Source: an uncultured Anaeroplasmataceae bacterium (GTDB lineage Bacteria; Bacillota_I; Bacilli_A; Acholeplasmatales; Anaeroplasmataceae). Taken from it: 64,000 nt of DNA. The notes beneath the pieces were generated by a model that saw only the letters and a list, made by a program, of their open reading frames with translations, searched no databases and was not told where the DNA came from. The translations under genes and the position numbers were made by a program. The stretch is taken from assembly GCA_949840955.1 (NCBI GenBank), contig CATKXV010000001.1:124001-188000 (forward strand), in the 5' to 3' direction. This document shows positions 1-64,000 of this stretch, in pieces. Numbering within the stretch: position 1 is the first letter of the stretch; each line of letters opens with the position of its first letter.

Positions 1-1
1 A

Positions 2-337
2 GAAAATAATCGTACAAAATCTAAAAATTATTCGTTGATGGCTGTGAAGGGCATCTATGATTTTAATACAATAGTGAAGGAATATGGATTTGATCTATAT
101 CAAATAAGGAATTGGTACTATCGTAGTGTAGATTTTGATTTAAAGGAAGCCCTTCAATTTATATTCCTACGATTGGTTCAAAAGAAAATCCCTTGGAATT
201 TTAAGCAGATCATCCCCTTTGATGAGGCGACACTATTGCCTTTGATTATTGAAAGTAAGAAGCAACTATTTTCAATTGATGATGATATAATCACACAATT
301 TCATATGGTATGTGACCTTTTAACCTTATTTTTATGA
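2..337 (+). CDS. C-terminal part of an unidentified protein
   Basis: The reading frame is open from the left window edge through an internal TTG at 35 and ATG at 38 to a TGA at 335-337. This is therefore probably the tail of a longer gene and not a 100-residue protein. The visible part is rich in aromatic and basic residues, with predicted helices and no signal peptide or membrane segment. I do not recognise a family. It ends about 20 bp upstream of the promoter of the IclR-type gene, so it belongs to the preceding transcription unit. An initiation at 35 or 38 cannot be excluded, but no good Shine-Dalgarno sequence precedes those codons. Confidence 0.55.
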   Translation, partial: ENNRTKSKNYSLMAVKGIYDFNTIVKEYGFDLYQIRNWYYRSVDFDLKEALQFIFLRLVQKKIPWNFKQIIPFDEATLLPLIIESKKQLFSIDDDIITQFHMVCDLLTLFL

Positions 338-356
338 GATAAAATGTCATATGAAT

Positions 357-432
357 TTGACTCTACTTTCATATTTTGATATAATTATTAACGATAGTTT
401 TACAATTTTAAAGAATGAAATTATGAAAGTAG
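357..432 (+). promoter_or_regulatory. Promoter and inverted-repeat operator of the IclR-type gene
   Basis: TTGACT (357-362) and TATAAT (380-385) are separated by 17 bp. The 11-bp sequence CTACTTTCATA (363-373) sits in the spacer between the two boxes. Its exact reverse complement TATGAAAGTAG lies at 422-432, between the expected transcription start (about 392) and the ATG at 443. The left arm is upstream of the transcript, so the repeat is better read as two DNA half-sites than as an RNA hairpin. This fits autoregulation by the IclR-type protein, which is an inference. Confidence 0.6.
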
Positions 433-442
433 TGGTTTATTT

Positions 443-1207
443 ATGAACAGAACAATAAGTAGAACTTTTGATATCCTTAATTTTATTGCTAGTAGGGATG
501 GAGTAACATTAAAAGAAATTATTGAAAATGTGAATATGCCTAAGAGTAGTGCATTTGATATTGTGCATTCCTTGCTAGAACTAAATTTCATTGAACCCAA
601 TTTTTACAATGATAAAAAATATGAATTAGGAATCAAAGCTTTTGCATTAGGTCAAAAGTATACCCAGAAAAAATCTTTTGTTGAAATCTGTGCAAAGCAT
701 TTAATGCCTTTGGCTGATGAGCTTGAGCGTACTACATTTGTAGGCGTAAGAAGTGGTACAGATGTAATTTATGTATATAAGTATATGGGAGAAGGAGCCA
801 AGCTTGCTACATGTAATGTAGGAAGCACTCATCCTGTATATACAACAGCTTTAGGTAAATCCTTACTTGCTTATTTAGAACCCAATATCCAAATGGATCT
901 TTTAAATAAAATTAGTTTTATTGAAAAAACAAATAATACAATAAAAAACAAAGAGTCCTTATTAATTGATTTAAGAGACACAAAAAAACGTGGCTTTTCT
1001 ATAGATAATAAGGAAAATGAAAAAATGATGATCTGCTATGGAGCTCCAATATTTGATGGATCTAATAAGCTTATTGCAGCAATATCATTTTCAGATATTA
1101 AGAATCCAGTTCTTTCAGATGAGGAAATTGGAAGCAAGATAAGACAATGTGCACTTGATATTTCAACTGAATTAGGTTATTCTGGAGGCCCTTTTTGGGA
1201 AGAATAA
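443..1207 (+). CDS. IclR-family transcriptional regulator
   Basis: The 254-residue length is typical of the IclR family. The N-terminal winged helix-turn-helix is at about residues 5-65, with a recognition-helix pattern around residues 20-45. The C-terminal GAF-like effector domain is at about 75-245 and contains the conserved stretch beginning VGVRSGTDVIYVYK and the VYTTALGKSLLAY segment. IclR/KdgR relatives often control uronate and pectin catabolism and bind a small sugar-acid metabolite. That role is inferred here from the downstream pectinase-like genes. It is the first gene of the locus, 23 bp before the next gene, and has an inverted repeat over its promoter. The effector cannot be named from sequence. 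Confidence 0.9.
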   Translation: MNRTISRTFDILNFIASRDGVTLKEIIENVNMPKSSAFDIVHSLLELNFIEPNFYNDKKYELGIKAFALGQKYTQKKSFVEICAKHLMPLADELERTTFVGVRSGTDVIYVYKYMGEGAKLATCNVGSTHPVYTTALGKSLLAYLEPNIQMDLLNKISFIEKTNNTIKNKESLLIDLRDTKKRGFSIDNKENEKMMICYGAPIFDGSNKLIAAISFSDIKNPVLSDEEIGSKIRQCALDISTELGYSGGPFWEE

Positions 1208-1230
1208 TAACGAAATATTAAGGAGAAAAT

Positions 1231-2892
1231 ATGAAAAAATTAAATAAAATACTACTTGGTGCAGCAACACTGTTGTTTTCTTTTACCCTTTTTTCTTGTG
1301 GAGATGATACAAACGTACCTACTCCTCCAAAGCCAGATGAGGATAAAAATACGGTTGAAAAGACAGAATTAAAATTTAAATCTGCAGTTTTAACTAGTAT
1401 TGAGGGAACAAGTAATTTAAGTATTAAAGCCTCCGTAAATGGAGATAAGGGATGCATTTATGCAGTTTTATCGGATAAGGATGAAACGCCTAAGGCAGCA
1501 GATATCGTAGCTCCTAGTGGCTTTGTATGGCATGGAAATTCTGGAACAAGTCAATCCTTAGAGGCTACCATAGAGAATTTAACGGCTGGTAAGGACTATT
1601 ATGCATTCTTTGTAATTAAGGATAATGATCAATATTCTGATGTTACAAGAAAGACAGCTACTACGATTGAACCAGATATCGACAAGGGAGAAGGAACAAA
1701 GGAAAATCCTTTTAAGGTATCAACCATAGAGGATTTAGAGCATGTTGGTATGGGACCTTATGATAAATATAACTTAGATTGGAATGCAGATGAGGTATAT
1801 TACAGATTAGAAAATGACATTGATTTGACAAGCAAGTATGGTGTGGGAAAAGAAAGCTGGACCCCACTTTCTATCGGTAGAGAAGCTTCCTTTGATGGAA
1901 ATGGGCATACTATTTCTGGCGTTTATATTGATAAAGAATCTACTACAAATTTAGGTCTATTTTCAGGAATAAATATTGGTGGAGTTGTTAAGAATTTAAC
2001 CGTTTCTAATGTACATATCACCTCAAATGGATACAATGATACTCCAAGAGTTCTAGATACAACAAAAGAAGGAGATGCTCAATATACATCGACAAATGTT
2101 ACAGGCTTTTCTGCAACAGGTATCTATGTTGGAGCTTTGACTGGTGACTGTAAAGGGGCTATTGAGGACGTTACAGTACTAGATGCTGTTTTAAACGTAA
2201 AGGGTAGCCGTGTTGGAGGATTAACAGGTAGAATATATAGTGATGAGGGTACAGCAATTCAGGTGAATCGAGTTGCGGTTGAGGCTAATATCACAGGTGT
2301 ATCAAGACTTGGTGGTATTGTTGGATTAATTGATGCTAAGAAAAATACAACGTTTGAGACTCCAATTATCACAAATGTTACCTTTAAAGGAACAATTAAA
2401 GGTGAAACCAAACAATTAACAGATGACTCTTTTGAAGCAGGGGAATATGTTGGAGGCTTTGCAGGGTATGCACGTGTTTTTGATGCTTCTAATATTGTTG
2501 TAGATGCAACCGTAGAGGGCTTACGTCATGCAGGTGGAATTGTTGGATTTTTACAAAAAAATAAGGACGTTCCGAATAATAACTCTATTTTGAAGAATTC
2601 CTTATTCAAAGGAACCGTTCAAGTAGAAATTGGAAAAAATGCAGGTCCAATTGTAGGAAACCGGAGTACATCTAATGCTACTGATGACAATTGCATAGCT
2701 GAAGGCTTCTATTTAGCTTCTACAAAACTATTCAATAAGGAAGTGGAAGTAGAATTTGATAAACTTCCTGCAACGGCAAAATGGGGAAAGGAAGTATCTG
2801 AGCTTACCCAGGAGTGGTTTACGGAGAATCTACCTTCTTTTGATTTTGATACACAATTTGAATTGAAAGATGGTTTCCCTGTTTTAAAGTAA
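1231..2892 (+). CDS. GLUG-repeat surface lipoprotein
   Basis: The protein has 553 residues. A lipoprotein signal peptide ends in the lipobox LFSC with acylated Cys23, followed by a Pro/Asp-rich linker. Residues about 45-145 look like a fibronectin-III-type beta sandwich. Residues about 155-500 carry repeated glycine-rich strands such as VGGLTGRI, VGGFAGYA and AGGIVGFL, the GLUG pattern of a beta-solenoid. No catalytic motif is visible, so binding or scaffolding on the cell surface is more likely than hydrolysis. The same layout recurs in the first 500 residues of the giant lipoprotein at 8066. It lies 14 bp before the next gene in one operon. Confidence 0.8.
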   Translation: MKKLNKILLGAATLLFSFTLFSCGDDTNVPTPPKPDEDKNTVEKTELKFKSAVLTSIEGTSNLSIKASVNGDKGCIYAVLSDKDETPKAADIVAPSGFVWHGNSGTSQSLEATIENLTAGKDYYAFFVIKDNDQYSDVTRKTATTIEPDIDKGEGTKENPFKVSTIEDLEHVGMGPYDKYNLDWNADEVYYRLENDIDLTSKYGVGKESWTPLSIGREASFDGNGHTISGVYIDKESTTNLGLFSGINIGGVVKNLTVSNVHITSNGYNDTPRVLDTTKEGDAQYTSTNVTGFSATGIYVGALTGDCKGAIEDVTVLDAVLNVKGSRVGGLTGRIYSDEGTAIQVNRVAVEANITGVSRLGGIVGLIDAKKNTTFETPIITNVTFKGTIKGETKQLTDDSFEAGEYVGGFAGYARVFDASNIVVDATVEGLRHAGGIVGFLQKNKDVPNNNSILKNSLFKGTVQVEIGKNAGPIVGNRSTSNATDDNCIAEGFYLASTKLFNKEVEVEFDKLPATAKWGKEVSELTQEWFTENLPSFDFDTQFELKDGFPVLK

Positions 2893-2906
2893 AAGAGGAC
2901 TGAAGC

Positions 2907-4970
2907 ATGAAGAAATTATGTATTTTAGGACTTAGTCTTCTTTTAGGAATAGGATTAGCCTCTTGTAAAAATGATGGTCCCAATATAACCAATAGTGATT
3001 ATAAGCAATTTGCAGATCTTTTTAAGGGCGATTGGAATATGCCAGGGCTATATGAGAAGGATGGTAAGGCTCATCAAATGCCTGAGGCTGTTCAAGAAAC
3101 AGGAATGGAAATTAATGTTGCAGATTATGGGGCAAAAGCAAACAATCCCAATTTTGATAATTATTCTGCATTTAAAAAGGCTATAGAAAATGCCACTGCA
3201 GGAGATACAATTTATATTCCTAACGGAGATTATTATTTTAAAAATTATCAAAGAGCTTCAGAGGAGTATGATACGCATATTTCCTTAAAGGATGGAATGA
3301 CTTTACGTGGAGAAAGTCAATCGGGTGTTCGTATCATTTCCTGCTTCAATGAAAAAAAGAATGAAACAGATAGCACAACCGTAATTGCTGCTGTTAATGT
3401 AAATGATGTTGCGATAAAAAATTTAACTGTGACCTCAAATACAAGCGATTCTGTTTTACCAGATAATACAAATTCAAATTTACAAAGTCTTATTTATACA
3501 GCTCCGAAATATGGAATCACTGCAGCCTCTGGAGGTGTGATTGCTGATGCAGAGGATGAGGCATCTAATATTCTAATTGAGGGTGTCACAGTAGAAAAAT
3601 TCCAACGTATGGGAGTTCGTATTGCAAAGGCAAAAGAGGTTGCTGTTAAAAATTCTACCTTCCAAAAGGCTACTTGCCTTGGTGGTGGAGGTATGGGATA
3701 TGGTGTTAATATTCAAGGCTATGGGAATGGCTATGATTGTACAGACACATATATTGATACTTGTTTTAACATTGTAGAGGATTGTCATTTTGTGGGTCCA
3801 TGGCTAAGACATGGGGCTTTAATCCAATACTCTGCTCATAATAATGTCATTCGCAATAATCAATTTGATGATGTTTTACTTGATTCTATAGATATGCATG
3901 GAGAGGATGAATATTCTAATGAAATCTATGATAATGACATTCGTAATACAAGAAAAGGTGCAGGAATAGGACTAGGAAATACTGGAGCAACCCATGATGC
4001 ATCTGGTAGAAATAATTTTGTACATGATAATCGAATTAAAAATGGTGCTAGAGGAATAGATATTCTTTTAGGAACACCTGACACGATTGTATTTCAAAAT
4101 AAAATAGAAGCAGTAGATAGTGGAATTCGTTGCAGTAATGCTAATGGTACAAGAATCGTATCAAATGAATTCTCCGATATTAAGGGGACTGCCATAAGTG
4201 TTACCTATTCTTATGTGTATGGAAATCCGTCCTTGGGATTGCCAAGCCGCTACAGAATTGAATCTAATCAATTTCAATCCTGTGGTCGAGGAATCTATTT
4301 GGATTCAAAAGGAGAAAACTTTGTTCTTAAAAATAATACCTTTACCTCTATGGATTCAAAGGTGGAAATTGTCGATGAATCCTCAAGCTTCCATTTGCCT
4401 GAGGATACAGATTTAACGACTCCAGTAAAAGGAACTGAAATTCTTCCTACCGAAAATATGTTTATAACTATGGAAAGCCAGGATAGACCAGCTCAATATC
4501 AAAAGAATTTAAAATTGAAATCTAGTGCTACAGAGCCACAATTCAATCGTATGATTTATGCTTTATTTGACAAAGCAGATATGCCTAAAACCTATGGTAA
4601 GGTCTATCTATCTATTACAGCAAAGGCTCAGGAGGGTACACCAACCATTAATATGTTTACCAATACGACCTATACGGATTGGACAACATCTTCCATATAT
4701 TGGAATGATTCTAAGCTTCATCATGAGACCCTAGCCATGGTTAAAAATACGGAAGAAGACCCAATTACAGAGTTTGCTACCTTTACTTTCCCTTTTGCTG
4801 AGTATGAATTCCATACCTATTATATTGATGTAACAGAAAGCTTTAAGAATATAAATGCCGATAAATTTACTCTTATTTTAACCAATGAGAATGTAGATGG
4901 AGTTTATATGGAGGTTTACTCTAATCAGCAAGCTGGAGATCAGGCCTTCCGCTTCATTTTTACAGAGTAA
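2907..4970 (+). CDS. Pectate-lyase-like beta-helix lipoprotein with C-terminal CBM-like domain
   Basis: The protein has 687 residues with lipobox LASC (Cys20). Residues about 33-500 begin with VADYGAKANN and DTIYIPNGDYYF, the start signature of the pectate-lyase-3 right-handed beta-helix superfamily. Many Asn-rich turns and a conserved DSIDMHGEDEYSNEI segment follow. Residues about 520-687 form a separate beta domain resembling the DNRLRE/CBM96 type, which binds pectic and related polysaccharides. It is probably a surface polysaccharide lyase or hydrolase, but the substrate cannot be fixed. The catalytic module is closely paralogous to residues about 808-1275 of the protein at 8066. Confidence 0.78.
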   Translation: MKKLCILGLSLLLGIGLASCKNDGPNITNSDYKQFADLFKGDWNMPGLYEKDGKAHQMPEAVQETGMEINVADYGAKANNPNFDNYSAFKKAIENATAGDTIYIPNGDYYFKNYQRASEEYDTHISLKDGMTLRGESQSGVRIISCFNEKKNETDSTTVIAAVNVNDVAIKNLTVTSNTSDSVLPDNTNSNLQSLIYTAPKYGITAASGGVIADAEDEASNILIEGVTVEKFQRMGVRIAKAKEVAVKNSTFQKATCLGGGGMGYGVNIQGYGNGYDCTDTYIDTCFNIVEDCHFVGPWLRHGALIQYSAHNNVIRNNQFDDVLLDSIDMHGEDEYSNEIYDNDIRNTRKGAGIGLGNTGATHDASGRNNFVHDNRIKNGARGIDILLGTPDTIVFQNKIEAVDSGIRCSNANGTRIVSNEFSDIKGTAISVTYSYVYGNPSLGLPSRYRIESNQFQSCGRGIYLDSKGENFVLKNNTFTSMDSKVEIVDESSSFHLPEDTDLTTPVKGTEILPTENMFITMESQDRPAQYQKNLKLKSSATEPQFNRMIYALFDKADMPKTYGKVYLSITAKAQEGTPTINMFTNTTYTDWTTSSIYWNDSKLHHETLAMVKNTEEDPITEFATFTFPFAEYEFHTYYIDVTESFKNINADKFTLILTNENVDGVYMEVYSNQQAGDQAFRFIFTE

Positions 4971-4982
4971 AGAGGTAAGAAA

Positions 4983-5972
4983 GTGAAGAATTTAATTATC
5001 TTTAAAAATGTTGGTCATTTTAAACAAGAGCAAGAGGGTACACTTCTTTATCGATATCCAGAGGAGATTATTCCTCAATTAGGCTATAAGGAATCCATTA
5101 AGGGACGGGAAAAGGCAATGATTCCAGCTATGGTTGAAATCCAAGTTTTGTCCTTTTCTGAAACCTTGAGCATAACATTAAAAGCCTTAGATTCTCATAT
5201 GAAGGTCTTTTGCTATATTGATGATTTTCAAAATGGAGAGGCCATTTTAGCACAAAATGAAGTGAAAACCTTAGAATTTAAGGTCCATGATCGAATGAAG
5301 TCCTTGTATCATAATATTTATCAAAATAAACCCTATTTATGGAGAATTATTTTAGGAAATGGCTCAAGAATACTTTTTAAAAGTCTAGAAGCAGGACAGC
5401 TTTATCCAATAAAGGAAGAAGCCCCTTGGGTATTATATGGAAGCTCTATATCTCAAGGAGCAGGGGCTTTAGATATAGTGAATTCCTATGCTTTCCTAAC
5501 GCAACAAATTACAAAAGTAAATATTTTGAATAAGGGCTTAGCTGGGTCTTGTTTATTAGAAAAATCAGCAATTGATTATTTAGCTACATTGCCTTGTAAA
5601 GGCTATATTCTAGAGATTGGTGCAAATGTACGAGGACTTATGGATGATGTCACCTTTAAAAAGGCCTTTGATTATCTTATAGACACCCTTTCTAAAAGGA
5701 ACGTTCCAATTCTTGTAATCAGCATTTTGGATATGTTTGAGGAGCTATATAAGGCCTTTGATGAGATTCCATATCATGACAATAATGTTAAATTTATTCA
5801 AATTATAAAGAATAAAATTCATTCTATGTCCAACCCTAATATTCATTTGGTATCATCAGCATTATGGATGAGTCAAATTGAAGGGATATCTGCCGATATG
5901 CTTCATCCATCTAATTTAGGACATATGCTATTGGCCAAAGGATTATCTGAAGAATTAAAAAAATTAAATTAA
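4983..5972 (+). CDS. SGNH/GDSL-type esterase
   Basis: The protein has 329 residues and starts at GTG (4983), preceded by AGAGGTAAG. An N-terminal beta-sandwich-like region (1-150) precedes an SGNH hydrolase domain. Block I is YGSSISQGAGA, with probable nucleophile Ser155. A GxN-like block is LEIGANVRG. Block V is DMLHPSNLGH, with Asp305 and His308. There is no signal peptide, so it is probably cytosolic. The SsfX3-like/GDSL_3 architecture is usual for carbohydrate deacetylases. In this operon it would remove acetyl groups from imported oligosaccharides, which is inferred. It is the last gene before a strong hairpin. Confidence 0.82.
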   Translation: MKNLIIFKNVGHFKQEQEGTLLYRYPEEIIPQLGYKESIKGREKAMIPAMVEIQVLSFSETLSITLKALDSHMKVFCYIDDFQNGEAILAQNEVKTLEFKVHDRMKSLYHNIYQNKPYLWRIILGNGSRILFKSLEAGQLYPIKEEAPWVLYGSSISQGAGALDIVNSYAFLTQQITKVNILNKGLAGSCLLEKSAIDYLATLPCKGYILEIGANVRGLMDDVTFKKAFDYLIDTLSKRNVPILVISILDMFEELYKAFDEIPYHDNNVKFIQIIKNKIHSMSNPNIHLVSSALWMSQIEGISADMLHPSNLGHMLLAKGLSEELKKLN

Positions 5973-5976
5973 TCTG

Positions 5977-6016
5977 GATTGACTTGACTCCTTAACTTCA
6001 AGAAGTCAGGTCAATC
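5977..6016 (+). terminator. Strong intercistronic hairpin (terminator or stabiliser)
   Basis: GATTGACTTGACT (5977-5989) pairs with AGTCAGGTCAATC (6004-6016), giving 13 bp with one G-U pair. No T run follows, so it may act as an mRNA 3'-end stabiliser or processing site and not as a simple intrinsic terminator. It closes the 443-5972 unit. Confidence 0.5.
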
Positions 6017-6116
6017 ATCGTTATATGCTAATGGAATTCATTCATTCCTAATTTATTTTTTTAAAAAACAAAAGAATTGAGTTCGAATATACGAATTATA
6101 TAAAAGGAGAAAAAAG

Positions 6117-7979
6117 ATGTTTAAGAAAGTATTATTTACTATAACAGGATTTGCTTTAGTGCTTGGACTTGCAGGCTGTAATACAGGAGAAGAAACTCCT
6201 AATCCAACCCCAACTCCAATAGAGCCTACCCCAGAAACAAAGGAATTTACTGTAACCTTTGATACATTGGGAGGAAATAGAATAGAGGCAAAAAAGGTAG
6301 AAGAGGGAAAGTCTTTTACCTTACCAGAAGCTCCTACAAGAGAGGGCTATACCTTTTTAGGATGGTATCTTGATGCCGAGGGAAAAGAGGAATATAAGGC
6401 TGGTGCTGTAACAAAAAATATAACGCTTTATGCTAAATGGGAAAAGAAGGATGTTTCTGTACCACTTGCTAAAACGCATGTTTATATGATTGGTGATTCC
6501 ACCTGTGCATTTTATGATCAGGAAACAAAGGATTTAGATTATTATTATCAAAGAGATGGCTTTGGTACAGGAATTGCTCCTTATTTTAAAGAAGAGGCTG
6601 AGGTCATCAATCTTGGCGTTGGTGGAGCTTCCTCTAAGAGCTATACTACGCTTGAGCAATATGGAACCTTTACATCGAATCTAAAGGCTGGAGATTATGT
6701 GATTATTGCCTTTGGTCATAATGATGAAAAGAAAGGTGACTCTACAAAATTTGCTACCCTTACCAATAATGGGAAGGATAATGAGGGAACCTTTTCCTAC
6801 TATATCTATAATAATTTTGTTAAATATACATTAGAAAAGGGGGCAACTCCTATTTTAGCAACTCCAATTGTTCGCTATGATGCTAAGAATGAATATGCTG
6901 AGGGATCTAAGCATCTTCATTTTATGCAAGAGGATAATACCTTTGGTGGTGGAGATTATGCAGGTGCAACAAGAAGCCTTGCAGAGGAGTTGAATTTGAC
7001 TTTAATTGACAATACACGCTTAACTGCTGCAAAATGGAAATCAACAACTGAGGGTCATGGATCAAGAGATTATTATGGAATGGTTTCTTCCACAACAGAG
7101 GATGGAACACATTTGAACACCTTTGGTGCAAGAATGGTTGGCTATTTAATGACACAAAGCCTACTTACTTCAAATTCATCCTTAGCTCAATATGTTAAAG
7201 CAGATAGTCAAGAACCAACAAGAGAAGAATTCCTAAAGGTAAATCCAAACTATGTTGAGCCAACCTATACAGCTCCAACCTCATGGTCAACCTATTGGGA
7301 AACTACCGGAAATTGGCATGCATCTGTATTTGGAGCTCTAAGTCATGATCCTAAGAAGGGATATAAGTCATATTATGACATAAGAGAAAATAGCGATGGT
7401 ACAGTTACTTTAGAGGATAAGGGTACGGATAAAAATGGTGGAACCGACGGTGCATTGAATTACTATAGTGGACAGCTGAATTCTAAAAAGGATGGAATCT
7501 TGATGTACTTCCAACAGCTTTCTATCAATGACAATTTTACCCTAGAGGCTACGCTTCATCTAGATTCTATTCAGCTTGTTAAGAATAGTAGTGCTTTCGG
7601 TCTTATGGTTCGTGATGATATGTATGTTGATACCTATAAGGCTGATTTAAATACAAACTTCTTAGCTGTTGGTAACCTAGGTGCTCCATTTATTTCAAGC
7701 GGATCTGAATATACTTATCGTGCTTTCCAAAGAGAAAAGGCAACTGAATTTACTAGATTGGGTGGAGACAAGATAAATGATTATTTAAAGGTTGGAGAAT
7801 CTGTAACCTTAAAAATTGTAAAATCAGATTCTACATATTCTTTATTCTATAATGGAGAAAAGACAGCTGGTAATTATGATTTATCCTTAGCAGGAGATGA
7901 TAAGGCATATATTTATGTTGGTTTCTTTGTTGCAGGAGTAACAGCTACCTTTAGTAATATCACACTTACAATCAATTAA
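6117..7979 (+). CDS. Rhamnogalacturonan-acetylesterase-like lipoprotein with InlB B-type repeat
   Basis: The protein has 620 residues with lipobox LAGC (Cys21). Residues about 40-110 are one Listeria-Bacteroides (InlB B) repeat, containing TREGYTFLGWY and ITLYAKW. Residues about 118-350 form an SGNH domain of the rhamnogalacturonan acetylesterase (CE12) type: IGDST with Ser128, GVGGASS, FGHND, and DGTHLNTFG with Asp329 and His332. A C-terminal beta domain (about 390-620) may bind carbohydrate. It would deacetylate pectic polymer at the cell surface. The SGNH and C-terminal domains recur in the signal-less paralogue at 52742. The SD AAAAGGAG is well placed. Confidence 0.87.
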   Translation: MFKKVLFTITGFALVLGLAGCNTGEETPNPTPTPIEPTPETKEFTVTFDTLGGNRIEAKKVEEGKSFTLPEAPTREGYTFLGWYLDAEGKEEYKAGAVTKNITLYAKWEKKDVSVPLAKTHVYMIGDSTCAFYDQETKDLDYYYQRDGFGTGIAPYFKEEAEVINLGVGGASSKSYTTLEQYGTFTSNLKAGDYVIIAFGHNDEKKGDSTKFATLTNNGKDNEGTFSYYIYNNFVKYTLEKGATPILATPIVRYDAKNEYAEGSKHLHFMQEDNTFGGGDYAGATRSLAEELNLTLIDNTRLTAAKWKSTTEGHGSRDYYGMVSSTTEDGTHLNTFGARMVGYLMTQSLLTSNSSLAQYVKADSQEPTREEFLKVNPNYVEPTYTAPTSWSTYWETTGNWHASVFGALSHDPKKGYKSYYDIRENSDGTVTLEDKGTDKNGGTDGALNYYSGQLNSKKDGILMYFQQLSINDNFTLEATLHLDSIQLVKNSSAFGLMVRDDMYVDTYKADLNTNFLAVGNLGAPFISSGSEYTYRAFQREKATEFTRLGGDKINDYLKVGESVTLKIVKSDSTYSLFYNGEKTAGNYDLSLAGDDKAYIYVGFFVAGVTATFSNITLTIN

Positions 7980-7989
7980 TTTATGATCC

Positions 7990-8031
7990 AAGGGTGTCAT
8001 AGTTCAATCAAAAAAAATTTATGACACCTTT
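7990..8031 (+). terminator. Intergenic hairpin between lipoprotein genes
   Basis: AAGGGTGTCAT (7990-8000) pairs with ATGACACCTT (8021-8030) across a loop of about 20 nt. There is no proper U tract after it, so partial termination or mRNA stabilisation is possible. Confidence 0.4.
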
Positions 8032-8065
8032 GCTTCATTATTAAGCATAGGAAGGAGGAAAAGTT

Positions 8066-11000
8066 ATGCTGAAAAAAATTTTATTTACCTGCTCAATGGT
8101 TTTTATGCTCCTTTTGATGGTAGCATGTAAAACCGACAAGAAGGATACAAAGGAGTATCCTAGATTTAGTGATATTAATATTGCTGAATCAAAAACAGTG
8201 GAGGGTGCTATTGATGTGTTTGTAAAAGCACTAGACAATGACGCCACTCTATACGTAATTGTTGTAGCTAAGGATTCAAAAGCTCCAACCCATGAGGATA
8301 TCAAAAAGCATGAAGCCTATGGGGATGTTGCGGTTGTTTCCTATTTGGAAGGTGCTGGAACAATATATAGGACAATTGAAGGATTAGAGGAGGCCACCTC
8401 CTATGATGTCTATGTGACAATAGAAAAGGATAAAACCTTTGTAAAGGAATATTATAAAACCACATGCCTTACAAAAACAAAGGATGAGGTTTTAGATAAG
8501 GGAAGTGGAACCAATGAGGATCCTTATAAAATCTTTACCATCGAGGATTTAGAGCTGGTTGCTTCTGATACAGAAAGATTAAGTGCTTTTTATTCCCTGC
8601 AAAATGATTTGGATTTATCAGCAAAGTACGGCAAGGATAAGGCAAGCTTTGTTCCTTTAAGCTGGCAAACAGGCTCTTTAAAGGCATTTAATGGATATTT
8701 TAATGGAAATGGTCATAGCATCAAAAATCTTTATATTCAAGAAGCAAGAGAGTCTGTAGGCTTATTTGGTCAGCTTGGTGAGGAAGGAACTGTAGCTAAT
8801 TTAGTTTTAGAAAATCCTTATGTTGCTACTTTAGGTCAAAGATTAGGTGCTGTAGTAGGCTACAATAAAGGAAGTGTCATCAATGTATCTGTAGTTGGTG
8901 GTAAGGTTGAAAGCTTAGCTGCTGAAAGTGCAAATGCTAAGGTGGGTGGTATCGTTGGTGATATGTATGAGTCTGGCTCCATATTACGATGCGTATCAAA
9001 AACAGAGGTTGTTGCTTCTGGAAATAATGTAGGTGGAATTGTTGGTTCTGCTGATGCATCTGTGGGTAAAACCAAGGCCTTAGAAATCAAGAATTGCTAC
9101 TCTTTAAGTAACGTTATCACTAAGGGAAAATATGTAGGTGGTATTATTGGCTATGCACGTTGCATTGAAATAGAAAATTGCTATTCTATCGGTACTATTG
9201 AAGGTGGAGAAGGCGTTGGTGGAGTTGCTGGTTATCTACAGCATAGAAAGGATTCCCCTATTGTACCTTCCATCAAGAATTGCTTTACTTTAGGTAGTTC
9301 GATTGCTGTAACCTGGGCAAGTCAAAGCAATAAATCAGGCTATGTTGTTGGAAATCGTTCCACCTCAAATAATACAAATCCAGTTTATGAAAATCTTTAT
9401 TATGCTGATACTACCTTATCTGGAAATCAGAAGAAGCCTGAGGCAATGGATACAGAAGTCGATTCAACAAATTTCAAAGATAAGGAATGGTTAAATACAA
9501 AGGTTGGAATAGAATGTAATGATGTGTACTGGACTATGCTTGAGGGAGCAGGTCGTCCTACCCTAAAGGCAGCTACATGGGATGATGGAGCGTATGCCAC
9601 TCCACTACAAATCAGAGAAGTAAAGCTTTCTACAAAGGAAAGAAACCAAATCTCAATTTCTACATCCAGTACGGCAGGTGAAATATATTATGTTGTTGTC
9701 TTAAGTACAGCTAAGGCACCTACAGCCGAGGAAATCATAGCTCAAAAGAACTATGGGGATGTTGAGCTAAAAGCCTTTGGTAAGAGTGAAGCAAGCACCT
9801 TAAGTGTAACGGTTGATCAATTACTTGATGAAACAAGCTATACGGTTTATGCTGTTGCAAAGGATGAAGCTAAGGTAACTACAGTTGCCTCAAATACTAT
9901 TAAAACTTTACCAGCACCTATTCTATTAGCAGTTAGCTACGAGGTTAGTGATGGTACAGTATTAGGCCAAATTCAAATCGCTATTTCTTCAAATAAGAAT
10001 GCTACAACCTATTATAAGGTATCTAAGGAACAGCTAGAATGTACAAAGGAGGATATGCTTGAATTTGATTCTACAACAAGTAAAAAGATTACAATAGATG
10101 ATTTAGATGAGAATACAAAGTATTTTATTTACTTGTATAGTAAGACAGAGGACGAGGATGTCCTTATAGTAGAGAAGGAATTTACAACAGCCGCAGATCC
10201 AATTGACTTTGAGGTTGAAGTTGATTTTACAAAGACGACAAATGCTGGAGAATTGGCTTTAGAAATTACCTCAAATAAGGAAAATGCAACCATTTGGTAT
10301 ATCCTATCTAAGGACTTAGATAAGACATATACGAAGGAAGAATTGATGGAGCAAGGAGAGCTTTATGCGAATAGTAAGGTAATCTTTGATGGCCTAGAAA
10401 ATAATACAGAATATAAAATCTTTGTTTATGCGAAAACCAAAACAAGAGAAATTGAAATTAAGACGTTAACTACAACGACCTTAGATGCAAAATATGAGCA
10501 ATTTGCAGATTATTTTGTGGGAGACTGGAATCAACCAGGCTTATATGACAAGAATGGGTCAAGCCATACTATGCCAGAGGCTGTAAAGGAAACTGGAAAG
10601 GTAATTTCTGTTTTAGACCATGGTGCCACAGCAAATCAGTCAGATTTTGATAATTATGAAGCTTTTAAGGCTGCTATAGCTGAGGCAAATGCAGGAGATG
10701 TTGTATATATTCCAAATGGAACCTATTATTTTAAAGCTTCTGCTAAGGAAAACGGATATTATGCCCATATCCATTTAAAGGCCAATGTTACTCTAAAAGG
10801 GGAATCTGAGGCAGGTGTTATTTTGGTATCCTGCTTTGATCCACAGGACAATATGGATAAGCAAACAACAGTGATTGCAGTAACCAATGCTAAAAATGTA
10901 GCAATTAAGAATTTAACTGTAACCTCAAATACAGAGGATTTAGGCTATGATAATACCGATTCCAATCTAACTACGGATATCTATACTGGCCCTAAATATG

Positions 11001-13618
11001 GTATAACTGTTGCTTCAAGTACAAGCATAGCCTCTAGTGAGGAACAAGCATCCAATGTATGGATTGAGGGTGTTACTGTAGAAAAATTTAGAAGAGCTGG
11101 TGTAAGAATTGCTATGGCACAAGAGGTTGTAGTTAAAAAATCAACCTTTAAAAATGCGACCTGCCTTGGTGGCGGTGGTGCAGGCTATGGTGTATGCATT
11201 CAGGGAAATACACATGATGTAGATGTTACAGATACAATTTTAGATACAAGATTCAATGTGGTAGAGGAATGTAGCTTTGTAGGACCATACCTACGCCATG
11301 GTGCTTTAATTCAATATTATGCACATAACAATCTCATCCATAACAATCAGTTTGATGATATTCTTCTAGATTCCATTGATTTACATGGAGAGGATGAATA
11401 TTCTAATGAAATTTGTCATAATGAAATTCGAAATACCAGAAGAGGAGCAGCTGTAGGCTTAGGAAATACGGGTGCCACTCATGATGCAACAGGTAGAAAT
11501 AATTTTATTCATGATAATCAAATTGATGGTGGAGCAAGAGCTATTGATATAATGCTCAATACACCAAATACAGTGATATTCAATAATAGTATAACGAATG
11601 TTGCTAAGGGAATTACTTGTACAGAGGCTAATGGAACTCGTATTGTAGAAAATACTTTTGAAAGCATAACGGGTGATTCCATAGCTGTTCATTATAGCTA
11701 TGTATGGGGTGCAGCAAATCAAGGCATTCCACAGGATTATTTACTAAAAGGAAATACCTTTACAGCTTGTGGTAAGGGAATTGTAATCGATATTCATGGA
11801 GAAAACTTTACGATGGAGGACAATACCTTTGAAGGAATTGCAGAAGGAAATCAAATCGTTGATACAACAGAAACCTTTGATCTTCCTGATAACAATTTAG
11901 CAATAGAAGTAACAAAGGAAGAAACAGAATTTAAATATAATTTAGTTGTAACAACAACACAAGAGAATATTTCTATTTATTATTTAATTTCTGAATCCAG
12001 TACGGCTCCTACAAAAGAAGAAGTTCTTGCAGAAACTCCATCAAATACAGGAATAACCACATTAGAAGGCTTAAATTATGGAACGACATATTATGTTTAT
12101 GTAATATGTACGACAGATAAATTAACCTCAGTCATGCTTTCAACCTCCTTTACAACCGAGGAAGCTCCAGTTACACCACTTACTATCACTGCAAAGCTTA
12201 CTTCAAATACAGCAGATGGTGTTACTGCAAAATATGCGCAAGCAGCAGCAACCTTCACAACTGTTGAAAATGCTGTCGTTCATTATCTTTTAACAGATAA
12301 AGCATTAGAAAATGTTACTCTTGAGGATATAGATAATGGTAATGATGGAGACATCGTATGCAAAGGAATCGCAGATGAGGATAAGGTTCTATTTACTGGA
12401 CTACATTCAGAAACAACGTATTATTTATATGCTTATGCTGAGCTAGAGGAGAGAACAAAAATAGCTACATCTAGAGAGATTACAACCGCAGCTTACAGAA
12501 ATTTCAATCGTGATTTACCTGCCAGAGGAACAATCAATATCTTCAATGCAGAAGATTTCTATAAGTATATTGAATTTGAAAATGTTGGATTAACTACAAA
12601 AGCAGATGGTACAATTGAAAAACCATCTGATGCAGCAAATGTCTTCTTATTTGGTAACATTTATTTAGATGAAACCAAGAAAGTGGACATGATTGTCGAT
12701 TCTTTCAAAGGTACATTTGATGGTCAGGGCTATACAATTTATAATCTAACCATGGAAAGCGATGCCTCTGAAAACCTAGGCCTATATAAAATTATTACTG
12801 GAAGTGGTGCAACACCAGGTATGTTTAAAAATACAACCTTTGTTAATGCAAATATAACAAATACCTATACTGGAGCAACTACCTCTAATGCAGGTAATGC
12901 CATCATCGCAACAGAATTAAGAGGAATTGTTGAAAATGTTATAATTCAATCTTCAACTGTTTCTGCAACTCAGGAGGATGCGCGTTTAGGTGCTATTGCA
13001 GGACGCTTTACAAATTTAACCTCAGCAGAATATACAGCTTATATCTCCAATTGTGCAATTTATGATACGGTTGTTACAGGAGGTACAAAAAATATTGGAG
13101 CAGCGGTTGGTATGGCTACTTATGCAAATAAATACACAACTTCACAAACAGGAACACCTATGTATATTACAGATTTATATGTTCAGGCAACAGTAAATGG
13201 TGCTTCAACACAAAGTAGTGTAGGTGGTGTTGTTGGTGTAAGTGAAATTCTAGTAAAGAATGTAGTAAGTAATATCCTATTATATGGAAATGGTAAATTG
13301 AGGCCTGATTCTCAAATCATTGGAACGATTCAAAATAGTAGTAAAGAGACCTCCAAATCAAAAATTTCCTCTTGTATATCTTATGGAAAAGGAACCCTTG
13401 TAAGAAACTGGAAAAATACAGAATGTGAATCTGAAAAGCTTTATGAGGTTGGTACTTCCAATAGTGATTCATCTGAAGCTCCAAAGCAAGATGTAATAGC
13501 TCTAGATGAAATTACTACAGAATGGATTTCTGCTTATACTACATTTGATCTTGAAAATGTATGGATGCTAACAGAGGATCATCAATTACGTTTAAGATTA
13601 GGAGGTAATATTCAATGA
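8066..13618 (+). CDS. Giant multidomain lipoprotein (GLUG, FnIII-like repeats, pectate-lyase-like beta-helix, GLUG)
   Basis: The protein has 1850 residues with lipobox MVAC (Cys21). Visible order: FnIII-like domain (about 30-140); GLUG beta-solenoid (about 150-500, e.g. VGGIVGDM and VGGIIGYA); three FnIII-like domains (about 515-805) with recurring YxVYVxAK-type ends; a pectate-lyase-3-type beta-helix (about 808-1275) closely matching the protein at 2907; two more FnIII-like domains (about 1280-1475); and a second GLUG-like region (about 1480-1850). It looks like the 1231 and 2907 proteins fused and extended. It is probably a long surface-tethered polysaccharide-degrading enzyme. The SD AGGAGG is at 8052-8057, and the stop overlaps the next start by 4 bp (ATGA). 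Confidence 0.82.
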   Translation: MLKKILFTCSMVFMLLLMVACKTDKKDTKEYPRFSDINIAESKTVEGAIDVFVKALDNDATLYVIVVAKDSKAPTHEDIKKHEAYGDVAVVSYLEGAGTIYRTIEGLEEATSYDVYVTIEKDKTFVKEYYKTTCLTKTKDEVLDKGSGTNEDPYKIFTIEDLELVASDTERLSAFYSLQNDLDLSAKYGKDKASFVPLSWQTGSLKAFNGYFNGNGHSIKNLYIQEARESVGLFGQLGEEGTVANLVLENPYVATLGQRLGAVVGYNKGSVINVSVVGGKVESLAAESANAKVGGIVGDMYESGSILRCVSKTEVVASGNNVGGIVGSADASVGKTKALEIKNCYSLSNVITKGKYVGGIIGYARCIEIENCYSIGTIEGGEGVGGVAGYLQHRKDSPIVPSIKNCFTLGSSIAVTWASQSNKSGYVVGNRSTSNNTNPVYENLYYADTTLSGNQKKPEAMDTEVDSTNFKDKEWLNTKVGIECNDVYWTMLEGAGRPTLKAATWDDGAYATPLQIREVKLSTKERNQISISTSSTAGEIYYVVVLSTAKAPTAEEIIAQKNYGDVELKAFGKSEASTLSVTVDQLLDETSYTVYAVAKDEAKVTTVASNTIKTLPAPILLAVSYEVSDGTVLGQIQIAISSNKNATTYYKVSKEQLECTKEDMLEFDSTTSKKITIDDLDENTKYFIYLYSKTEDEDVLIVEKEFTTAADPIDFEVEVDFTKTTNAGELALEITSNKENATIWYILSKDLDKTYTKEELMEQGELYANSKVIFDGLENNTEYKIFVYAKTKTREIEIKTLTTTTLDAKYEQFADYFVGDWNQPGLYDKNGSSHTMPEAVKETGKVISVLDHGATANQSDFDNYEAFKAAIAEANAGDVVYIPNGTYYFKASAKENGYYAHIHLKANVTLKGESEAGVILVSCFDPQDNMDKQTTVIAVTNAKNVAIKNLTVTSNTEDLGYDNTDSNLTTDIYTGPKYGITVASSTSIASSEEQASNVWIEGVTVEKFRRAGVRIAMAQEVVVKKSTFKNATCLGGGGAGYGVCIQGNTHDVDVTDTILDTRFNVVEECSFVGPYLRHGALIQYYAHNNLIHNNQFDDILLDSIDLHGEDEYSNEICHNEIRNTRRGAAVGLGNTGATHDATGRNNFIHDNQIDGGARAIDIMLNTPNTVIFNNSITNVAKGITCTEANGTRIVENTFESITGDSIAVHYSYVWGAANQGIPQDYLLKGNTFTACGKGIVIDIHGENFTMEDNTFEGIAEGNQIVDTTETFDLPDNNLAIEVTKEETEFKYNLVVTTTQENISIYYLISESSTAPTKEEVLAETPSNTGITTLEGLNYGTTYYVYVICTTDKLTSVMLSTSFTTEEAPVTPLTITAKLTSNTADGVTAKYAQAAATFTTVENAVVHYLLTDKALENVTLEDIDNGNDGDIVCKGIADEDKVLFTGLHSETTYYLYAYAELEERTKIATSREITTAAYRNFNRDLPARGTINIFNAEDFYKYIEFENVGLTTKADGTIEKPSDAANVFLFGNIYLDETKKVDMIVDSFKGTFDGQGYTIYNLTMESDASENLGLYKIITGSGATPGMFKNTTFVNANITNTYTGATTSNAGNAIIATELRGIVENVIIQSSTVSATQEDARLGAIAGRFTNLTSAEYTAYISNCAIYDTVVTGGTKNIGAAVGMATYANKYTTSQTGTPMYITDLYVQATVNGASTQSSVGGVVGVSEILVKNVVSNILLYGNGKLRPDSQIIGTIQNSSKETSKSKISSCISYGKGTLVRNWKNTECESEKLYEVGTSNSDSSEAPKQDVIALDEITTEWISAYTTFDLENVWMLTEDHQLRLRLGGNIQ

Positions 13619-15591
13619 AAAAAATATTAGTAGGCTTAGCAAGCTTAGCTTTCATCTTTACCTTAGTGGCTTGTAAGGAAGAAACAGATACTCCTATTGA
13701 TGGAGAAACGCCAGTTGAAAATTTAACAAATTTTGAGCTTGTTAAGAAAATCGCTGATGAGCTTGTTATTCCAAATTCAGATGAAATAAGAAAAAATATA
13801 TATTTACCTAAATCTACTAAAGAAGAGGTAATGATTCTATGGACTACAAGTAATCCTAAGGCTATTACACCTGAGGGATATGTTACAAGAAGCATAACGG
13901 CGGATCAAGCCGTTACGCTTACTGCAACTCTATCCTATGGTGCTACAGTTGAGAGAAGAACCTTTGATGTAAATGTGAAGCAAATTCCTTCTACTACAGA
14001 GGCACAGGTTCAAGAATCAATTGATGATTTTGTATTATATGAGAATAATTATGTGGATAGAGATATCTTAATCTTACCACGGACAAGTGATATCAATGGT
14101 GTATATATTTCTTGGGAAACCTCAGATGAAAATATTATTGATTTGAATGGAAATGTTCATCGAACAAATCAAGAGCAATCTGTTACACTTACAGGTAAAT
14201 TTACCAAAGAAAATGTTACACTAGAAAAGAAGATTGATGTAACCGTGGGTTCTACAGCAGATGATGAGCCTGAATATATTACTGAAAATGATTCTAGAAT
14301 CTTAAACAAAATCTATGTTAAAAATACAGAAGAAATTTTAAAGGCCTGTGTTATTGATGATTTGAAGCCTGGTGATGCTGTAATCTTGGAGGATGGAACC
14401 TATAATGAGATTACAGTTTACATTACAGATTCTGGAACACAGGAGCATCCGATATTCTTTTTCGCAAAGAATCCAGGCAAGGCAATTATTACTGGAGAAT
14501 CAAGAGTTGAAGTAGTTGGAGATTATGTTACAGTAGCTAATTTATACTTTAAGGACGGATATCCAACTACAGATAGTGGTGTTGTATCTTTAAATGGAAA
14601 TTATTGTAGATTTACAAATAACCATATTTACCAATTTGAGTTTTCTGGATACGACTATAAATGGGTATCCCTGACAGGAACACATCACTCTATTGATAGA
14701 AATACCTTTGATGGAAAATCAACAGGTGGATCTTTATTGACGGTTTGGAGAAATGATTTATCAAGTCAGTATCATCATATATTCAAAAATGTATTTAAGA
14801 ATTTTAAGGATGCTGGTGGTGCAAACGGATATGAAACGATGCGTATTGGTACTTCAACCTATTCCCAAACAGATTCTCATGTTTTAATTGAGGATAACCT
14901 TTTTGAAAAGGTATCTGGAGAAATAGAAATCATTTCCATTAAATCAGGAAGAACTATTGTAAGAGGAAATACATTTAAGGAATGTGTTGGATTGGTTACC
15001 TGTAGACATGGTAAAAATAGCTTGATTGAAAATAATGTTTTCCTCTGTGGAGGAGTTGTCGACACAGGTGGCATACGTATGTATGATTCTGGCCATATTA
15101 TAAGAAATAATTATATTGAAAATGCAAACTCATCCTCAAATACACGTGCTGGTATTGTTGTTCATAGTGGTGTTAATGAGGCAGGAACTACTGCAACAAT
15201 GAATTTACAATGGATTCCTTTCAATATTTTAATTCAGAATAATACGATTGTGGATAGTCGTCAAAGCTTCTTGTTCTGTGGAAAATATAACTATCCTGCA
15301 AAGGATGTATTCCTAGAAGGAAACCTAATTGTTTCTAAGGAATGGGCAGCGATCCGCTTTGATAAGCTTCCTACCAATTTGGTTTTATCAAATAATCATA
15401 TGTATGCCAAGGCATACTTAGATACTACTGGGGCTGTGAAGGGAGTAGAGGTACCAAAGGGTGCTAATTTCTCTACAGAAATACTTTCTTTAACACCAAA
15501 TGCAAGTGGTATTAAGCTCCATGAAAGCTTGGGAGCAAAAAATCTTAAGGTTCTAACTAGCAGCAATGCAGGTGCAAGCTGGCTAGAATAA
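13615..15591 (+). CDS. PL6-family polysaccharide lyase lipoprotein (chondroitinase B/alginate lyase fold)
   Basis: The protein has 658 residues with lipobox LVAC (Cys20). Two N-terminal Ig-like domains of the 'atrophied' bacterial type span about 35-130 and 130-220. A PL6-type beta-helix (about 230-620) opens with KPGDAVILEDGTYNE. The family's catalytic Lys and Arg appear conserved: Lys443 in IISIKSG and Arg464 in TCRHG. Known PL6 enzymes cleave alginate or dermatan sulfate. In this locus a uronate-containing pectic polymer is an alternative, so the substrate is open. It is translationally coupled to the giant lipoprotein by a 4-bp overlap and followed by a terminator. Confidence 0.83.
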   Translation: MKKILVGLASLAFIFTLVACKEETDTPIDGETPVENLTNFELVKKIADELVIPNSDEIRKNIYLPKSTKEEVMILWTTSNPKAITPEGYVTRSITADQAVTLTATLSYGATVERRTFDVNVKQIPSTTEAQVQESIDDFVLYENNYVDRDILILPRTSDINGVYISWETSDENIIDLNGNVHRTNQEQSVTLTGKFTKENVTLEKKIDVTVGSTADDEPEYITENDSRILNKIYVKNTEEILKACVIDDLKPGDAVILEDGTYNEITVYITDSGTQEHPIFFFAKNPGKAIITGESRVEVVGDYVTVANLYFKDGYPTTDSGVVSLNGNYCRFTNNHIYQFEFSGYDYKWVSLTGTHHSIDRNTFDGKSTGGSLLTVWRNDLSSQYHHIFKNVFKNFKDAGGANGYETMRIGTSTYSQTDSHVLIEDNLFEKVSGEIEIISIKSGRTIVRGNTFKECVGLVTCRHGKNSLIENNVFLCGGVVDTGGIRMYDSGHIIRNNYIENANSSSNTRAGIVVHSGVNEAGTTATMNLQWIPFNILIQNNTIVDSRQSFLFCGKYNYPAKDVFLEGNLIVSKEWAAIRFDKLPTNLVLSNNHMYAKAYLDTTGAVKGVEVPKGANFSTEILSLTPNASGIKLHESLGAKNLKVLTSSNAGASWLE

Positions 15592-15597
15592 ATAAAT

Positions 15598-15627
15598 GGG
15601 GATTGAAGCAATTCAATCCCTATTTTT
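15598..15627 (+). terminator. Rho-independent terminator after the PL6 gene
   Basis: GGGATTGAA (15599-15607), loop GCAA, TTCAATCCC (15612-15620), followed by TATTTTT. It closes the 8066-15591 unit. Confidence 0.85.
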
Positions 15628-15721
15628 GTACTGGAGTAGCATACATTTATGAATTATTTCATCTTTTTTATTTTTTAAATCGATATTTTATGCTATACTA
15701 ATACAAAGTGAGGTTATATGT

Positions 15722-17239
15722 ATGAGGGTACTTTCCATAACATCTAGAACAGTGACTTTAGAATTGAACAATACGCTTCCTTTTTACGCAAAGGAAGAAT
15801 TTGAAATTTATGTTAACAATGCCTATTATAGAAATGAAAATAGAAATGTTTTTACGATTTTTGATTTACTCCCCAATACTACCTATCAAATTAGAATTAA
15901 CCAAGAGAAGAAAACGATAAAAACAAAACAAGAAAGCGTATGCTTAAATGTTCAGGATTTTAATGCGATAGGAGATGGTATATCAGATGATACAGTAAAA
16001 ATACAAGCTGCCATATCCTGTTGTCCAAAAAATGGCTGTGTATTTATACCTAAAGGGGTCTATTTGATTAGTGCGATTTTTCTAAAGTCAGATATGACAT
16101 TATATTTGTCTAAGGATGCCAAAATCATTGCAAAATATGATCGATTCGAATTTCCCGTATTACCAAAGGAAATCGGAGAGTATTCCTTTGGGACTTGGGA
16201 GGGTAGCCTAGTAGAATGCTTTGCTTCCTCCATAACAGCTATTGGCTGTAAAAATGTATGGATTCTTGGTGAAGGAGAAATTGATGAGCAAGCACATCTA
16301 GGAGATTGGTATAAAAATCACAGAGAAAAAAGAATTGCCTGGCGTGGATTTGGAATGTATTTAAAGGATTGTATGAATATAGAGGTTGTTGGAATCTATA
16401 TCCATAATTCACCTGCTTGGAACATTCATCCTTTCTTTTCTAATAATTTAAAGTTTTTGAATTTAAGAATAGAAAATCCATTGGATATGCCTACAACGGA
16501 TGGACTAGATCCGGATTGCTGTGAGAATTGCTTGATTGCAGGCTGTACCTTTCAGGTTGGAGATGACTGTATTGCTATTAAATCAGGTACATATGAGCTA
16601 GCAAAGAAATTTAAAAAGGCATCATCTAATATTACCATTAGAAATAATTATATGATGCAGGGCCATGGAGGGGTTGTTTTTGGAAGTGAATCCTCTGGTG
16701 GAATCCAAAATGTTATCGTAGAGCAATGCATATTTAAGGGTACAGATCGAGGACTTCGGATAAAAACTCGAAGAGGAAGAGGAAGAATTGGATCGATTGA
16801 TTCGGTATACTTTAATAATATTATTATGGATGAGGTTAAAACACCCTTTGTCATCAATATGTTTTATAATATGGGGCCAGCTGGAGGACATGAGGAATAT
16901 GTATGGACAAAGAAGCCTCAGGAGGTTACAGAGCTGACACCTATACTAGGTCATTTCAAATTTAGCAACATGAAATGCACAAATATTTCTTATGCAGCTG
17001 GAGTATTTTTAGGCTTGCCTGAGGCTCCTATTAAGGGAATAGAATTTGAAAATATATCCTTTAGCTATAATTCCGATTGTGAAGAAGGATATCCTGTTAT
17101 GATAGAGCATAATTTTAAATTGAAAAATGCAGGTTTATATTGTTTAAATGTAGGAAAAATATATACGAAGAATGTGACTTTTTCTAAAGTTATAGGGAAT
17201 CATATTATTATAGAAGAAGAGGAGAAAGAAAATGAGTAA
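15722..17239 (+). CDS. GH28-family glycosidase (polygalacturonase-like), cytosolic
   Basis: The protein has 505 residues and no signal peptide. A small N-terminal beta domain (about 1-75) precedes the GH28 beta-helix, which starts NVQDFNAIGDG. The GH28 catalytic set is intact: Asp260 in TTDGLDPD, Asp281 and Asp282 in GDDCIAIKSG, His315 in GHGGVVFGSE, and Arg346 and Lys348 in RIKTRRG. These residues act in inverting hydrolysis of galacturonide bonds. The protein may be an exo-acting enzyme on imported oligogalacturonides or a rhamnogalacturonan-type hydrolase. A TATACT box lies upstream. Its 3' end overlaps the transporter gene by 8 bp, implying joint expression. Confidence 0.9.
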   Translation: MRVLSITSRTVTLELNNTLPFYAKEEFEIYVNNAYYRNENRNVFTIFDLLPNTTYQIRINQEKKTIKTKQESVCLNVQDFNAIGDGISDDTVKIQAAISCCPKNGCVFIPKGVYLISAIFLKSDMTLYLSKDAKIIAKYDRFEFPVLPKEIGEYSFGTWEGSLVECFASSITAIGCKNVWILGEGEIDEQAHLGDWYKNHREKRIAWRGFGMYLKDCMNIEVVGIYIHNSPAWNIHPFFSNNLKFLNLRIENPLDMPTTDGLDPDCCENCLIAGCTFQVGDDCIAIKSGTYELAKKFKKASSNITIRNNYMMQGHGGVVFGSESSGGIQNVIVEQCIFKGTDRGLRIKTRRGRGRIGSIDSVYFNNIIMDEVKTPFVINMFYNMGPAGGHEEYVWTKKPQEVTELTPILGHFKFSNMKCTNISYAAGVFLGLPEAPIKGIEFENISFSYNSDCEEGYPVMIEHNFKLKNAGLYCLNVGKIYTKNVTFSKVIGNHIIIEEEEKENE

Positions 17240-18224
17240 TTTATTATTTACCTTAAATGCAATTCTACCAATCATTTTGCCTATTTTACTTGGGTATGTA
17301 TTAAAAAGAATGCACTTTTTTACTGATGATTTTTTAAAGGAAGCCAATAAGCTGGTCTTTAAAATTCTAATTCCAATTTTATTATTTAGCAATCTGTACA
17401 TGGCTGATTTAACTCAAATCAATTGGGCTTTTATTGGCTTTGCAGCAGGAGCTATTTTGGTTTTGTTTGCGATTGGCTTAGGAGTCGTATGCTTTATTCC
17501 TAACCGAAAACAAAAGGGTGTAATCTTACAGGCTTCCTTTCGCTCAAATTATGCTATCATTGGTATTCCTCTTGCTACGATGCTTGGAGGAGAAGTAGCA
17601 GGAGCTGAAGCATCCGTTGTTGCAGCTGTAAGTGTCCCACTATTTAATATTTTAGCTGTTATAGCCTTGAGTATTTTCGATCATGAGGAAAATCAAAAAA
17701 TATCTGTAAAAAATATCCTTTATAAAATTGTTACCAATCCTTTAATTATCGGTGTTGCAGCTGGTTTAGTCGTATGTGGTATCAATATGGGTATCCAAGC
17801 AGCAGGAGGAAATGTAGCACAATTTTTAGATGACTATTTAGCCTTCATCCCTAGTACAATTAGTAGTCTTGCTAAAGTATCAACGCCCTTAGCCTTAATT
17901 GTTCTTGGAGGTAGATTTGAGTTTAAGGCTGTAAAAGCTCTATGGCGTCAGCTTACGATATCTGTATCCTTACGGCTTATTATTACCCCTACAATTTTTC
18001 TAGTTATTGCTTATTTTTTAGGCTTTAATGGGTCAACTCAATTTGCTATATTAATTGCCTTATTTGCTACTCCAATTGCAGTTTCAAGCGCTCCTATGGC
18101 AGCTCAAATGGGACAAGATGAGGAGCTGGCTGGACAAATTGTTGTTTGGACAAGTGCTTTATCTGCCTTTAGTCTATTTGCTATTATTATGGTTTGTGCA
18201 TCTCTTGGCATATTTGCAATGTAA
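17232..18224 (+). CDS. AEC-family transporter (auxin efflux carrier superfamily)
   Basis: The protein has 330 residues with about ten hydrophobic membrane segments in two five-helix halves. The first half begins with the family's LPIILPILLGYVLKR stretch and contains SFRSNYAIIGIPLA; the second half contains TPLALIVLGG. AEC carriers move organic acids such as malate, and some act on other anions. The overlap with the GH28 gene suggests transport of a product or counter-ion of uronate catabolism, which is inferred. The SD GAGGAGAAAG is inside the GH28 gene. No ABC, PTS or MFS sugar importer is visible in the locus. Confidence 0.9.
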   Translation: MSNLLFTLNAILPIILPILLGYVLKRMHFFTDDFLKEANKLVFKILIPILLFSNLYMADLTQINWAFIGFAAGAILVLFAIGLGVVCFIPNRKQKGVILQASFRSNYAIIGIPLATMLGGEVAGAEASVVAAVSVPLFNILAVIALSIFDHEENQKISVKNILYKIVTNPLIIGVAAGLVVCGINMGIQAAGGNVAQFLDDYLAFIPSTISSLAKVSTPLALIVLGGRFEFKAVKALWRQLTISVSLRLIITPTIFLVIAYFLGFNGSTQFAILIALFATPIAVSSAPMAAQMGQDEELAGQIVVWTSALSAFSLFAIIMVCASLGIFAM

Positions 18225-18320
18225 AAATAAAAATATTTTTAGTACGAATCGTAAAGAAGCAATTCGATTCTGCTAAGAATCCTTACAGTAAGTAGTACAA
18301 ATAATTAAAATGATTTATAA

Positions 18321-18350
18321 AACATCGATAGTACAATCGGTGTTTTTTAT
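18321..18350 (+). terminator. Rho-independent terminator
   Basis: AACATCGAT (18321-18329) pairs with ATCGGTGTT (18336-18344), followed by TTTTT. It lies about 100 bp past the AEC gene. The rest of 18225-18472 shows no gene. Confidence 0.8.
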
Positions 18351-18472
18351 GCTTTTTTGAAAATAATTCGTTTTATATCATTATAAAAGAAATAATATTC
18401 TTGAAAAATGATTAAATTCAATATATAATTAAAAATAATAGATGGAATTAATTAGAGTGGGAGGTATATTCT

Positions 18473-18580
18473 ATGAATAAAAAAATAACATGTCTTATCC
18501 TATTAGGATTTTCAATTCTTTCTTCTTTGGAAATTTTCTTAAAGCCAATGCTGGTTTTCAAGATGTTTATTAGAATATAA
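18473..18580 (+). pseudogene. Remnant of a small secreted protein gene
   Basis: An ATG preceded by GGGAGGTA opens 35 codons whose first 20 resemble a signal peptide (MNKKITCLILLGFSILSS). After about codon 22 the best continuation is in another frame, reading KANAGFQDVY then a stop at 18571-18573. This suggests a frameshifted, truncated relic of an exported protein lying upstream of the two lipoprotein genes. It could instead be a functional short peptide. Confidence 0.35.
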
Positions 18581-18593
18581 GGAGGAAAAAAGA

Positions 18594-19073
18594 ATGAAAA
18601 ATATAAAACGAATAAGTATAATTGGAATGTGTTTCTTCCTAATTCTTACATTTTTAACTTCTTGTAGCAATACTTATGCTGATGATATGTTTGAATTATA
18701 TCAAAAAGAACAGGATAAAATGATATCAAGAAATGCAGATATTATCCCCTTAGGTCAGTATGAAAAATGTGACGTAGCTTGTTTCCATGAAAAGCATGAA
18801 GGTGAACATATCTTAACAGTAGCTCGTTGTTTTGTTATTAGCTCTTATGTTTTGCCAAGACCCTGTGGTCAAACAACTATTCAGGTATTCAATCGTTCAA
18901 AAAATAAATTACTTGGTATTAATGAAGCATATAATGAAGGATGGATAAATGACGATATATTGTTGCATATCTTTTATGAGTATGATCAGGCAAGTGAAAA
19001 ATTTTCAGATCATTACTGGCATAAGAGTGAGAATTTTATATGGGATTTAGAAGAATATAGGAAATCAAATTAA
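18594..19073 (+). CDS. Small lipoprotein, first of a tandem mosaic pair
   Basis: The protein has 159 residues with lipobox LTSC (Cys24) and SD AAGGAGG. I recognise no family. Residues 1-56 and about 119-159 are almost identical to the next gene, while residues about 57-118 differ strongly in sequence though not in length. The conserved tail contains HIFYEYDQASEKFSDH. The variable middle carries several Cys residues here. Such a mosaic fits duplication followed by replacement or diversification of a surface-exposed segment. Function is unknown. Confidence 0.8.
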   Translation: MKNIKRISIIGMCFFLILTFLTSCSNTYADDMFELYQKEQDKMISRNADIIPLGQYEKCDVACFHEKHEGEHILTVARCFVISSYVLPRPCGQTTIQVFNRSKNKLLGINEAYNEGWINDDILLHIFYEYDQASEKFSDHYWHKSENFIWDLEEYRKSN

Positions 19074-19097
19074 GGGCTAAGAAACAGGAGAAAAAGA

Positions 19098-19577
19098 ATG
19101 AAAAATATAAAACGAATAAGTATAATTGGAATGTATTTCTTCCTAATTCTTATATTTTTAACTTCTTGTAGCAATACTTATGCTGATGATATGTTTGAAT
19201 TATATCAAAAGGAACAGGATAAAATGATATCAAGAAATGCAGATATTATCCCCTTAGGTCAGTATGATAAATGTAATATAGCTTGTTTTCATGAAAAACA
19301 TGGGAAGTATGATGGGGAGCTTCCAATTTTGACTGGGTATAGTATTGCTTCTTATTGGATTAAAACCCCATGTAAAATGACATGGATATGTGCATATAAT
19401 CGTTTTACAGAGGAATTGGTTCATATAAGTAAAGCTTATGAAGAAAAATGGATAAGTGATGAGGAATTGCTACATATCTTTTATGAGTATGATCAGGCAA
19501 GTGAAAAATTTTCAGATCATAGCTGGCATAAGAGTGAGAATTTTATATGGGATTTAGAAGAATATAGAAAAAAATAA
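19098..19577 (+). CDS. Small lipoprotein, second of a tandem mosaic pair
   Basis: The protein has 159 residues with lipobox LTSC (Cys24) and SD ACAGGAG, starting 24 bp after the first copy ends. The signal peptide, the DDMFELYQKEQDK segment and the last 40 residues match the upstream copy. Residues about 57-118 are largely different (e.g. SYWIKTPCKMTW). No catalytic motif is visible. It is followed by a strong bidirectional terminator. Function is unknown. Confidence 0.8.
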   Translation: MKNIKRISIIGMYFFLILIFLTSCSNTYADDMFELYQKEQDKMISRNADIIPLGQYDKCNIACFHEKHGKYDGELPILTGYSIASYWIKTPCKMTWICAYNRFTEELVHISKAYEEKWISDEELLHIFYEYDQASEKFSDHSWHKSENFIWDLEEYRKK

Positions 19578-19580
19578 AGA

Positions 19581-19615
19581 TAATGAAAAGACCTCAAAGT
19601 GAGGTCTTTTCATTA
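19581..19615. terminator. Bidirectional terminator
   Basis: A perfect 15-bp inverted repeat (19581-19595 and 19601-19615) has core AAAAGACCTC/GAGGTCTTTT and a 5-nt loop, with T-rich flanks on both strands. It separates the lipoprotein pair from the convergent ATP-grasp gene. Confidence 0.9.
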
Positions 19616-19629
19616 TTATTCTTACCTAT

Positions 19630-20820
19630 TTAATTTTTTTCTAAAACAATTTTTGTGAATTTTTCTACGTCCTCAAAATGTTCAAATTTAGCTGCAAAAA
19701 ATTCATCGCCCATAGCTCCAGCTAATACCTTACTCATTCGTTCATGCATTTTAATTTGGGTTGGATACATGGCTTTAATGGTTTGAGTAGAATATTTATA
19801 AGAGAGCCTGTCTCGTCTACCAACAAAACAGCAGTAGTATTTTTCTAAAGAAAGATTAACATTTCTAATTTCATCGTAACAGATTATGTCAGCATAAATT
19901 TGGTATGTATCTACAGATTGTCCAAAATTAATTAAATCAGGAGCAGGGCCTCCTGGTGGTCTCATATTGACCTCTAGAGCGACAATGTCTCCCTTTTGTC
20001 CTAATCCTTTTTTATCCTGATTTAGTCTAAAAAACTCTAAATGAAAATATCTTGAATGAATATGAAATGCCTTTAGAACCTTTGATCCAGCCTCATATAT
20101 ATCCTTTGGTATTTCTTTATTCACATAGTAGGTAACTTCCAAATTTTCATTTACGATATCCATAATGGAAGGAGGAAAAACCTCATTATCACAAAAAACA
20201 ATATTACTGTTAGAGTCACAGATTCCATCCAAAGAAGTAATGTTTCCATCAATAAATTCCTCCATAATATAAGGAACCTGAAAGCCACCTTTATAGAAAT
20301 TGCTTAAATCCTCTTCAGAATTAATTTTATAGGTTGCTTGGGCACCTACACCCACATTAGGCTTAACAACTACTGGATAACCCACCATTTTTATGAATTG
20401 TAAATCCTCTTCAAAGGATTTGCAAAATGCATACCTGGCAACAGGGATACCAGCTTGGATGTAGAAATCCTTCATTAAGGATTTAGAAGTAAAAGCAATG
20501 ACATCCTCCATTTTAGCACCAGTTATATTAAAATCAGTTCTTAAGCGAGCATCCTGTCGTAGCCAGTATTCATTATTTGATTCTAAATAATCAATTTTAC
20601 CATATTTGAAGGCGAAAAAGGCTACAGCTCTATACATTTCGTCATAGGATTCTAAAGTATTAACTTTATAATATTCTGTTAAGGAGTCCTTAACGCATTG
20701 TCTTAATTCATTATAAGGAGTATCTCCAATTCCTAAAACTGTGACACCATTTCTTTTTAAGCGATCACAAAAATTATAGTAGTTTGTTGGAAAAGCAGGG
20801 GATATAAAAATGAAATTCAT
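19630..20820 (-). CDS. ATP-grasp domain protein (carbamoyl-phosphate-synthase-like ligase)
   Basis: The protein has 396 residues. The N-terminal pre-ATP-grasp fold starts MNFIFISPAFP. The ATP-grasp core is at about 110-310, with VGYPVVVKPNVGVGAQ for nucleotide binding, the IMEEFIDG strand, and ALEVNMRPPGGPAPD carrying Mg-binding Glu/Asn. Such enzymes join a carboxylate to an amine or thiol through an acyl-phosphate. The substrate cannot be read from sequence. It stands alone on the minus strand between convergent and divergent neighbours and is cytosolic. Confidence 0.82.
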   Translation of the reverse strand: MNFIFISPAFPTNYYNFCDRLKRNGVTVLGIGDTPYNELRQCVKDSLTEYYKVNTLESYDEMYRAVAFFAFKYGKIDYLESNNEYWLRQDARLRTDFNITGAKMEDVIAFTSKSLMKDFYIQAGIPVARYAFCKSFEEDLQFIKMVGYPVVVKPNVGVGAQATYKINSEEDLSNFYKGGFQVPYIMEEFIDGNITSLDGICDSNSNIVFCDNEVFPPSIMDIVNENLEVTYYVNKEIPKDIYEAGSKVLKAFHIHSRYFHLEFFRLNQDKKGLGQKGDIVALEVNMRPPGGPAPDLINFGQSVDTYQIYADIICYDEIRNVNLSLEKYYCCFVGRRDRLSYKYSTQTIKAMYPTQIKMHERMSKVLAGAMGDEFFAAKFEHFEDVEKFTKIVLEKN

Positions 20821-20893
20821 AAAATCAACTCCTTACTTATTTGATTATTAAGAATTATAGCATAAAGGCATAGAAAAGGAAAGAGAAATTCTC

Positions 20894-20922
20894 TTGTTAA
20901 ATTTTATTTTGTGGTGTATAAT
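20894..20922 (+). promoter_or_regulatory. Promoter of the membrane-protein gene at 20954
   Basis: TTGTTA (20894-20899), 17-bp spacer, TATAAT (20917-20922). The start at 20954 follows GGAGG (20941-20945). This spacing rules out the earlier ATG at 20939, which would put the SD inside the coding sequence. Confidence 0.7.
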
Positions 20923-20953
20923 TTTTATATAGATTGATATGGAGGTTTTAGGT

Positions 20954-21670
20954 ATGAAGAATCCATTTAAAACATACGGCTTTTGGGCTAAAATTCTTGC
21001 AGCAGCCTTATTAATTACTTTAGGAGTTTGGCTTATTATTGATGTAAGCACAGGCGAGAAGTTTGCAACTTTTATTGTTTTAATGTTTACAGGGCTAGTG
21101 GCAGGAGTCTTTGCGATTATTCGTATGATTCCTTTGATGCGTACTTTAAAAACGGGAAGAGGAAGATTAACTTGTATTGTAGAGATTGCAATTCATTTAG
21201 CCTTAAGTGTAGCCATGATTTTTGCTGCCATTGTAAAAATTAGTAATGAAGAATCTAGATTTGCAGATTTCGTTTATAAATATTATCGTTTTGTTATTGC
21301 AGTATTCTTTTACACAAGAGTTGTTTCTTATTTTATGTGCACGGTTTTATTTAAAGAAGAAACAGATAAAATTAAATTTTGGGTTCATATTGGGCTTTTA
21401 ACCTTAACCTGCATTATATGTGCTGTTGCCTTTGAGGGAAAGACAATCGCATGGATTATTGCTGTAATTGCCTTAGCCTGCTCTATTACTTTAATCGTTG
21501 AAGGTGGAATGGGATATAATCGATATAGAAAAACGATTGCTAAGGAGCGAGAAGAGATCAAAGAAGAGAAAAAAGAAGAAATTCTTGAAATGCCAGCAGA
21601 AGAATCAGATCCACTCATTATTCCTAGTATTGATGAACCAGCAGAGCAGGATCAAATTCATATTCAATAA
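20954..21670 (+). CDS. Multispanning membrane protein of unknown function
   Basis: The protein has 238 residues with about six hydrophobic segments (around 12-32, 38-58, 78-100, 115-135, 145-165, 170-190). A highly charged cytosolic tail (about 200-238) is rich in Glu, with the motif KEEKKEEILEMP. I recognise no family. It precedes the phospholipid block but is separated from it by a strong independent promoter, so a shared role is only a guess. Confidence 0.72.
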   Translation: MKNPFKTYGFWAKILAAALLITLGVWLIIDVSTGEKFATFIVLMFTGLVAGVFAIIRMIPLMRTLKTGRGRLTCIVEIAIHLALSVAMIFAAIVKISNEESRFADFVYKYYRFVIAVFFYTRVVSYFMCTVLFKEETDKIKFWVHIGLLTLTCIICAVAFEGKTIAWIIAVIALACSITLIVEGGMGYNRYRKTIAKEREEIKEEKKEEILEMPAEESDPLIIPSIDEPAEQDQIHIQ

Positions 21671-21673
21671 GCA

Positions 21674-21702
21674 TTGACAGAATACAGTTAATACAGTATA
21701 AT
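21674..21702 (+). promoter_or_regulatory. Consensus sigma-A promoter for the phospholipid block
   Basis: TTGACA (21674-21679), exactly 17 bp, TATAAT (21697-21702), so both hexamers match the consensus. Transcription should begin near 21708, placing the G10 tract at 21733 in the 5' leader. Confidence 0.85.
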
Positions 21703-21732
21703 ACAAATGATACTCCTTCCATAAAATAACGT

Positions 21733-21742
21733 GGGGGGGGGG
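21733..21742 (+). repeat. Homopolymer tract of ten G
   Basis: Ten consecutive G lie in an otherwise AT-rich leader, about 25 nt after the expected transcription start and 30 nt before the ATG at 21773. It follows a potential in-frame GTG at 21731. Poly-G runs of this length are prone to slipped-strand mispairing. Confidence 0.8.
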
Positions 21743-21772
21743 TATTTATTTTTTATATATGTGGTAAGAAAA

Positions 21773-22849
21773 ATGGATGAGAGAGTTGAAACAGCTTCAA
21801 AAAAGAAAAAATATCAGTGGAGTATCTTATTTTTGCTATTCCTGATTATAATAACGCTTGTAACCATCTTTATAAAATACGATATCAATGAGATATTTAG
21901 CATCATTCAAGAGGTTAATTATATATGGCTTTTTCCTGCTTTTATTATGATATTGCTTTATATCTATTTTGAAGGGGTTGCTATGAGGCAAATCTTTAAA
22001 ACTATGGAGATTCATACAACAAGAAGAGCAAATTTTTTGTATTCTGCCATTGATTATTATTTTTGTGCTGTAACGCCATCAGCAAGTGGAGGACAGCCTA
22101 TGGTAGCCTATTATATGTCTAAGGATGGTCTGAATTTGTCTCATATATCCTTGACATTATTAATGAATACGGCTCTTTTTAAAATTGTTCTATTGGTTCT
22201 ATCTATTCTATGTGTAATTCTAAGACCGAATCTTGTCTTTGATTTTCCAATTATGATTGTTTTATTTTTTGTGGGCTTATTGATTAATGTATTTTTAATT
22301 GCGATTTGCTTCTTAGCCTCCTTTAAAAGAAATTGGATAGAAGCAATTGGGGTTCGCTTGATAGTTTTTTTGAATCGTCATAAAATAGTGAAAAATAAGA
22401 TGAAAGTGCTTAAGAAATTTATTCGACTGATGGATACCTATGAAGCAGGTGCTAAGCTGATATTTAAGCATAAATTTCATTTCTTAAAGGCGTTAGTTTA
22501 TAATTTAATTCAACGTGTTTCATTTTTCTCTATTAGTTATTTTGTTTATTTGGCTTTTAAAAAGAATTTTTTAATTGCTGATTTGGGATATATAGATTTG
22601 TTTGCAATTCAGGTATTGATTGCCTTAAGTGTGGATTCCTTGCCTCTTCCAGGAGGTGTTGGAATTTCAGAGTACTTGTATGTGATTTTATTTGGGCTTG
22701 TCTATTGTGTGGGAGAGGTGAATATTGTTGGAAGTGCAATGCTTTTAACAAGAGTGGTAAATTTTTATATACCTCTTTTATTCACCTTTGCACTTGTGAT
22801 CTTCAAGCATATTTACATGCTTAAAAAAAGAAGTAGGGGTGTTATATAA
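21773..22849 (+). CDS. Flippase-like/LPG-synthase-TM domain membrane protein
   Basis: The protein has 358 residues from ATG 21773. It has about eight membrane segments and the family motifs TPSASGGQPMVAYYM (around residue 105) and DSLPLPGGVGISEYLY. These mark the UPF0104/lysylphosphatidylglycerol synthase transmembrane family, whose members move or modify lipid-linked substrates. The C-terminal catalytic domain of full MprF is absent. The start is uncertain: GTG 21731 and GTG 21761 are also in frame, and none has a convincing SD. The stop overlaps the ATG of pssA (TAATG), so translation is coupled. Confidence 0.85.
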   Translation: MDERVETASKKKKYQWSILFLLFLIIITLVTIFIKYDINEIFSIIQEVNYIWLFPAFIMILLYIYFEGVAMRQIFKTMEIHTTRRANFLYSAIDYYFCAVTPSASGGQPMVAYYMSKDGLNLSHISLTLLMNTALFKIVLLVLSILCVILRPNLVFDFPIMIVLFFVGLLINVFLIAICFLASFKRNWIEAIGVRLIVFLNRHKIVKNKMKVLKKFIRLMDTYEAGAKLIFKHKFHFLKALVYNLIQRVSFFSISYFVYLAFKKNFLIADLGYIDLFAIQVLIALSVDSLPLPGGVGISEYLYVILFGLVYCVGEVNIVGSAMLLTRVVNFYIPLLFTFALVIFKHIYMLKKRSRGVI

Positions 22850-23475
22850 TGGTAGGGTATTATAATTATACAGTTTGGATGACGTATCTTTCTTTGCTTG
22901 TTGGAGGGCTTGGGATATTCTTTGCTCTTACAGGAAATCCACTTGCAGCTGTAATTTGCTTGGGAATTAGTGGATGCTTGGATTTATTTGATGGGAAGGT
23001 TGCCCGAACAAAAAAGGATAGAACGGATGAGGAAAAGCAATACGGAATTGAAATAGATTCCTTAACTGATTTAATTTGCTTTGGGGTACTTCCTGTTTCT
23101 ATTGGCTATGCAGTGGGCATGAAGGAGTATTATTTCATTCCTTTATTTTGCTTGTTTATATTGTTTGGAATGATTCGATTGGCTTATTTTAATGTAAGAG
23201 AGTTGAATAAAGACAAAGATGGAATCAGTATTTTTTATGGTGTTCCTATTACAACCTCAGCGATTGTCATTCCGTTTATATGGCTTTTGAGATGCTTTAT
23301 GAAGGAAAATTTTTATATACTTTATGCAGTTATTTTAGGAATATTAATGATTTTGTTTATAACAAAGGTAAGAATTAAAAAGCCCTCTGTTAAGCAATCC
23401 ATTGTTTTTGCATCTATTTTAGTGATATGCTTTATCGTATTGCTGTGCCTGGAGTTGACCTTATGCCGTTCATAG
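22849..23475 (+). CDS. pssA: CDP-diacylglycerol-serine O-phosphatidyltransferase
   Basis: The protein has 208 residues with multiple membrane segments. It carries the CDP-alcohol phosphatidyltransferase signature DG(x)2AR(x)nG(x)3D(x)3D, seen as DGKVART then GIEIDSLTD (about residues 46-77). It would make phosphatidylserine from CDP-diacylglycerol and serine at the inner membrane face. The assignment to PssA and not PgsA rests on the adjacent phosphatidylserine decarboxylase and the ISGCLDLFDGK context. It overlaps psd by 13 bp when the decarboxylase starts at 23463. Confidence 0.9.
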   Translation: MVGYYNYTVWMTYLSLLVGGLGIFFALTGNPLAAVICLGISGCLDLFDGKVARTKKDRTDEEKQYGIEIDSLTDLICFGVLPVSIGYAVGMKEYYFIPLFCLFILFGMIRLAYFNVRELNKDKDGISIFYGVPITTSAIVIPFIWLLRCFMKENFYILYAVILGILMILFITKVRIKKPSVKQSIVFASILVICFIVLLCLELTLCRS

Positions 23476-24323
23476 TTGATCGTAATACGGGGAAGATGAC
23501 TTTATCAAAGCCTTCTTTATCTCAACGATTTTTATATCGCACCCTATTAGGAAGATGTATTCTTAAGCTTTTGATTCAGCCTTTTATTTCAAGGCTTACA
23601 GGAGCTTATATGAATACAAGAGTTTCAAAGCTTCACATCAAGCATTTTGCTAAAAAAAATCATATTTCTCTTGAGGAATATGAGCTGGATGCTGTGAAAT
23701 GCTTTAATGATTTTTTTATTCGCAAAATTAAGCCAGGGAAAAGAAAAATTGAAGAAGAGGCTAGCATATTAATCAGTCCCTGTGATGCCAAGCTTAGTGC
23801 TTATAAGATAGATCATACCTCTATTTATAAAATTAAGGATTCCTATTATAGCGTGTATGATCTAATAGAAAATGAAGCCTTAGCCAAAAAATATGAGGGT
23901 GGCTATTGCCTTGTATTCCGTTTAGGAGTATCGGATTATCATCGATATTGTTATTTTGATGATGGACATCAGAAAAAGAATATCAGCCTACCTGGTGTAT
24001 TTCATACTGTACATCCAATTTCCTTAGAAAAATATAATTTTTTCAAAAAAAATCATAGAATCTATACACTTTTGCACACACTAAATTTTGGAGATGTTGT
24101 TCAAGTAGAGGTTGGTGCTATGATGGTTGGAAAAATTGTAAATCATAAAGAAAATAACACCTTTGTTAGAGGAGAAGAAAAGGGGTATTTTAAGTTTGGT
24201 GGATCTACAATCGTTTTACTATTTGAAAATCATATCCAGCTAGATGAGGATATTGTAAAGCAAAGTGAGGAAGGAAATGAAGTTATGGTGCATTTTGGAG
24301 AAAGAATAGGATGTGCACTATGA
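23463..24323 (+). CDS. psd: Phosphatidylserine decarboxylase
   Basis: The protein has 286 residues from ATG 23463, chosen because CTGGAG lies about 10 bp upstream; the in-frame ATG 23427 would bury the gene in pssA. Psd hallmarks are NDFFIRKIKPG, SPCDAKL, the DYHRY segment, and the self-cleavage site FGGST, where Ser248 becomes the pyruvoyl group (LGST in most homologues). It converts phosphatidylserine to phosphatidylethanolamine at the membrane. The ATGA overlap with the PAP2 gene points to an operon. Confidence 0.93.
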   Translation: MPFIVDRNTGKMTLSKPSLSQRFLYRTLLGRCILKLLIQPFISRLTGAYMNTRVSKLHIKHFAKKNHISLEEYELDAVKCFNDFFIRKIKPGKRKIEEEASILISPCDAKLSAYKIDHTSIYKIKDSYYSVYDLIENEALAKKYEGGYCLVFRLGVSDYHRYCYFDDGHQKKNISLPGVFHTVHPISLEKYNFFKKNHRIYTLLHTLNFGDVVQVEVGAMMVGKIVNHKENNTFVRGEEKGYFKFGGSTIVLLFENHIQLDEDIVKQSEEGNEVMVHFGERIGCAL

Positions 24324-25060
24324 AAAATTGGAAACAAACAAAAATAGGTAAATTTATAGATCAATATCATTTGATTTACCTAGCTATTCCATTTTGTTTA
24401 TGGGGAGTCAAGGCTTTATTCTATAATATAGCTATTTGGATAGAACCTGTAAGTATTACCTTTCAACACACAATAGATTCCTATATTCCATTTATAAAAT
24501 ATTTTGTTATATTTTATTTGGTTTATTATTATATGCCTCAATTTGTATTATGGATATTATCCTTTTTTGATAAGAAAAAATATTGGATTATCCTATGCTC
24601 CCTAGGCTTATGTGTCTTAGTTTGCTTTCTATTTTATCTAGCATATAATGTAAGGATGGAAAGACAGCCAGGATATCCTAATGGTATAGGACTAAAGGAC
24701 ATAAAGGATGTTTCTACCTTCTTTGATTATCTAATCAATTGGGTTTATCTTAAGGATCCTCACGCGATGAATTGTTTTCCATCTCTTCATGCGGTGGTTG
24801 GAATGATGCTTGTTTTTATCGGCTTTTCGATTCCGTTTGATAGGAAAAAGCGTGCTTTACTTCCTTTTAGAATTGTTGTTATTCTCTGTGGCTTAGGCTG
24901 TACTCTATCTACTATATTTATTAAGCAGCATTACTTTATGGATATGATTGCTGGTGTAATTCTTGCTATAATGAGCTATGGTGTTGTTACGCTTTGTTTT
25001 TGGTTACTAGAAAAAAGAAAAGCAAGAAAATCTTGCATAAGCCCAACAGAAGAGGTATAA
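24320..25060 (+). CDS. PAP2-superfamily membrane phosphatase
   Basis: The protein has 246 residues from ATG 24320, which overlaps the psd stop as ATGA; an ATG at 24311 is the alternative. It has about six membrane segments and the PAP2 motifs CFPSLHAVVG and, later, KQHYFMDMIAG, providing the catalytic His residues and Asp. The first motif KxxxxxxRP is weak. Likely substrates are phosphatidate, phosphatidylglycerophosphate or an isoprenyl pyrophosphate. Position at the end of the pssA-psd block favours lipid phosphate turnover, which is inferred. Confidence 0.87.
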   Translation: MKNWKQTKIGKFIDQYHLIYLAIPFCLWGVKALFYNIAIWIEPVSITFQHTIDSYIPFIKYFVIFYLVYYYMPQFVLWILSFFDKKKYWIILCSLGLCVLVCFLFYLAYNVRMERQPGYPNGIGLKDIKDVSTFFDYLINWVYLKDPHAMNCFPSLHAVVGMMLVFIGFSIPFDRKKRALLPFRIVVILCGLGCTLSTIFIKQHYFMDMIAGVILAIMSYGVVTLCFWLLEKRKARKSCISPTEEV

Positions 25061-25113
25061 TTATAGTTGCTTATGGGACCTTTTTAAAGGCCTAAAAAGA
25101 AAGGAAATTATAT

Positions 25114-25764
25114 ATGAAAAATAGTAAAAAAATTCAACGAATGGTTGGTATTGCTAGCTTGGCAGCTATTACGGCTGTATTACAGGTCATTGCAAACTAT
25201 ATTACCTTCGGACCAGTAAGTATTACACTTGCCTTAATCCCTCTTGTTGTAGGAGCCATTTTATATGGTCCTTGGGCAGGAGCAGGTCTAGGTGTGCTTA
25301 TGGGAATTGTGATATTAACTGCACCCTCTACTGGGGCATTCTTATCCATTAATCCATTTCTAACCGTCCTGCTATGTCTTTTGAAAACAGGTGCTGCGGG
25401 GGTTGTTTCTGGATTTATATTTAAGGCACTATATAAGAAAAATCTTACTGTAGCTGTGATTATGGCAGCTGTTTTTGCACCAATTGTAAATACAGGTATA
25501 TTTGCTTTAGGCTGTATGGCATTCTTTTGGAAGACCTTAGAAGCATGGGCAAATGGATCAAATGCAGTTGGGTATTTGTTTTTGACTATGATTGGATTCA
25601 ATTTTATAATAGAATTTGCAGTGAATTCCATTTTATCTCCATCCATGGTTTACATTGTTCGCGTTATTTCAAGAAATTATAATATTGGTGCTAACTTTAA
25701 TGCAGGTGCCATTTACTCTGAAGAAGAAGCAAAAGCTAGAAAGCAGAATTTAGTTAAAGAATAA
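25114..25764 (+). CDS. ECF transporter S component, probably for pantothenate
   Basis: The protein has 216 residues with five to six membrane segments and the S-component pattern in which GPVSITLALIPLVVGAILYGPWAG forms the substrate-pocket helices. S components bind a vitamin and dock on the shared EcfA/A'/T module, which is not in the window. The gene 47 bp downstream is pantothenate kinase, so pantothenate (PanT-like) is the most likely ligand. The SD is AAAGGAAA. A large antisense frame within it is a shadow. Confidence 0.87.
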   Translation: MKNSKKIQRMVGIASLAAITAVLQVIANYITFGPVSITLALIPLVVGAILYGPWAGAGLGVLMGIVILTAPSTGAFLSINPFLTVLLCLLKTGAAGVVSGFIFKALYKKNLTVAVIMAAVFAPIVNTGIFALGCMAFFWKTLEAWANGSNAVGYLFLTMIGFNFIIEFAVNSILSPSMVYIVRVISRNYNIGANFNAGAIYSEEEAKARKQNLVKE

Positions 25765-25810
25765 AGAAAGGAAAAGGAGGCAAGCAACCTCCTTTTTTAG
25801 GATTAGAGCT

Positions 25811-26557
25811 ATGATATTATTAGTTGATATTGGAAATACAAATATTGTATTGGGCTTTGCAGAGGACTCTCATATCAAGGATACCTATCGTATGAAGTCA
25901 TCTCTAAATCGAACCGCAGATGAATACTATGTGGTATTGAAGCCGATTTTAAGTCAATATGAAATTGAGGATGTAATTATTTCCTCTGTAGTCCCAGTGA
26001 TTACAAGTGCAATAAAGAAGGCTTTAAGCAAGCATATGCTAAAGCAGCCCTTAATTTTAGGTCCAGGGATAAAAACAGGAGTACAGCTTAAGGTGGATGA
26101 TCCCAAAACGGTTGGTGCCGATATTATTTGTGATGTGGCGGGGATCAAGGGCTTAGCTGATGAGGCTATCATCATTGATTTGGGTACAGCAACAAAATAT
26201 ATTTATACAAAAAATCAAATTTTTTATGGAGTTAGTATTGCTCCAGGGGTTAGTGTTTCTATGAAGGCCCTAGTGAATAATGCTGCCCTGCTTCCTAGTG
26301 TTGAATTGGTATGCCCAAAAAAAGTAATTGGTACCTCTACAGTCTACTGTATTCAATCTGGTGTGATTTATGGAGCAGCCTCTCAGGTGGATGGGATGAT
26401 CGATCGCATTAAAGAAGAGCTGAAATTAGAGCATGTCAAGGTTTTTGCAACAGGAGGGCTTTCTAGCCTAATTGTTCCTTTATGCAAAAATGAAATCCAT
26501 TTAATCGAGAGCCTAACTCTTGTAGGGCTATGGAACATCTACAAATTAAATCAGTAG
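25811..26557 (+). CDS. coaX: Type III pantothenate kinase
   Basis: The protein has 248 residues. The ASKHA-fold motifs of CoaX are LLVDIGNTNIVLG at the N-terminus (phosphate-binding), GADIICDVAG, DLGTATK and VFATGGLSS. It phosphorylates pantothenate as the first step to coenzyme A and is a cytosolic homodimer requiring a monovalent cation. It sits 3' of a vitamin S component and 9 bp before a hydrolase gene, suggesting a vitamin B5 uptake and use operon. Confidence 0.95.
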   Translation: MILLVDIGNTNIVLGFAEDSHIKDTYRMKSSLNRTADEYYVVLKPILSQYEIEDVIISSVVPVITSAIKKALSKHMLKQPLILGPGIKTGVQLKVDDPKTVGADIICDVAGIKGLADEAIIIDLGTATKYIYTKNQIFYGVSIAPGVSVSMKALVNNAALLPSVELVCPKKVIGTSTVYCIQSGVIYGAASQVDGMIDRIKEELKLEHVKVFATGGLSSLIVPLCKNEIHLIESLTLVGLWNIYKLNQ

Positions 26558-26566
26558 GTAAGAAGT

Positions 26567-27544
26567 ATGGAGCTATTTTATAGTATCATTAGCCTGTTTA
26601 TTGGTCTATTGCTCATCCTTTTTCTTCTAAGCCTTTTCATTCATCAAAGGGTTTTTAGGAATCGATATGAGCCAGACGGAATAACGAAGTATTACAGTGA
26701 AAAGGATTATCCGCATCTTTTGTTTCAGCCCATTGAGGTTCCTACAAAAAAAGGGTATTTAAGAGGAGCGCTATACTCCTATTTTGATGATCCAGCTGTC
26801 CTAGTTATATTTGCTCATGGAATGTGGGGCTCTCATAGTGCGTATATCCAAGAAATTGAGGCTCTGGCTAAGCAAGGCTTTCTTGTTCTTGGCTTTGATT
26901 ATTATGGAACAGAACGCTCTGATGGAAAAAGCATCAGAGGCTTAGGAAATAGTCTTGCCTCACTTGATCCAATGGTTTGCTATGCCAAAAAGACATTTCC
27001 TCAAAAGGATATCTATGTTATGGGACATTCCTGGGGTGGCTTTGCAGCCTTAGGAATTGCTCAGTATCATCCTGAGATTAAGAAGGTTGTGGCAATGAGT
27101 CCGTTTATTAGTCTATCTCAGGTTCTTAGAGGAATGCTTCCCGTTTTTTTAAGACCTCTCATTCCCTTCTTGATATGCATTGATTTTTTTAAGTGTGGGA
27201 AATATAGCTTAGTAAAGGCCAAAAGGGTTTTAAAGAATACAGAAGCAGACACCCTCATTTTGCATTCTAAGGATGATCCTATGATTCCTTATAGAACCTC
27301 TACAAAATACCTAGAGGCTCATCTTAAAAATGCTAAGATTTCCTATTGCATTCTAGAGAATAAAGGGCATAATCCAGATTATTCAGAGGAGGCCTTAGCC
27401 TATACAAAAGAGGCTATGATCCATCTTAAAGCCCTAAGGAAGGAAGAACAGCAGGCATATCGGAGAACTCTAGATTATCATAAAATGGGAGAATTGGATG
27501 ATAAAATCATAAATATCATAGCTGATTTCTTGAAAAACAGCTAG
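26567..27544 (+). CDS. Membrane-anchored alpha/beta hydrolase
   Basis: The protein has 325 residues with one N-terminal hydrophobic segment (about 4-26). The alpha/beta hydrolase domain has an oxyanion region FAHGMWGSH, the nucleophile elbow GHSWGG, an acid in SKDDPM and the His in NKGHNPDYS. The family includes serine aminopeptidase S33-type esterases, and the natural substrate is unknown. It starts 9 bp after coaX. It probably faces either side of the membrane as a tethered esterase. Confidence 0.85.
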   Translation: MELFYSIISLFIGLLLILFLLSLFIHQRVFRNRYEPDGITKYYSEKDYPHLLFQPIEVPTKKGYLRGALYSYFDDPAVLVIFAHGMWGSHSAYIQEIEALAKQGFLVLGFDYYGTERSDGKSIRGLGNSLASLDPMVCYAKKTFPQKDIYVMGHSWGGFAALGIAQYHPEIKKVVAMSPFISLSQVLRGMLPVFLRPLIPFLICIDFFKCGKYSLVKAKRVLKNTEADTLILHSKDDPMIPYRTSTKYLEAHLKNAKISYCILENKGHNPDYSEEALAYTKEAMIHLKALRKEEQQAYRRTLDYHKMGELDDKIINIIADFLKNS

Positions 27545-27584
27545 AGTTATGTTATAAATTATAGTATAAGGATGGATAAAAACT

Positions 27585-27920
27585 ATGGGAAAAAACAGTA
27601 TAAGAAAAACCAATGAGGTTCCAGCAAAAAATACAACACTCCTTCGAGTGTTTCGAATTATCATTTTCATCGCCTTTGTCCTAATTGTTGCCTGTACCAT
27701 TTTATATTTTGTGGAATTCAATAGTGAAACAAAATCTTATTTTACAATGCATTTTGCATTGCCTTGTATCTTGTTTATGGTTGGGATTATTGCCATTCTT
27801 ATGGCTGCCCTATCTATCCAAAGCATAAGTGGAGAAAGCAAGGGAGATAACTTTATGATTGTGGTAGGTATACTTTTAGTTCTTTGCTCTATTATCTCTT
27901 TGGTTTGGTCCTATTTATGA
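27585..27920 (+). CDS. Small membrane protein of unknown function
   Basis: The protein has 111 residues with three hydrophobic segments (about 23-43, 53-75, 90-110) and a basic N-terminus. I recognise no family. The SD is weak (AAGGATGG). It is the last gene of the coaX run, before a gene-free stretch holding an RNA gene. Confidence 0.6.
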   Translation: MGKNSIRKTNEVPAKNTTLLRVFRIIIFIAFVLIVACTILYFVEFNSETKSYFTMHFALPCILFMVGIIAILMAALSIQSISGESKGDNFMIVVGILLVLCSIISLVWSYL

Positions 27921-27986
27921 GAAAGAGCAGTAAAGCGGATGTATGAATTACTAAAAAATTTGTCATAGAGTTTTTCTTTAAGATTC

Positions 27987-28015
27987 TTTACATTTTTTAT
28001 AAAATATGGTATATT
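27987..28015 (+). promoter_or_regulatory. Promoter of the structured RNA
   Basis: TTTACA (27987-27992), 17-bp spacer, TATATT (28010-28015). Expected initiation at about 28022 coincides with the first base of the RNA's closing helix. Confidence 0.7.
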
Positions 28016-28021
28016 TAAATT

Positions 28022-28171
28022 GCTAGGAAGATGGCCGCGAAGCTCAAACAAATAGAAAGCGAATCTGAGAGGAAACAGGTGATGCGTTCTTAACCTTGTG
28101 TACTAGAACCCTAAATGTTACTAAGAGAGGATTCATAGGTAGAAGATATTAGTCTTCTCGACCTTCCTAGC
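28022..28171 (+). ncRNA. Structured non-coding RNA of unidentified class
   Basis: Within the 470-bp gap between 27921 and 28389 lies a G/C-richer segment with no ORF. The 5' end GCTAGGAAG (28022-28030) is the exact reverse complement of CTTCCTAGC (28163-28171), giving a 9-bp closing helix that starts at the predicted transcription start. Inside it, GAATCT (28061-28066) can pair with GGATTC (28129-28134), ACAGGT (28075-28080) with ACCTTGT (28093-28099), and AGAAGA (28141-28146) with TCTTCT (28153-28158). A terminator follows. The layout recalls housekeeping RNAs with paired ends (6S-like, raiA-like). No motif of T-box, SRP, tmRNA or RNase P was seen. The exact 3' end could extend into the terminator. 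Confidence 0.65.
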
Positions 28172-28184
28172 TGAATAGAATACT

Positions 28185-28212
28185 AGAGTAGCTAAAAAGG
28201 CTACTCTTTTTT
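28185..28212 (+). terminator. Rho-independent terminator of the RNA gene
   Basis: AGAGTAGC (28185-28192), 7-nt loop, GCTACTCT (28200-28207), then TTTTT. Between here and the helicase gene only a promoter (TTGTGT, 17 bp, TATAAT near 28362-28367) was seen. Confidence 0.9.
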
Positions 28213-28389
28213 GTTTGCTTTAGAAGAAATTTCTTTAATCTCCATAAAGAGTTGAATGAAATTATGCTATAAGGATAAAAGAAATGGCAGTTTCTAGTAT
28301 TTTCTTTATTCAAAGTACCCTTTTGACTAGCTTTTTCTTGTGTTGTGTCGAATTTTTTGGTATAATAAAATAGTTATGGAGTTAAAAGT

Positions 28390-29988
28390 ATGAATGATTT
28401 TTTAGATTTAAAAGTAAATGCAGCAATTCTTGCTGCTCTTAAGGATATGAATATTACTGAGCCTACACCTATCCAGTTTGAAGCCATCCCTTATTTATTA
28501 GAAGGAAAGGATGTCATTGGTCAGGCTCAGACCGGTACAGGTAAGACCTTTGCGTATGCAATACCGATGCTTGAGCATATTGAAATGAGCTCAAATCAGG
28601 TTCAAGCACTGGTAATGTGCCCAACAAGAGAACTCTCTTTACAGGTATGTAAGGAGATAGAAAAATTAGCTAAGTATACACGAATTAAGGCAACCACCAT
28701 TTATGGAGGTGAGTCTTATGAAAAGCAATTAAGAGCTCTTGCAAAAAGGCCACAAATTGTTATTGGTACCCCAGGTCGAATCATTGACCATTTAAAAAGA
28801 GGAACTCTTAAGCTGGCTGGAGTATCCTATTTGGTTTTGGATGAAGCAGATGAGATGCTGAAAATGGGCTTTGAGGAGGATATGGAAACGATTCTAAAGG
28901 AGGTTCCGGAAAAGCGTCAAACTTCTTTATTTTCTGCTACCCTTCCTTCATGGGTCAAAAAGGCTAGTACAAAGTATATGGTAAAGCCTAAGACCATTAA
29001 GATTGAGCATAAAACGATGACAGTGGAAAAGATTAAAGAGCTTTTGTATTATGTGAAAAAGGAACAAAAGAAGGACCTACTGGTTCGTTTATTAGACTTT
29101 TATCATCTTTCCTCTGTTATGATTTTTGCCAATACAAAGGCCATGGTTGATGAGCTTGTATTATATTTACAGGAGAATCATTTTAAGGCAGATGGCTTAC
29201 ATGGAGACCTAAAGCAAATCAGTAGGGATCGCGTAATGCAATCCTTTCGCTTGGGATCAATTTCCATTATGATTGCTACAGATGTAGCTGCAAGGGGAAT
29301 TGATATTGATAATATAGAGGCAATCATTAATTTTGATTTGCCATTAGAGGATGAAATCTATGTTCACCGGATAGGTAGAACCGGTAGGGCAGGAAAGACA
29401 GGTCTTGCGATTTCCTTCGCAACAACAAGACAGAAAAGCCGAATTGATGAAATTGAGGCTTATACGAAGTCTAAATTTGAAGTCGTGGATGTTCCTACTC
29501 CTAAGCAAATTCAGGTGCGGTATCAAAAGAATTTGACAGAACGAATTCTCAGTGGATTAGATGATGCCCAGCTCAATCACAGCTATGATAATTTGCTTAG
29601 AGATATTGCTCGAAAAACAACCGATCCAACACCAATCATTATTCGCTTATTAGAATTGCTCAATGATACAGAAAACAGAAACTATGCTCCTATAGATTCT
29701 GTTCGACCTCGATTAAAATCAGATGTAAAGCGTACGATGTCCAATTGGATTTATATTTGCATCAATATAGGCTCAAATGAAGGCATAAGACCGAATCAGC
29801 TTGTGAATTTCTTACATGATGAAATTTCTATCCATCGGGAGCATTTTGGGAAAATTGTTATTTTTAAGGATGTAAGCTATATTGAAATTCATATGCATGC
29901 TTTACGATATCTAAAGGATTTAACGAATAAAAAATATATGGGAAAGAAGATTACCTATAAGCAGGTCAAATCCATTCCAAAGCGATAG
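28390..29988 (+). CDS. DEAD-box ATP-dependent RNA helicase (CshA/DeaD type)
   Basis: The protein has 532 residues. The full DEAD-box set is present: Q motif PTPIQFEAIP, Walker A AQTGTGKT, PTREL, GTPGR, DEAD in LVLDEADEML, SAT, ARGID and HRIGRTGRAG. A C-terminal extension (about 375-530) ends in a DbpA-like RNA-binding domain. It would unwind RNA duplexes in ribosome assembly or mRNA decay. An own promoter with TATAAT about 25 bp upstream is visible. rsmD follows after 11 bp, linking it to ribosome biogenesis. Confidence 0.95.
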   Translation: MNDFLDLKVNAAILAALKDMNITEPTPIQFEAIPYLLEGKDVIGQAQTGTGKTFAYAIPMLEHIEMSSNQVQALVMCPTRELSLQVCKEIEKLAKYTRIKATTIYGGESYEKQLRALAKRPQIVIGTPGRIIDHLKRGTLKLAGVSYLVLDEADEMLKMGFEEDMETILKEVPEKRQTSLFSATLPSWVKKASTKYMVKPKTIKIEHKTMTVEKIKELLYYVKKEQKKDLLVRLLDFYHLSSVMIFANTKAMVDELVLYLQENHFKADGLHGDLKQISRDRVMQSFRLGSISIMIATDVAARGIDIDNIEAIINFDLPLEDEIYVHRIGRTGRAGKTGLAISFATTRQKSRIDEIEAYTKSKFEVVDVPTPKQIQVRYQKNLTERILSGLDDAQLNHSYDNLLRDIARKTTDPTPIIIRLLELLNDTENRNYAPIDSVRPRLKSDVKRTMSNWIYICINIGSNEGIRPNQLVNFLHDEISIHREHFGKIVIFKDVSYIEIHMHALRYLKDLTNKKYMGKKITYKQVKSIPKR

Positions 29989-29999
29989 GAGGAAAAGCC

Positions 30000-30542
30000 A
30001 TGCGTGTTGTTGCTGGAAAATATCGACATAGAATCATAAAAATGACTCAGCTTGAAACCACACGTGAAACGCAGGACAAGGTAAGAGGTGCTATATTTAA
30101 TATGATAGGCCCTTATTTTGATGGTGGGTCTGCCTTAGATTTGTTTGCTGGAAGTGGTGCGATGGGGATAGAGGCTGTGTCTCGAGGAATTGAGGAGGTT
30201 TGCTTCAATGATATAGAACCGAAGGCTTTAGAAATTGCTAAGGAAAATTGTCAAAGCCTAGGAATTCAGCAGGCTCACTTTTTTAACATGGATTATGCTT
30301 CGTTTTTACGTTCTACACAACAAAAATGGGATATCATCTTTTTAGATCCTCCCTATAAAATGACGGAGGTCTGTGATATTTTAGCTGCGGTTCTTCCTTG
30401 TCTATTAGAAAAGGGAAGGGTTATCTTTGAGCTTGCTAGGGAAACAGCATATCCTACGGAGCTTGAAGGCCTTATATTACTTAAGAATAAGGAATACGGA
30501 ATCAAAAGAGTGTTAGTTTATGAGCTCAAAGGAGGGATATAA
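30000..30542 (+). CDS. rsmD: 16S rRNA (guanine(966)-N2)-methyltransferase
   Basis: The protein has 180 residues. It starts with the family's RVVAGKYRHR, has the SAM-binding loop LDLFAGSGAMGIEA and the catalytic DPPYK motif. It methylates G966 of 16S rRNA (E. coli numbering) in the 30S subunit. The SD AGGAGG is 8 bp upstream, and the stop overlaps the next ATG by one base. Confidence 0.95.
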   Translation: MRVVAGKYRHRIIKMTQLETTRETQDKVRGAIFNMIGPYFDGGSALDLFAGSGAMGIEAVSRGIEEVCFNDIEPKALEIAKENCQSLGIQQAHFFNMDYASFLRSTQQKWDIIFLDPPYKMTEVCDILAAVLPCLLEKGRVIFELARETAYPTELEGLILLKNKEYGIKRVLVYELKGGI

Positions 30543-31561
30543 TGCTTTATAAGGAATGCTATGCTGAGCTGAAAAAGGCAATGCTGCGTTTATATAAGAA
30601 AAAAGCCTTTGAAAAATTCACCTATATGAATTTCTTTTATTTGATTGATGAAAAATCCCATGGGATAGCCGTATTTAACAGTCTTACCTCAGGAAATTTA
30701 CCTAGTCTAAGCTTCTATCTAAAGGATGTAGGAATACAGTATTTATTTGATTCTTATTTATCTAGCACAGGATTAGTTCATAATGGTGTGTTTGCCAATA
30801 TGCTGGTATTATCCCTTGTTCCTAGGTCTGATTTAACAGAGGAAGATATTGCCTTTTTTAAAAAGAAGAAAATTAGGATTACCCAGGAAAATAATCTTTT
30901 ACCCTGTGAGTTTAAAGAGGGGTACATGTATCAGTATTTTAGCCTATCTAAAATCAAGCAGGTTGTAGAATATCTGTATTATTTAAATAGTTTACTAGAT
31001 AATGAGCTAAAAGATATAGAAGAGGCCTTCCAAAAGGAAGAGATTGTTCTTGCTGGATTTGATACAGTAAATCACTTATATGAATTAAAATTCACTAAGG
31101 ATTTTTCTTTAGGAAGAATGCCTGCCTATAAAAAGATTGATTTCAATTTTGCAAATGAATATAAGGAAAGTACCTATGTGGATGATACCTGCTATATTGG
31201 CCGATATTTTGAGCCGATGAAGGAGGATGGGCAGCCCTATTATGATACTTTACTTGTTGCATATTATGAAAAAAAGGATACGCATATCGTTCAAAAAATT
31301 TCCTGCAAGCCTCATCAGTTTTTAGAATATTGCTATGGGTTTTTAGATATGGTATTTAAAAAGGAGGGATTACCTACAAAGGTTGTTTTTAATAATCGAA
31401 GGCTAACCTCTTTACTGCTAAAAACACTTGCCTATTTGGATATTGAGGTTGTCTATCATAGAGAACCGGAACAGTTGGATACAATTTTTTTAGAATATGT
31501 ACAAGAAATTTTAGATGAAACAGAGGAAGGAGAAAAAAAGACGAACGTCTTTGTGTCATAA
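30542..31561 (+). CDS. Uncharacterised protein, DUF6930-like pattern
   Basis: The protein has 339 residues, soluble, acidic at the C-terminus. I do not firmly recognise it. A central segment (about 225-300) with YYDTLLVAYYEKKDTHIV followed by LPTKVVFNNRRLTSLL resembles proteins in which a barrel-like domain precedes a helical one. No catalytic motif is obvious. It is translationally coupled to rsmD, and its stop is 1 bp before the start of the nucleotidase, so all three share a transcript. Confidence 0.6.
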   Translation: MLYKECYAELKKAMLRLYKKKAFEKFTYMNFFYLIDEKSHGIAVFNSLTSGNLPSLSFYLKDVGIQYLFDSYLSSTGLVHNGVFANMLVLSLVPRSDLTEEDIAFFKKKKIRITQENNLLPCEFKEGYMYQYFSLSKIKQVVEYLYYLNSLLDNELKDIEEAFQKEEIVLAGFDTVNHLYELKFTKDFSLGRMPAYKKIDFNFANEYKESTYVDDTCYIGRYFEPMKEDGQPYYDTLLVAYYEKKDTHIVQKISCKPHQFLEYCYGFLDMVFKKEGLPTKVVFNNRRLTSLLLKTLAYLDIEVVYHREPEQLDTIFLEYVQEILDETEEGEKKTNVFVS

Positions 31562-31562
31562 T

Positions 31563-33056
31563 ATGAAAAAAATACTATTTTTATTTCTTATGTTAGGCTC
31601 TCTAACGGCCTGTGGTCTGGGTGCAGATCCATCCACTGAGAACATTATACCAATAGAAATTCTTGAAATGAATGATATCCATGGACATATAGAGAATGAA
31701 GGGGACTATGGTGGCTTGGCTAGAGCTTCTAGCTTGATTTCTGATATTCGCCAGGAAACCAAGGAGGATAATACTATCTTAATTGGAAATGGGGATATGC
31801 TTCAGGAAACGGCTATTTCAAGAGTTAGCTATGGGAAGGTTGTTATTGATGCTATGAGTCAGATGCAGTTTGATTTTATGGGCGTTGGAAATCATGAATT
31901 TGATTGGGGCTTTGATCGTTTTTTAAACTATTTTGATGGAAATGAAGAAAATGGAGAGGCCAGCTTTCCTCTTGTAAATTCTAATATTTATTATGAGAAT
32001 ACCCTAGTTGAGGGCAAGAAGGTTGTATCTAAGCTTTTGCTTCAAAAGGAAAATGTTAAGGTAGGGGTAGTAAGCTATATTGGAAATCTGTATTCTTCCA
32101 TTAATGCCAATATGACAGAGGGCTATACCTTTAAGGGGAGATCTCAAGAAATTGCAGATAGTGTAGCCTCCTTAGGAAAAGATTTAAAGGAAGAGGGAGC
32201 AGATATTATCCTTGTGAATATCCATGATGGAGAGGTATCCTCCTGTATTGAGTATCAGGCCAATCTTTTGTTAGCTCAGTTGAAATATCAGGAAAAATAT
32301 TTAGTGGATGCTGTCATTAATGGGCATACCCATATGAATCAGGATGCATTAATTCAAAGAACAGGGGGTGTCAGCTTACCTGTTGTACAATCTAGTGGAA
32401 AGCTAGCTGATTTTGGTAGAATTGATTTATCCTATGACCTAGATGCAAGAGAGGTTACCTCAGCTAAAATATCGCATATTGATGTCACCTCCACAAAAAA
32501 AGAGGATTCCAAGGTAACGAAAATAATAGAAAATCATTACTTTGCTGCTAAAAATATTTTAGAAGAGGTCTATTGCCAAAATCAACAATATATCAGTCGC
32601 TATGATTCTCATTTTCAGGCCTATGCCTTAAATGTTATGATGGCTGGTACAAACGCAACAGCCGCCTGCTGTAATACGGGTGCCTTTCGAAATAATGTTG
32701 GGGTTGGGAGCTTTGATTTTAAAAAGCTTTATGCGTTAAATCCCTTTGATAATCATATTATATTATGTGAAATTTCAGGAATAGATTTAAAACGATTCTA
32801 TGATGCAAACTCGAATTATGAGATTGTTTATACCAAAAATTATGGTCCATTTATTGCAACAGATCAAACCTATACGCTAGCCATTGTGGATTATGTTTAT
32901 TTCAGCAATTACTTTGCTGCCTATCGAACAGATTCCTTTATTGATACTCAGCTGATAGTAAGAGATCTGATTGCGGAAGATTTAAGGCTTCGTAAGGATA
33001 CTGGTTTTACGATTTCTAGTGACTATCTTGATCCTTTAATCAGTTCTTTCTTATAA
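31563..33056 (+). CDS. 5'-nucleotidase/UDP-sugar hydrolase-type lipoprotein
   Basis: The protein has 497 residues from ATG 31563, which gives a clean signal peptide with lipobox LTAC (Cys17); an in-frame ATG at 31515 would precede it with basic residues and overlap the upstream gene. The metallophosphatase domain (about 30-300) has EMNDIHGH, GNGDML, GNHEFDWG and NGHTH for two metals. The 5'-nucleotidase C-terminal domain is at about 330-490. It would dephosphorylate extracellular nucleotides for salvage. No separate SD is seen, so coupling to the upstream stop is likely. Confidence 0.92.
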   Translation: MKKILFLFLMLGSLTACGLGADPSTENIIPIEILEMNDIHGHIENEGDYGGLARASSLISDIRQETKEDNTILIGNGDMLQETAISRVSYGKVVIDAMSQMQFDFMGVGNHEFDWGFDRFLNYFDGNEENGEASFPLVNSNIYYENTLVEGKKVVSKLLLQKENVKVGVVSYIGNLYSSINANMTEGYTFKGRSQEIADSVASLGKDLKEEGADIILVNIHDGEVSSCIEYQANLLLAQLKYQEKYLVDAVINGHTHMNQDALIQRTGGVSLPVVQSSGKLADFGRIDLSYDLDAREVTSAKISHIDVTSTKKEDSKVTKIIENHYFAAKNILEEVYCQNQQYISRYDSHFQAYALNVMMAGTNATAACCNTGAFRNNVGVGSFDFKKLYALNPFDNHIILCEISGIDLKRFYDANSNYEIVYTKNYGPFIATDQTYTLAIVDYVYFSNYFAAYRTDSFIDTQLIVRDLIAEDLRLRKDTGFTISSDYLDPLISSFL

Positions 33057-33061
33057 TTTTC

Positions 33062-33090
33062 TTGAAAAAATGTCGTATAAATGCTAAAAT
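33062..33090 (+). promoter_or_regulatory. Promoter of the T-box leader
   Basis: TTGAAA (33062-33067), 17-bp spacer, TAAAAT (33085-33090), directly upstream of the T-box leader. Confidence 0.7.
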
Positions 33091-33096
33091 GGAAGC

Positions 33097-33318
33097 GTAA
33101 TATTAAATTGATGAGGAAGAAGAGTATTTATATATCTGTATAAAGAAGCGAGAATGAGTTGGTGAAAGCATTCATACAGAAATAAAGAAGGACACTTCTA
33201 TAGAGCTTTTAAACAAAGCCGTACCAGGCGTTAACGGTCTTAAGTGCTAGTTTTATACTAGAAATAAGGTGGCACCGCGAATACATTCGTCCTTAATCAT
33301 TTTTTAAGGACGTTTTTT
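33097..33318 (+). promoter_or_regulatory. T-box riboswitch (tRNA-sensing leader) of the hisS-aspS operon
   Basis: The T-box core GGTGGCACCGCG is at 33268-33279. It is followed by a terminator CGTCCTTAA (33288-33296)/TTAAGGACG (33304-33312) and a T run to 33318. Upstream, an AGTA element, a distal hairpin with GGTGAAAG (GAATG/CATTC arms) and helix TCTGTAT/ATACAGA form Stem I. The string GACAC (33191-33195) on its 3' side contains both GAC (Asp) and CAC (His). Uncharged tRNA would stabilise the antiterminator and let the synthetase genes be read. Which codon acts as specifier is inferred. Confidence 0.93.
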
Positions 33319-33407
33319 ATTGGAATGAGGGATGCTTTATAAAAACAAATTTACCAGATGTAGCTTTAGGACGATTTGAATTAAGAACCATCGTCAGGGA
33401 AGATTAT

Positions 33408-33893
33408 ATGGATTATTTTGAGATAGGAATGGATGAGGAAACCTGTAGGCATTTGAATTGGGGTCCATTTCTCAAGCCAAAGGAGGCTCTTTGGTGTATA
33501 GAAGAGATTTTTTTGAAGCGCCCCCTATTAGGCATACCTGCTGGCTATGCCATTATTGATAAGGCAAATGATTCCAAAATGATTGGTATGATTGATTTTC
33601 ATACGTACTATGAAAGTATAAATACAGCTGAAATTGGTTATATTTTACATAGAGATTATTGGAACCAAGGAATTATGAAGCGTTGCTTAAAGGAAATGAC
33701 GCGGATTGGCTTTGAACTTTTAGCCCTAGATAAAATCCTTGTAGGACATACGCTAGGCAATCAATCCTCAAAGCAGGTCATTCTTTCCTGTGGATTCCAT
33801 TATGAATATCAATCCTTAGTTAAAATCAAAAATCATGAGCGTATAGCAATGTATTATAGTCTATATCGCTATGAATATGAAGAAGGGAAGTAG
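33408..33893 (+). CDS. GNAT-family N-acetyltransferase (RimJ/RimL type), possibly frameshifted at the 5' end
   Basis: The frame from ATG 33408 gives 161 residues with the acetyl-CoA site IGYILHRDYWNQGIM and a typical RimL-like C-terminus. The family's first strand lies upstream in the same open frame (LGRFELRTIVREDY), but no ATG, GTG or TTG is available there. An ATG at 33332 in another frame would join it if the A5 run at 33341-33345 had four A. So either a real or sequencing frameshift exists, or translation starts at 33408 or at a rare codon. The acceptor substrate is unknown. It is the first gene of the T-box operon. Confidence 0.8.
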   Translation: MDYFEIGMDEETCRHLNWGPFLKPKEALWCIEEIFLKRPLLGIPAGYAIIDKANDSKMIGMIDFHTYYESINTAEIGYILHRDYWNQGIMKRCLKEMTRIGFELLALDKILVGHTLGNQSSKQVILSCGFHYEYQSLVKIKNHERIAMYYSLYRYEYEEGK

Positions 33894-33897
33894 AAAT

Positions 33898-35205
33898 ATG
33901 ATTACAAAACCAAAAGGAACCTATGATGTTTTACCTGAGGAGGTAGGAACATGGGTCAAGCTTGAGCAGATGATACGGAAGATCTGTCAAATCTACAATT
34001 ATAAGGAAATCCGGACTCCAATCTTTGAATCTGGAAGGGTATTTCATCGAGATGCTTCAGACACCTCCGATATGGTGACGAAGGAGACCTATGATTTTTT
34101 AGATCGCTCGAATCGCCAAATTACACTTAGACCTGAGGGCACTGCTGGAGTTGTACGTGCGTTTATTGAAAATAAGCTTTATGCAACCAATCCCTTGAAT
34201 AAGCTGTTCTATTTAGGGCAAATGTTTCGCTATGAGCGACCTCAAAAGGGAAGAAATCGCCAGTTTAGTCAGTTTGGTGTAGAAGCCCTAGGTAGTGCGG
34301 ATCCGTTAATGGATGCAGAGGTTATTGCCTTAGGGACAAGCCTCATTAAAGCCTTAGGCTTGAAAAATGTAAAGGTAAAAATAAATAGTATTGGAGATAA
34401 GGAATCTAGAGAACGATATAAGAAGGCCTGTGTTCAATATTTTTCTGAATATAAGAAGGATTTATGTGAGGATTGCTTGGTTCGATTAGAAAAGAATCCT
34501 TTACGAATTTTAGATTGTAAAGTTGATCGAAATAAGGAATTTTTTCTTAAGGCTCCAAAAATTAAGGAGTATTTAAATGAAGCCTCTATTCAGCATTTTC
34601 AAAAGGTTTTAGAGGCCCTAGACCAAATGAAAATCCCTTATGAAATTGAGGACAATCTAGTTCGAGGCTTGGATTATTATTCTCACACGGTTTTTGAGCT
34701 TGAGGTCGATATTGAAGAATTTGGAGCTCAAAATGTCATTGGTGCTGGAGGTAGGTATGATAGCCTCGTATCCGATATGGAGGGTCCGAATATTCCAGGA
34801 GTTGGTATGGCCTTTGGAATGGAGCGCTTGCTTTTAGCAGCAAGCTATGGAGGAAAATCCTTGAAGGCAAATGAATACCTACATGTTTATTTTATTGCCT
34901 TGGGGGAGGCTGCTCAAAAGGCTTGTCTTACTCAAATGAATGTATGTCGATTGGGTGGTCTATACTGTGATATGGATTTCCTAGGAAGAGGGCTTAAGGC
35001 ACAGTTTAAGACAGCAGACCAAAATAAAGCAATGTTTACTTGTATTTTGGGGGATAATGAGCTTTCAGAATTTAAAATTAATATAAAGAATAATGAAACA
35101 GATGAGCAGGAAACGATATCTCTATATGAGGTTTATCCTTATGTTTTAAATAAGATCAATAGTCGTTCTGCCTGTGCATCCTGTAAGGAAAAAGAGGTAA
35201 AATAA
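33898..35205 (+). CDS. hisS: Histidine-tRNA ligase
   Basis: The protein has 435 residues from ATG 33898, with SD GAAGGGAAG; an in-frame start at 33871 lies inside the upstream gene. Class II synthetase motifs are KPKGTYDVLP, LRPEGTAGVVRA (motif 2), the GQMFRYERPQKGR loop, the histidine-specific GLDYYSHTVFE, and motif 3 GMAFGMERLL. It charges tRNA-His in the cytosol. It lies in the T-box operon and is followed after 1 bp by aspS. Confidence 0.95.
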   Translation: MITKPKGTYDVLPEEVGTWVKLEQMIRKICQIYNYKEIRTPIFESGRVFHRDASDTSDMVTKETYDFLDRSNRQITLRPEGTAGVVRAFIENKLYATNPLNKLFYLGQMFRYERPQKGRNRQFSQFGVEALGSADPLMDAEVIALGTSLIKALGLKNVKVKINSIGDKESRERYKKACVQYFSEYKKDLCEDCLVRLEKNPLRILDCKVDRNKEFFLKAPKIKEYLNEASIQHFQKVLEALDQMKIPYEIEDNLVRGLDYYSHTVFELEVDIEEFGAQNVIGAGGRYDSLVSDMEGPNIPGVGMAFGMERLLLAASYGGKSLKANEYLHVYFIALGEAAQKACLTQMNVCRLGGLYCDMDFLGRGLKAQFKTADQNKAMFTCILGDNELSEFKINIKNNETDEQETISLYEVYPYVLNKINSRSACASCKEKEVK

Positions 35206-35206
35206 A

Positions 35207-36508
35207 ATGAAACGAGTACTATTAAAAAAGATTGAGCTAGGAAAGGTAAATCGTGTTGCTGGCTTTGTTGAAAACATACGAAATAAAAAGGCGATGTGCT
35301 TTATTGTTTTAAGAGATATTTCAGGAAAATTACAGCTAACCATAGAAAAGGAAAAGCATCCCGAGCTTATAGAAATCCTAGATCAAATAACAGTAGATAG
35401 TGTCATTGAGGCAACAGGACCTATTGTTGAAAGTGAATATGTAAAATTAAATCATATGGAAATGTATCCAGATACAATCCAGATAGAAAGCATTGCTGCA
35501 CCCTCTCCAATTGTTGCTCCTAAGGGAGAAGAAACTCATATTGATTTAAGATTGGATTATCGGTGGATTGATTTAAGAACGGACAAGAATACCTTAATGT
35601 TTAAGGTACAATCCTATTTTGTTGGGAAATGTAGAGAATTTTTAATGGATCGTGATTTTATTGAAATCCATACACCAAAGCTTATTGGTGCTGAATCTGA
35701 ATCAGGAGCAGGAGTGTTTAAGGTAGATTATTTTGATAGAGATGCCTTTTTAGCACAATCTCCTCAGTTTTATAAGCAAATGGCTATGGCCTCTGGCTTT
35801 GAGCGTATTTTTGAATCTGGCCCAGTTTTCCGAGCTGAAAAGTTTGCTTCTCGGAAGCATGCAACTGAATTTACAGGCTTTGATTTGGAATTTTCCTATA
35901 TTGAGTCCTATGAGGATGTAATGAAAATGGAAGAGGAAATGCTAACCTATGCTCTTAAGGCAGTTTATGAGAAATATGCAACTGAAATAAAGGAAGTATA
36001 TGATATCGATCTTGTTGTACCTACGCTTCCTTTCCCAAGAATGGATTTACATAAGGTCTATCAGGAATTAGAGGCACGCTATGGCTATACAGTACCTGAA
36101 AGTGAAAAGGGCGATTTAACAACCGAAGGAGAAAGATTATGCCAAAAGCTTTCCTTAGATAAATTTGGTCATGAATTCCTATTTATCACAGGATATTCTA
36201 AGGAAAATAGAGCATTTTATCATATGCGTGATGCACAGGGTGTACCTTGTGGCTATGACCTTATCTGGAAGGGCTGTGAAATCACAACAGGAGCTCAAAG
36301 AGAGCATCGTTATGAAATTTTAAAGAAGCAGGCTGAGGAAAAGGGCTTAGAAAAGGATGTTGAATTCTATTTGGATTTCTTTAAATATGGCTGCCCTCCA
36401 CATGGTGGCTTTGGTATTGGTGTGGATCGTATTACAATGCTTTTATTCAATCAAGGAATCAAGGATGCTATGTTTATATTCCGCGGACCAGACCGATTAA
36501 ATCCTTAA
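35207..36508 (+). CDS. aspS: Aspartate-tRNA ligase of the archaeal/eukaryotic type (AspS2)
   Basis: The protein has 433 residues, far shorter than the roughly 590 of usual bacterial AspRS, and lacks the GAD insertion. An N-terminal OB-fold anticodon domain (1-105) is followed by a class IIb core with RWIDLRT, IHTPKLIGAESESGAGVF, QSPQFYKQM, FRAEKFASRKHATEFTGFD and GFGIGVDRITML. This is the archaeal-type enzyme found in some Bacillota, commonly non-discriminating (charging tRNA-Asn with Asp for later GatCAB amidation). That specificity is not proved here. It is part of the T-box operon. Confidence 0.93.
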   Translation: MKRVLLKKIELGKVNRVAGFVENIRNKKAMCFIVLRDISGKLQLTIEKEKHPELIEILDQITVDSVIEATGPIVESEYVKLNHMEMYPDTIQIESIAAPSPIVAPKGEETHIDLRLDYRWIDLRTDKNTLMFKVQSYFVGKCREFLMDRDFIEIHTPKLIGAESESGAGVFKVDYFDRDAFLAQSPQFYKQMAMASGFERIFESGPVFRAEKFASRKHATEFTGFDLEFSYIESYEDVMKMEEEMLTYALKAVYEKYATEIKEVYDIDLVVPTLPFPRMDLHKVYQELEARYGYTVPESEKGDLTTEGERLCQKLSLDKFGHEFLFITGYSKENRAFYHMRDAQGVPCGYDLIWKGCEITTGAQREHRYEILKKQAEEKGLEKDVEFYLDFFKYGCPPHGGFGIGVDRITMLLFNQGIKDAMFIFRGPDRLNP

Positions 36509-36518
36509 GGAGATGTCT

Positions 36519-36989
36519 ATGAATCATATCACATGGAATGAATACTTTATGGGGGTTGCAGCCCTTTCTGCAAAAAGAAGCAAGGATCCCAATACGAAGG
36601 TGGGCGCTTGTGTAGTAAATGAGGATAAGAGAATCATTGGAATTGGCTATAATGGATTTCCTATGGGCTGCTCGGATGAGGTATTTCCTTGGGGAAAAAC
36701 AGATAACAATTATTTGAATACAAAATATCCTTATGTTGTTCATGCAGAGCCTAACGCCATTCTAAATTGTACCTCATCTTTAAAAAACTCAACGCTATAT
36801 GTTACCTTATTCCCTTGTAATGAATGTGCAAAGCTCATTATTCAATCTGGGATTAAGCATATTGTTTATTGCAGTGATAAATATCATGATGAGGATTCCT
36901 TTAAGGCCTCACGAAGGATGTTTGATGCTGCAAAAATTACATATGAGGCTATGCCTGAGGTTTTTGTCGATATAAGGAGAGCATCATGA
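36519..36989 (+). CDS. Deoxycytidylate deaminase (ComEB type)
   Basis: The protein has 156 residues from ATG 36519, 6 bp after SD AAGGAG (36507-36512); ATG 36513 directly abuts the SD and is less likely. The zinc-dependent CDA fold shows HAEPNAILN (zinc His and catalytic Glu) and PCNECAKLI (zinc Cys pair), plus the N-terminal SKDPNTKVGACVV. It converts dCMP to dUMP for thymidylate synthesis. Its stop overlaps the next start (ATGA). Confidence 0.94.
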   Translation: MNHITWNEYFMGVAALSAKRSKDPNTKVGACVVNEDKRIIGIGYNGFPMGCSDEVFPWGKTDNNYLNTKYPYVVHAEPNAILNCTSSLKNSTLYVTLFPCNECAKLIIQSGIKHIVYCSDKYHDEDSFKASRRMFDAAKITYEAMPEVFVDIRRAS

Positions 36990-37993
36990 AATATTTCTTT
37001 AAGCGGTTTTGGATTTTACTTTTGCTTGCCATTTTAATCAATATTCCTCTTTTAGTTCTTGGAACTGTACGAACTGATAAAACGGTTACTCTAAAGGGGG
37101 ATACCACAATAGTTAAGGACTTTGTTGAAATTGCTAATCCCTATGAAGCAAAGGGGACTCTGTCTACAATTTATGTTATTAGCCTAGATCATTCTACCAT
37201 ATTACAGAATTGGATGGTTGGGCTAAGCTCAACCTCAGAGCTTGAGGATTTACCAGAGCATTATTTACATTTTACAGATAGCGAGCTTGTTCAAATGGGA
37301 CGGATTCAGCATGAATCCAGTATTATGTATGCTTTGATGCTTGCCTATCAAGCAGCCTCAGCTACAGACCCAAGCATTCACCTAGAGCATAGCTTTGATG
37401 CCTATGTTGTAGCCTATTATGATAGTGTATCTGAATTTCGAATTGGAGATCGAATTATTGGGGTAGATCAGGTTTATGCTGATGCAGATTTTGATCAATT
37501 TGCTGAGTTGTTTAATAAGGCAGTTTCAGCGGAAGAGCCTCATACCTTTCAGGTCATGCGACAGAAGAAGGAGCTAGAAATTACAAATACAAAGGAGAAC
37601 CTAAGAATTGCTGGTTATTCCTACTACAATTTAAATCAAAAAACAGCCTCTCCACAATATAAAATCAAGCAAACAAATGTTGGAGGACCCTCTGGTGGAT
37701 TATTACAGACACTAGCCTTATATAATTCCTTAGTACCGACGGACATTACTCAGGGACGACATATCGCTGGAACTGGAACGATAGAACCAGATGGGACAGT
37801 AGGTCCAATTGGAGGAATTCAGCAAAAGATTTATACTGCCTTTGAGGATGATATGGATATATTCTTATGTCCAAAGGAAAATTATGAGGAGGCTTTATTG
37901 GCTTATAATACCTTAAAGAATAAGGAACGAATGAAGCTATATTCAATTGAAAGCTTTACTGAGGCTTTGGAGGTGCTTACTCATGAATTTTAG
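36986..37993 (+). CDS. YlbL-type PDZ/Lon-like serine protease
   Basis: The protein has 335 residues. An N-terminal membrane anchor (about 8-28) is followed by a PDZ domain (about 130-200) and an S16 Lon-type protease domain with the Ser-Lys dyad: Ser236 in GGPSGGLL and Lys281 in GGIQQK. It is a membrane-anchored peptidase with its catalytic part outside. YlbL of Bacillus degrades a cell-division inhibitor, but the target here is unknown. It is in the T-box operon. Confidence 0.92.
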   Translation: MKYFFKRFWILLLLAILINIPLLVLGTVRTDKTVTLKGDTTIVKDFVEIANPYEAKGTLSTIYVISLDHSTILQNWMVGLSSTSELEDLPEHYLHFTDSELVQMGRIQHESSIMYALMLAYQAASATDPSIHLEHSFDAYVVAYYDSVSEFRIGDRIIGVDQVYADADFDQFAELFNKAVSAEEPHTFQVMRQKKELEITNTKENLRIAGYSYYNLNQKTASPQYKIKQTNVGGPSGGLLQTLALYNSLVPTDITQGRHIAGTGTIEPDGTVGPIGGIQQKIYTAFEDDMDIFLCPKENYEEALLAYNTLKNKERMKLYSIESFTEALEVLTHEF

Positions 37994-38330
37994 TGAACGC
38001 TATAAGCGCTGTAAGGAAGCAATTAAGGAGATATCCTCTCAAACTCCTCATCGAGTTTTTATTGCTTTAGTCTCCATCCTGCTTGCAGGTCTATTGATGG
38101 CAGGCCCGATTACCATTTTAGCCAATTGCTTTATTTTTAATGATTATATGAGCTTTTGTCTTATTGGTATATTGATTTGTATTTTCTTTATTATATTTTT
38201 GAGTCGAGTTTTTTATTATCAAACGATAACAAAAAAGCAGGTAGAGGATATGGCTTGCTTTTATGCTATGGATGCAATACTATGTGCTGTTGCATTATGT
38301 GTTGGTGTTTTTATTGGTTTATTTATCTAA
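37983..38330 (+). CDS. Small membrane protein of unknown function
   Basis: The protein has 115 residues from ATG 37983, with SD GGAGGTG inside the YlbL gene, overlapping its end by 11 bp. Three hydrophobic segments (about 25-47, 50-72, 92-114) follow a basic N-terminus. I recognise no family. The upstream in-frame ATG 37947 lacks an SD. It is coupled to lspA 17 bp downstream. Confidence 0.65.
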   Translation: MNFSERYKRCKEAIKEISSQTPHRVFIALVSILLAGLLMAGPITILANCFIFNDYMSFCLIGILICIFFIIFLSRVFYYQTITKKQVEDMACFYAMDAILCAVALCVGVFIGLFI

Positions 38331-38347
38331 ATGAAGGAGGGAATTTT

Positions 38348-38857
38348 ATGTGGATTACCCTGGCGTTACTTGCCTTTTTGCTTATTGGTGATCAAGTAAC
38401 TAAATATTTGGCCCAGATTTTGATTGTGACAAAGGGAAAAGAGGTTACCTTAATTCCTCATGTTTTAGATGCAACCCTGACCTATAATACAGGAGCGGCA
38501 TGGTCCTTTCTATCAGATGCTACCTGGCTTCTTGCTTTGATAAGTGTACTGGCCTCTGCTGTATTGGTCTATTTTATTACAAAAAATAACTGGAAAAGGA
38601 AGAAATGCTATTCTACAGCCATTACACTGATGCTTGCAGGAACCTTTGGAAATGCGATAGATCGCGTATTTTCTTGCTTTCATTTGAGAGAAGGCGTGGT
38701 GGATATGATTATTTTTAAGCCTTTAGACTCTTTATGGATGGCTATGACAAAATCCTCATTCCCTATATTTAATGTCGCTGATATGTGCTTGGTTATAGGA
38801 ATCGTATTGCTGGCAATTGATATTCTCTTTTTCCAAGAGAAAAGAGCGAAACTATGA
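38348..38857 (+). CDS. lspA: Lipoprotein signal peptidase (signal peptidase II)
   Basis: The protein has 169 residues from ATG 38348, which follows SD AAGGAGGG; the longer frame from 38156 is not supported. Four membrane segments and the LspA aspartyl dyad regions are present: YNTGAAWSFL, GTFGNAIDRV (first Asp) and FPIFNVADMCL (second Asp). It cleaves lipoprotein signal peptides at the lipobox and would process the many lipoproteins in this window. The ATGA overlap with the pseudouridine synthase gene is the common lspA-rluD pairing. Confidence 0.95.
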   Translation: MWITLALLAFLLIGDQVTKYLAQILIVTKGKEVTLIPHVLDATLTYNTGAAWSFLSDATWLLALISVLASAVLVYFITKNNWKRKKCYSTAITLMLAGTFGNAIDRVFSCFHLREGVVDMIIFKPLDSLWMAMTKSSFPIFNVADMCLVIGIVLLAIDILFFQEKRAKL

Positions 38858-39747
38858 AATATACTGTAGAAAAGGAGCTGGTAGGACTTCGCTTAGACAA
38901 AGCCCTTACAAAGCTACTTGAAGGAAAATCACGATCCTATGTTTTAAAATGTATTGCTGAAGGACAGGTCTTAATTCAGGGCAGACAAGAAAAGCCATCC
39001 TATTTACTTAAGCTCTCAGATACCATTACCTTTGAGCCTCTTCCAGAAAAAAATTTGGAGCTGGAGGGAAAGGATTTACACCTAGAAATTCTCTATGAGG
39101 ACGAGGATATTGCGATTGTGAATAAGCCTAAGGGAATGGTCGTTCATCCAGGGGCAGGGAATATGGAGGATACCCTTGTTCATGGCTTGCTTTATGAGCT
39201 TGAGGATTTATCTACCATCAATGGTGTAGTTAGACCAGGGATTGTTCACCGAATTGACAAGGATACTACAGGTCTTCTTATGATTGCTAAAAATGATATG
39301 GCGGCCTTAAGCCTTGCAGAGCAGCTGAAAAACCATACCTGTAAAAGAAGATATATCGCTTTAGTATATGGCTCTTTTGCTGAGGATAAGGGGAAAATCA
39401 ATGCACCTATATCTAGAGATCCTCAGGATCGTAAGAGAATGGCTGTCAGTAAGCTTGGGAAGCAGGCCATAACTCATTTTAGGGTCCTTAAGCGATATTC
39501 AGGCTTTACCCTAATAGAATGTGCACTTGAGACAGGACGTACTCATCAAATTCGAGTTCATATGGAGTACATCCAGCATCCAGTTGTTGGAGATAAAATC
39601 TATGGTAGAAGAAAAATTATAGGAGATCAGGGACAATTTTTACATGCAAAGGTTATTGGCTTTCTTCATCCAAGAACACATCAGTGGATGGAATTTGATT
39701 CTGAGCTTCCAAAGTATTTCTTAGATTTCTTAGCTACATTAGAATAA
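38854..39747 (+). CDS. RluA/RluD-family pseudouridine synthase
   Basis: The protein has 297 residues. An N-terminal S4 RNA-binding domain (1-65) precedes a catalytic domain with NKPKGMVVHPGAG and GIVHRIDKDTTGLL, whose Asp in the HRxDKxT motif is the catalytic residue. RTHQIRVHM follows. It isomerises uridines in 23S rRNA. The exact sites (RluD-type 1911/1915/1917) are assumed from the S4 domain and the lspA pairing. It is the last gene of the T-box operon, with a terminator 9 bp after the stop. Confidence 0.93.
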   Translation: MKYTVEKELVGLRLDKALTKLLEGKSRSYVLKCIAEGQVLIQGRQEKPSYLLKLSDTITFEPLPEKNLELEGKDLHLEILYEDEDIAIVNKPKGMVVHPGAGNMEDTLVHGLLYELEDLSTINGVVRPGIVHRIDKDTTGLLMIAKNDMAALSLAEQLKNHTCKRRYIALVYGSFAEDKGKINAPISRDPQDRKRMAVSKLGKQAITHFRVLKRYSGFTLIECALETGRTHQIRVHMEYIQHPVVGDKIYGRRKIIGDQGQFLHAKVIGFLHPRTHQWMEFDSELPKYFLDFLATLE

Positions 39748-39756
39748 AATATAAAG

Positions 39757-39780
39757 ATGGTAGATGGTCTACCATTTTTC
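39757..39780 (+). terminator. Rho-independent terminator
   Basis: ATGGTAGA (39757-39764), loop TGG, TCTACCAT (39768-39775), then TTTT. Confidence 0.9.
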
Positions 39781-39846
39781 TTTGGCACTATATATTAGAT
39801 GGTGAGCTATCAATAGAGATAGTAGCTACAAAATTTTGAAGTGGTA

Positions 39847-39890
39847 AGATGTTTGTAGACACAAAAAAAGTGTTTATTAACATCTTTTTT
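39847..39890 (+). terminator. Long hairpin with T run, next to a dispersed repeat
   Basis: AAGATGTT (39847-39854) pairs with AACATCTT (39879-39886). Inside it AGACAC pairs with GTGTTT across an A7 loop, and TTTT follows. It directly precedes a 46-bp repeat copy and may form one mobile or repeated unit with it. Confidence 0.6.
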
Positions 39891-39891
39891 C

Positions 39892-39937
39892 ATTTAAATA
39901 ATTGCCTTTTTGTGTCTTCAAACTATTGTCTAGTTCC
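39892..39937 (+). repeat. Dispersed intergenic repeat, copy A
   Basis: This 46-bp segment beginning ATTTAAATAATTG matches 47529-47574 at 38 of 46 positions without gaps, including the shared core AACTATTG. Each copy directly follows a hairpin. The nature is unknown; a REP-like or decayed insertion-element end is possible. The rest of 39748-40026 shows no gene. Confidence 0.65.
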
Positions 39938-40026
39938 TATCGACACCTTTTTATTTTATAGTTTATTTACTATACACAAGTTAAGTTAATCTACTTTTTC
40001 TTTTTAGCAGAATGATAATAAGAGAA

Positions 40027-40054
40027 TTGACAAATACTAGAAATGGCGTATAAT
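40027..40054 (+). promoter_or_regulatory. Promoter of the nadE operon
   Basis: TTGACA (40027-40032), 16-bp spacer, TATAAT (40049-40054). It overlaps the in-frame ATG at 40043, so translation must start later, at 40079, behind GGAGGTG (40067-40073). Confidence 0.85.
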
Positions 40055-40078
40055 TATAGTAAAGATGGAGGTGTTTCT

Positions 40079-41992
40079 ATGCTAAAAAAATATGGATATG
40101 TGCGTGTAGGAGCTGCTGTAAACAAGCTGAAGATTGCTGATATTACCTATAATGTAGAAGAAATGAAAAGAATATTAGATGAGGCTATAGACAAAGGAAT
40201 AGAAATTCTAACCTTTCCTGAGCTTTCTATAGCAGGATATACCTGTCAGGATTTATTTTTAAATGATGATTTATTGAGAGCTACTTTAGAGGGGCTAGAG
40301 GAGTTAAAGGAGTATAGCAAGAAGCACTCTATTGTTTTTATTGTTGGAGCACCTTTAAAAATTGGGAATGTACTTTACAATTGTGCTGTAAGCTTTTCTG
40401 AAGGGAAGATTATTGGTGTTACACCAAAAACCTATATTCCTAACTATAATGAATTTTATGAGGCAAGATACTTCGCTTCAGCAGCGCATTTAAAGGTAAC
40501 CTCCTTTTCGCTTTTAGGAGAAGAGGTTCAGGTATCAAATCTTTTATTATATCATGCAGTTGGCTATGAGGATATTTGCTATGCGATTGATATATGTGAG
40601 GATCTATGGGCAACCAATTCGCCAAGCAATATGGCTAGTGTATCAGGAGCAACTATGATTTTTAATTTATCCAGTAGTAATGAGCTTGTTGGAAAATGTA
40701 AGTACAGAAGATCCTTAATCCAATCTCAATCAGCAAAAACAATGACTGCCTATATTTATGCATCCAGTGGTTTATCAGAATCGACAAGTGACCTTGTATT
40801 TTCAGGTCATGCTATGATTGCAGAGCCATCAGGAGAGGTAAAGGAAAACCAAAGATTTTCCTTTGAATCCACTATCATCTATCAGGATGTGGATATTTTC
40901 AGAATTGCTCATGATCGAAAAATAAGACCTACTACAGAAGGAGCCTTAGCTTTGGTTCAGCCGATTCATACCTTTTTTTCCTTGAATCTGCAAAAAAATA
41001 GCCTATCTAAGAAATATACCCCAACTCCATTTGTTACGCAGGATATTGAGGCCTTAGAGGAAATTTTAAATCTTCAAACCTATGGTCTTGCGAAGAGAAT
41101 CAAGCATTTAGGAAATGCAAAAATGGTTATAGGAATTAGTGGAGGCGCTGATTCAACTTTAGCTTTTTTAATCTGTTTAAGAGTAGCTAAGGTATTAGGA
41201 CTTCCTTCCTCTAATATCCATGCGATTACAATGCCTGGCTTTGGGACAAGTGGTAGAACCTATCAAAATGCAGTACAGCTGATTCAAACCGCAGAGGCTA
41301 CTTTTAAAGAAATTTCAATTAAAGAAGCGTGCCTTCAACACTATAAGGATATTGACCATGATCCAAAGCAGCTTGATGTGACTTATGAGAATGCTCAGGC
41401 AAGAGAACGTACCCAAATCCTATTTGACTATGCCAACAAGGTAAATGGTATCGTTATTGGTACTGGAGATTTATCAGAAATCGCCTTAGGCTGGGATACC
41501 TATAATGGAGATCATATGTCTAGCTATGCTGTGAATGCTTCTATTCCTAAAACCTTGGTTACAGCGCTAATCGCTAAGGTAAGAGATGATAGTGAGGAGG
41601 GGGTATTTAAAAATACTTTATCTGATATTTTGGATACTCCAATTTCTCCAGAGCTATTACCACCATCTGTAGATGGAAAAATTACGCAAAAGAGTGAAGC
41701 TAGTGTTGGACCATATATGATACAGGATTTCTTTTTATATCACTTTATGCGCTATGGTGCTAGTATAAAGAAGCTTTATTTTCTAGCCTGCCAAACCTTT
41801 GCGTATCCAAAAGAAGAAATTAAAAAATACCTAACCACGTTTATCAAGCGTTTCTTTACACAGCAATTCAAAAGAAACTGTATGCCAGATGGGGTTAAGG
41901 TGGGTACGATTAGCCTATCTCCAAGAGGTGATTTAAGAATGAGCTCTGATACCTCCTATAATCTGTACATAAAGGAATTAGAAGAATTATGA
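40079..41992 (+). CDS. nadE: Glutamine-dependent NAD+ synthetase
   Basis: The protein has 637 residues from ATG 40079. The N-terminal nitrilase-type glutaminase domain (about 5-290) has the triad in FPELSIAGY (Glu), the Lys region after TPKTYIPNYNE, and DICEDLW (Cys). The C-terminal synthetase (about 320-637) has the PP-loop GISGGADSTLA. It amidates deamido-NAD using glutamine. It overlaps the NadD-fusion gene by 4 bp (ATGA), so the last two NAD steps are made from one transcript. Confidence 0.96.
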   Translation: MLKKYGYVRVGAAVNKLKIADITYNVEEMKRILDEAIDKGIEILTFPELSIAGYTCQDLFLNDDLLRATLEGLEELKEYSKKHSIVFIVGAPLKIGNVLYNCAVSFSEGKIIGVTPKTYIPNYNEFYEARYFASAAHLKVTSFSLLGEEVQVSNLLLYHAVGYEDICYAIDICEDLWATNSPSNMASVSGATMIFNLSSSNELVGKCKYRRSLIQSQSAKTMTAYIYASSGLSESTSDLVFSGHAMIAEPSGEVKENQRFSFESTIIYQDVDIFRIAHDRKIRPTTEGALALVQPIHTFFSLNLQKNSLSKKYTPTPFVTQDIEALEEILNLQTYGLAKRIKHLGNAKMVIGISGGADSTLAFLICLRVAKVLGLPSSNIHAITMPGFGTSGRTYQNAVQLIQTAEATFKEISIKEACLQHYKDIDHDPKQLDVTYENAQARERTQILFDYANKVNGIVIGTGDLSEIALGWDTYNGDHMSSYAVNASIPKTLVTALIAKVRDDSEEGVFKNTLSDILDTPISPELLPPSVDGKITQKSEASVGPYMIQDFFLYHFMRYGASIKKLYFLACQTFAYPKEEIKKYLTTFIKRFFTQQFKRNCMPDGVKVGTISLSPRGDLRMSSDTSYNLYIKELEEL

Positions 41993-43407
41993 AAATAGGA
42001 GTTTATGGTGGATCCTTTAATCCCTGTCATTTAGTTCATAAGCAAATTGTTTTAAATTTATTAGAAAATTATGCCTTTGATCGTATCGTTTTATTACCTA
42101 CAGGAAATTTTTATAAGAAGAGTAATTTAGCAAAGGGAGAAGAACGTATCCATATGCTAAATTTAATGTTTGAAAATCATCCTAGGGTTATTCTTTGTGA
42201 TTATGAATTTAAAAACAATTTAATATGTACATATCGTAGCTTAGATTATTTACAAAATCTTTATAAGGGAGATGAGCTTTACTTTATTATGGGAAGTGAC
42301 AATCTCCTTCATTTTGATACGTGGAAACGATATGAATACATTTTAGACACCTACAATTTATTTGTTATTGTTCGTAAGGATATTGAATTAAAGGGCGTAT
42401 TAGAAAAATATCAAAATCATAAAGGAAAAATTGAACTAGTTGATATAGAAGTAGAAGGCGTTAACTCTTCATATATAAGAGCGTGTGTAAGTAAAAATAA
42501 CTATGATGAGATATCCCATATTTTAGATTCAAATGTTTTAAAGTATATTCAAGAAAGAAGAATCTATACCAAGGATTACCAAGAATATCGAGAGGTCAAA
42601 TACACCTCTGATGAAGAGTTTTTAAAGAACTATAATAGTGATGACTATGAGAAGATGAGTATTACTACAGATATTACTTTATTTAGTGTAAGTGATATTG
42701 AAGCCACGAGCTACCGTAAAAAAAATGGGAAAAGCTTTAGTATTCTTTTAGTGGAAAGGGAATCTGCTCCTTTTATGAACTGGTATTGTATTCCAGGAGG
42801 TTTTCTTTCTTTAGATGAAAAGCTTTTAGATTCAGCAAAAAGAATCCTTTTTACAGAGGCGAATATAGATGATGTCTATTTAAATCAGTTTCATACATTT
42901 TCTGATATTGATAGAGATGTTCGAGGAAGAGTTCTTTCCGTAGGCTTCTTAGGTCTAATTGATAAGACTAAAATATTAAATGATTTAAAGCCTAAGGCTA
43001 GCTTCTTTGATTTAACTGTAAATCAAAATAAGGACATTTTAACTATTGTATTTAAGAACGCCTCCAAGGAGTTCTGTTGTAAAGTAAGAAAAACAATAAA
43101 TCCTTATGGAATTATTAGCTTTCAGGAAGTAGAAAATGAATATTTAGCCTTTGATCATTTAAAGATTATTGTAACAGCTTTAGAGTATTTAAAAGCACAA
43201 ATACAAATAGAGGATATTATCTATCATATGTTACCTGATGAATTTACTTTAAAAGAACTTCAAATGGTCTATGAAGCAATCTTAGGGAAAAAGCTTATAG
43301 ACTCAGCATTTCGAAGGACTCTTAAGGATAAAATTATTCCAACAGAAAAATTTAAAAATGATGGTGGCCACTGTCCATCAAGATTATATAAATATAAAGC
43401 TGAGTAG
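41989..43407 (+). CDS. nadD: NadD-type adenylyltransferase fused to an NrtR-like Nudix/winged-helix module
   Basis: The protein has 472 residues. Residues about 1-195 are a nucleotidyltransferase: GGSFNPCHLVHKQ, where the HxGH motif reads HLVH, and NSSYIR in place of ISSTxIR. They match nicotinate-nucleotide adenylyltransferase. Residues about 225-395 are a Nudix fold whose box is degenerate: G271, E277 and R285 are kept, but the following positions read ILFTEANI, so only Glu290 of the REUxEE core remains. Residues about 400-472 form a winged helix with EFTLKELQMVYEAILGKKL, typical of NrtR. NrtR regulators sense ADP-ribose with an inactive Nudix domain. A joint enzyme-regulator is inferred. 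Confidence 0.88.
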   Translation: MKIGVYGGSFNPCHLVHKQIVLNLLENYAFDRIVLLPTGNFYKKSNLAKGEERIHMLNLMFENHPRVILCDYEFKNNLICTYRSLDYLQNLYKGDELYFIMGSDNLLHFDTWKRYEYILDTYNLFVIVRKDIELKGVLEKYQNHKGKIELVDIEVEGVNSSYIRACVSKNNYDEISHILDSNVLKYIQERRIYTKDYQEYREVKYTSDEEFLKNYNSDDYEKMSITTDITLFSVSDIEATSYRKKNGKSFSILLVERESAPFMNWYCIPGGFLSLDEKLLDSAKRILFTEANIDDVYLNQFHTFSDIDRDVRGRVLSVGFLGLIDKTKILNDLKPKASFFDLTVNQNKDILTIVFKNASKEFCCKVRKTINPYGIISFQEVENEYLAFDHLKIIVTALEYLKAQIQIEDIIYHMLPDEFTLKELQMVYEAILGKKLIDSAFRRTLKDKIIPTEKFKNDGGHCPSRLYKYKAE

Positions 43408-43418
43408 GAGATTTATTT

Positions 43419-44162
43419 ATGAAAAAAGTATTCGCAATTCTTTTTTTAGGGATGCTATTGGGACTGACAAGCTGTGTTTACTTAGGGCTTTTTCCTAAGG
43501 AAGTAAAAAAGCATAATTCAATGATTCAGGAGCAAATTGCAGACTTCCCCTTTCATAACTTTGATGTAGAATTTTATTATTTTCCGGATGAAGAAAAGAG
43601 TGCTTACGTTAGTTGTGCCAATGGGATTTTTGAGTTGCTTCTGTTTGAAGATGATTATATGTATTACAACAACAATGGCGATGAGATTCGCTACGATTTT
43701 GAAACGAAGGAAGAGGTAACTTATAAAAAAAATATAGAGGAGTATTCTTATTATGAAGATGCTTTGCAGCTAGTAGAGGCTATTCAGAATTATCAAAATT
43801 TATCTGACAAAACAACTGGTAGAAGAGGAATGGATGAGGATGAGGATGGATATTTAGATGAGGTCACCCATTATTTTTATGATATGGACTGGGAATATTT
43901 AGATTGTGCTGAACTTGATTTTTATGTTACAAAAGATACTTCTAAAATCAAGAGAATATTCTTTATTGATTGTACAAATAATTGGCAATTGGATAGAAGG
44001 CATTTTAAAATGCAGGCATATTTTAATTATGATGAGAATAGATATACACTTAAAGAATCTTATGAATTTCAAAAAAGGCTACAAGAAGAAATAGAGGAAG
44101 AAGAAAAAAATAAGGACAAGCTTGATGAGAGTATTACTTTTAACAGCAGTTTCTTTTGCTAG
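43419..44162 (+). CDS. Acidic lipoprotein of unknown function, probably frameshifted at the end
   Basis: The protein has 247 residues with lipobox LTSC (Cys19). I recognise no family. It is rich in Asp, Glu and Tyr, with a short Asp-rich DEDEDGYLDE stretch that could bind Ca2+. It ends in TTTTGCTAG. Removing one T from that run would continue the protein with ARDNKYDTDGVWIRSG and end at 44229, a plausible natural C-terminus. It follows the NadD fusion by 11 bp with SD AGGAGA but has no evident link to NAD metabolism. Confidence 0.75.
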   Translation: MKKVFAILFLGMLLGLTSCVYLGLFPKEVKKHNSMIQEQIADFPFHNFDVEFYYFPDEEKSAYVSCANGIFELLLFEDDYMYYNNNGDEIRYDFETKEEVTYKKNIEEYSYYEDALQLVEAIQNYQNLSDKTTGRRGMDEDEDGYLDEVTHYFYDMDWEYLDCAELDFYVTKDTSKIKRIFFIDCTNNWQLDRRHFKMQAYFNYDENRYTLKESYEFQKRLQEEIEEEEKNKDKLDESITFNSSFFC

Positions 44163-44267
44163 AGATAATAAATATGATACAGATGGAGTATGGATTAGAA
44201 GTGGAAATAGTTTTTCTTTTACATTCTAGAAAGTATAGTGATAGTATATAGAGTTTAAAGGAGATAT

Positions 44268-45203
44268 ATGGCTATGAAAAAGTTTTTGGGTTTTATTAGT
44301 TTTATTTTAATATTACTATTAGCATCTTGCAATGTTTTTTCTGATAATGATTCAAAGCTTGCTAATTTTAAGGCAACTGAAATAGTTGAGGCTATTGAAA
44401 GTAGACAGAGGGATAAAATTAAGTCTTTATTTTCATTAACTGTTTCTTGTGATTTCAATGAAAGCATTAATGAGCTATTTCAATATTATAAAGAAGAGCA
44501 TTTAAATATTGAGCATTCAGGAGGTCCTAATGTTTCTGATTCCTTTAGTCAAGGAAACACCGAAAAAATGATAAGAGCTTCTTACAAAATCATTACAGAA
44601 GAGAATGTATATTCTATGTCTTTTACATGGTGTAGTGAAGATGATTTTAATCCTCAAAATATAGGGCTTCGTTCTTTATATCTTATTAAAGATATAGACA
44701 ATCCCCATTATTCTAAATATGTCTATTGGGGTGATGGTACTGGGGCTGAAGGGATATTTGTAAATAAACCGCATGCAAGCAGCTATCTAGAGACTATGAT
44801 GGACTATATTTCTATTGACAACAAAGAAAGATTTAAGTTTTCTTTTTCAAAGTCAACTCTTGATTCTCAAATTGAGTTGGATAATAATGTGGATATATTG
44901 TTTTCAGCTTTTGATGGTATTTACGATTATTCTAATAATCGAGTGCAATCATTTTCTTTAGAAAATGCAAGAGGTTATGATATTTCTTATTATGCAGTTA
45001 GGGATAAAGGAAAAGTATCAGAAATTCATTGCTTTTGCTTAAGGTGGTGTGTTGAAGCAAAGAATTCTAATGATTTAGGAGCATTGTCGTTTTATTACAA
45101 AAAAGCAGATGAAAGCCTATCAATGGAAGAACCTTATTGGGCAGATGGTTTATGGACACCAGGAATCCATGTTGGAGTCCATCAAAATCCTACTTTAGAA
45201 TGA
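44268..45203 (+). CDS. Lipoprotein of unknown function
   Basis: The protein has 311 residues with lipobox LASC (Cys21); SD AAAGGAG is 4 bp before ATG 44268, or 10 bp before ATG 44274. I recognise no family. An early helical segment ATEIVEAIESRQRDKIKSLF (about 38-57) recurs in weakened form in the pseudogene that follows. The rest appears to be two similar beta-rich halves, each with an RxYxxSMxW- or YDISYY-like strand and a late ADGLWTPGIHV or GTGAEGIFV segment, suggesting an internal duplication. Confidence 0.78.
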   Translation: MAMKKFLGFISFILILLLASCNVFSDNDSKLANFKATEIVEAIESRQRDKIKSLFSLTVSCDFNESINELFQYYKEEHLNIEHSGGPNVSDSFSQGNTEKMIRASYKIITEENVYSMSFTWCSEDDFNPQNIGLRSLYLIKDIDNPHYSKYVYWGDGTGAEGIFVNKPHASSYLETMMDYISIDNKERFKFSFSKSTLDSQIELDNNVDILFSAFDGIYDYSNNRVQSFSLENARGYDISYYAVRDKGKVSEIHCFCLRWCVEAKNSNDLGALSFYYKKADESLSMEEPYWADGLWTPGIHVGVHQNPTLE

Positions 45204-45209
45204 CATAAT

Positions 45210-45382
45210 ATGAAAAAAATAATTCTAATGATTTATATGGTTATAATAGGTCTATTCTGTATGTCTCTCAGTTCTTGTAGTTTTTTATATAATGATGAAA
45301 GTACAATTGGCTTAAAGAATTTAAAAAAGATTTAAATCAAAATCATTTTAAAATTGTTGAGAGCATTTGCTTTTTATCTTAA
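45210..45382 (+). pseudogene. Decayed lipoprotein gene
   Basis: ATG 45210 opens a clear signal peptide with lipobox LSSC (Cys23) but stops after 41 codons at 45333-45335. Adding one A to the A6 run near 45323-45328 would continue with KDLNQNHFKIVESICFLS to 45382. That resembles the helical start of the upstream lipoprotein, so this is probably a truncated paralogue. Confidence 0.5.
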
Positions 45383-45414
45383 GAATAGAAACGAAATAAA
45401 TCTACCTATAATTG

Positions 45415-45447
45415 AGACTAGTTCATTAAATAGAGCTAGTCTTTTTG
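45415..45447 (+). terminator. Rho-independent terminator
   Basis: AGACTAG (45415-45421) pairs with CTAGTCT (45436-45442), followed by TTTTT. A second smaller hairpin, CTCTC/GAGAG, ends near 45544 before TTTT. Confidence 0.75.
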
Positions 45448-45585
45448 AAATATACAACTAAAATTATATTTTAAGCATATTATTGTATAAAAAATGTTAA
45501 AAACTATTACTCGAAAGATACTCTCCACAATGCAGAGAGTTTTAACTGGACTAAAATAAAATTATAACTAATATACAATTTTCTA

Positions 45586-45623
45586 TTGATATTTTTTCGC
45601 AAAAGTTATATAATATTTGCGAA
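45586..45623 (+). promoter_or_regulatory. Promoter with operator palindrome of the AbiE pair
   Basis: TTGATA (45586-45591), 17-bp spacer, TATAAT (45609-45614). An inverted repeat TTCGCAAA (45596-45603) and TTTGCGAA (45616-45623) brackets the -10 box symmetrically. A dimeric regulator bound here would block polymerase. AbiEi antitoxins are known to autorepress by binding inverted repeats. Confidence 0.8.
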
Positions 45624-45635
45624 GTGGGTGATTGT

Positions 45636-46232
45636 ATGAGTAACATAAAAACTCTTATATTAGAAAGAATAAAAGAAAACGAATTTGCTGCATTTACGAG
45701 TTCTGATTTTCAAGATATTGCGAAATATAAATCTGTTAGTAAAGCTTTAGAAAGCTTAGAAGATGAAGGTAAAATAAGAAGAGCAAGAAGAGGTGTATAT
45801 TATCTTCCAGTCTATAACGATTTTCTTTGTTTTGAGGAAGCGCCAAATATAGATGGTATTGCAAAAGCCATAGCTAGACAATATAACTGGATAATTGTCC
45901 CTTCAGGAAATTATGCCTTAAATATTTTAGGATTGTCTACGCAGGTTCCAAACGCATACACATACATTTCAAATGGTCCATATAACGAATACGATATTCA
46001 TGGGAATGTGATTTATTTTAAGCATACTACATCTAGATTAGTTTCCATATTGCCCTATAAGGTATTGATAGTAATTCAAGCCTTAAAGACATTGGGAAGT
46101 GAAAATGTTAATGAAGCAATATTGATTAAAATAAAATCATTTTTAGATTCAGATGATAAAAAAAGCATAATGTCTAACAAATCCAAAATTACATCATGGA
46201 TTTATGATATTCTAAGAAAGGTATGTGAATGA
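45636..46232 (+). CDS. abiEi: AbiEi-family antitoxin/transcriptional autoregulator (DUF6088-like)
   Basis: The protein has 198 residues from ATG 45636; GTG 45624 in frame is less likely because it leaves no room for an SD. The N-terminal winged helix (about 1-60) has FTSSDFQDIAKYKSVSKALESL and the basic RRARRGVYYLP wing. The C-terminal domain (70-198) contains RQYNWIIVPSG and resembles DUF6088 proteins. In type IV systems AbiEi counters the toxin without forming a complex and represses its own operon. It overlaps or abuts the toxin gene. Confidence 0.85.
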   Translation: MSNIKTLILERIKENEFAAFTSSDFQDIAKYKSVSKALESLEDEGKIRRARRGVYYLPVYNDFLCFEEAPNIDGIAKAIARQYNWIIVPSGNYALNILGLSTQVPNAYTYISNGPYNEYDIHGNVIYFKHTTSRLVSILPYKVLIVIQALKTLGSENVNEAILIKIKSFLDSDDKKSIMSNKSKITSWIYDILRKVCE

Positions 46233-46233
46233 T

Positions 46234-47232
46234 ATGTATACTATTGCAAAATTAGATGAAAGAAATAGAGATGCTATTTTTACTAAATATGCTTATGATA
46301 GTAAATTAAATAAAGCGATTGTTGAAAAGGACTTTTGGGTAACGCTTATATTGGACTATTTATTTCACAAATCACAGTATAAGGAATACTTTATATTTAA
46401 GGGCGGAACTAGTCTATCCAAATGCTTTCATTTAATTCAGAGATTTTCCGAAGATATAGACTTGATTCTTAAGTGGAATATATTAACGGATGATGATCCT
46501 AACAAGGAAAGAAGCAATCGACAACAAGACATGTATAATAAAAATATCAATTTATTAGCTCAGAGTTTCATCAAAGAAAAACTTGTACCTGCTATGGTTC
46601 TTGATTTTCATGATATCAATAAGGATATAAAAATCGTCATAGATGAAAATGATGGTCAAATTGTTAATCTATATTATCCACGTTTATATGATCCAACTGA
46701 GGCTGGTATTTTAAAATATATAAGACTAGAAATTGGACCATTGGCAGCATTATCTCCTACGGATAATATAGAAATCTCTCCTATGATTTCTGAGATGAAA
46801 CTGCCAATAATGAATCAATTTAACACAAAGGTAGAAACTGTTTTACCTCAAAGAACATTTTGGGAAAAGATTTTGATATTACATCAAGAGTCACATAGAC
46901 CAATGGATAAAAAAACTCCTAAAAGATATTCAAGACATTATTTTGACATTGTTAAAATAAGTATGTCCAAATATAAAGATATTGCTTATAACGATTTGAT
47001 GCTTCTAACTAATGTTAGGGAATTTAAGAAAAAGTTTTATCCTGTGGGGTGGGCTCAATATGATTTAGCTAAACCTGGTACCTTTAAGCTTGTACCAAGT
47101 AAGGAAAGGATAAAAGAATTATCACTAGATTTTTTAGAGATGAAAGAAATGCTAAATAATAATGAATTTGAAGCGTTTGAAGAATTAATAGATAAAATAA
47201 AGTTAATTGAAAAAGAAATTAATTCTCTATAA
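46234..47232 (+). CDS. abiEii: AbiEii-family nucleotidyltransferase toxin
   Basis: The protein has 332 residues from ATG 46234; GTG 46225 is an alternative that overlaps the antitoxin stop. The polymerase-beta-like nucleotidyltransferase core shows FKGGTSLSKCF and RFSEDIDLIL (the GS and DxD motifs), an upstream EKDFWVTLILDYLF helix and a downstream FWEKILILHQE helix of the AbiEii/AbiGii family. Related toxins add nucleotides to tRNA and stop growth on phage infection. A C-terminal helical tail (about 295-332) completes it. Confidence 0.9.
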   Translation: MYTIAKLDERNRDAIFTKYAYDSKLNKAIVEKDFWVTLILDYLFHKSQYKEYFIFKGGTSLSKCFHLIQRFSEDIDLILKWNILTDDDPNKERSNRQQDMYNKNINLLAQSFIKEKLVPAMVLDFHDINKDIKIVIDENDGQIVNLYYPRLYDPTEAGILKYIRLEIGPLAALSPTDNIEISPMISEMKLPIMNQFNTKVETVLPQRTFWEKILILHQESHRPMDKKTPKRYSRHYFDIVKISMSKYKDIAYNDLMLLTNVREFKKKFYPVGWAQYDLAKPGTFKLVPSKERIKELSLDFLEMKEMLNNNEFEAFEELIDKIKLIEKEINSL

Positions 47233-47494
47233 TATCATACAAATAAATAGATAATATTCTGTGCAATATATTTTGATATTTAATCAACAATTCAAAGAAT
47301 ATAAAGAAGATTTATAAAAATTCTTTAAAAATCATTGTCGGAAAGTGGATAAATAATAAATATATTTTAAGAAATGAGATATTTGTACAATGGGATTGAT
47401 AGATTTAGCTAGTAATAAATGTTTGGATGAAGGTGGAGCTGGTAAAAGACTACATTTATTTTTAACAATGAACGTCTAACTTATTTTTTTAATT

Positions 47495-47530
47495 ATAAAA
47501 GCCCAATTCAATATAGAACTGAGCTTTTAT
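47495..47530. terminator. Bidirectional hairpin between abiEii and the asparaginase gene
   Basis: ATAAAAGC (47495-47502) pairs with GCTTTTAT (47523-47530) across a 20-nt loop. The stem itself supplies T-rich ends on both strands, serving the convergent neighbours. Confidence 0.6.
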
Positions 47531-47574
47531 TTAAATCATTGTCTTTTTTTGTCTACGAACTATTGACTTGTCCC
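47529..47574 (+). repeat. Dispersed intergenic repeat, copy B
   Basis: It matches 39892-39937 at 38 of 46 positions without gaps and ends 2 bp from the asparaginase stop codon. The remainder of the gap 47233-47494 holds no supported gene. Confidence 0.65.
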
Positions 47575-47575
47575 G

Positions 47576-48568
47576 TTATTTTTCTGGGTTAATTTCATAA
47601 GCAATTGGAGTTAAAAATATTTTTTTAATTTCAGCCAAATTCTTAGTTTGACCTAAAGCATACATTAGTTTTGTAACAGCTGCCTCTGTGGTCATATCAT
47701 AGGCCTCAATTGCTCCACTTTGTATAACCTTTGTTCCTACCTCATATATATTAAAATTCGAACGTTCATATAGACACTGGCTACTTACTACGATAGGAAC
47801 ACCTACTGCAATTGCATTTTTAATTTCCTTTATGAAATCTCTTCGGATATAAGAAATTCCTCCAGCCCCATAGGCTTCTATGACAATTCCTTCAATACCA
47901 GAGGAAATCAAAAGAGGGATTATGGAAGGATTTGTTGTTGGAGTGAGCTTTAATAAAAATACATGAGTGTTGATATCTACAAATAGCTTAGGGCTTTTAT
48001 TATTTTCATGAATCATATTTTTTTGAATGTTAAGTCCTGTTGCACAAACAACGCCTAAGGGGTGTAGATTTATGGATTCAAAGGCATCAAAGCTAGAGGT
48101 TCTTGCCTTAACAGATCGAGAACCAAACATAATTTTTCGATGAAAGGCTAAAAAAACACCAGGAATTCCTGATTTTGCCATAGCAAAGGCACAATGCAAG
48201 TTATCAATCGCATCGGTTAGTGGATGAGATATAGGAAGCTGTGAGCCTGTAAATACAATAGGAATTGGGGGATTTTGAACCATAAAGGTTATCATAGAGG
48301 CAGTATAGGCCATTGTATCTGTACCATGTGTTATCATAATTCCATCGTATAAAGCTATATTTTCATAAATTTTGGTAGCGATAATTTTCCATTCCTCAGG
48401 TTGAATATTTGAGCTATCTAAAACCATTATCCCTTGACTATCTACATGCGTATTTTCATCCTCAAGGATAGACTGAAGGAGCTGATGGGAATCCTGTGGG
48501 ACTAATCCATCTCTTGATTCAACGCTTGATATTGTTCCACCGGTTGTAAGAATCAATATTTTTTTCAT
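47576..48568 (-). CDS. ansA: Type I (cytosolic) L-asparaginase
   Basis: The protein has 330 residues and no signal peptide. The first catalytic Thr is in TTGGTISS (Thr12). The second motif MITHGTDTMAYTASM supplies the Thr-Asp pair, and the Lys region is at SGIPGVF. It hydrolyses asparagine to aspartate and ammonia. The absence of a signal peptide and the length point to the AnsA type. Its promoter faces away from tig. It is a single-gene unit on the minus strand. Confidence 0.93.
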   Translation of the reverse strand: MKKILILTTGGTISSVESRDGLVPQDSHQLLQSILEDENTHVDSQGIMVLDSSNIQPEEWKIIATKIYENIALYDGIMITHGTDTMAYTASMITFMVQNPPIPIVFTGSQLPISHPLTDAIDNLHCAFAMAKSGIPGVFLAFHRKIMFGSRSVKARTSSFDAFESINLHPLGVVCATGLNIQKNMIHENNKSPKLFVDINTHVFLLKLTPTTNPSIIPLLISSGIEGIVIEAYGAGGISYIRRDFIKEIKNAIAVGVPIVVSSQCLYERSNFNIYEVGTKVIQSGAIEAYDMTTEAAVTKLMYALGQTKNLAEIKKIFLTPIAYEINPEK

Positions 48569-48691
48569 AGTATAACCTCACATTTCTTCTATATTATACA
48601 CTATTTTTTAATTTTTTTTCTACGAAAAAAGAATAAAATCTTTCTATTTTAAAATGAATTATGGGGATTTTAAGATTTTCATTCATTTTCC

Positions 48692-48719
48692 TTTACTTTT
48701 TGTTAGATTATGCTATAAT
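48692..48719 (+). promoter_or_regulatory. Promoter of the trigger factor gene
   Basis: TTTACT (48692-48697), 16-bp spacer, TATAAT (48714-48719). Confidence 0.7.
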
Positions 48720-48729
48720 ATAAGTTGCG

Positions 48730-48752
48730 TTTGTACCAAATATTGGTACTAA
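48730..48752 (+). promoter_or_regulatory. Operator-like palindrome in the trigger factor leader
   Basis: TTTGTACCAA (48730-48739), spacer ATA, TTGGTACTAA (48743-48752): 10-bp arms with one mismatch, core GTACCAA/TTGGTAC perfect. It begins at about +4 of the transcript. It is not a CIRCE or CtsR box. It could bind an unknown repressor or fold as an RNA hairpin. Confidence 0.5.
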
Positions 48753-48780
48753 AATATATATATTTTAGGAGGAGTGGACT

Positions 48781-50226
48781 TTGTCCACATTGTGTGATAT
48801 GAAAGTAGAAAAATTAGAACATAGCCGAAATAAGGTTGTTTTTGAAGTAACAGCAGAAGAATTTGAAAAGGCATTAGATAAAGCCTTTGTTAAATGTAAT
48901 GCAAAAGTAACCATTCATGGATTTAGAGCTGGAAAGGCTCCAAGATCAGTATATGAAAAAAACTATGGTGTTGAATCCTTATATGATGAAGCCTTAAATG
49001 TTGTTTTAAATGAAAAGGCTCAGGAAATTTATGCTGATGAGGCTTTAGCTAAGGAAATCGTTGGTCCTTTTGAGCCTGATTTTGAATCTGAAGAAAAACT
49101 TGAACGTGGAAAGCCATTTAAGATTTCTTTATCATTTGATGTATATCCAGAGGTAAATTTACCACAATATAAAGGAGTAGAGGTAGAAGAGGCTAAGCTT
49201 GAGGTTAGCGATGCAGAGGTAGAAAATGCCTTAAAGCAGGCTATGGCTAAGGATGCCGCTATGCAAGTTAAGGATGTACAGGTTATCGAATCAGGAGATA
49301 CAGCAAATTTCGACTTTGTTGGTACAGTAGATGGAGTAGAATTTCCTGGTGGAAAGGCTGAAAATTATGAATTAGAGATTGGCTCTGGCCAATTCATTCC
49401 TGGTTTTGAGGATCAAATGCTTGGAATGAAGGCTGATGAGGTTAAGGATGTCAACGTAACCTTCCCTGAAAATTATGGTGAAAAATCCTTAGCTGGAAAG
49501 CCTGCTGTATTTAAGGTAACTGTTCATGAGGTAAAGCATAGAGTTTATCCAGAATTAACTGACGAATATGTTAAGGGATGCAATCTAGCAGGAATTGAAA
49601 CTGTTGCTCAATGGAAAGAATCTAAGAAAACAGAGCTAGAAGAGGCAAAAAAGAAAAACGAAAAGGATCGTCAGGTGGATCAAATCATCAATAAGATTTT
49701 AGATAATGCAGTCGTAGATATGCCAAAGTCATTAGAGGATGAGAGAGTTAAACAAATTCGTGCTCAATATGAAAATCAAGCAAAGATGTATAATATTCCA
49801 TTTGAAACCTTCCTAGGCTTAATGAATATAACGAAGGAAAAGTTTGAAGAGGAAACAGAAAAGCAAGGAAAGCGTCAGGCTTTATTCAATGTTGTTGTTT
49901 CAAAGATTATTGAGGAAGAAAACTTAGCTCCATCCAAAGAGGATTTAGAGGCAAAGGCTGAAGAGGATGCTAAGCTTCAAAATAGTACAAAGGAAGCTAT
50001 GCTAAAGAATCATGCTCAAAGATACTATAGTGATATCGCTTATCAAAGAGTGATTGATTTATTGCTTTCTAATGCAACAATGGTGGGGAATAGTGCTCCT
50101 AAAAAGGCTCCTGTAAAGAAGAGTACTTCAACAAAGACTACTACAGCAAAGACAGGTGCTACAAAGACAACCACTGCGAAAAAGACTACAGCTACTAAAA
50201 AAGCAACAAAACCAAAGGAAGAATAA
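48781..50226 (+). CDS. tig: Trigger factor with Lys/Thr-rich tail
   Basis: The protein has 481 residues with a TTG start at 48781, supported by AGGAGGAG 6 bp upstream; ATG 48799 is too far from the SD. The ribosome-binding domain carries HGFRAGKAPRSVYE, the FKBP-type prolyl isomerase domain spans about 160-245, and the C-terminal chaperone arms follow. From about 437 the chain ends in a repetitive tail of Lys, Thr and Ala (TKTTTAK, TKTTTAKKTT) not found in standard trigger factors of about 430 residues. It acts on nascent chains at the ribosome exit. Confidence 0.94.
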   Translation: MSTLCDMKVEKLEHSRNKVVFEVTAEEFEKALDKAFVKCNAKVTIHGFRAGKAPRSVYEKNYGVESLYDEALNVVLNEKAQEIYADEALAKEIVGPFEPDFESEEKLERGKPFKISLSFDVYPEVNLPQYKGVEVEEAKLEVSDAEVENALKQAMAKDAAMQVKDVQVIESGDTANFDFVGTVDGVEFPGGKAENYELEIGSGQFIPGFEDQMLGMKADEVKDVNVTFPENYGEKSLAGKPAVFKVTVHEVKHRVYPELTDEYVKGCNLAGIETVAQWKESKKTELEEAKKKNEKDRQVDQIINKILDNAVVDMPKSLEDERVKQIRAQYENQAKMYNIPFETFLGLMNITKEKFEEETEKQGKRQALFNVVVSKIIEEENLAPSKEDLEAKAEEDAKLQNSTKEAMLKNHAQRYYSDIAYQRVIDLLLSNATMVGNSAPKKAPVKKSTSTKTTTAKTGATKTTTAKKTTATKKATKPKEE

Positions 50227-50236
50227 AAATATAGGG

Positions 50237-50263
50237 AAGGAAGGTCTTATGACTTTCCTTTTT
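50237..50263 (+). terminator. Rho-independent terminator after tig
   Basis: AAGGAAGGTC (50237-50246), loop TTAT, GACTTTCCTT (50251-50260), then TTT, with one G-U pair. Confidence 0.88.
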
Positions 50264-50281
50264 ATCCAAAAAATAAAATAA

Positions 50282-50324
50282 TTTTGGCAAAGCACTTGCA
50301 AAAGTGCCAAAAATGATATATATT
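50282..50324 (+). promoter_or_regulatory. Promoter of lon with overlapping inverted repeat
   Basis: TTGCAA (50296-50301), 17-bp spacer, TATATT (50319-50324). A perfect 8-bp inverted repeat TTTTGGCA (50282-50289) and TGCCAAAA (50305-50312) encloses the -35 box. The 15-nt separation differs from CIRCE (9-N9-9). It is probably a repressor site for heat- or stress-inducible control, which is inferred. Confidence 0.6.
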
Positions 50325-50364
50325 ATACTTGTCAATTTTTTTAAATGACTGAAAGGATGGTAAA

Positions 50365-52683
50365 ATGGAAGAAAATAAATTAGTTTTACCTGCAATAGCA
50401 GTACGTGGTGTAATTCCACTTCCAAATAATGAATTTCGTATTGAAGTAGGCCGTGAGAATTCTGTTATGGCCTTAGATGCAGCTGAACGTATGTATGGTG
50501 GAAATATCCTTCTTTTAATTCAACGTGATGCTTCTGTTAAGGATGTTACGAAGGATGATGTTGAAGAAGTAGGTGTTCTAGCTAAAATTACTTTAAAATT
50601 GAAGCTGCCAAATAAAAATTATAAGGTAAAATTTAAAATCTCAGATCGGATTCATATCCAAGATTTTACTTCAATTGATCCTTATTTTGTATGTAGCTAT
50701 GAGAAGATTTTTTCTTTTATGCATAACGATGATACAGAAGCTGCATTAATTAAGAATATTGCTACAGCAATTTCAAGACCAGCAGCAAATATATTACAAA
50801 GTATGGATGAGGTTTCTAGAGCGCTTCAGCAGGGAACGAATGCAGCAATATTGTCTGATATTGTAGCATTCAATTTGAAGATAACAGGTCCTCAAACCTC
50901 TAAATATCGGTATCTTGCAGAATTGGATGCCTCTAAGCGATTGGAATTTATATTAGAGGATATTGAGCATGAAAAGCAAATTGTAGAAATAGAGAATAAA
51001 ATTAATAATGATGTAAAAAAATCCATCGATGAATCTCAAAAGGAGTATTATCTTCGTGAAAAAATGAAGGCAATACAAAACGAGCTTGGAGATAAGGCAC
51101 GTCAAGAGGAGGATGTCGAGGCATTAAGAAAGGCAATCGAGGAAGCTCAATTACCAAAAAATGTGTATGATAAGGCGAAAAATGAGCTTCAAAAATATGC
51201 TTCTACCAGCAACCAAATGGCTGAATCTGGTGTAATACGTACATACTTAGAATGGATTATAAATCTTCCTTGGTATAAGGAAACAGAGGATACGACAGAT
51301 TTAAAGAAGGTAGCTGAAAGCTTAGATAAGAATCATTATGGCTTAGAAAAGGTCAAGGATCGTATCATAGAATATTTAGCGGTTAAAATGATGACTGGAA
51401 AAAATCCAAATACCATTTTATGCTTTGCTGGTCCTCCAGGTGTTGGAAAAACCTCTTTGGCAAAATCCATAAGCGAGGCATTAGGCAGAAAATTTGTAAA
51501 GCAGTCCTTAGGTGGTGTTCGTGATGAATCTGAGATACGCGGCCACAGAAGAACCTACATTGGTGCATTACCTGGAAGAATTTTAAAGGGTATGCGTGAT
51601 GCTGGCTATGTTAATCCTGTATTTTTATTGGATGAAATTGATAAAATGACAGCAGATTATAGAGGAGATCCTGCTGCTGCAATGCTTGAGGTTTTAGATC
51701 CTGAGCAAAATAAATATTTTTCTGATAATTATTTGGAGGAGCCCTTTGATCTATCTCAGGTAATGTTTATTACTACAGCAAATGATTTGTCTAATATTCC
51801 TGCCCCTTTAAGAGATCGTATGGAAATTATAGAGCTATCAAGCTATACGGAGATTGAAAAATTTAATATAGGATTTAAGCATTTATTAAAAAGAAATTTA
51901 GAAGAGCATGGCTTAGAGGAGTCTCAGCTTTCCATTACGGATGATGCAATGTATGCAATAATTCAAAATTATACAAGAGAAGCTGGAGTTCGTGAGCTCA
52001 ATCGTATGATTGCAACAATCTGTCGTAAGACGGTTAAAAATATCTTAATTGATAAGGTAGTAAAGGTAGAGGTTACCTGTGATAATCTATCTGATTTCTT
52101 AGGAAAAATTCGATTCACGAATAACAAAAATCGTGAATTTGATCAGGTTGGAATTGTAACAGGACTTGCCTACACTCAATTTGGTGGTGATACGCTGGAT
52201 ATAGAGGTTATGACATACCCTGGTAAGGGGGGCTTACAGCTTACGGGTAAGCTTGGAGATGTTATGAAGGAGTCAGCTCAAGCAGCGTATTCCTATGTGA
52301 GAAGCCATGCCTCTGACTATGGAATTGATCCGAGTGTCTTTGAGAAAAATGATCTTCATATTCATGTTCCTGAGGGAGCTGTACCTAAGGATGGTCCATC
52401 TGCTGGTGTAACCTTAACTACAGCGATTGTTTCAGCATTATCCAACAAGCCTGTAGATTGTCATATCGGAATGACAGGAGAAATTACCTTAAGAGGTCAG
52501 GTTCTTCCTATCGGTGGCCTACGTGAAAAATCCATTGCTGCCCATAGAAGTGGATTAACGAAAATATTTATCCCTAAGGAAAATGAAAGAGATATAGAGG
52601 ATATTCCAGAAGAGGTAAGAAGTGTTTTGGAAATTCGTCCTGTATCTCATATTAAGGAAATTTTAAATAGTGTATTCCACTAA
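50365..52683 (+). CDS. lon: ATP-dependent Lon protease
   Basis: The protein has 772 residues. The N-terminal LonN substrate domain (about 5-195) is followed by a coiled-coil region (about 200-260), an AAA+ module with Walker A GPPGVGKTSLAKS, Walker B VFLLDEIDKM, and sensor residues. The S16 protease domain has Ser679 in PKDGPSAGVT and Lys722 in LREKSIAAHR. It is a hexameric cytosolic protease for misfolded and regulatory proteins. It is preceded by an operator-like repeat and followed by a terminator, so it is monocistronic. Confidence 0.97.
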   Translation: MEENKLVLPAIAVRGVIPLPNNEFRIEVGRENSVMALDAAERMYGGNILLLIQRDASVKDVTKDDVEEVGVLAKITLKLKLPNKNYKVKFKISDRIHIQDFTSIDPYFVCSYEKIFSFMHNDDTEAALIKNIATAISRPAANILQSMDEVSRALQQGTNAAILSDIVAFNLKITGPQTSKYRYLAELDASKRLEFILEDIEHEKQIVEIENKINNDVKKSIDESQKEYYLREKMKAIQNELGDKARQEEDVEALRKAIEEAQLPKNVYDKAKNELQKYASTSNQMAESGVIRTYLEWIINLPWYKETEDTTDLKKVAESLDKNHYGLEKVKDRIIEYLAVKMMTGKNPNTILCFAGPPGVGKTSLAKSISEALGRKFVKQSLGGVRDESEIRGHRRTYIGALPGRILKGMRDAGYVNPVFLLDEIDKMTADYRGDPAAAMLEVLDPEQNKYFSDNYLEEPFDLSQVMFITTANDLSNIPAPLRDRMEIIELSSYTEIEKFNIGFKHLLKRNLEEHGLEESQLSITDDAMYAIIQNYTREAGVRELNRMIATICRKTVKNILIDKVVKVEVTCDNLSDFLGKIRFTNNKNREFDQVGIVTGLAYTQFGGDTLDIEVMTYPGKGGLQLTGKLGDVMKESAQAAYSYVRSHASDYGIDPSVFEKNDLHIHVPEGAVPKDGPSAGVTLTTAIVSALSNKPVDCHIGMTGEITLRGQVLPIGGLREKSIAAHRSGLTKIFIPKENERDIEDIPEEVRSVLEIRPVSHIKEILNSVFH

Positions 52684-52685
52684 AA

Positions 52686-52713
52686 AATGGTCCCAAACTA
52701 TTGGGACTTTTTT
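52686..52713 (+). terminator. Rho-independent terminator after lon
   Basis: GGTCCCAA (52689-52696), loop ACTA, TTGGGACT (52701-52708), then TTTTT. Confidence 0.9.
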
Positions 52714-52741
52714 CCCTTTTTAAAAATTGGAGGAGTAAAAA

Positions 52742-54229
52742 ATGAACAAAAAAGCTTTATTCGTGGTAGGGGATTCTACATTAGCTTCCTTTAATGACCC
52801 ATATTATTATCCAAGATTTGGATATGCAACAAAATTGAACCGATATTTTAAGAATATTGAAATTGTGAATTTGGCTTTATCGGGTAGAAGCTCAAAGAGC
52901 TTTATTAAAGAAGAAAATTATAAAAGAGTATTTGAGGAGATAAGGAAGGGGGATTATTTACTTATTGATTTTGCACATAATGATGAGCAATATGATGATG
53001 CACTACGCTTTACAAACGCAAGCTTACCCATGACGGACCCATCTTCCTTTTCCTATTATTTAAATACCTATTACATTGCTCCCGCAAAAGCAATTGGAGC
53101 AATTCCCATTCTCTGTACACCTGTTTGCCGTGCTGACTCCAAGGATGATTATGAGCATTTGAGTGGACATAAAACAATGTATGGAGATTACAGAGCTGCC
53201 ATTTTGGATTTGGGCAATGCTACAGATACGATAGTCATCGATTTGACACTTTTGACTAAGCGTAAATATCAAGAGCTTGGGTTTTCTCAGGTTGCCTATT
53301 ATTATGCAATCATTGCTGGAAAGTATGATGAAAAGGGAAGAGCTGTACCTAATTTTTCTACGGTAGATACAACCCATCTAAATTCCTTTGGAGCAAGCTA
53401 TGTAGCCTATTTATTTGCTAGAGAACTCTTAAAGACCAATCATGGCTTAAAAGAGTATATTGATGTGAATTTACAGGAGCCTCTAGAAACTGAGCTTCTT
53501 ATGAATCCAAATTATACGATAAAGGAATATCAAGCACCGGATTTAGCCTCTTATCAGCCTAGGGAGGAATTTAAGACCCTTTCAAAGGATTGGTATGGAA
53601 CAGCCTTTGGAGATATAGATTGTAATGAATTTTCCTCTTCCCTAGGATTTGTGGCAAAGGAGATAAAGGAAAATGTTTTTAGGGTTGGACAAGCAGCAGA
53701 AAAGCTAAATGGAAAGCTTTCTTTAAGTACAGATGCCTTTGCCTTTTGCTTTAGGCAAATGGAGGTTCATCAAAACTTTATTCTAAAAGCGAAGGCTAAA
53801 GTACTCCAATGTAAGCCTGTAAAGCAGGCAGGCTTTGGAATTATGCTTCGGGATGATTGTTATTTGAACCAATCCAAGGGGCATGTCTTACTCGCATCAA
53901 ATTATATTGCCTCAGGTCTCATTACTACAGATACCTCTATGAACCCCATATTTTTCAAGGAGAATATCACACTAAAAAAGGAGGTGCCTGTTCTACAGGG
54001 CTTATATAAAGAAAATGAAGAGGCTTATTTTAGTATCAGACGAATCGGGCAATCTGTTGAATGTGAGGTAGAGTTCAGAGATACGCTCTTTAAAAAGGTT
54101 TATGTGGATTTTGACTTTCTTCAAATCGATCAAAAATATATGTATATTGGACTATTTGCCACCAAAGGTACCCTAGTTGAATTTTATGATGTTCAATTTG
54201 AGAATACAGGTAAAATTATTGGTGCATAA
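52742..54229 (+). CDS. Cytosolic rhamnogalacturonan-acetylesterase-like SGNH hydrolase
   Basis: The protein has 495 residues and no signal peptide. The SGNH domain starts at once: VVGDST with Ser12, NLALSGRSS, DFAHNDEQ, and VDTTHLNSFG with Asp209 and His212. A C-terminal beta domain (about 265-495) contains WYGTAFGDI and CFRQMEVHQNF. Both domains parallel the lipoprotein at 6117 (NWHASVFGAL, YFQQLSINDNF there). It may deacetylate imported oligosaccharides, dividing labour with the surface enzyme. It stands alone between two terminators, far from the pectin locus. Confidence 0.87.
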   Translation: MNKKALFVVGDSTLASFNDPYYYPRFGYATKLNRYFKNIEIVNLALSGRSSKSFIKEENYKRVFEEIRKGDYLLIDFAHNDEQYDDALRFTNASLPMTDPSSFSYYLNTYYIAPAKAIGAIPILCTPVCRADSKDDYEHLSGHKTMYGDYRAAILDLGNATDTIVIDLTLLTKRKYQELGFSQVAYYYAIIAGKYDEKGRAVPNFSTVDTTHLNSFGASYVAYLFARELLKTNHGLKEYIDVNLQEPLETELLMNPNYTIKEYQAPDLASYQPREEFKTLSKDWYGTAFGDIDCNEFSSSLGFVAKEIKENVFRVGQAAEKLNGKLSLSTDAFAFCFRQMEVHQNFILKAKAKVLQCKPVKQAGFGIMLRDDCYLNQSKGHVLLASNYIASGLITTDTSMNPIFFKENITLKKEVPVLQGLYKENEEAYFSIRRIGQSVECEVEFRDTLFKKVYVDFDFLQIDQKYMYIGLFATKGTLVEFYDVQFENTGKIIGA

Positions 54230-54246
54230 CTTAAGTAAAGGAATTA

Positions 54247-54281
54247 ATCTCTCTAAAGTCGACTTTAGAGGGATTTTTTTA
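54247..54281 (+). terminator. Rho-independent terminator
   Basis: ATCTCTCTAAAGTC (54247-54260) pairs with GACTTTAGAGGGAT (54261-54274), 14 bp with one G-U pair and the innermost bases forming the loop, then TTTTTT. Confidence 0.92.
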
Positions 54282-54337
54282 TAAAAAATGTCGAAAAATG
54301 GTGGAAGAATATGGTATAATGAAAAAGATGGGATGTG

Positions 54338-55165
54338 ATGCAATTGCTACTCACAATAGTTTTCTTATTCTGTAGTTTAGGGATTTCAGGATTCATTTAT
54401 TATGCATGTCAATGGTATAGGGCTTGGTATTATTGTTTTATACCCCTTCTTTTTATTCCTATATTCTTTCTTTTATTCTTTGGACTTTATATAGGAATTA
54501 TCTTTTTTATTTCCTTATTTATGGATAAGAAGAAAACAATTAGAAAGCCCAATCCATTTTGGTATTTTTGGATTAAGCAAACGGCATTTCTGTTAATTAT
54601 GCTTTCTCGAACTAAGGTTCAAACAGAAGGTCTAGAGCAACTGAATAGAGGCAAGCGATATCTTGTTGTTTCCAATCATATATCAACCTTTGATCCAATG
54701 CTTGCGATAACTAGACTGAAATTAGATCCCTTGATTTGTGTTACGAAAAAAGAAAATTTAAAAATCCCCATTTGTGGCAGCTTCATTCATCATGCGGGCT
54801 TTATTCCCTTAGATCGAAGGGATTCCCATTCTGCTGTACAAATGGTCAAAACGGCTACAGAATATTTAAAAGAAAATCAATCAAGTATATATATTTGTCC
54901 AGAGGGAACTCGAAGTAAAACAGAGGAACTGCTACCCTTCCATCCTGGATCCTTTAAAATAGCAAAGCGAGCAGGAGTCGAGATTGCTGTTTGTTATATC
55001 GAGCACACCAATCAGATTGTAAGGCATTTCCCATGGAAGAGAACAAGGACAGCTATAAGAGTATTAAGCATTCTTTCTAAAGAGGATGTAGAGACAAAAA
55101 CAACACAGGAATTGGCTATGCTTTCCCAGACAATTATGCAAAAATTTAAGGAGAACAAGAGATGA
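54338..55165 (+). CDS. plsC: 1-acyl-sn-glycerol-3-phosphate acyltransferase
   Basis: The protein has 275 residues from ATG 54338; GTG 54335 is possible. Two N-terminal membrane segments precede the acyltransferase domain with NHISTFDPM (HX4D catalytic motif), FIPLDRRDS and CPEGTRSKT (phosphate binding). It acylates lysophosphatidate to phosphatidate. A TATAAT at 54315-54320 supplies a promoter. The gene overlaps the lipid kinase gene by 4 bp (ATGA), making a small lipid operon. Confidence 0.92.
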   Translation: MQLLLTIVFLFCSLGISGFIYYACQWYRAWYYCFIPLLFIPIFFLLFFGLYIGIIFFISLFMDKKKTIRKPNPFWYFWIKQTAFLLIMLSRTKVQTEGLEQLNRGKRYLVVSNHISTFDPMLAITRLKLDPLICVTKKENLKIPICGSFIHHAGFIPLDRRDSHSAVQMVKTATEYLKENQSSIYICPEGTRSKTEELLPFHPGSFKIAKRAGVEIAVCYIEHTNQIVRHFPWKRTRTAIRVLSILSKEDVETKTTQELAMLSQTIMQKFKENKR

Positions 55166-56001
55166 ATTATTTATTATTTAACCCACTAGCAAGGAATGGA
55201 AAAGGAAATATAATTAAAGAGGAAGCTAAAATAGATTTAGAAAATGCCTATCCTGATTTAAAGGAAATCAATGTCCTAGAGCTGAAGTACAAGGATTTTA
55301 TTCAAACCTTAACTAAGGAAGATATTCTTATTTTAGTTGGTGGTGATGGAACCTTAAATCATTTTGCAAATGTTATTTATTCACATAATTTAGAGAATTT
55401 GCTTTATTTATATCGAGCTGGTACAGGAAATGATTTTTTAAGAGATATCCAAGAAGAAGGGAAGCTTGTCTTATTGAATCCCTACCTAAAGGAGCTTCCT
55501 AAGGTGAAAATCAATGGGAAGGAAACCTATTTCATCAATGGAATTGGCTTTGGAATTGATGGAATGGTTTGCGAGGTGGCAGATGCTTTAAAGGCAAAGG
55601 GAGAAACAGAAATCAATTATACTGGAATAGCAATTAAGCTGTTATTAACGAAATATAAGTGCCCAAATGCCCTTGTAAAGGTGGATGGGAAAGAGTATAA
55701 ATTTAAGCGAGTATGGTATGCATCCTCTATGAATGGCCAGTATTATGGAGGAGGTATGATGGTTGCTCCTAAGCAGGATAGATTATCAGAAGTACTATCC
55801 TTTTGCACGATGCATAAATCAAGAAGATTACATACCTTACTGATTTTTCCAAAAATCTTTAAGGGAGAGCATATAAATAAGAAAAAATATTGTACCATGA
55901 TTCAAGGAAAGCATATTGAGGTTACCTTTGATCGACCAACGGCATTACAAATTGATGGAGAAGTCATTCGTAATGTAACCCATTATGAAGCATGGAAATA
56001 A
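55162..56001 (+). CDS. Diacylglycerol/lipid kinase family protein
   Basis: The protein has 279 residues. The DAGK catalytic domain shows FNPLARNGKG at the start, VGGDGTLNHFANV (nucleotide-binding) and the GTGNDF motif, and YFINGIGFGIDG later. It phosphorylates diacylglycerol or a related lipid at the membrane. It is coupled to plsC, so phosphatidate made from either route would enter the same pool. DagK versus YegS-like specificity cannot be settled. Confidence 0.88.
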   Translation: MNYLLFNPLARNGKGNIIKEEAKIDLENAYPDLKEINVLELKYKDFIQTLTKEDILILVGGDGTLNHFANVIYSHNLENLLYLYRAGTGNDFLRDIQEEGKLVLLNPYLKELPKVKINGKETYFINGIGFGIDGMVCEVADALKAKGETEINYTGIAIKLLLTKYKCPNALVKVDGKEYKFKRVWYASSMNGQYYGGGMMVAPKQDRLSEVLSFCTMHKSRRLHTLLIFPKIFKGEHINKKKYCTMIQGKHIEVTFDRPTALQIDGEVIRNVTHYEAWK

Positions 56002-56023
56002 GCATCAAGCTAGGTGCTTTTTT
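56000..56023 (+). terminator. Rho-independent terminator
   Basis: AAGCATC (56000-56006) pairs with GGTGCTT (56013-56019), then TTTT. From here to 56291 the sequence is very AT-rich and shows no gene. Confidence 0.8.
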
Positions 56024-56291
56024 AAATCTGCAATGAGGAATATTATCTAATTTACCAATAAACTTTATTATTTTATGCATTTTTTTAAAAAATATTCCTC
56101 TTTTTTCATTTTGTGAAAAAAATCGTCGTTTCACTCGTATATTTTATGTAAGGAAAAAATAGGAGTGATATTTCTACCCATAAGAAGTATATTGCTATAC
56201 AATTTATGAGTCTAAATTTTTTAAAATGAATTCAAGAATTTCCTTTAGCAAACAATATGCTTAAGATTCATGATTCTAGGAGGATTTAAAC

Positions 56292-56573
56292 GTGATAGAA
56301 ATTAAGAATGCTTGTAAGTATTATGAAAATGGGAATATTGGCATAGAGGAGGTAAATCTGAGGTTTCCTTCAAGGGGAATTATAGGTATTATAGGAAAAA
56401 GTGGTTCAGGAAAATCCTCTTTGCTTAACCGTTTGGTATCTGTTGGAATAGGTATGGGTCTTTCTTGTCTTATCTTTCCTTTTAGAAAAATAATCAGAAA
56501 TAAGCAAATTGAAATTTTAAATGCTTTTGAATTTTTCTATGATTTCTTCTATATTCGAAATTTTATTTTTTAG
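56292..56573 (+). pseudogene. ABC transporter deletion remnant (ATPase head joined to permease tail)
   Basis: The frame has 93 codons with SD TAGGAGG. Residues 1-46 are the start of an ABC ATPase, ending with Walker A GKSGSGKSSLL. From about residue 47 the sequence becomes a hydrophobic helix plus LIFPFRKIIRNKQIEILNAF, which is how MacB/FtsX-type permeases end. The Walker B, signature and most of the permease are missing. An internal deletion of a fused or adjacent ATPase-permease is the simplest explanation. It cannot be a working transporter. It overlaps the 3' end of a minus-strand gene. Confidence 0.65.
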
Positions 56574-56816
56574 AGCATCAATTGTGGAATCTATATTGGG
56601 TTTTTCCTGTGTGGCGCTTCCAAGATTTTGGGCCTGTGTTCCTATTACCTGCATAGTTTCACCTAAAAGATTATAGAAGTTTCCTAAGGAATTGAGTTCA
56701 TTTCCATCAAGTCCCTCACTAAGAATGATCCCTAAAATATATGCCAGGGTTGCAAATTCAAATGGATTTAAGGATAAGAGAAGCTTACTTAATTGTGTTA
56801 TTGGGTTTTTTGTCAT
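56517..56816 (-). CDS. Small helical protein of unknown function
   Basis: The protein has 99 residues. An SD-like GAGG lies about 6 bp upstream on the minus strand. The chain has a short hydrophobic stretch (FEFATLAYILGIILSEG, about 19-35) and an amphipathic C-terminal coiled-coil-like helix (about 74-99). It resembles small hypothetical proteins common in gut Bacillota but I cannot name a family. It converges on the ABC remnant with a 57-bp 3' overlap. Confidence 0.6.
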   Translation of the reverse strand: MTKNPITQLSKLLLSLNPFEFATLAYILGIILSEGLDGNELNSLGNFYNLLGETMQVIGTQAQNLGSATQEKPNIDSTIDALKNKISNIEEIIEKFKSI

Positions 56817-56914
56817 AAAAACCTCTTTTTTTTTATATTTTTTTAGAATTTAAGATAAAAAAATGAATATATAAGGAATAATTCTATGTAGCAGTAATAT
56901 GAAAGGAGAATAAC

Positions 56915-57544
56915 ATGAAAAAAATTATTGCGTTTGTACTATGTGCTATTACTGTAATACTATGCACAATGGTAGAATGTTATGCCGAAGATTCCTATGA
57001 AACCTATAATGAAATTATGATGGTCAATGGAAAATTATTAAAAAACTTTACAGATGAGGAATTTAAAGAGTATTTTTCAGCAGTACATAAGAGAATATTT
57101 TGGGGTATTAATGTTTACACAGTAAATCAAAACGTAGAGACAACCTATATTTCATCTACATTATATAATGTTGAAAACAAGGGGGATACAGATGTATCCT
57201 ACGAGCTTGACATTGTAGTTGATGTATCTAAAAAAACCACATGGAGTGTGTCAGGAAGCTTAAGTGGCACAGCAAAGGGAAGTATAAAAAGCTTTAAAAG
57301 TGATTTGGCAGCTAAGGCAGGAGTTGATTATAGTAGTACGAGTGCTGAATCAAGAAAAGAAACACAAAAGCTTAAGGTTACAGTTGAAAAGGGAAGTAGA
57401 GCCATTGTTTATCTTATGGGGAGTGCTAGAGTTACCAATGGAGTATGTGCAACCTATTTGTGCTTTATTAATGTTGCTAGCTGTGGATTTGAATATTTTA
57501 CATTGGTGAATCAATATCCAAGAATGGAAAAAAGAAAGCTATGA
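56915..57544 (+). CDS. Secreted beta-rich protein, first gene of a four-gene ABC cassette
   Basis: The protein has 209 residues. A cleavable signal peptide (about 1-25, ending CYAED) is followed by a mature domain. Its middle (about 95-150) alternates Ser, Thr, Gly and Lys: WSVSGSLSGTAKGS, then AAKAGVDYSSTSAESRKE. That pattern is seen in secreted beta-sheet proteins, including some bacteriocin- or pore-former-like ones. Four Cys in the mature region could pair. I do not recognise a family. SD AAAGGAG. It overlaps the next gene by 4 bp. Confidence 0.75.
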   Translation: MKKIIAFVLCAITVILCTMVECYAEDSYETYNEIMMVNGKLLKNFTDEEFKEYFSAVHKRIFWGINVYTVNQNVETTYISSTLYNVENKGDTDVSYELDIVVDVSKKTTWSVSGSLSGTAKGSIKSFKSDLAAKAGVDYSSTSAESRKETQKLKVTVEKGSRAIVYLMGSARVTNGVCATYLCFINVASCGFEYFTLVNQYPRMEKRKL

Positions 57545-58416
57545 AAAAATTTGTTTTTATCTTGAGCTTAATCAGTTTGGGGCTACTGTCATTTATTTTA
57601 ATTTTTAGCTACAATAAAAAAATTGTTGAGGAGGAAAAATATTATACAATCCCTCAAATCAAGTCTTATATATATGAAGAAGATAAGCAGATGGAATTTA
57701 CCATTTATGCAAACACCAAAAGGAGCCTTATTGAATATCAGGAGCAAAATAGCTATACATTGCATTCTAAAGGAAATCAGTACAAAATCAATGACATAAA
57801 AATTACTAAGGAACAGGATTCAGAGATGGGACAAGAGACATACTATAAATATATTTTGGAGATGCCACTGTTATCTATTCTAGAAGAGGATATTGTTTTA
57901 GAGCAAGTCCATATTCTAATTCAAAACGAGGAATTTCGGCTGGATTGCCTCTTAGGCGATTTGGCTATCTATAAGAAAAACTACACTCCTCTGGAATTTC
58001 ATGATCTTTATGGAAATTATTCCTATATAGAAGGTGAGCTTCACTTCATTGGACTTACAATTGAATTAGATAAGTCCTACCAAATGCTTGAGGAGGTTAA
58101 AATAATTCACTGCTTTAGCCCTATAAGCTATATAGAAAAGGATATTTTATATGATAGTCAAAGAACTATAAATGAATTTCCCTATCCATTTATAAATGAT
58201 ACGCATGCTTCTGACCCATTTCCGTTGACAGCAAAGGAAAACTATTATTACATACCCATAAGCTATCCCTATTTACATTTGATAACGAATGTGGCCATTC
58301 TAATGAAAATAGATGGGAGCTATTTTTATATTTCTGATTTCACTTATTTAGCTAATAAAATATCTCTTAAAGATTATCCCAAGCTAAGGGTTGAAGGAGA
58401 ATATCAAAATGCTTAA
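57541..58416 (+). CDS. Membrane-anchored protein of unknown function
   Basis: The protein has 291 residues. One N-terminal hydrophobic segment (about 4-25) lacks a lipobox; the remainder is soluble, Tyr- and Glu-rich and beta-prone, and probably faces outside. No family is recognised. It overlaps both neighbours (ATGA upstream, 8 bp downstream), so it is made with the secreted protein and the ABC transporter. Accessory or immunity roles are possible but unproved. Confidence 0.72.
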   Translation: MKKFVFILSLISLGLLSFILIFSYNKKIVEEEKYYTIPQIKSYIYEEDKQMEFTIYANTKRSLIEYQEQNSYTLHSKGNQYKINDIKITKEQDSEMGQETYYKYILEMPLLSILEEDIVLEQVHILIQNEEFRLDCLLGDLAIYKKNYTPLEFHDLYGNYSYIEGELHFIGLTIELDKSYQMLEEVKIIHCFSPISYIEKDILYDSQRTINEFPYPFINDTHASDPFPLTAKENYYYIPISYPYLHLITNVAILMKIDGSYFYISDFTYLANKISLKDYPKLRVEGEYQNA

Positions 58417-59014
58417 GTTAATGGAAATTCAGAAAAAGTATCATAAAAATCGTGGCTTAATTCATGTAAGCCTTTCAATATTTCCAGGAGAACTATATTT
58501 GTTTGTTGGAGAAAACGGAAGTGGCAAATCCACAACAATAAAAGTAATTTCCAAGGTGATCTTTAAGGATAAAAATATGGGTACAATTTCAAATGATTTT
58601 AAAAGAATGGTCTATCTTCCAGATAAAAGAGGATATCCAAGGCTTTTAACTGTGAAAACGTATCTAGAATATTTTTTAGAGAAGATACCAAAAAATCTTG
58701 TTTTAGAAGCATGGCTAGAACGGTATTGTATCCCCAATAAAAAGATTGGAAGCTTGTCTAAGGGAATGCTTCAAAAATTAGGAATCCTACAAACACTTCT
58801 TACAGAAGGAGATTTATATCTTTTAGATGAACCAACGGATGGACTAGATGTGGAATCCATTCGAAAGTTTAAGGAGGATATTCTTCAGTTGCTTCAAAAG
58901 AAGAAAACAATTATCATTAGTACACATAATAAAGCACTTTTGAAAGAAGTAAAGCCTATAATATATACCTTTAAGGAAGGAATCTGTTATGAAAAAAAGC
59001 AGAAGTCTACATAA
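58409..59014 (+). CDS. ABC transporter ATP-binding protein
   Basis: The protein has 201 residues from ATG 58409, with SD GAAGGAG; ATG 58391 overlaps more and lacks an SD. It has Walker A VGENGSGKST, the signature variant LSKGMLQKLG, Walker B LYLLDEPTDGLD and the switch His in STHN. Its short length fits the CcmA/bacteriocin-export type of ATPase. It pairs with the permease at 58989, which it overlaps by 26 bp. Confidence 0.9.
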   Translation: MLKLMEIQKKYHKNRGLIHVSLSIFPGELYLFVGENGSGKSTTIKVISKVIFKDKNMGTISNDFKRMVYLPDKRGYPRLLTVKTYLEYFLEKIPKNLVLEAWLERYCIPNKKIGSLSKGMLQKLGILQTLLTEGDLYLLDEPTDGLDVESIRKFKEDILQLLQKKKTIIISTHNKALLKEVKPIIYTFKEGICYEKKQKST

Positions 59015-59723
59015 TTTAGTTCAGCTCTATCTTTCCTATCATTTGAATAAAGTTGCACTCATATTGCTAGGAGCCATTTTATTTTTGTGGTGCATTGTTT
59101 TGATACTTAATTCTGGATTTCCCATAGATCCATCTGCCTATTTGCTAGAGTATAAGGCATATCATTTCAATTATTTAGAGCAATCCCTCTTTTTTTTACA
59201 GATGATAGATGCTGTTATTGTTGCCTTTTTGATAGGGGCAGAAATGTCTAGCTTAGATTTATTTGACCCGATGTTTGTTCCAAATACAGCTCGAATTAAG
59301 CTTATTTTTGCCAAGCTGCTGGTTAATGCAATTCTCCTAATGAGTATTTTACTTTTGCAAGTTCTCCTGCTGGAATGGATTGGTGTTTTGATATTTCCAA
59401 ATTATGTTGTAAAGGCTACCGATTTACTTGTAATTTTTTATCTCCTTTTTCCCTTATTGGAATTAATGCTATTGGGTGAATTGATTTCTATGATTTTAAA
59501 ATCCTATTTTATTCCAATTTTAATTTTTATTATACAAATTTTATTAATTATTCTTTTAAGAACGGATAAAATCAGTCAAATCTTAAGCTATTTTATTCCT
59601 AAAATAGGCATCTCCTTTAATGAAATAAGGTTGATAGGGAATATTCCTATATGTCTTAGCATATGCTTTTTATTGGTTATTGCTATTGCTTTGGCATTTC
59701 AAAAAAAGGATATAAGCATTTAA
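58989..59723 (+). CDS. ABC transporter permease
   Basis: The protein has 244 residues and about six membrane segments (around 18-38, 65-85, 100-128, 140-160, 170-192, 215-237), with a loop PMFVPNTARIKLIFAK after the second segment. It resembles ABC-2-type permeases of exporters in general, without a named family. SD AAGGAAGG. It is the last gene of the cassette; the infC promoter follows after about 30 bp. Confidence 0.8.
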   Translation: MKKSRSLHNLVQLYLSYHLNKVALILLGAILFLWCIVLILNSGFPIDPSAYLLEYKAYHFNYLEQSLFFLQMIDAVIVAFLIGAEMSSLDLFDPMFVPNTARIKLIFAKLLVNAILLMSILLLQVLLLEWIGVLIFPNYVVKATDLLVIFYLLFPLLELMLLGELISMILKSYFIPILIFIIQILLIILLRTDKISQILSYFIPKIGISFNEIRLIGNIPICLSICFLLVIAIALAFQKKDISI

Positions 59724-59755
59724 AACGAAAATGTATCGTTTTTTTAAAAATAATC

Positions 59756-59784
59756 TTGACAATCCATTCGTTTAATGGTATTAT
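59756..59784 (+). promoter_or_regulatory. Promoter of the infC-rpmI-rplT operon
   Basis: TTGACA (59756-59761), 17-bp spacer, TATTAT (59779-59784). Confidence 0.85.
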
Positions 59785-59813
59785 GTATTAGGTAAATAAA
59801 TAGGTGGAAAGAA

Positions 59814-59915
59814 GAAACGCCCGTTTCTCGCCTGATTGATGAATTGATAGGCAAAAAGTCACATGATATTTTTTTAGGATATTTTAGGGGCGTTTTGCGT
59901 CCCTATTATTTTTTA
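59814..59915 (+). promoter_or_regulatory. infC leader attenuator (L20-type)
   Basis: Three helices compete. A terminator AGGGGCG/CGTCCCT (about 59886-59904) is followed by ATTATTTTTT. An antiterminator pairs AAACGCCC (59815-59822) with GGGCGTTT (59888-59895). An anti-antiterminator hairpin GAAACG/CGTTTC lies at 59814-59827. This is the logic of L20-controlled leaders in Bacillota. L20 binding here is inferred. Confidence 0.7.
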
Positions 59916-59936
59916 TTGCTTACGGAGGTGGAAATT

Positions 59937-60470
59937 ATTAATAAGCAAAAAAGAGGTGCAGAAGAAATGGTAAATGATGCCATTCGCTGTAAAGAAATGT
60001 TAGTAATTACAGATAAAGGAGAAAAATTAGGTGTATTACCTCGTGCAAAGGCTTTAGCTGTTGCGGAAGGTCGAGGTTTAGATTTAGTGATTGTATCACC
60101 AGATTCCAATCCTCCTGTAGCTAAGATTATGGATTACTCTCGTTTCCGTTTTGAACAACAAAAGAAATTAAAAGAAATGAGAAAAAATCAAAAGGTGGTT
60201 GTTGTACAAGAAATTCAGCTTTCACCAACTATTGAAAAGCATGATTTTGAAACAAAGGCTAGAAAAGCTCAAACAATCCTAGAAAAGGGAAATAAGGTTA
60301 AAATTTCTCTACGCTTTAAGGGACGTATGATTGTACATCAGGATTTGGGTAAGGAAGTTATTGAGCGCTTTGTTGAAAGACTTGCTGAATGTTCATCCTT
60401 AGAGTCTCCAATACGACTAGAGGGTAGAACTTTATTTGCTGTAATAGCACCAAAAACATCAAAAGATTAA
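59937..60470 (+). CDS. infC: Translation initiation factor IF-3, AUU start
   Basis: The protein has 177 residues from ATT 59937. SD GGAGGTG (59924-59930) is 6 bp upstream; ATT 59934 is 3 bp away, and the ATG at 59844 would lie in the leader. N-terminal domain VNDAIRCKEMLVI, linker basic helix RFEQQKKLKEMRKNQ, and C-terminal domain EIQLSPTIEKHDFETK are present. AUU is the classic infC start, letting IF-3 repress itself. It prevents subunit joining and checks the initiation codon. Confidence 0.93.
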   Translation: MNKQKRGAEEMVNDAIRCKEMLVITDKGEKLGVLPRAKALAVAEGRGLDLVIVSPDSNPPVAKIMDYSRFRFEQQKKLKEMRKNQKVVVVQEIQLSPTIEKHDFETKARKAQTILEKGNKVKISLRFKGRMIVHQDLGKEVIERFVERLAECSSLESPIRLEGRTLFAVIAPKTSKD

Positions 60471-60482
60471 GGAGTTAAGATT

Positions 60483-60683
60483 ATGCCAAAACAAAAAACC
60501 CATAGTGGATTGAAGAAAAGAATTAAAGTTTCCGCATCTGGAAAAGTAAAACGTGGTCATGCTTATACAGGACATTTAAAGACAAATAAGACGCATAAGC
60601 AGAATAAGAATTTATCAAAGAGTGGTTTAGTTCACGAAACGGATATGAAGCGTATTAAACCATTGATTTCTAATTTACTATAA
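60483..60683 (+). CDS. rpmI: 50S ribosomal protein L35
   Basis: The protein has 66 residues, strongly basic. It shows the family's start MPKQKTHSGLKKRIKVSASGKVKR in shortened view (KTHSGLKKR, GKVKRGHAY) and the MKRIKPLI end. It is part of the large subunit. SD AAGGAG. It lies 12 bp after infC and 14 bp before rplT, the standard operon order. Confidence 0.96.
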   Translation: MPKQKTHSGLKKRIKVSASGKVKRGHAYTGHLKTNKTHKQNKNLSKSGLVHETDMKRIKPLISNLL

Positions 60684-60697
60684 GGAGGTAAAAAGTA

Positions 60698-61120
60698 ATG
60701 CCAAGAGTTAAAGGTGGATACACTACAAGAAGAAGACGTAAGGCCGTTTTAAAATTAGCCAAGGGCTATTATGGTTCTAAACATACTTTATATAAAACTG
60801 CACATGAGCAGGTAATGCGTTCTTTAGCATATGCTTATCGTGATAGAAAGGTTAGGAAAAGAGATTTCCGTAAATTATGGATTAGCCGTATTAATGCTGC
60901 ATGTAAGCTAAATGATATGAAGTATTCTAGATTTATTAATGGTTTAGCTAAGGCTAATGTTGCTATTAATAGAAAAATGCTTGCTGAAATGGCTGTAAAT
61001 GATCCAGAAGGCTTTGCAGGACTTTGTGAAACTGCAAAGAAGGCTTTAGCTGCTGCACCAAAGCCTAAAAAGGTTGAGAATGTAGTTGTGCTTAAGCCAC
61101 TTCCAAAAAAAGCAAATTAA
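60698..61120 (+). CDS. rplT: 50S ribosomal protein L20 with a C-terminal extension
   Basis: The protein has 140 residues against the usual 118 or so. The core has [43 protein letters not shown] and [12 protein letters not shown]. The last 25 residues ([19 protein letters not shown] and on) are an extra Lys/Pro/Ala-rich tail. L20 is needed for early 50S assembly and in Bacillota represses this operon through the leader. SD AAGGAGG. Confidence 0.96.
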
Positions 61121-61137
61121 GCAAATAGGAAAGAATA

Positions 61138-61177
61138 AAAAAAGCTTGTAGATCAGAAAGGATTTACAAGCTTTTTT
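61138..61177 (+). terminator. Rho-independent terminator of the infC operon
   Basis: AAAAGCTTGTA (61140-61150) pairs with TACAAGCTTTT (61165-61175), followed by TT, with a 14-nt loop. Confidence 0.9.
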
Positions 61178-61192
61178 AATGGATTATATCGC

Positions 61193-61217
61193 ATAAAAAA
61201 AGCGTATGAAACGCTTT
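61193..61217 (-). terminator. Terminator of the minus-strand hydrolase
   Basis: AAAGCGT (61199-61205) pairs with ACGCTTT (61211-61217). On the minus strand it is followed by a T run (A run 61193-61198 on +). It overlaps the stop codon region. Confidence 0.75.

Positions 61218-64000: not shown

Follow-up and report, generated by a model that had tools for sequence, protein, structure and literature searches.

A NadD adenylyltransferase fused to an NrtR-type regulator behind nadE in Anaeroplasmataceae: a probable enzyme-repressor of its own NAD operon

Few enzymes also act as repressors of the pathway they belong to, and NadR is the textbook case for NAD. In Salmonella, this protein combines a repressor with an NMN adenylyltransferase (PMC7221760). 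Other described systems offer the same kinds of parts in different arrangements. The NrtR regulators (S. oneidensis 3gz5/3gz6, M. smegmatis, S. sobrinus) carry a degenerate Nudix domain and a winged helix of their own type, while NadM-Nudix proteins (2qjo, 2r5w) have an adenylyltransferase followed by a Nudix domain. We describe here a gene found in a stretch of 64,000 nucleotides from an uncultured Anaeroplasmataceae bacterium (further referred to as the window), in which a NadD enzyme and an NrtR-type regulator are encoded in one frame.

Similarly to Salmonella NadR, whose repression depends on NAD, the fusion joins an adenylyltransferase of the NAD pathway to a presumed repressor of NAD genes; it differs in that the enzyme belongs to the NadD family, the DNA-binding domain is a C-terminal NrtR wing, and there is no kinase, with neither a NadR-type ribosylnicotinamide kinase nor an N-terminal HTH matched in it by Pfam or NCBIfam. 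With NrtR it shares the degenerate Nudix domain and winged helix, the location in an operon of NAD genes and a palindromic promoter site (a candidate one in our case), and it may keep most of the ADP-ribose contacts too, but only the fusion has NadD at its N-terminus. The domain order recalls NadM-Nudix, in which, however, the enzyme is NadM rather than NadD, the Nudix domain is an active ADP-ribose pyrophosphatase and the winged helix is missing; the PRK05379 models give the fusion at most 33.2 bits, over the Nudix part only. For the NrtR half, Foldseek and phmmer both rank Bacteroides AraR (5bs6, 5deq) first, although AraR has L-arabinose as a ligand, serves sugar genes and has no enzyme domain. 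The 361-position nicotinate-nucleotide adenylyltransferase model PRK07152 (NF005519), which we take to be the Mollicute NadD-HD fusion, also unites NadD with a second domain; it scores 124.2 bits against a cut-off of 315, and only model positions 1-188 of 361 align, so the NadD part alone corresponds and the second domain is not common to both. The fusion resembles Salmonella NadR in kind and NrtR and NadM-Nudix in parts, lacks the defining features of NadR and of NadM-Nudix, and is an invention independent of NadR. No NadD-NrtR fusion was known to the first-pass annotation of this DNA, and we found none described in the open-access literature, in a search that fell short of two primary NrtR papers.

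Table 1. Features of the nadE-nadD:nrtR locus and of related loci (window positions, except in the last row, where positions are those of the named loci).
Feature	Position	Strand	Basis
Candidate operator TTAGCA-GAA-TGATAA	40004..40018	+	conserved in relatives; motif scan
-35 box TTGACA	40027..40032	+	sequence; alignment with relatives
-10 box TATAAT, 16-nt spacer	40049..40054	+	sequence; alignment with relatives
nadE, glutamine-dependent NAD synthase (CN_hydrolase + NAD_synthase)	40079..41992	+	NF002730, 782.7 bits
Fused nadD-nrtR gene, 472 aa	41989..43407	+	stop-free translation, Pfam, NCBIfam, AlphaFold2, Foldseek
NadD (NaMN adenylyltransferase) domain, residues 1-195	41989..42573	+	TIGR00482, 120.3 bits; Foldseek TMt <=0.90
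HxGH motif read as HLVH, residues 14-17	42028..42039	+	translation; HLMH/HLAH/HKMH variants in relatives
Nudix-like ligand domain, residues 207-390	42607..43158	+	Pfam, PDB sequence matches, ADP-ribose contact mapping
Degenerate Nudix box, residues 271-293, GFLSLDEKLLDSAKRILFTEANI	42799..42867	+	translation; unfused relatives with the same losses
NrtR-type winged helix, residues 391-472	43159..43404	+	PF21906, E 1.8e-15
Codon TGT, Cys462	43372..43374	+	Arg in 21/21 other aligned copies
NadB-NadC single ORF	L194 6620-8962; L196 6578-8923; L197 6152-8494; L198 8582-10921		

The first-pass annotation had read one frame as NadD, a Nudix domain with a degenerate box and an NrtR winged helix, placed directly behind nadE, and our analysis bears this out (Table 1). 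The stop codon TGA of nadE shares letters with the start of the fusion in an ATGA overlap. Three Pfam families match above their cut-offs, namely CTP_transf_like at residues 5-164 (E 9e-16), NUDIX at 247-329 (E 1e-6) and NrtR_WHD at 412-468 (E 2e-15), and the NadD model TIGR00482 exceeds its cut-off of 112.45 bits (122.5 in a second scoring). By sequence, residues 2-195 match NadD enzymes in the PDB, while residues 206-470 match AraR, the MutT/nudix protein 2fml of E. faecalis and SoNrtR. The AlphaFold2 model is confident and two-part (mean pLDDT 87.6, pTM 0.74), and in Foldseek, the halves being separate, the NadD half compares with NadD structures at TMt 0.84-0.90 and the NrtR half with NrtR/AraR structures at 0.65-0.72. 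The NadD, Nudix and winged-helix parts all evolve at dN/dS of 0.03-0.15. A separate NrtR has no evident internal start: where standalone copies begin there is no Met, nor is there one ahead of Met223. The NrtR model NF050029 (cut-off 400) gives 111.5 bits to the fusion and 156.2 bits to a standalone relative, and by this score the fusion falls outside the equivalog and within the wider NrtR family only.

A survey of related genomes for the same architecture, as the first-pass annotation had advised, returned 15 further named loci with an intact fused frame, whose identity ranges from 51 to 92%, and two more cut by contig ends. All of them belong to Anaeroplasmataceae or Acholeplasmatales-type MAGs, some labelled Anaeroplasma; several carry source labels of rumen, reticulum, rectum and other gut samples, and the closest (92%) is a MAG labelled Anaeroplasma bactoclasticum, which makes it probable that the window comes from Anaeroplasma or a near relative. 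No stop or frameshift between residues 195 and 225, which would have spoken against a fusion, was seen, and all fused relatives have an open frame over the linker. Within a set of 60 related genomes, stop-free fused frames occurred in the genus of the window and in two genomes from a second genus of its family. Of 395 genomes drawn from the class, 52 had a match to the NrtR profile, and frames of fusion length (390-483 aa) were confined to the window's family, with about 325 aa as the upper limit for all the rest; among 392 genomes drawn from the phylum, no fused form appeared outside the family. Genomes G414, G389, G177, G293 and others of family f14 have, besides the NrtR of the NAD operon, shorter NrtR-like paralogues of about 220-265 aa.

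In more distant Bacilli nadD and nrtR are separate genes within NAD operons, and these relatives do carry the winged helix, contrary to the case that might have undermined the first reading. Their clusters vary in content and include pncA, pncB, a Nudix hydrolase, nadE, PRPP synthase, pncC and nadK, all of these names being backed by NCBIfam except pncA, which had no match and rests on sequence resemblance. Longer matches in L095, L097 and L098, which might be taken for an inserted domain, are actually separate nadD, pncC and nrtR genes. Judging from gene order, separate nadD and nrtR in one NAD operon represent the state before fusion. The fused copies form one clade both in the tree of the NrtR part (100/100) and in that of the NadD part (100/97); because of this, and because the genes are separate neighbours in more distant Bacilli, the fusion most likely arose once, by a joining of adjacent genes of an existing NAD operon.

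The HLVH motif had led the first-pass annotation to ask for a test of catalysis, a doubt that sequence comparison largely removes. The third residue is V, M, A or G in the fusion and its fused relatives (HLMH in nine fused copies, HLAH in three, and also HIVH and NLGH), and standalone NadDs linked to nrtR have HKMH, HLSH or HKAH at this place. Residue H17, together with S160, I163, R164, G102, D104 and W112, is invariant in nine aligned fused proteins, and the active-site motifs (H/T)xxH, ISSTxIR-like and GxDN..W are present. Since HLVH is one of several third-position variants and H17 is invariant in the fused set, the catalytic doubt is weak, and the motif appears to be a habit of the clade and not decay. 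The genome has four CTP_transf_like matches, and the three other than the fusion are read, from sequence and neighbours, as CoaD, RibF and TmcAL; the fusion is therefore the sole NadD found in the genome. As the sole NaMN adenylyltransferase found, in a genome with de novo nadB, nadC and nadA, the NadD half is very probably catalytically active.

In fused genomes nadC is present, flanked by nadB and nadA, and no pncB occurred in those searched, therefore de novo NaMN must go through the fused NadD. A family member that lacks the fusion, G025, has a NadM-like gene directly before nadE (L195 2546-4978). In three others, G004, G021 and G033, neither NadD nor a full-length NadE nor a confident NadC was found, and they are probable scavengers of NAD or NMN. 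In sister genera the operon continues behind the fusion with nadA and a nadBC gene; in the genus of the window, nadBCA lie at a separate locus. In a sister genus NadB and NadC are encoded in one frame of about 780 aa, an aspartate oxidase-quinolinate phosphoribosyltransferase fusion. The nadB operon of the window's genus is without the nadE-type operator motif and has a different conserved palindrome in its promoter, TTTAATAGTTTTACTATTAAGG (L189-L193, L199), altered in the window's own genome (L188), which makes a second NAD regulator likely in this genus. Elsewhere in the window, at 45636-47232, a DUF6088/AbiEi-like gene is followed by an AbiEii toxin-like gene, as in a toxin-antitoxin pair of AbiE type.

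The Nudix box of the fusion reads G271-x5-E-x7-R-I-L-F-T-E-A-N-I and is without two canonical Glu residues and without Gly, the signature being changed from RE to RI, from EE to TE and from G to N. Other NrtR proteins also have a box without the Glu needed by active hydrolases (PMC4666351, PMC6800001). When the six ADP-ribose contacts of S. oneidensis NrtR (PMC4666351) were mapped on the fusion through a phmmer alignment, four were the same or conservatively replaced (Y215, Y220, R257, R312) and two were changed (N43 to S259, K76 to E290). Residues of the base-reading helix are unlike those of BtAraR, which is to be expected, since DNA motifs vary within the NrtR family (PMC4666351).

A candidate operator lies just ahead of the nadE promoter. 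A block of 32 bp, 40001-40032 (TTTTTAGCAGAATGATAATAA...), is kept in seven members of the genus, while the DNA further upstream of nadE is unrelated, and the operator within it is identical in 7/7 members examined. All 16 fused loci have the palindrome TTANCA-N3-TGNTAA just upstream of the -35 of nadE, and in each of them the form TTANCA-N3-TGATAA begins 20-23 nt upstream of it. In unfused loci, TTAACA-N3-TGTTAA and near forms stand in 1-3 copies directly before the first NAD gene. A looser motif, partly fixed after those loci had been viewed, was found in 10/10 scored promoters, which are those with a clear operon start, where 1.6 kb held 17 sites, compared with 4 in the 101 kb outside them; the shuffled control gave a mean of 0.15 and a maximum of 3. 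The strict fused form was found upstream of NAD genes of unfused loci in L231, L232, L235 and L242 only, with one further site in about 206 kb, and the window has it once, at 40004. A scan of the genome with one mismatch allowed lacked selectivity (76 forward and reverse matches, compared with 49 in backward controls), and the other exact match in the genome, in L047, is inside an ABC transporter gene. The operator is unlike the M. smegmatis NrtR palindrome GTTTTCGA-N7-TCGAAAAC (PMC6800001). A perfect palindrome upstream of nadE, TATAGT-TTATTT-ACTATA (39957-39974), is absent from relatives and was rejected as the operator. With a matching DNA site ahead of the operon, the enzyme probably controls its own genes, and the self-control of the nadE operon suggested by the first-pass annotation gains from a palindrome that falls within the stretch proposed there for binding assays (39940-40078), is conserved, and recurs before NAD operons with a separate nrtR.

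We propose, as the probable explanation, that an active NadD carries an NrtR repressor of its own nadE-nadD:nrtR operon, which is released by a NAD-derived ligand. The steps that we infer would run as follows. The NadD half would make NaAD from NaMN and ATP; NadE, translated along with it, would then turn NaAD into NAD. The NrtR half would sit as a dimer on TTANCA-N3-TGNTAA, adjoining the -35 of the nadE promoter, and repress the operon, which in sister genera would also include nadA-nadBC. A NAD-derived ligand, most likely ADP-ribose, would occupy the dead Nudix pocket, the winged helices would rotate, the protein would come off DNA and the pathway would be turned on.

Within this explanation the fusion may serve stoichiometry only, with an active NadD and a repressing NrtR whose halves are not linked by ligand or enzyme state, and here we lean neither for nor against. 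Separate genes work in unfused relatives and the linker is less confident in the AlphaFold2 model (pLDDT about 70), but its sequence is conserved and under purifying selection, and the fusion is retained clade-wide. A single-chain switch, where NadD turnover (occupancy by NaMN, ATP or NaAD) and the NrtR ligand would jointly set DNA binding, is in our opinion a tentative idea, with the chances rather against it.

It would be unlikely that the NrtR half has given up DNA binding to become an allosteric or scaffold domain that binds ADP-ribose or NAD and tunes the NadD half, though some observations lean that way. The window copy has Cys462 at the equivalent of BtAraR wing Arg205, a minor-groove DNA contact (PMC4666351), and the codon is TGT, where the five nearest relatives have CGT or CGC; the three positions at which this copy departs from near-invariant columns are all in the winged helix, and the operator of fused loci does not cover the -10. 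Against such a loss, the winged helix is under purifying selection, every other copy has Arg462 and the operator is the same in all the genus members compared. Cys462 may possibly mean that DNA binding is lost or weakened in the source genome, or may be a sequencing variant.

We give an equally small chance to a reading in which the NrtR half activates the nadE promoter, or regulates it in both directions, instead of repressing it. In each of the 16 fused loci the operator has its centre some 15 nt upstream of the -35, where an activator could sit, but the promoter, TTGACA-16-TATAAT, is near consensus and should need little help. The NAD-related NrtR proteins studied so far are repressors (PMC4666351, PMC6800001), and some unfused loci, L096 and L101 among them, have the site across the -10, a placement that looks repressor-like. 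An assembly artefact or a read-through across two genes, which might be thought of as the relatives are all MAGs, is hardly credible, being ruled out by independent assemblies, made from different animals, that share this open frame at identities of 51-92%.

Returning to the enzyme-repressor that we prefer, the idea would have arisen for NAD in this family from other parts, within one clade. Since one can still see the gene order that preceded the fusion, as well as the operator and how it has drifted, the system offers a tractable test of what the joining of an enzyme to a regulator does to control. The finding also gives a clear annotation fix for Anaeroplasma-type genomes. If the single-chain switch is true, the enzyme would read its own flux and adjust its operon accordingly, and a NAD enzyme-repressor would have evolved independently of NadR.
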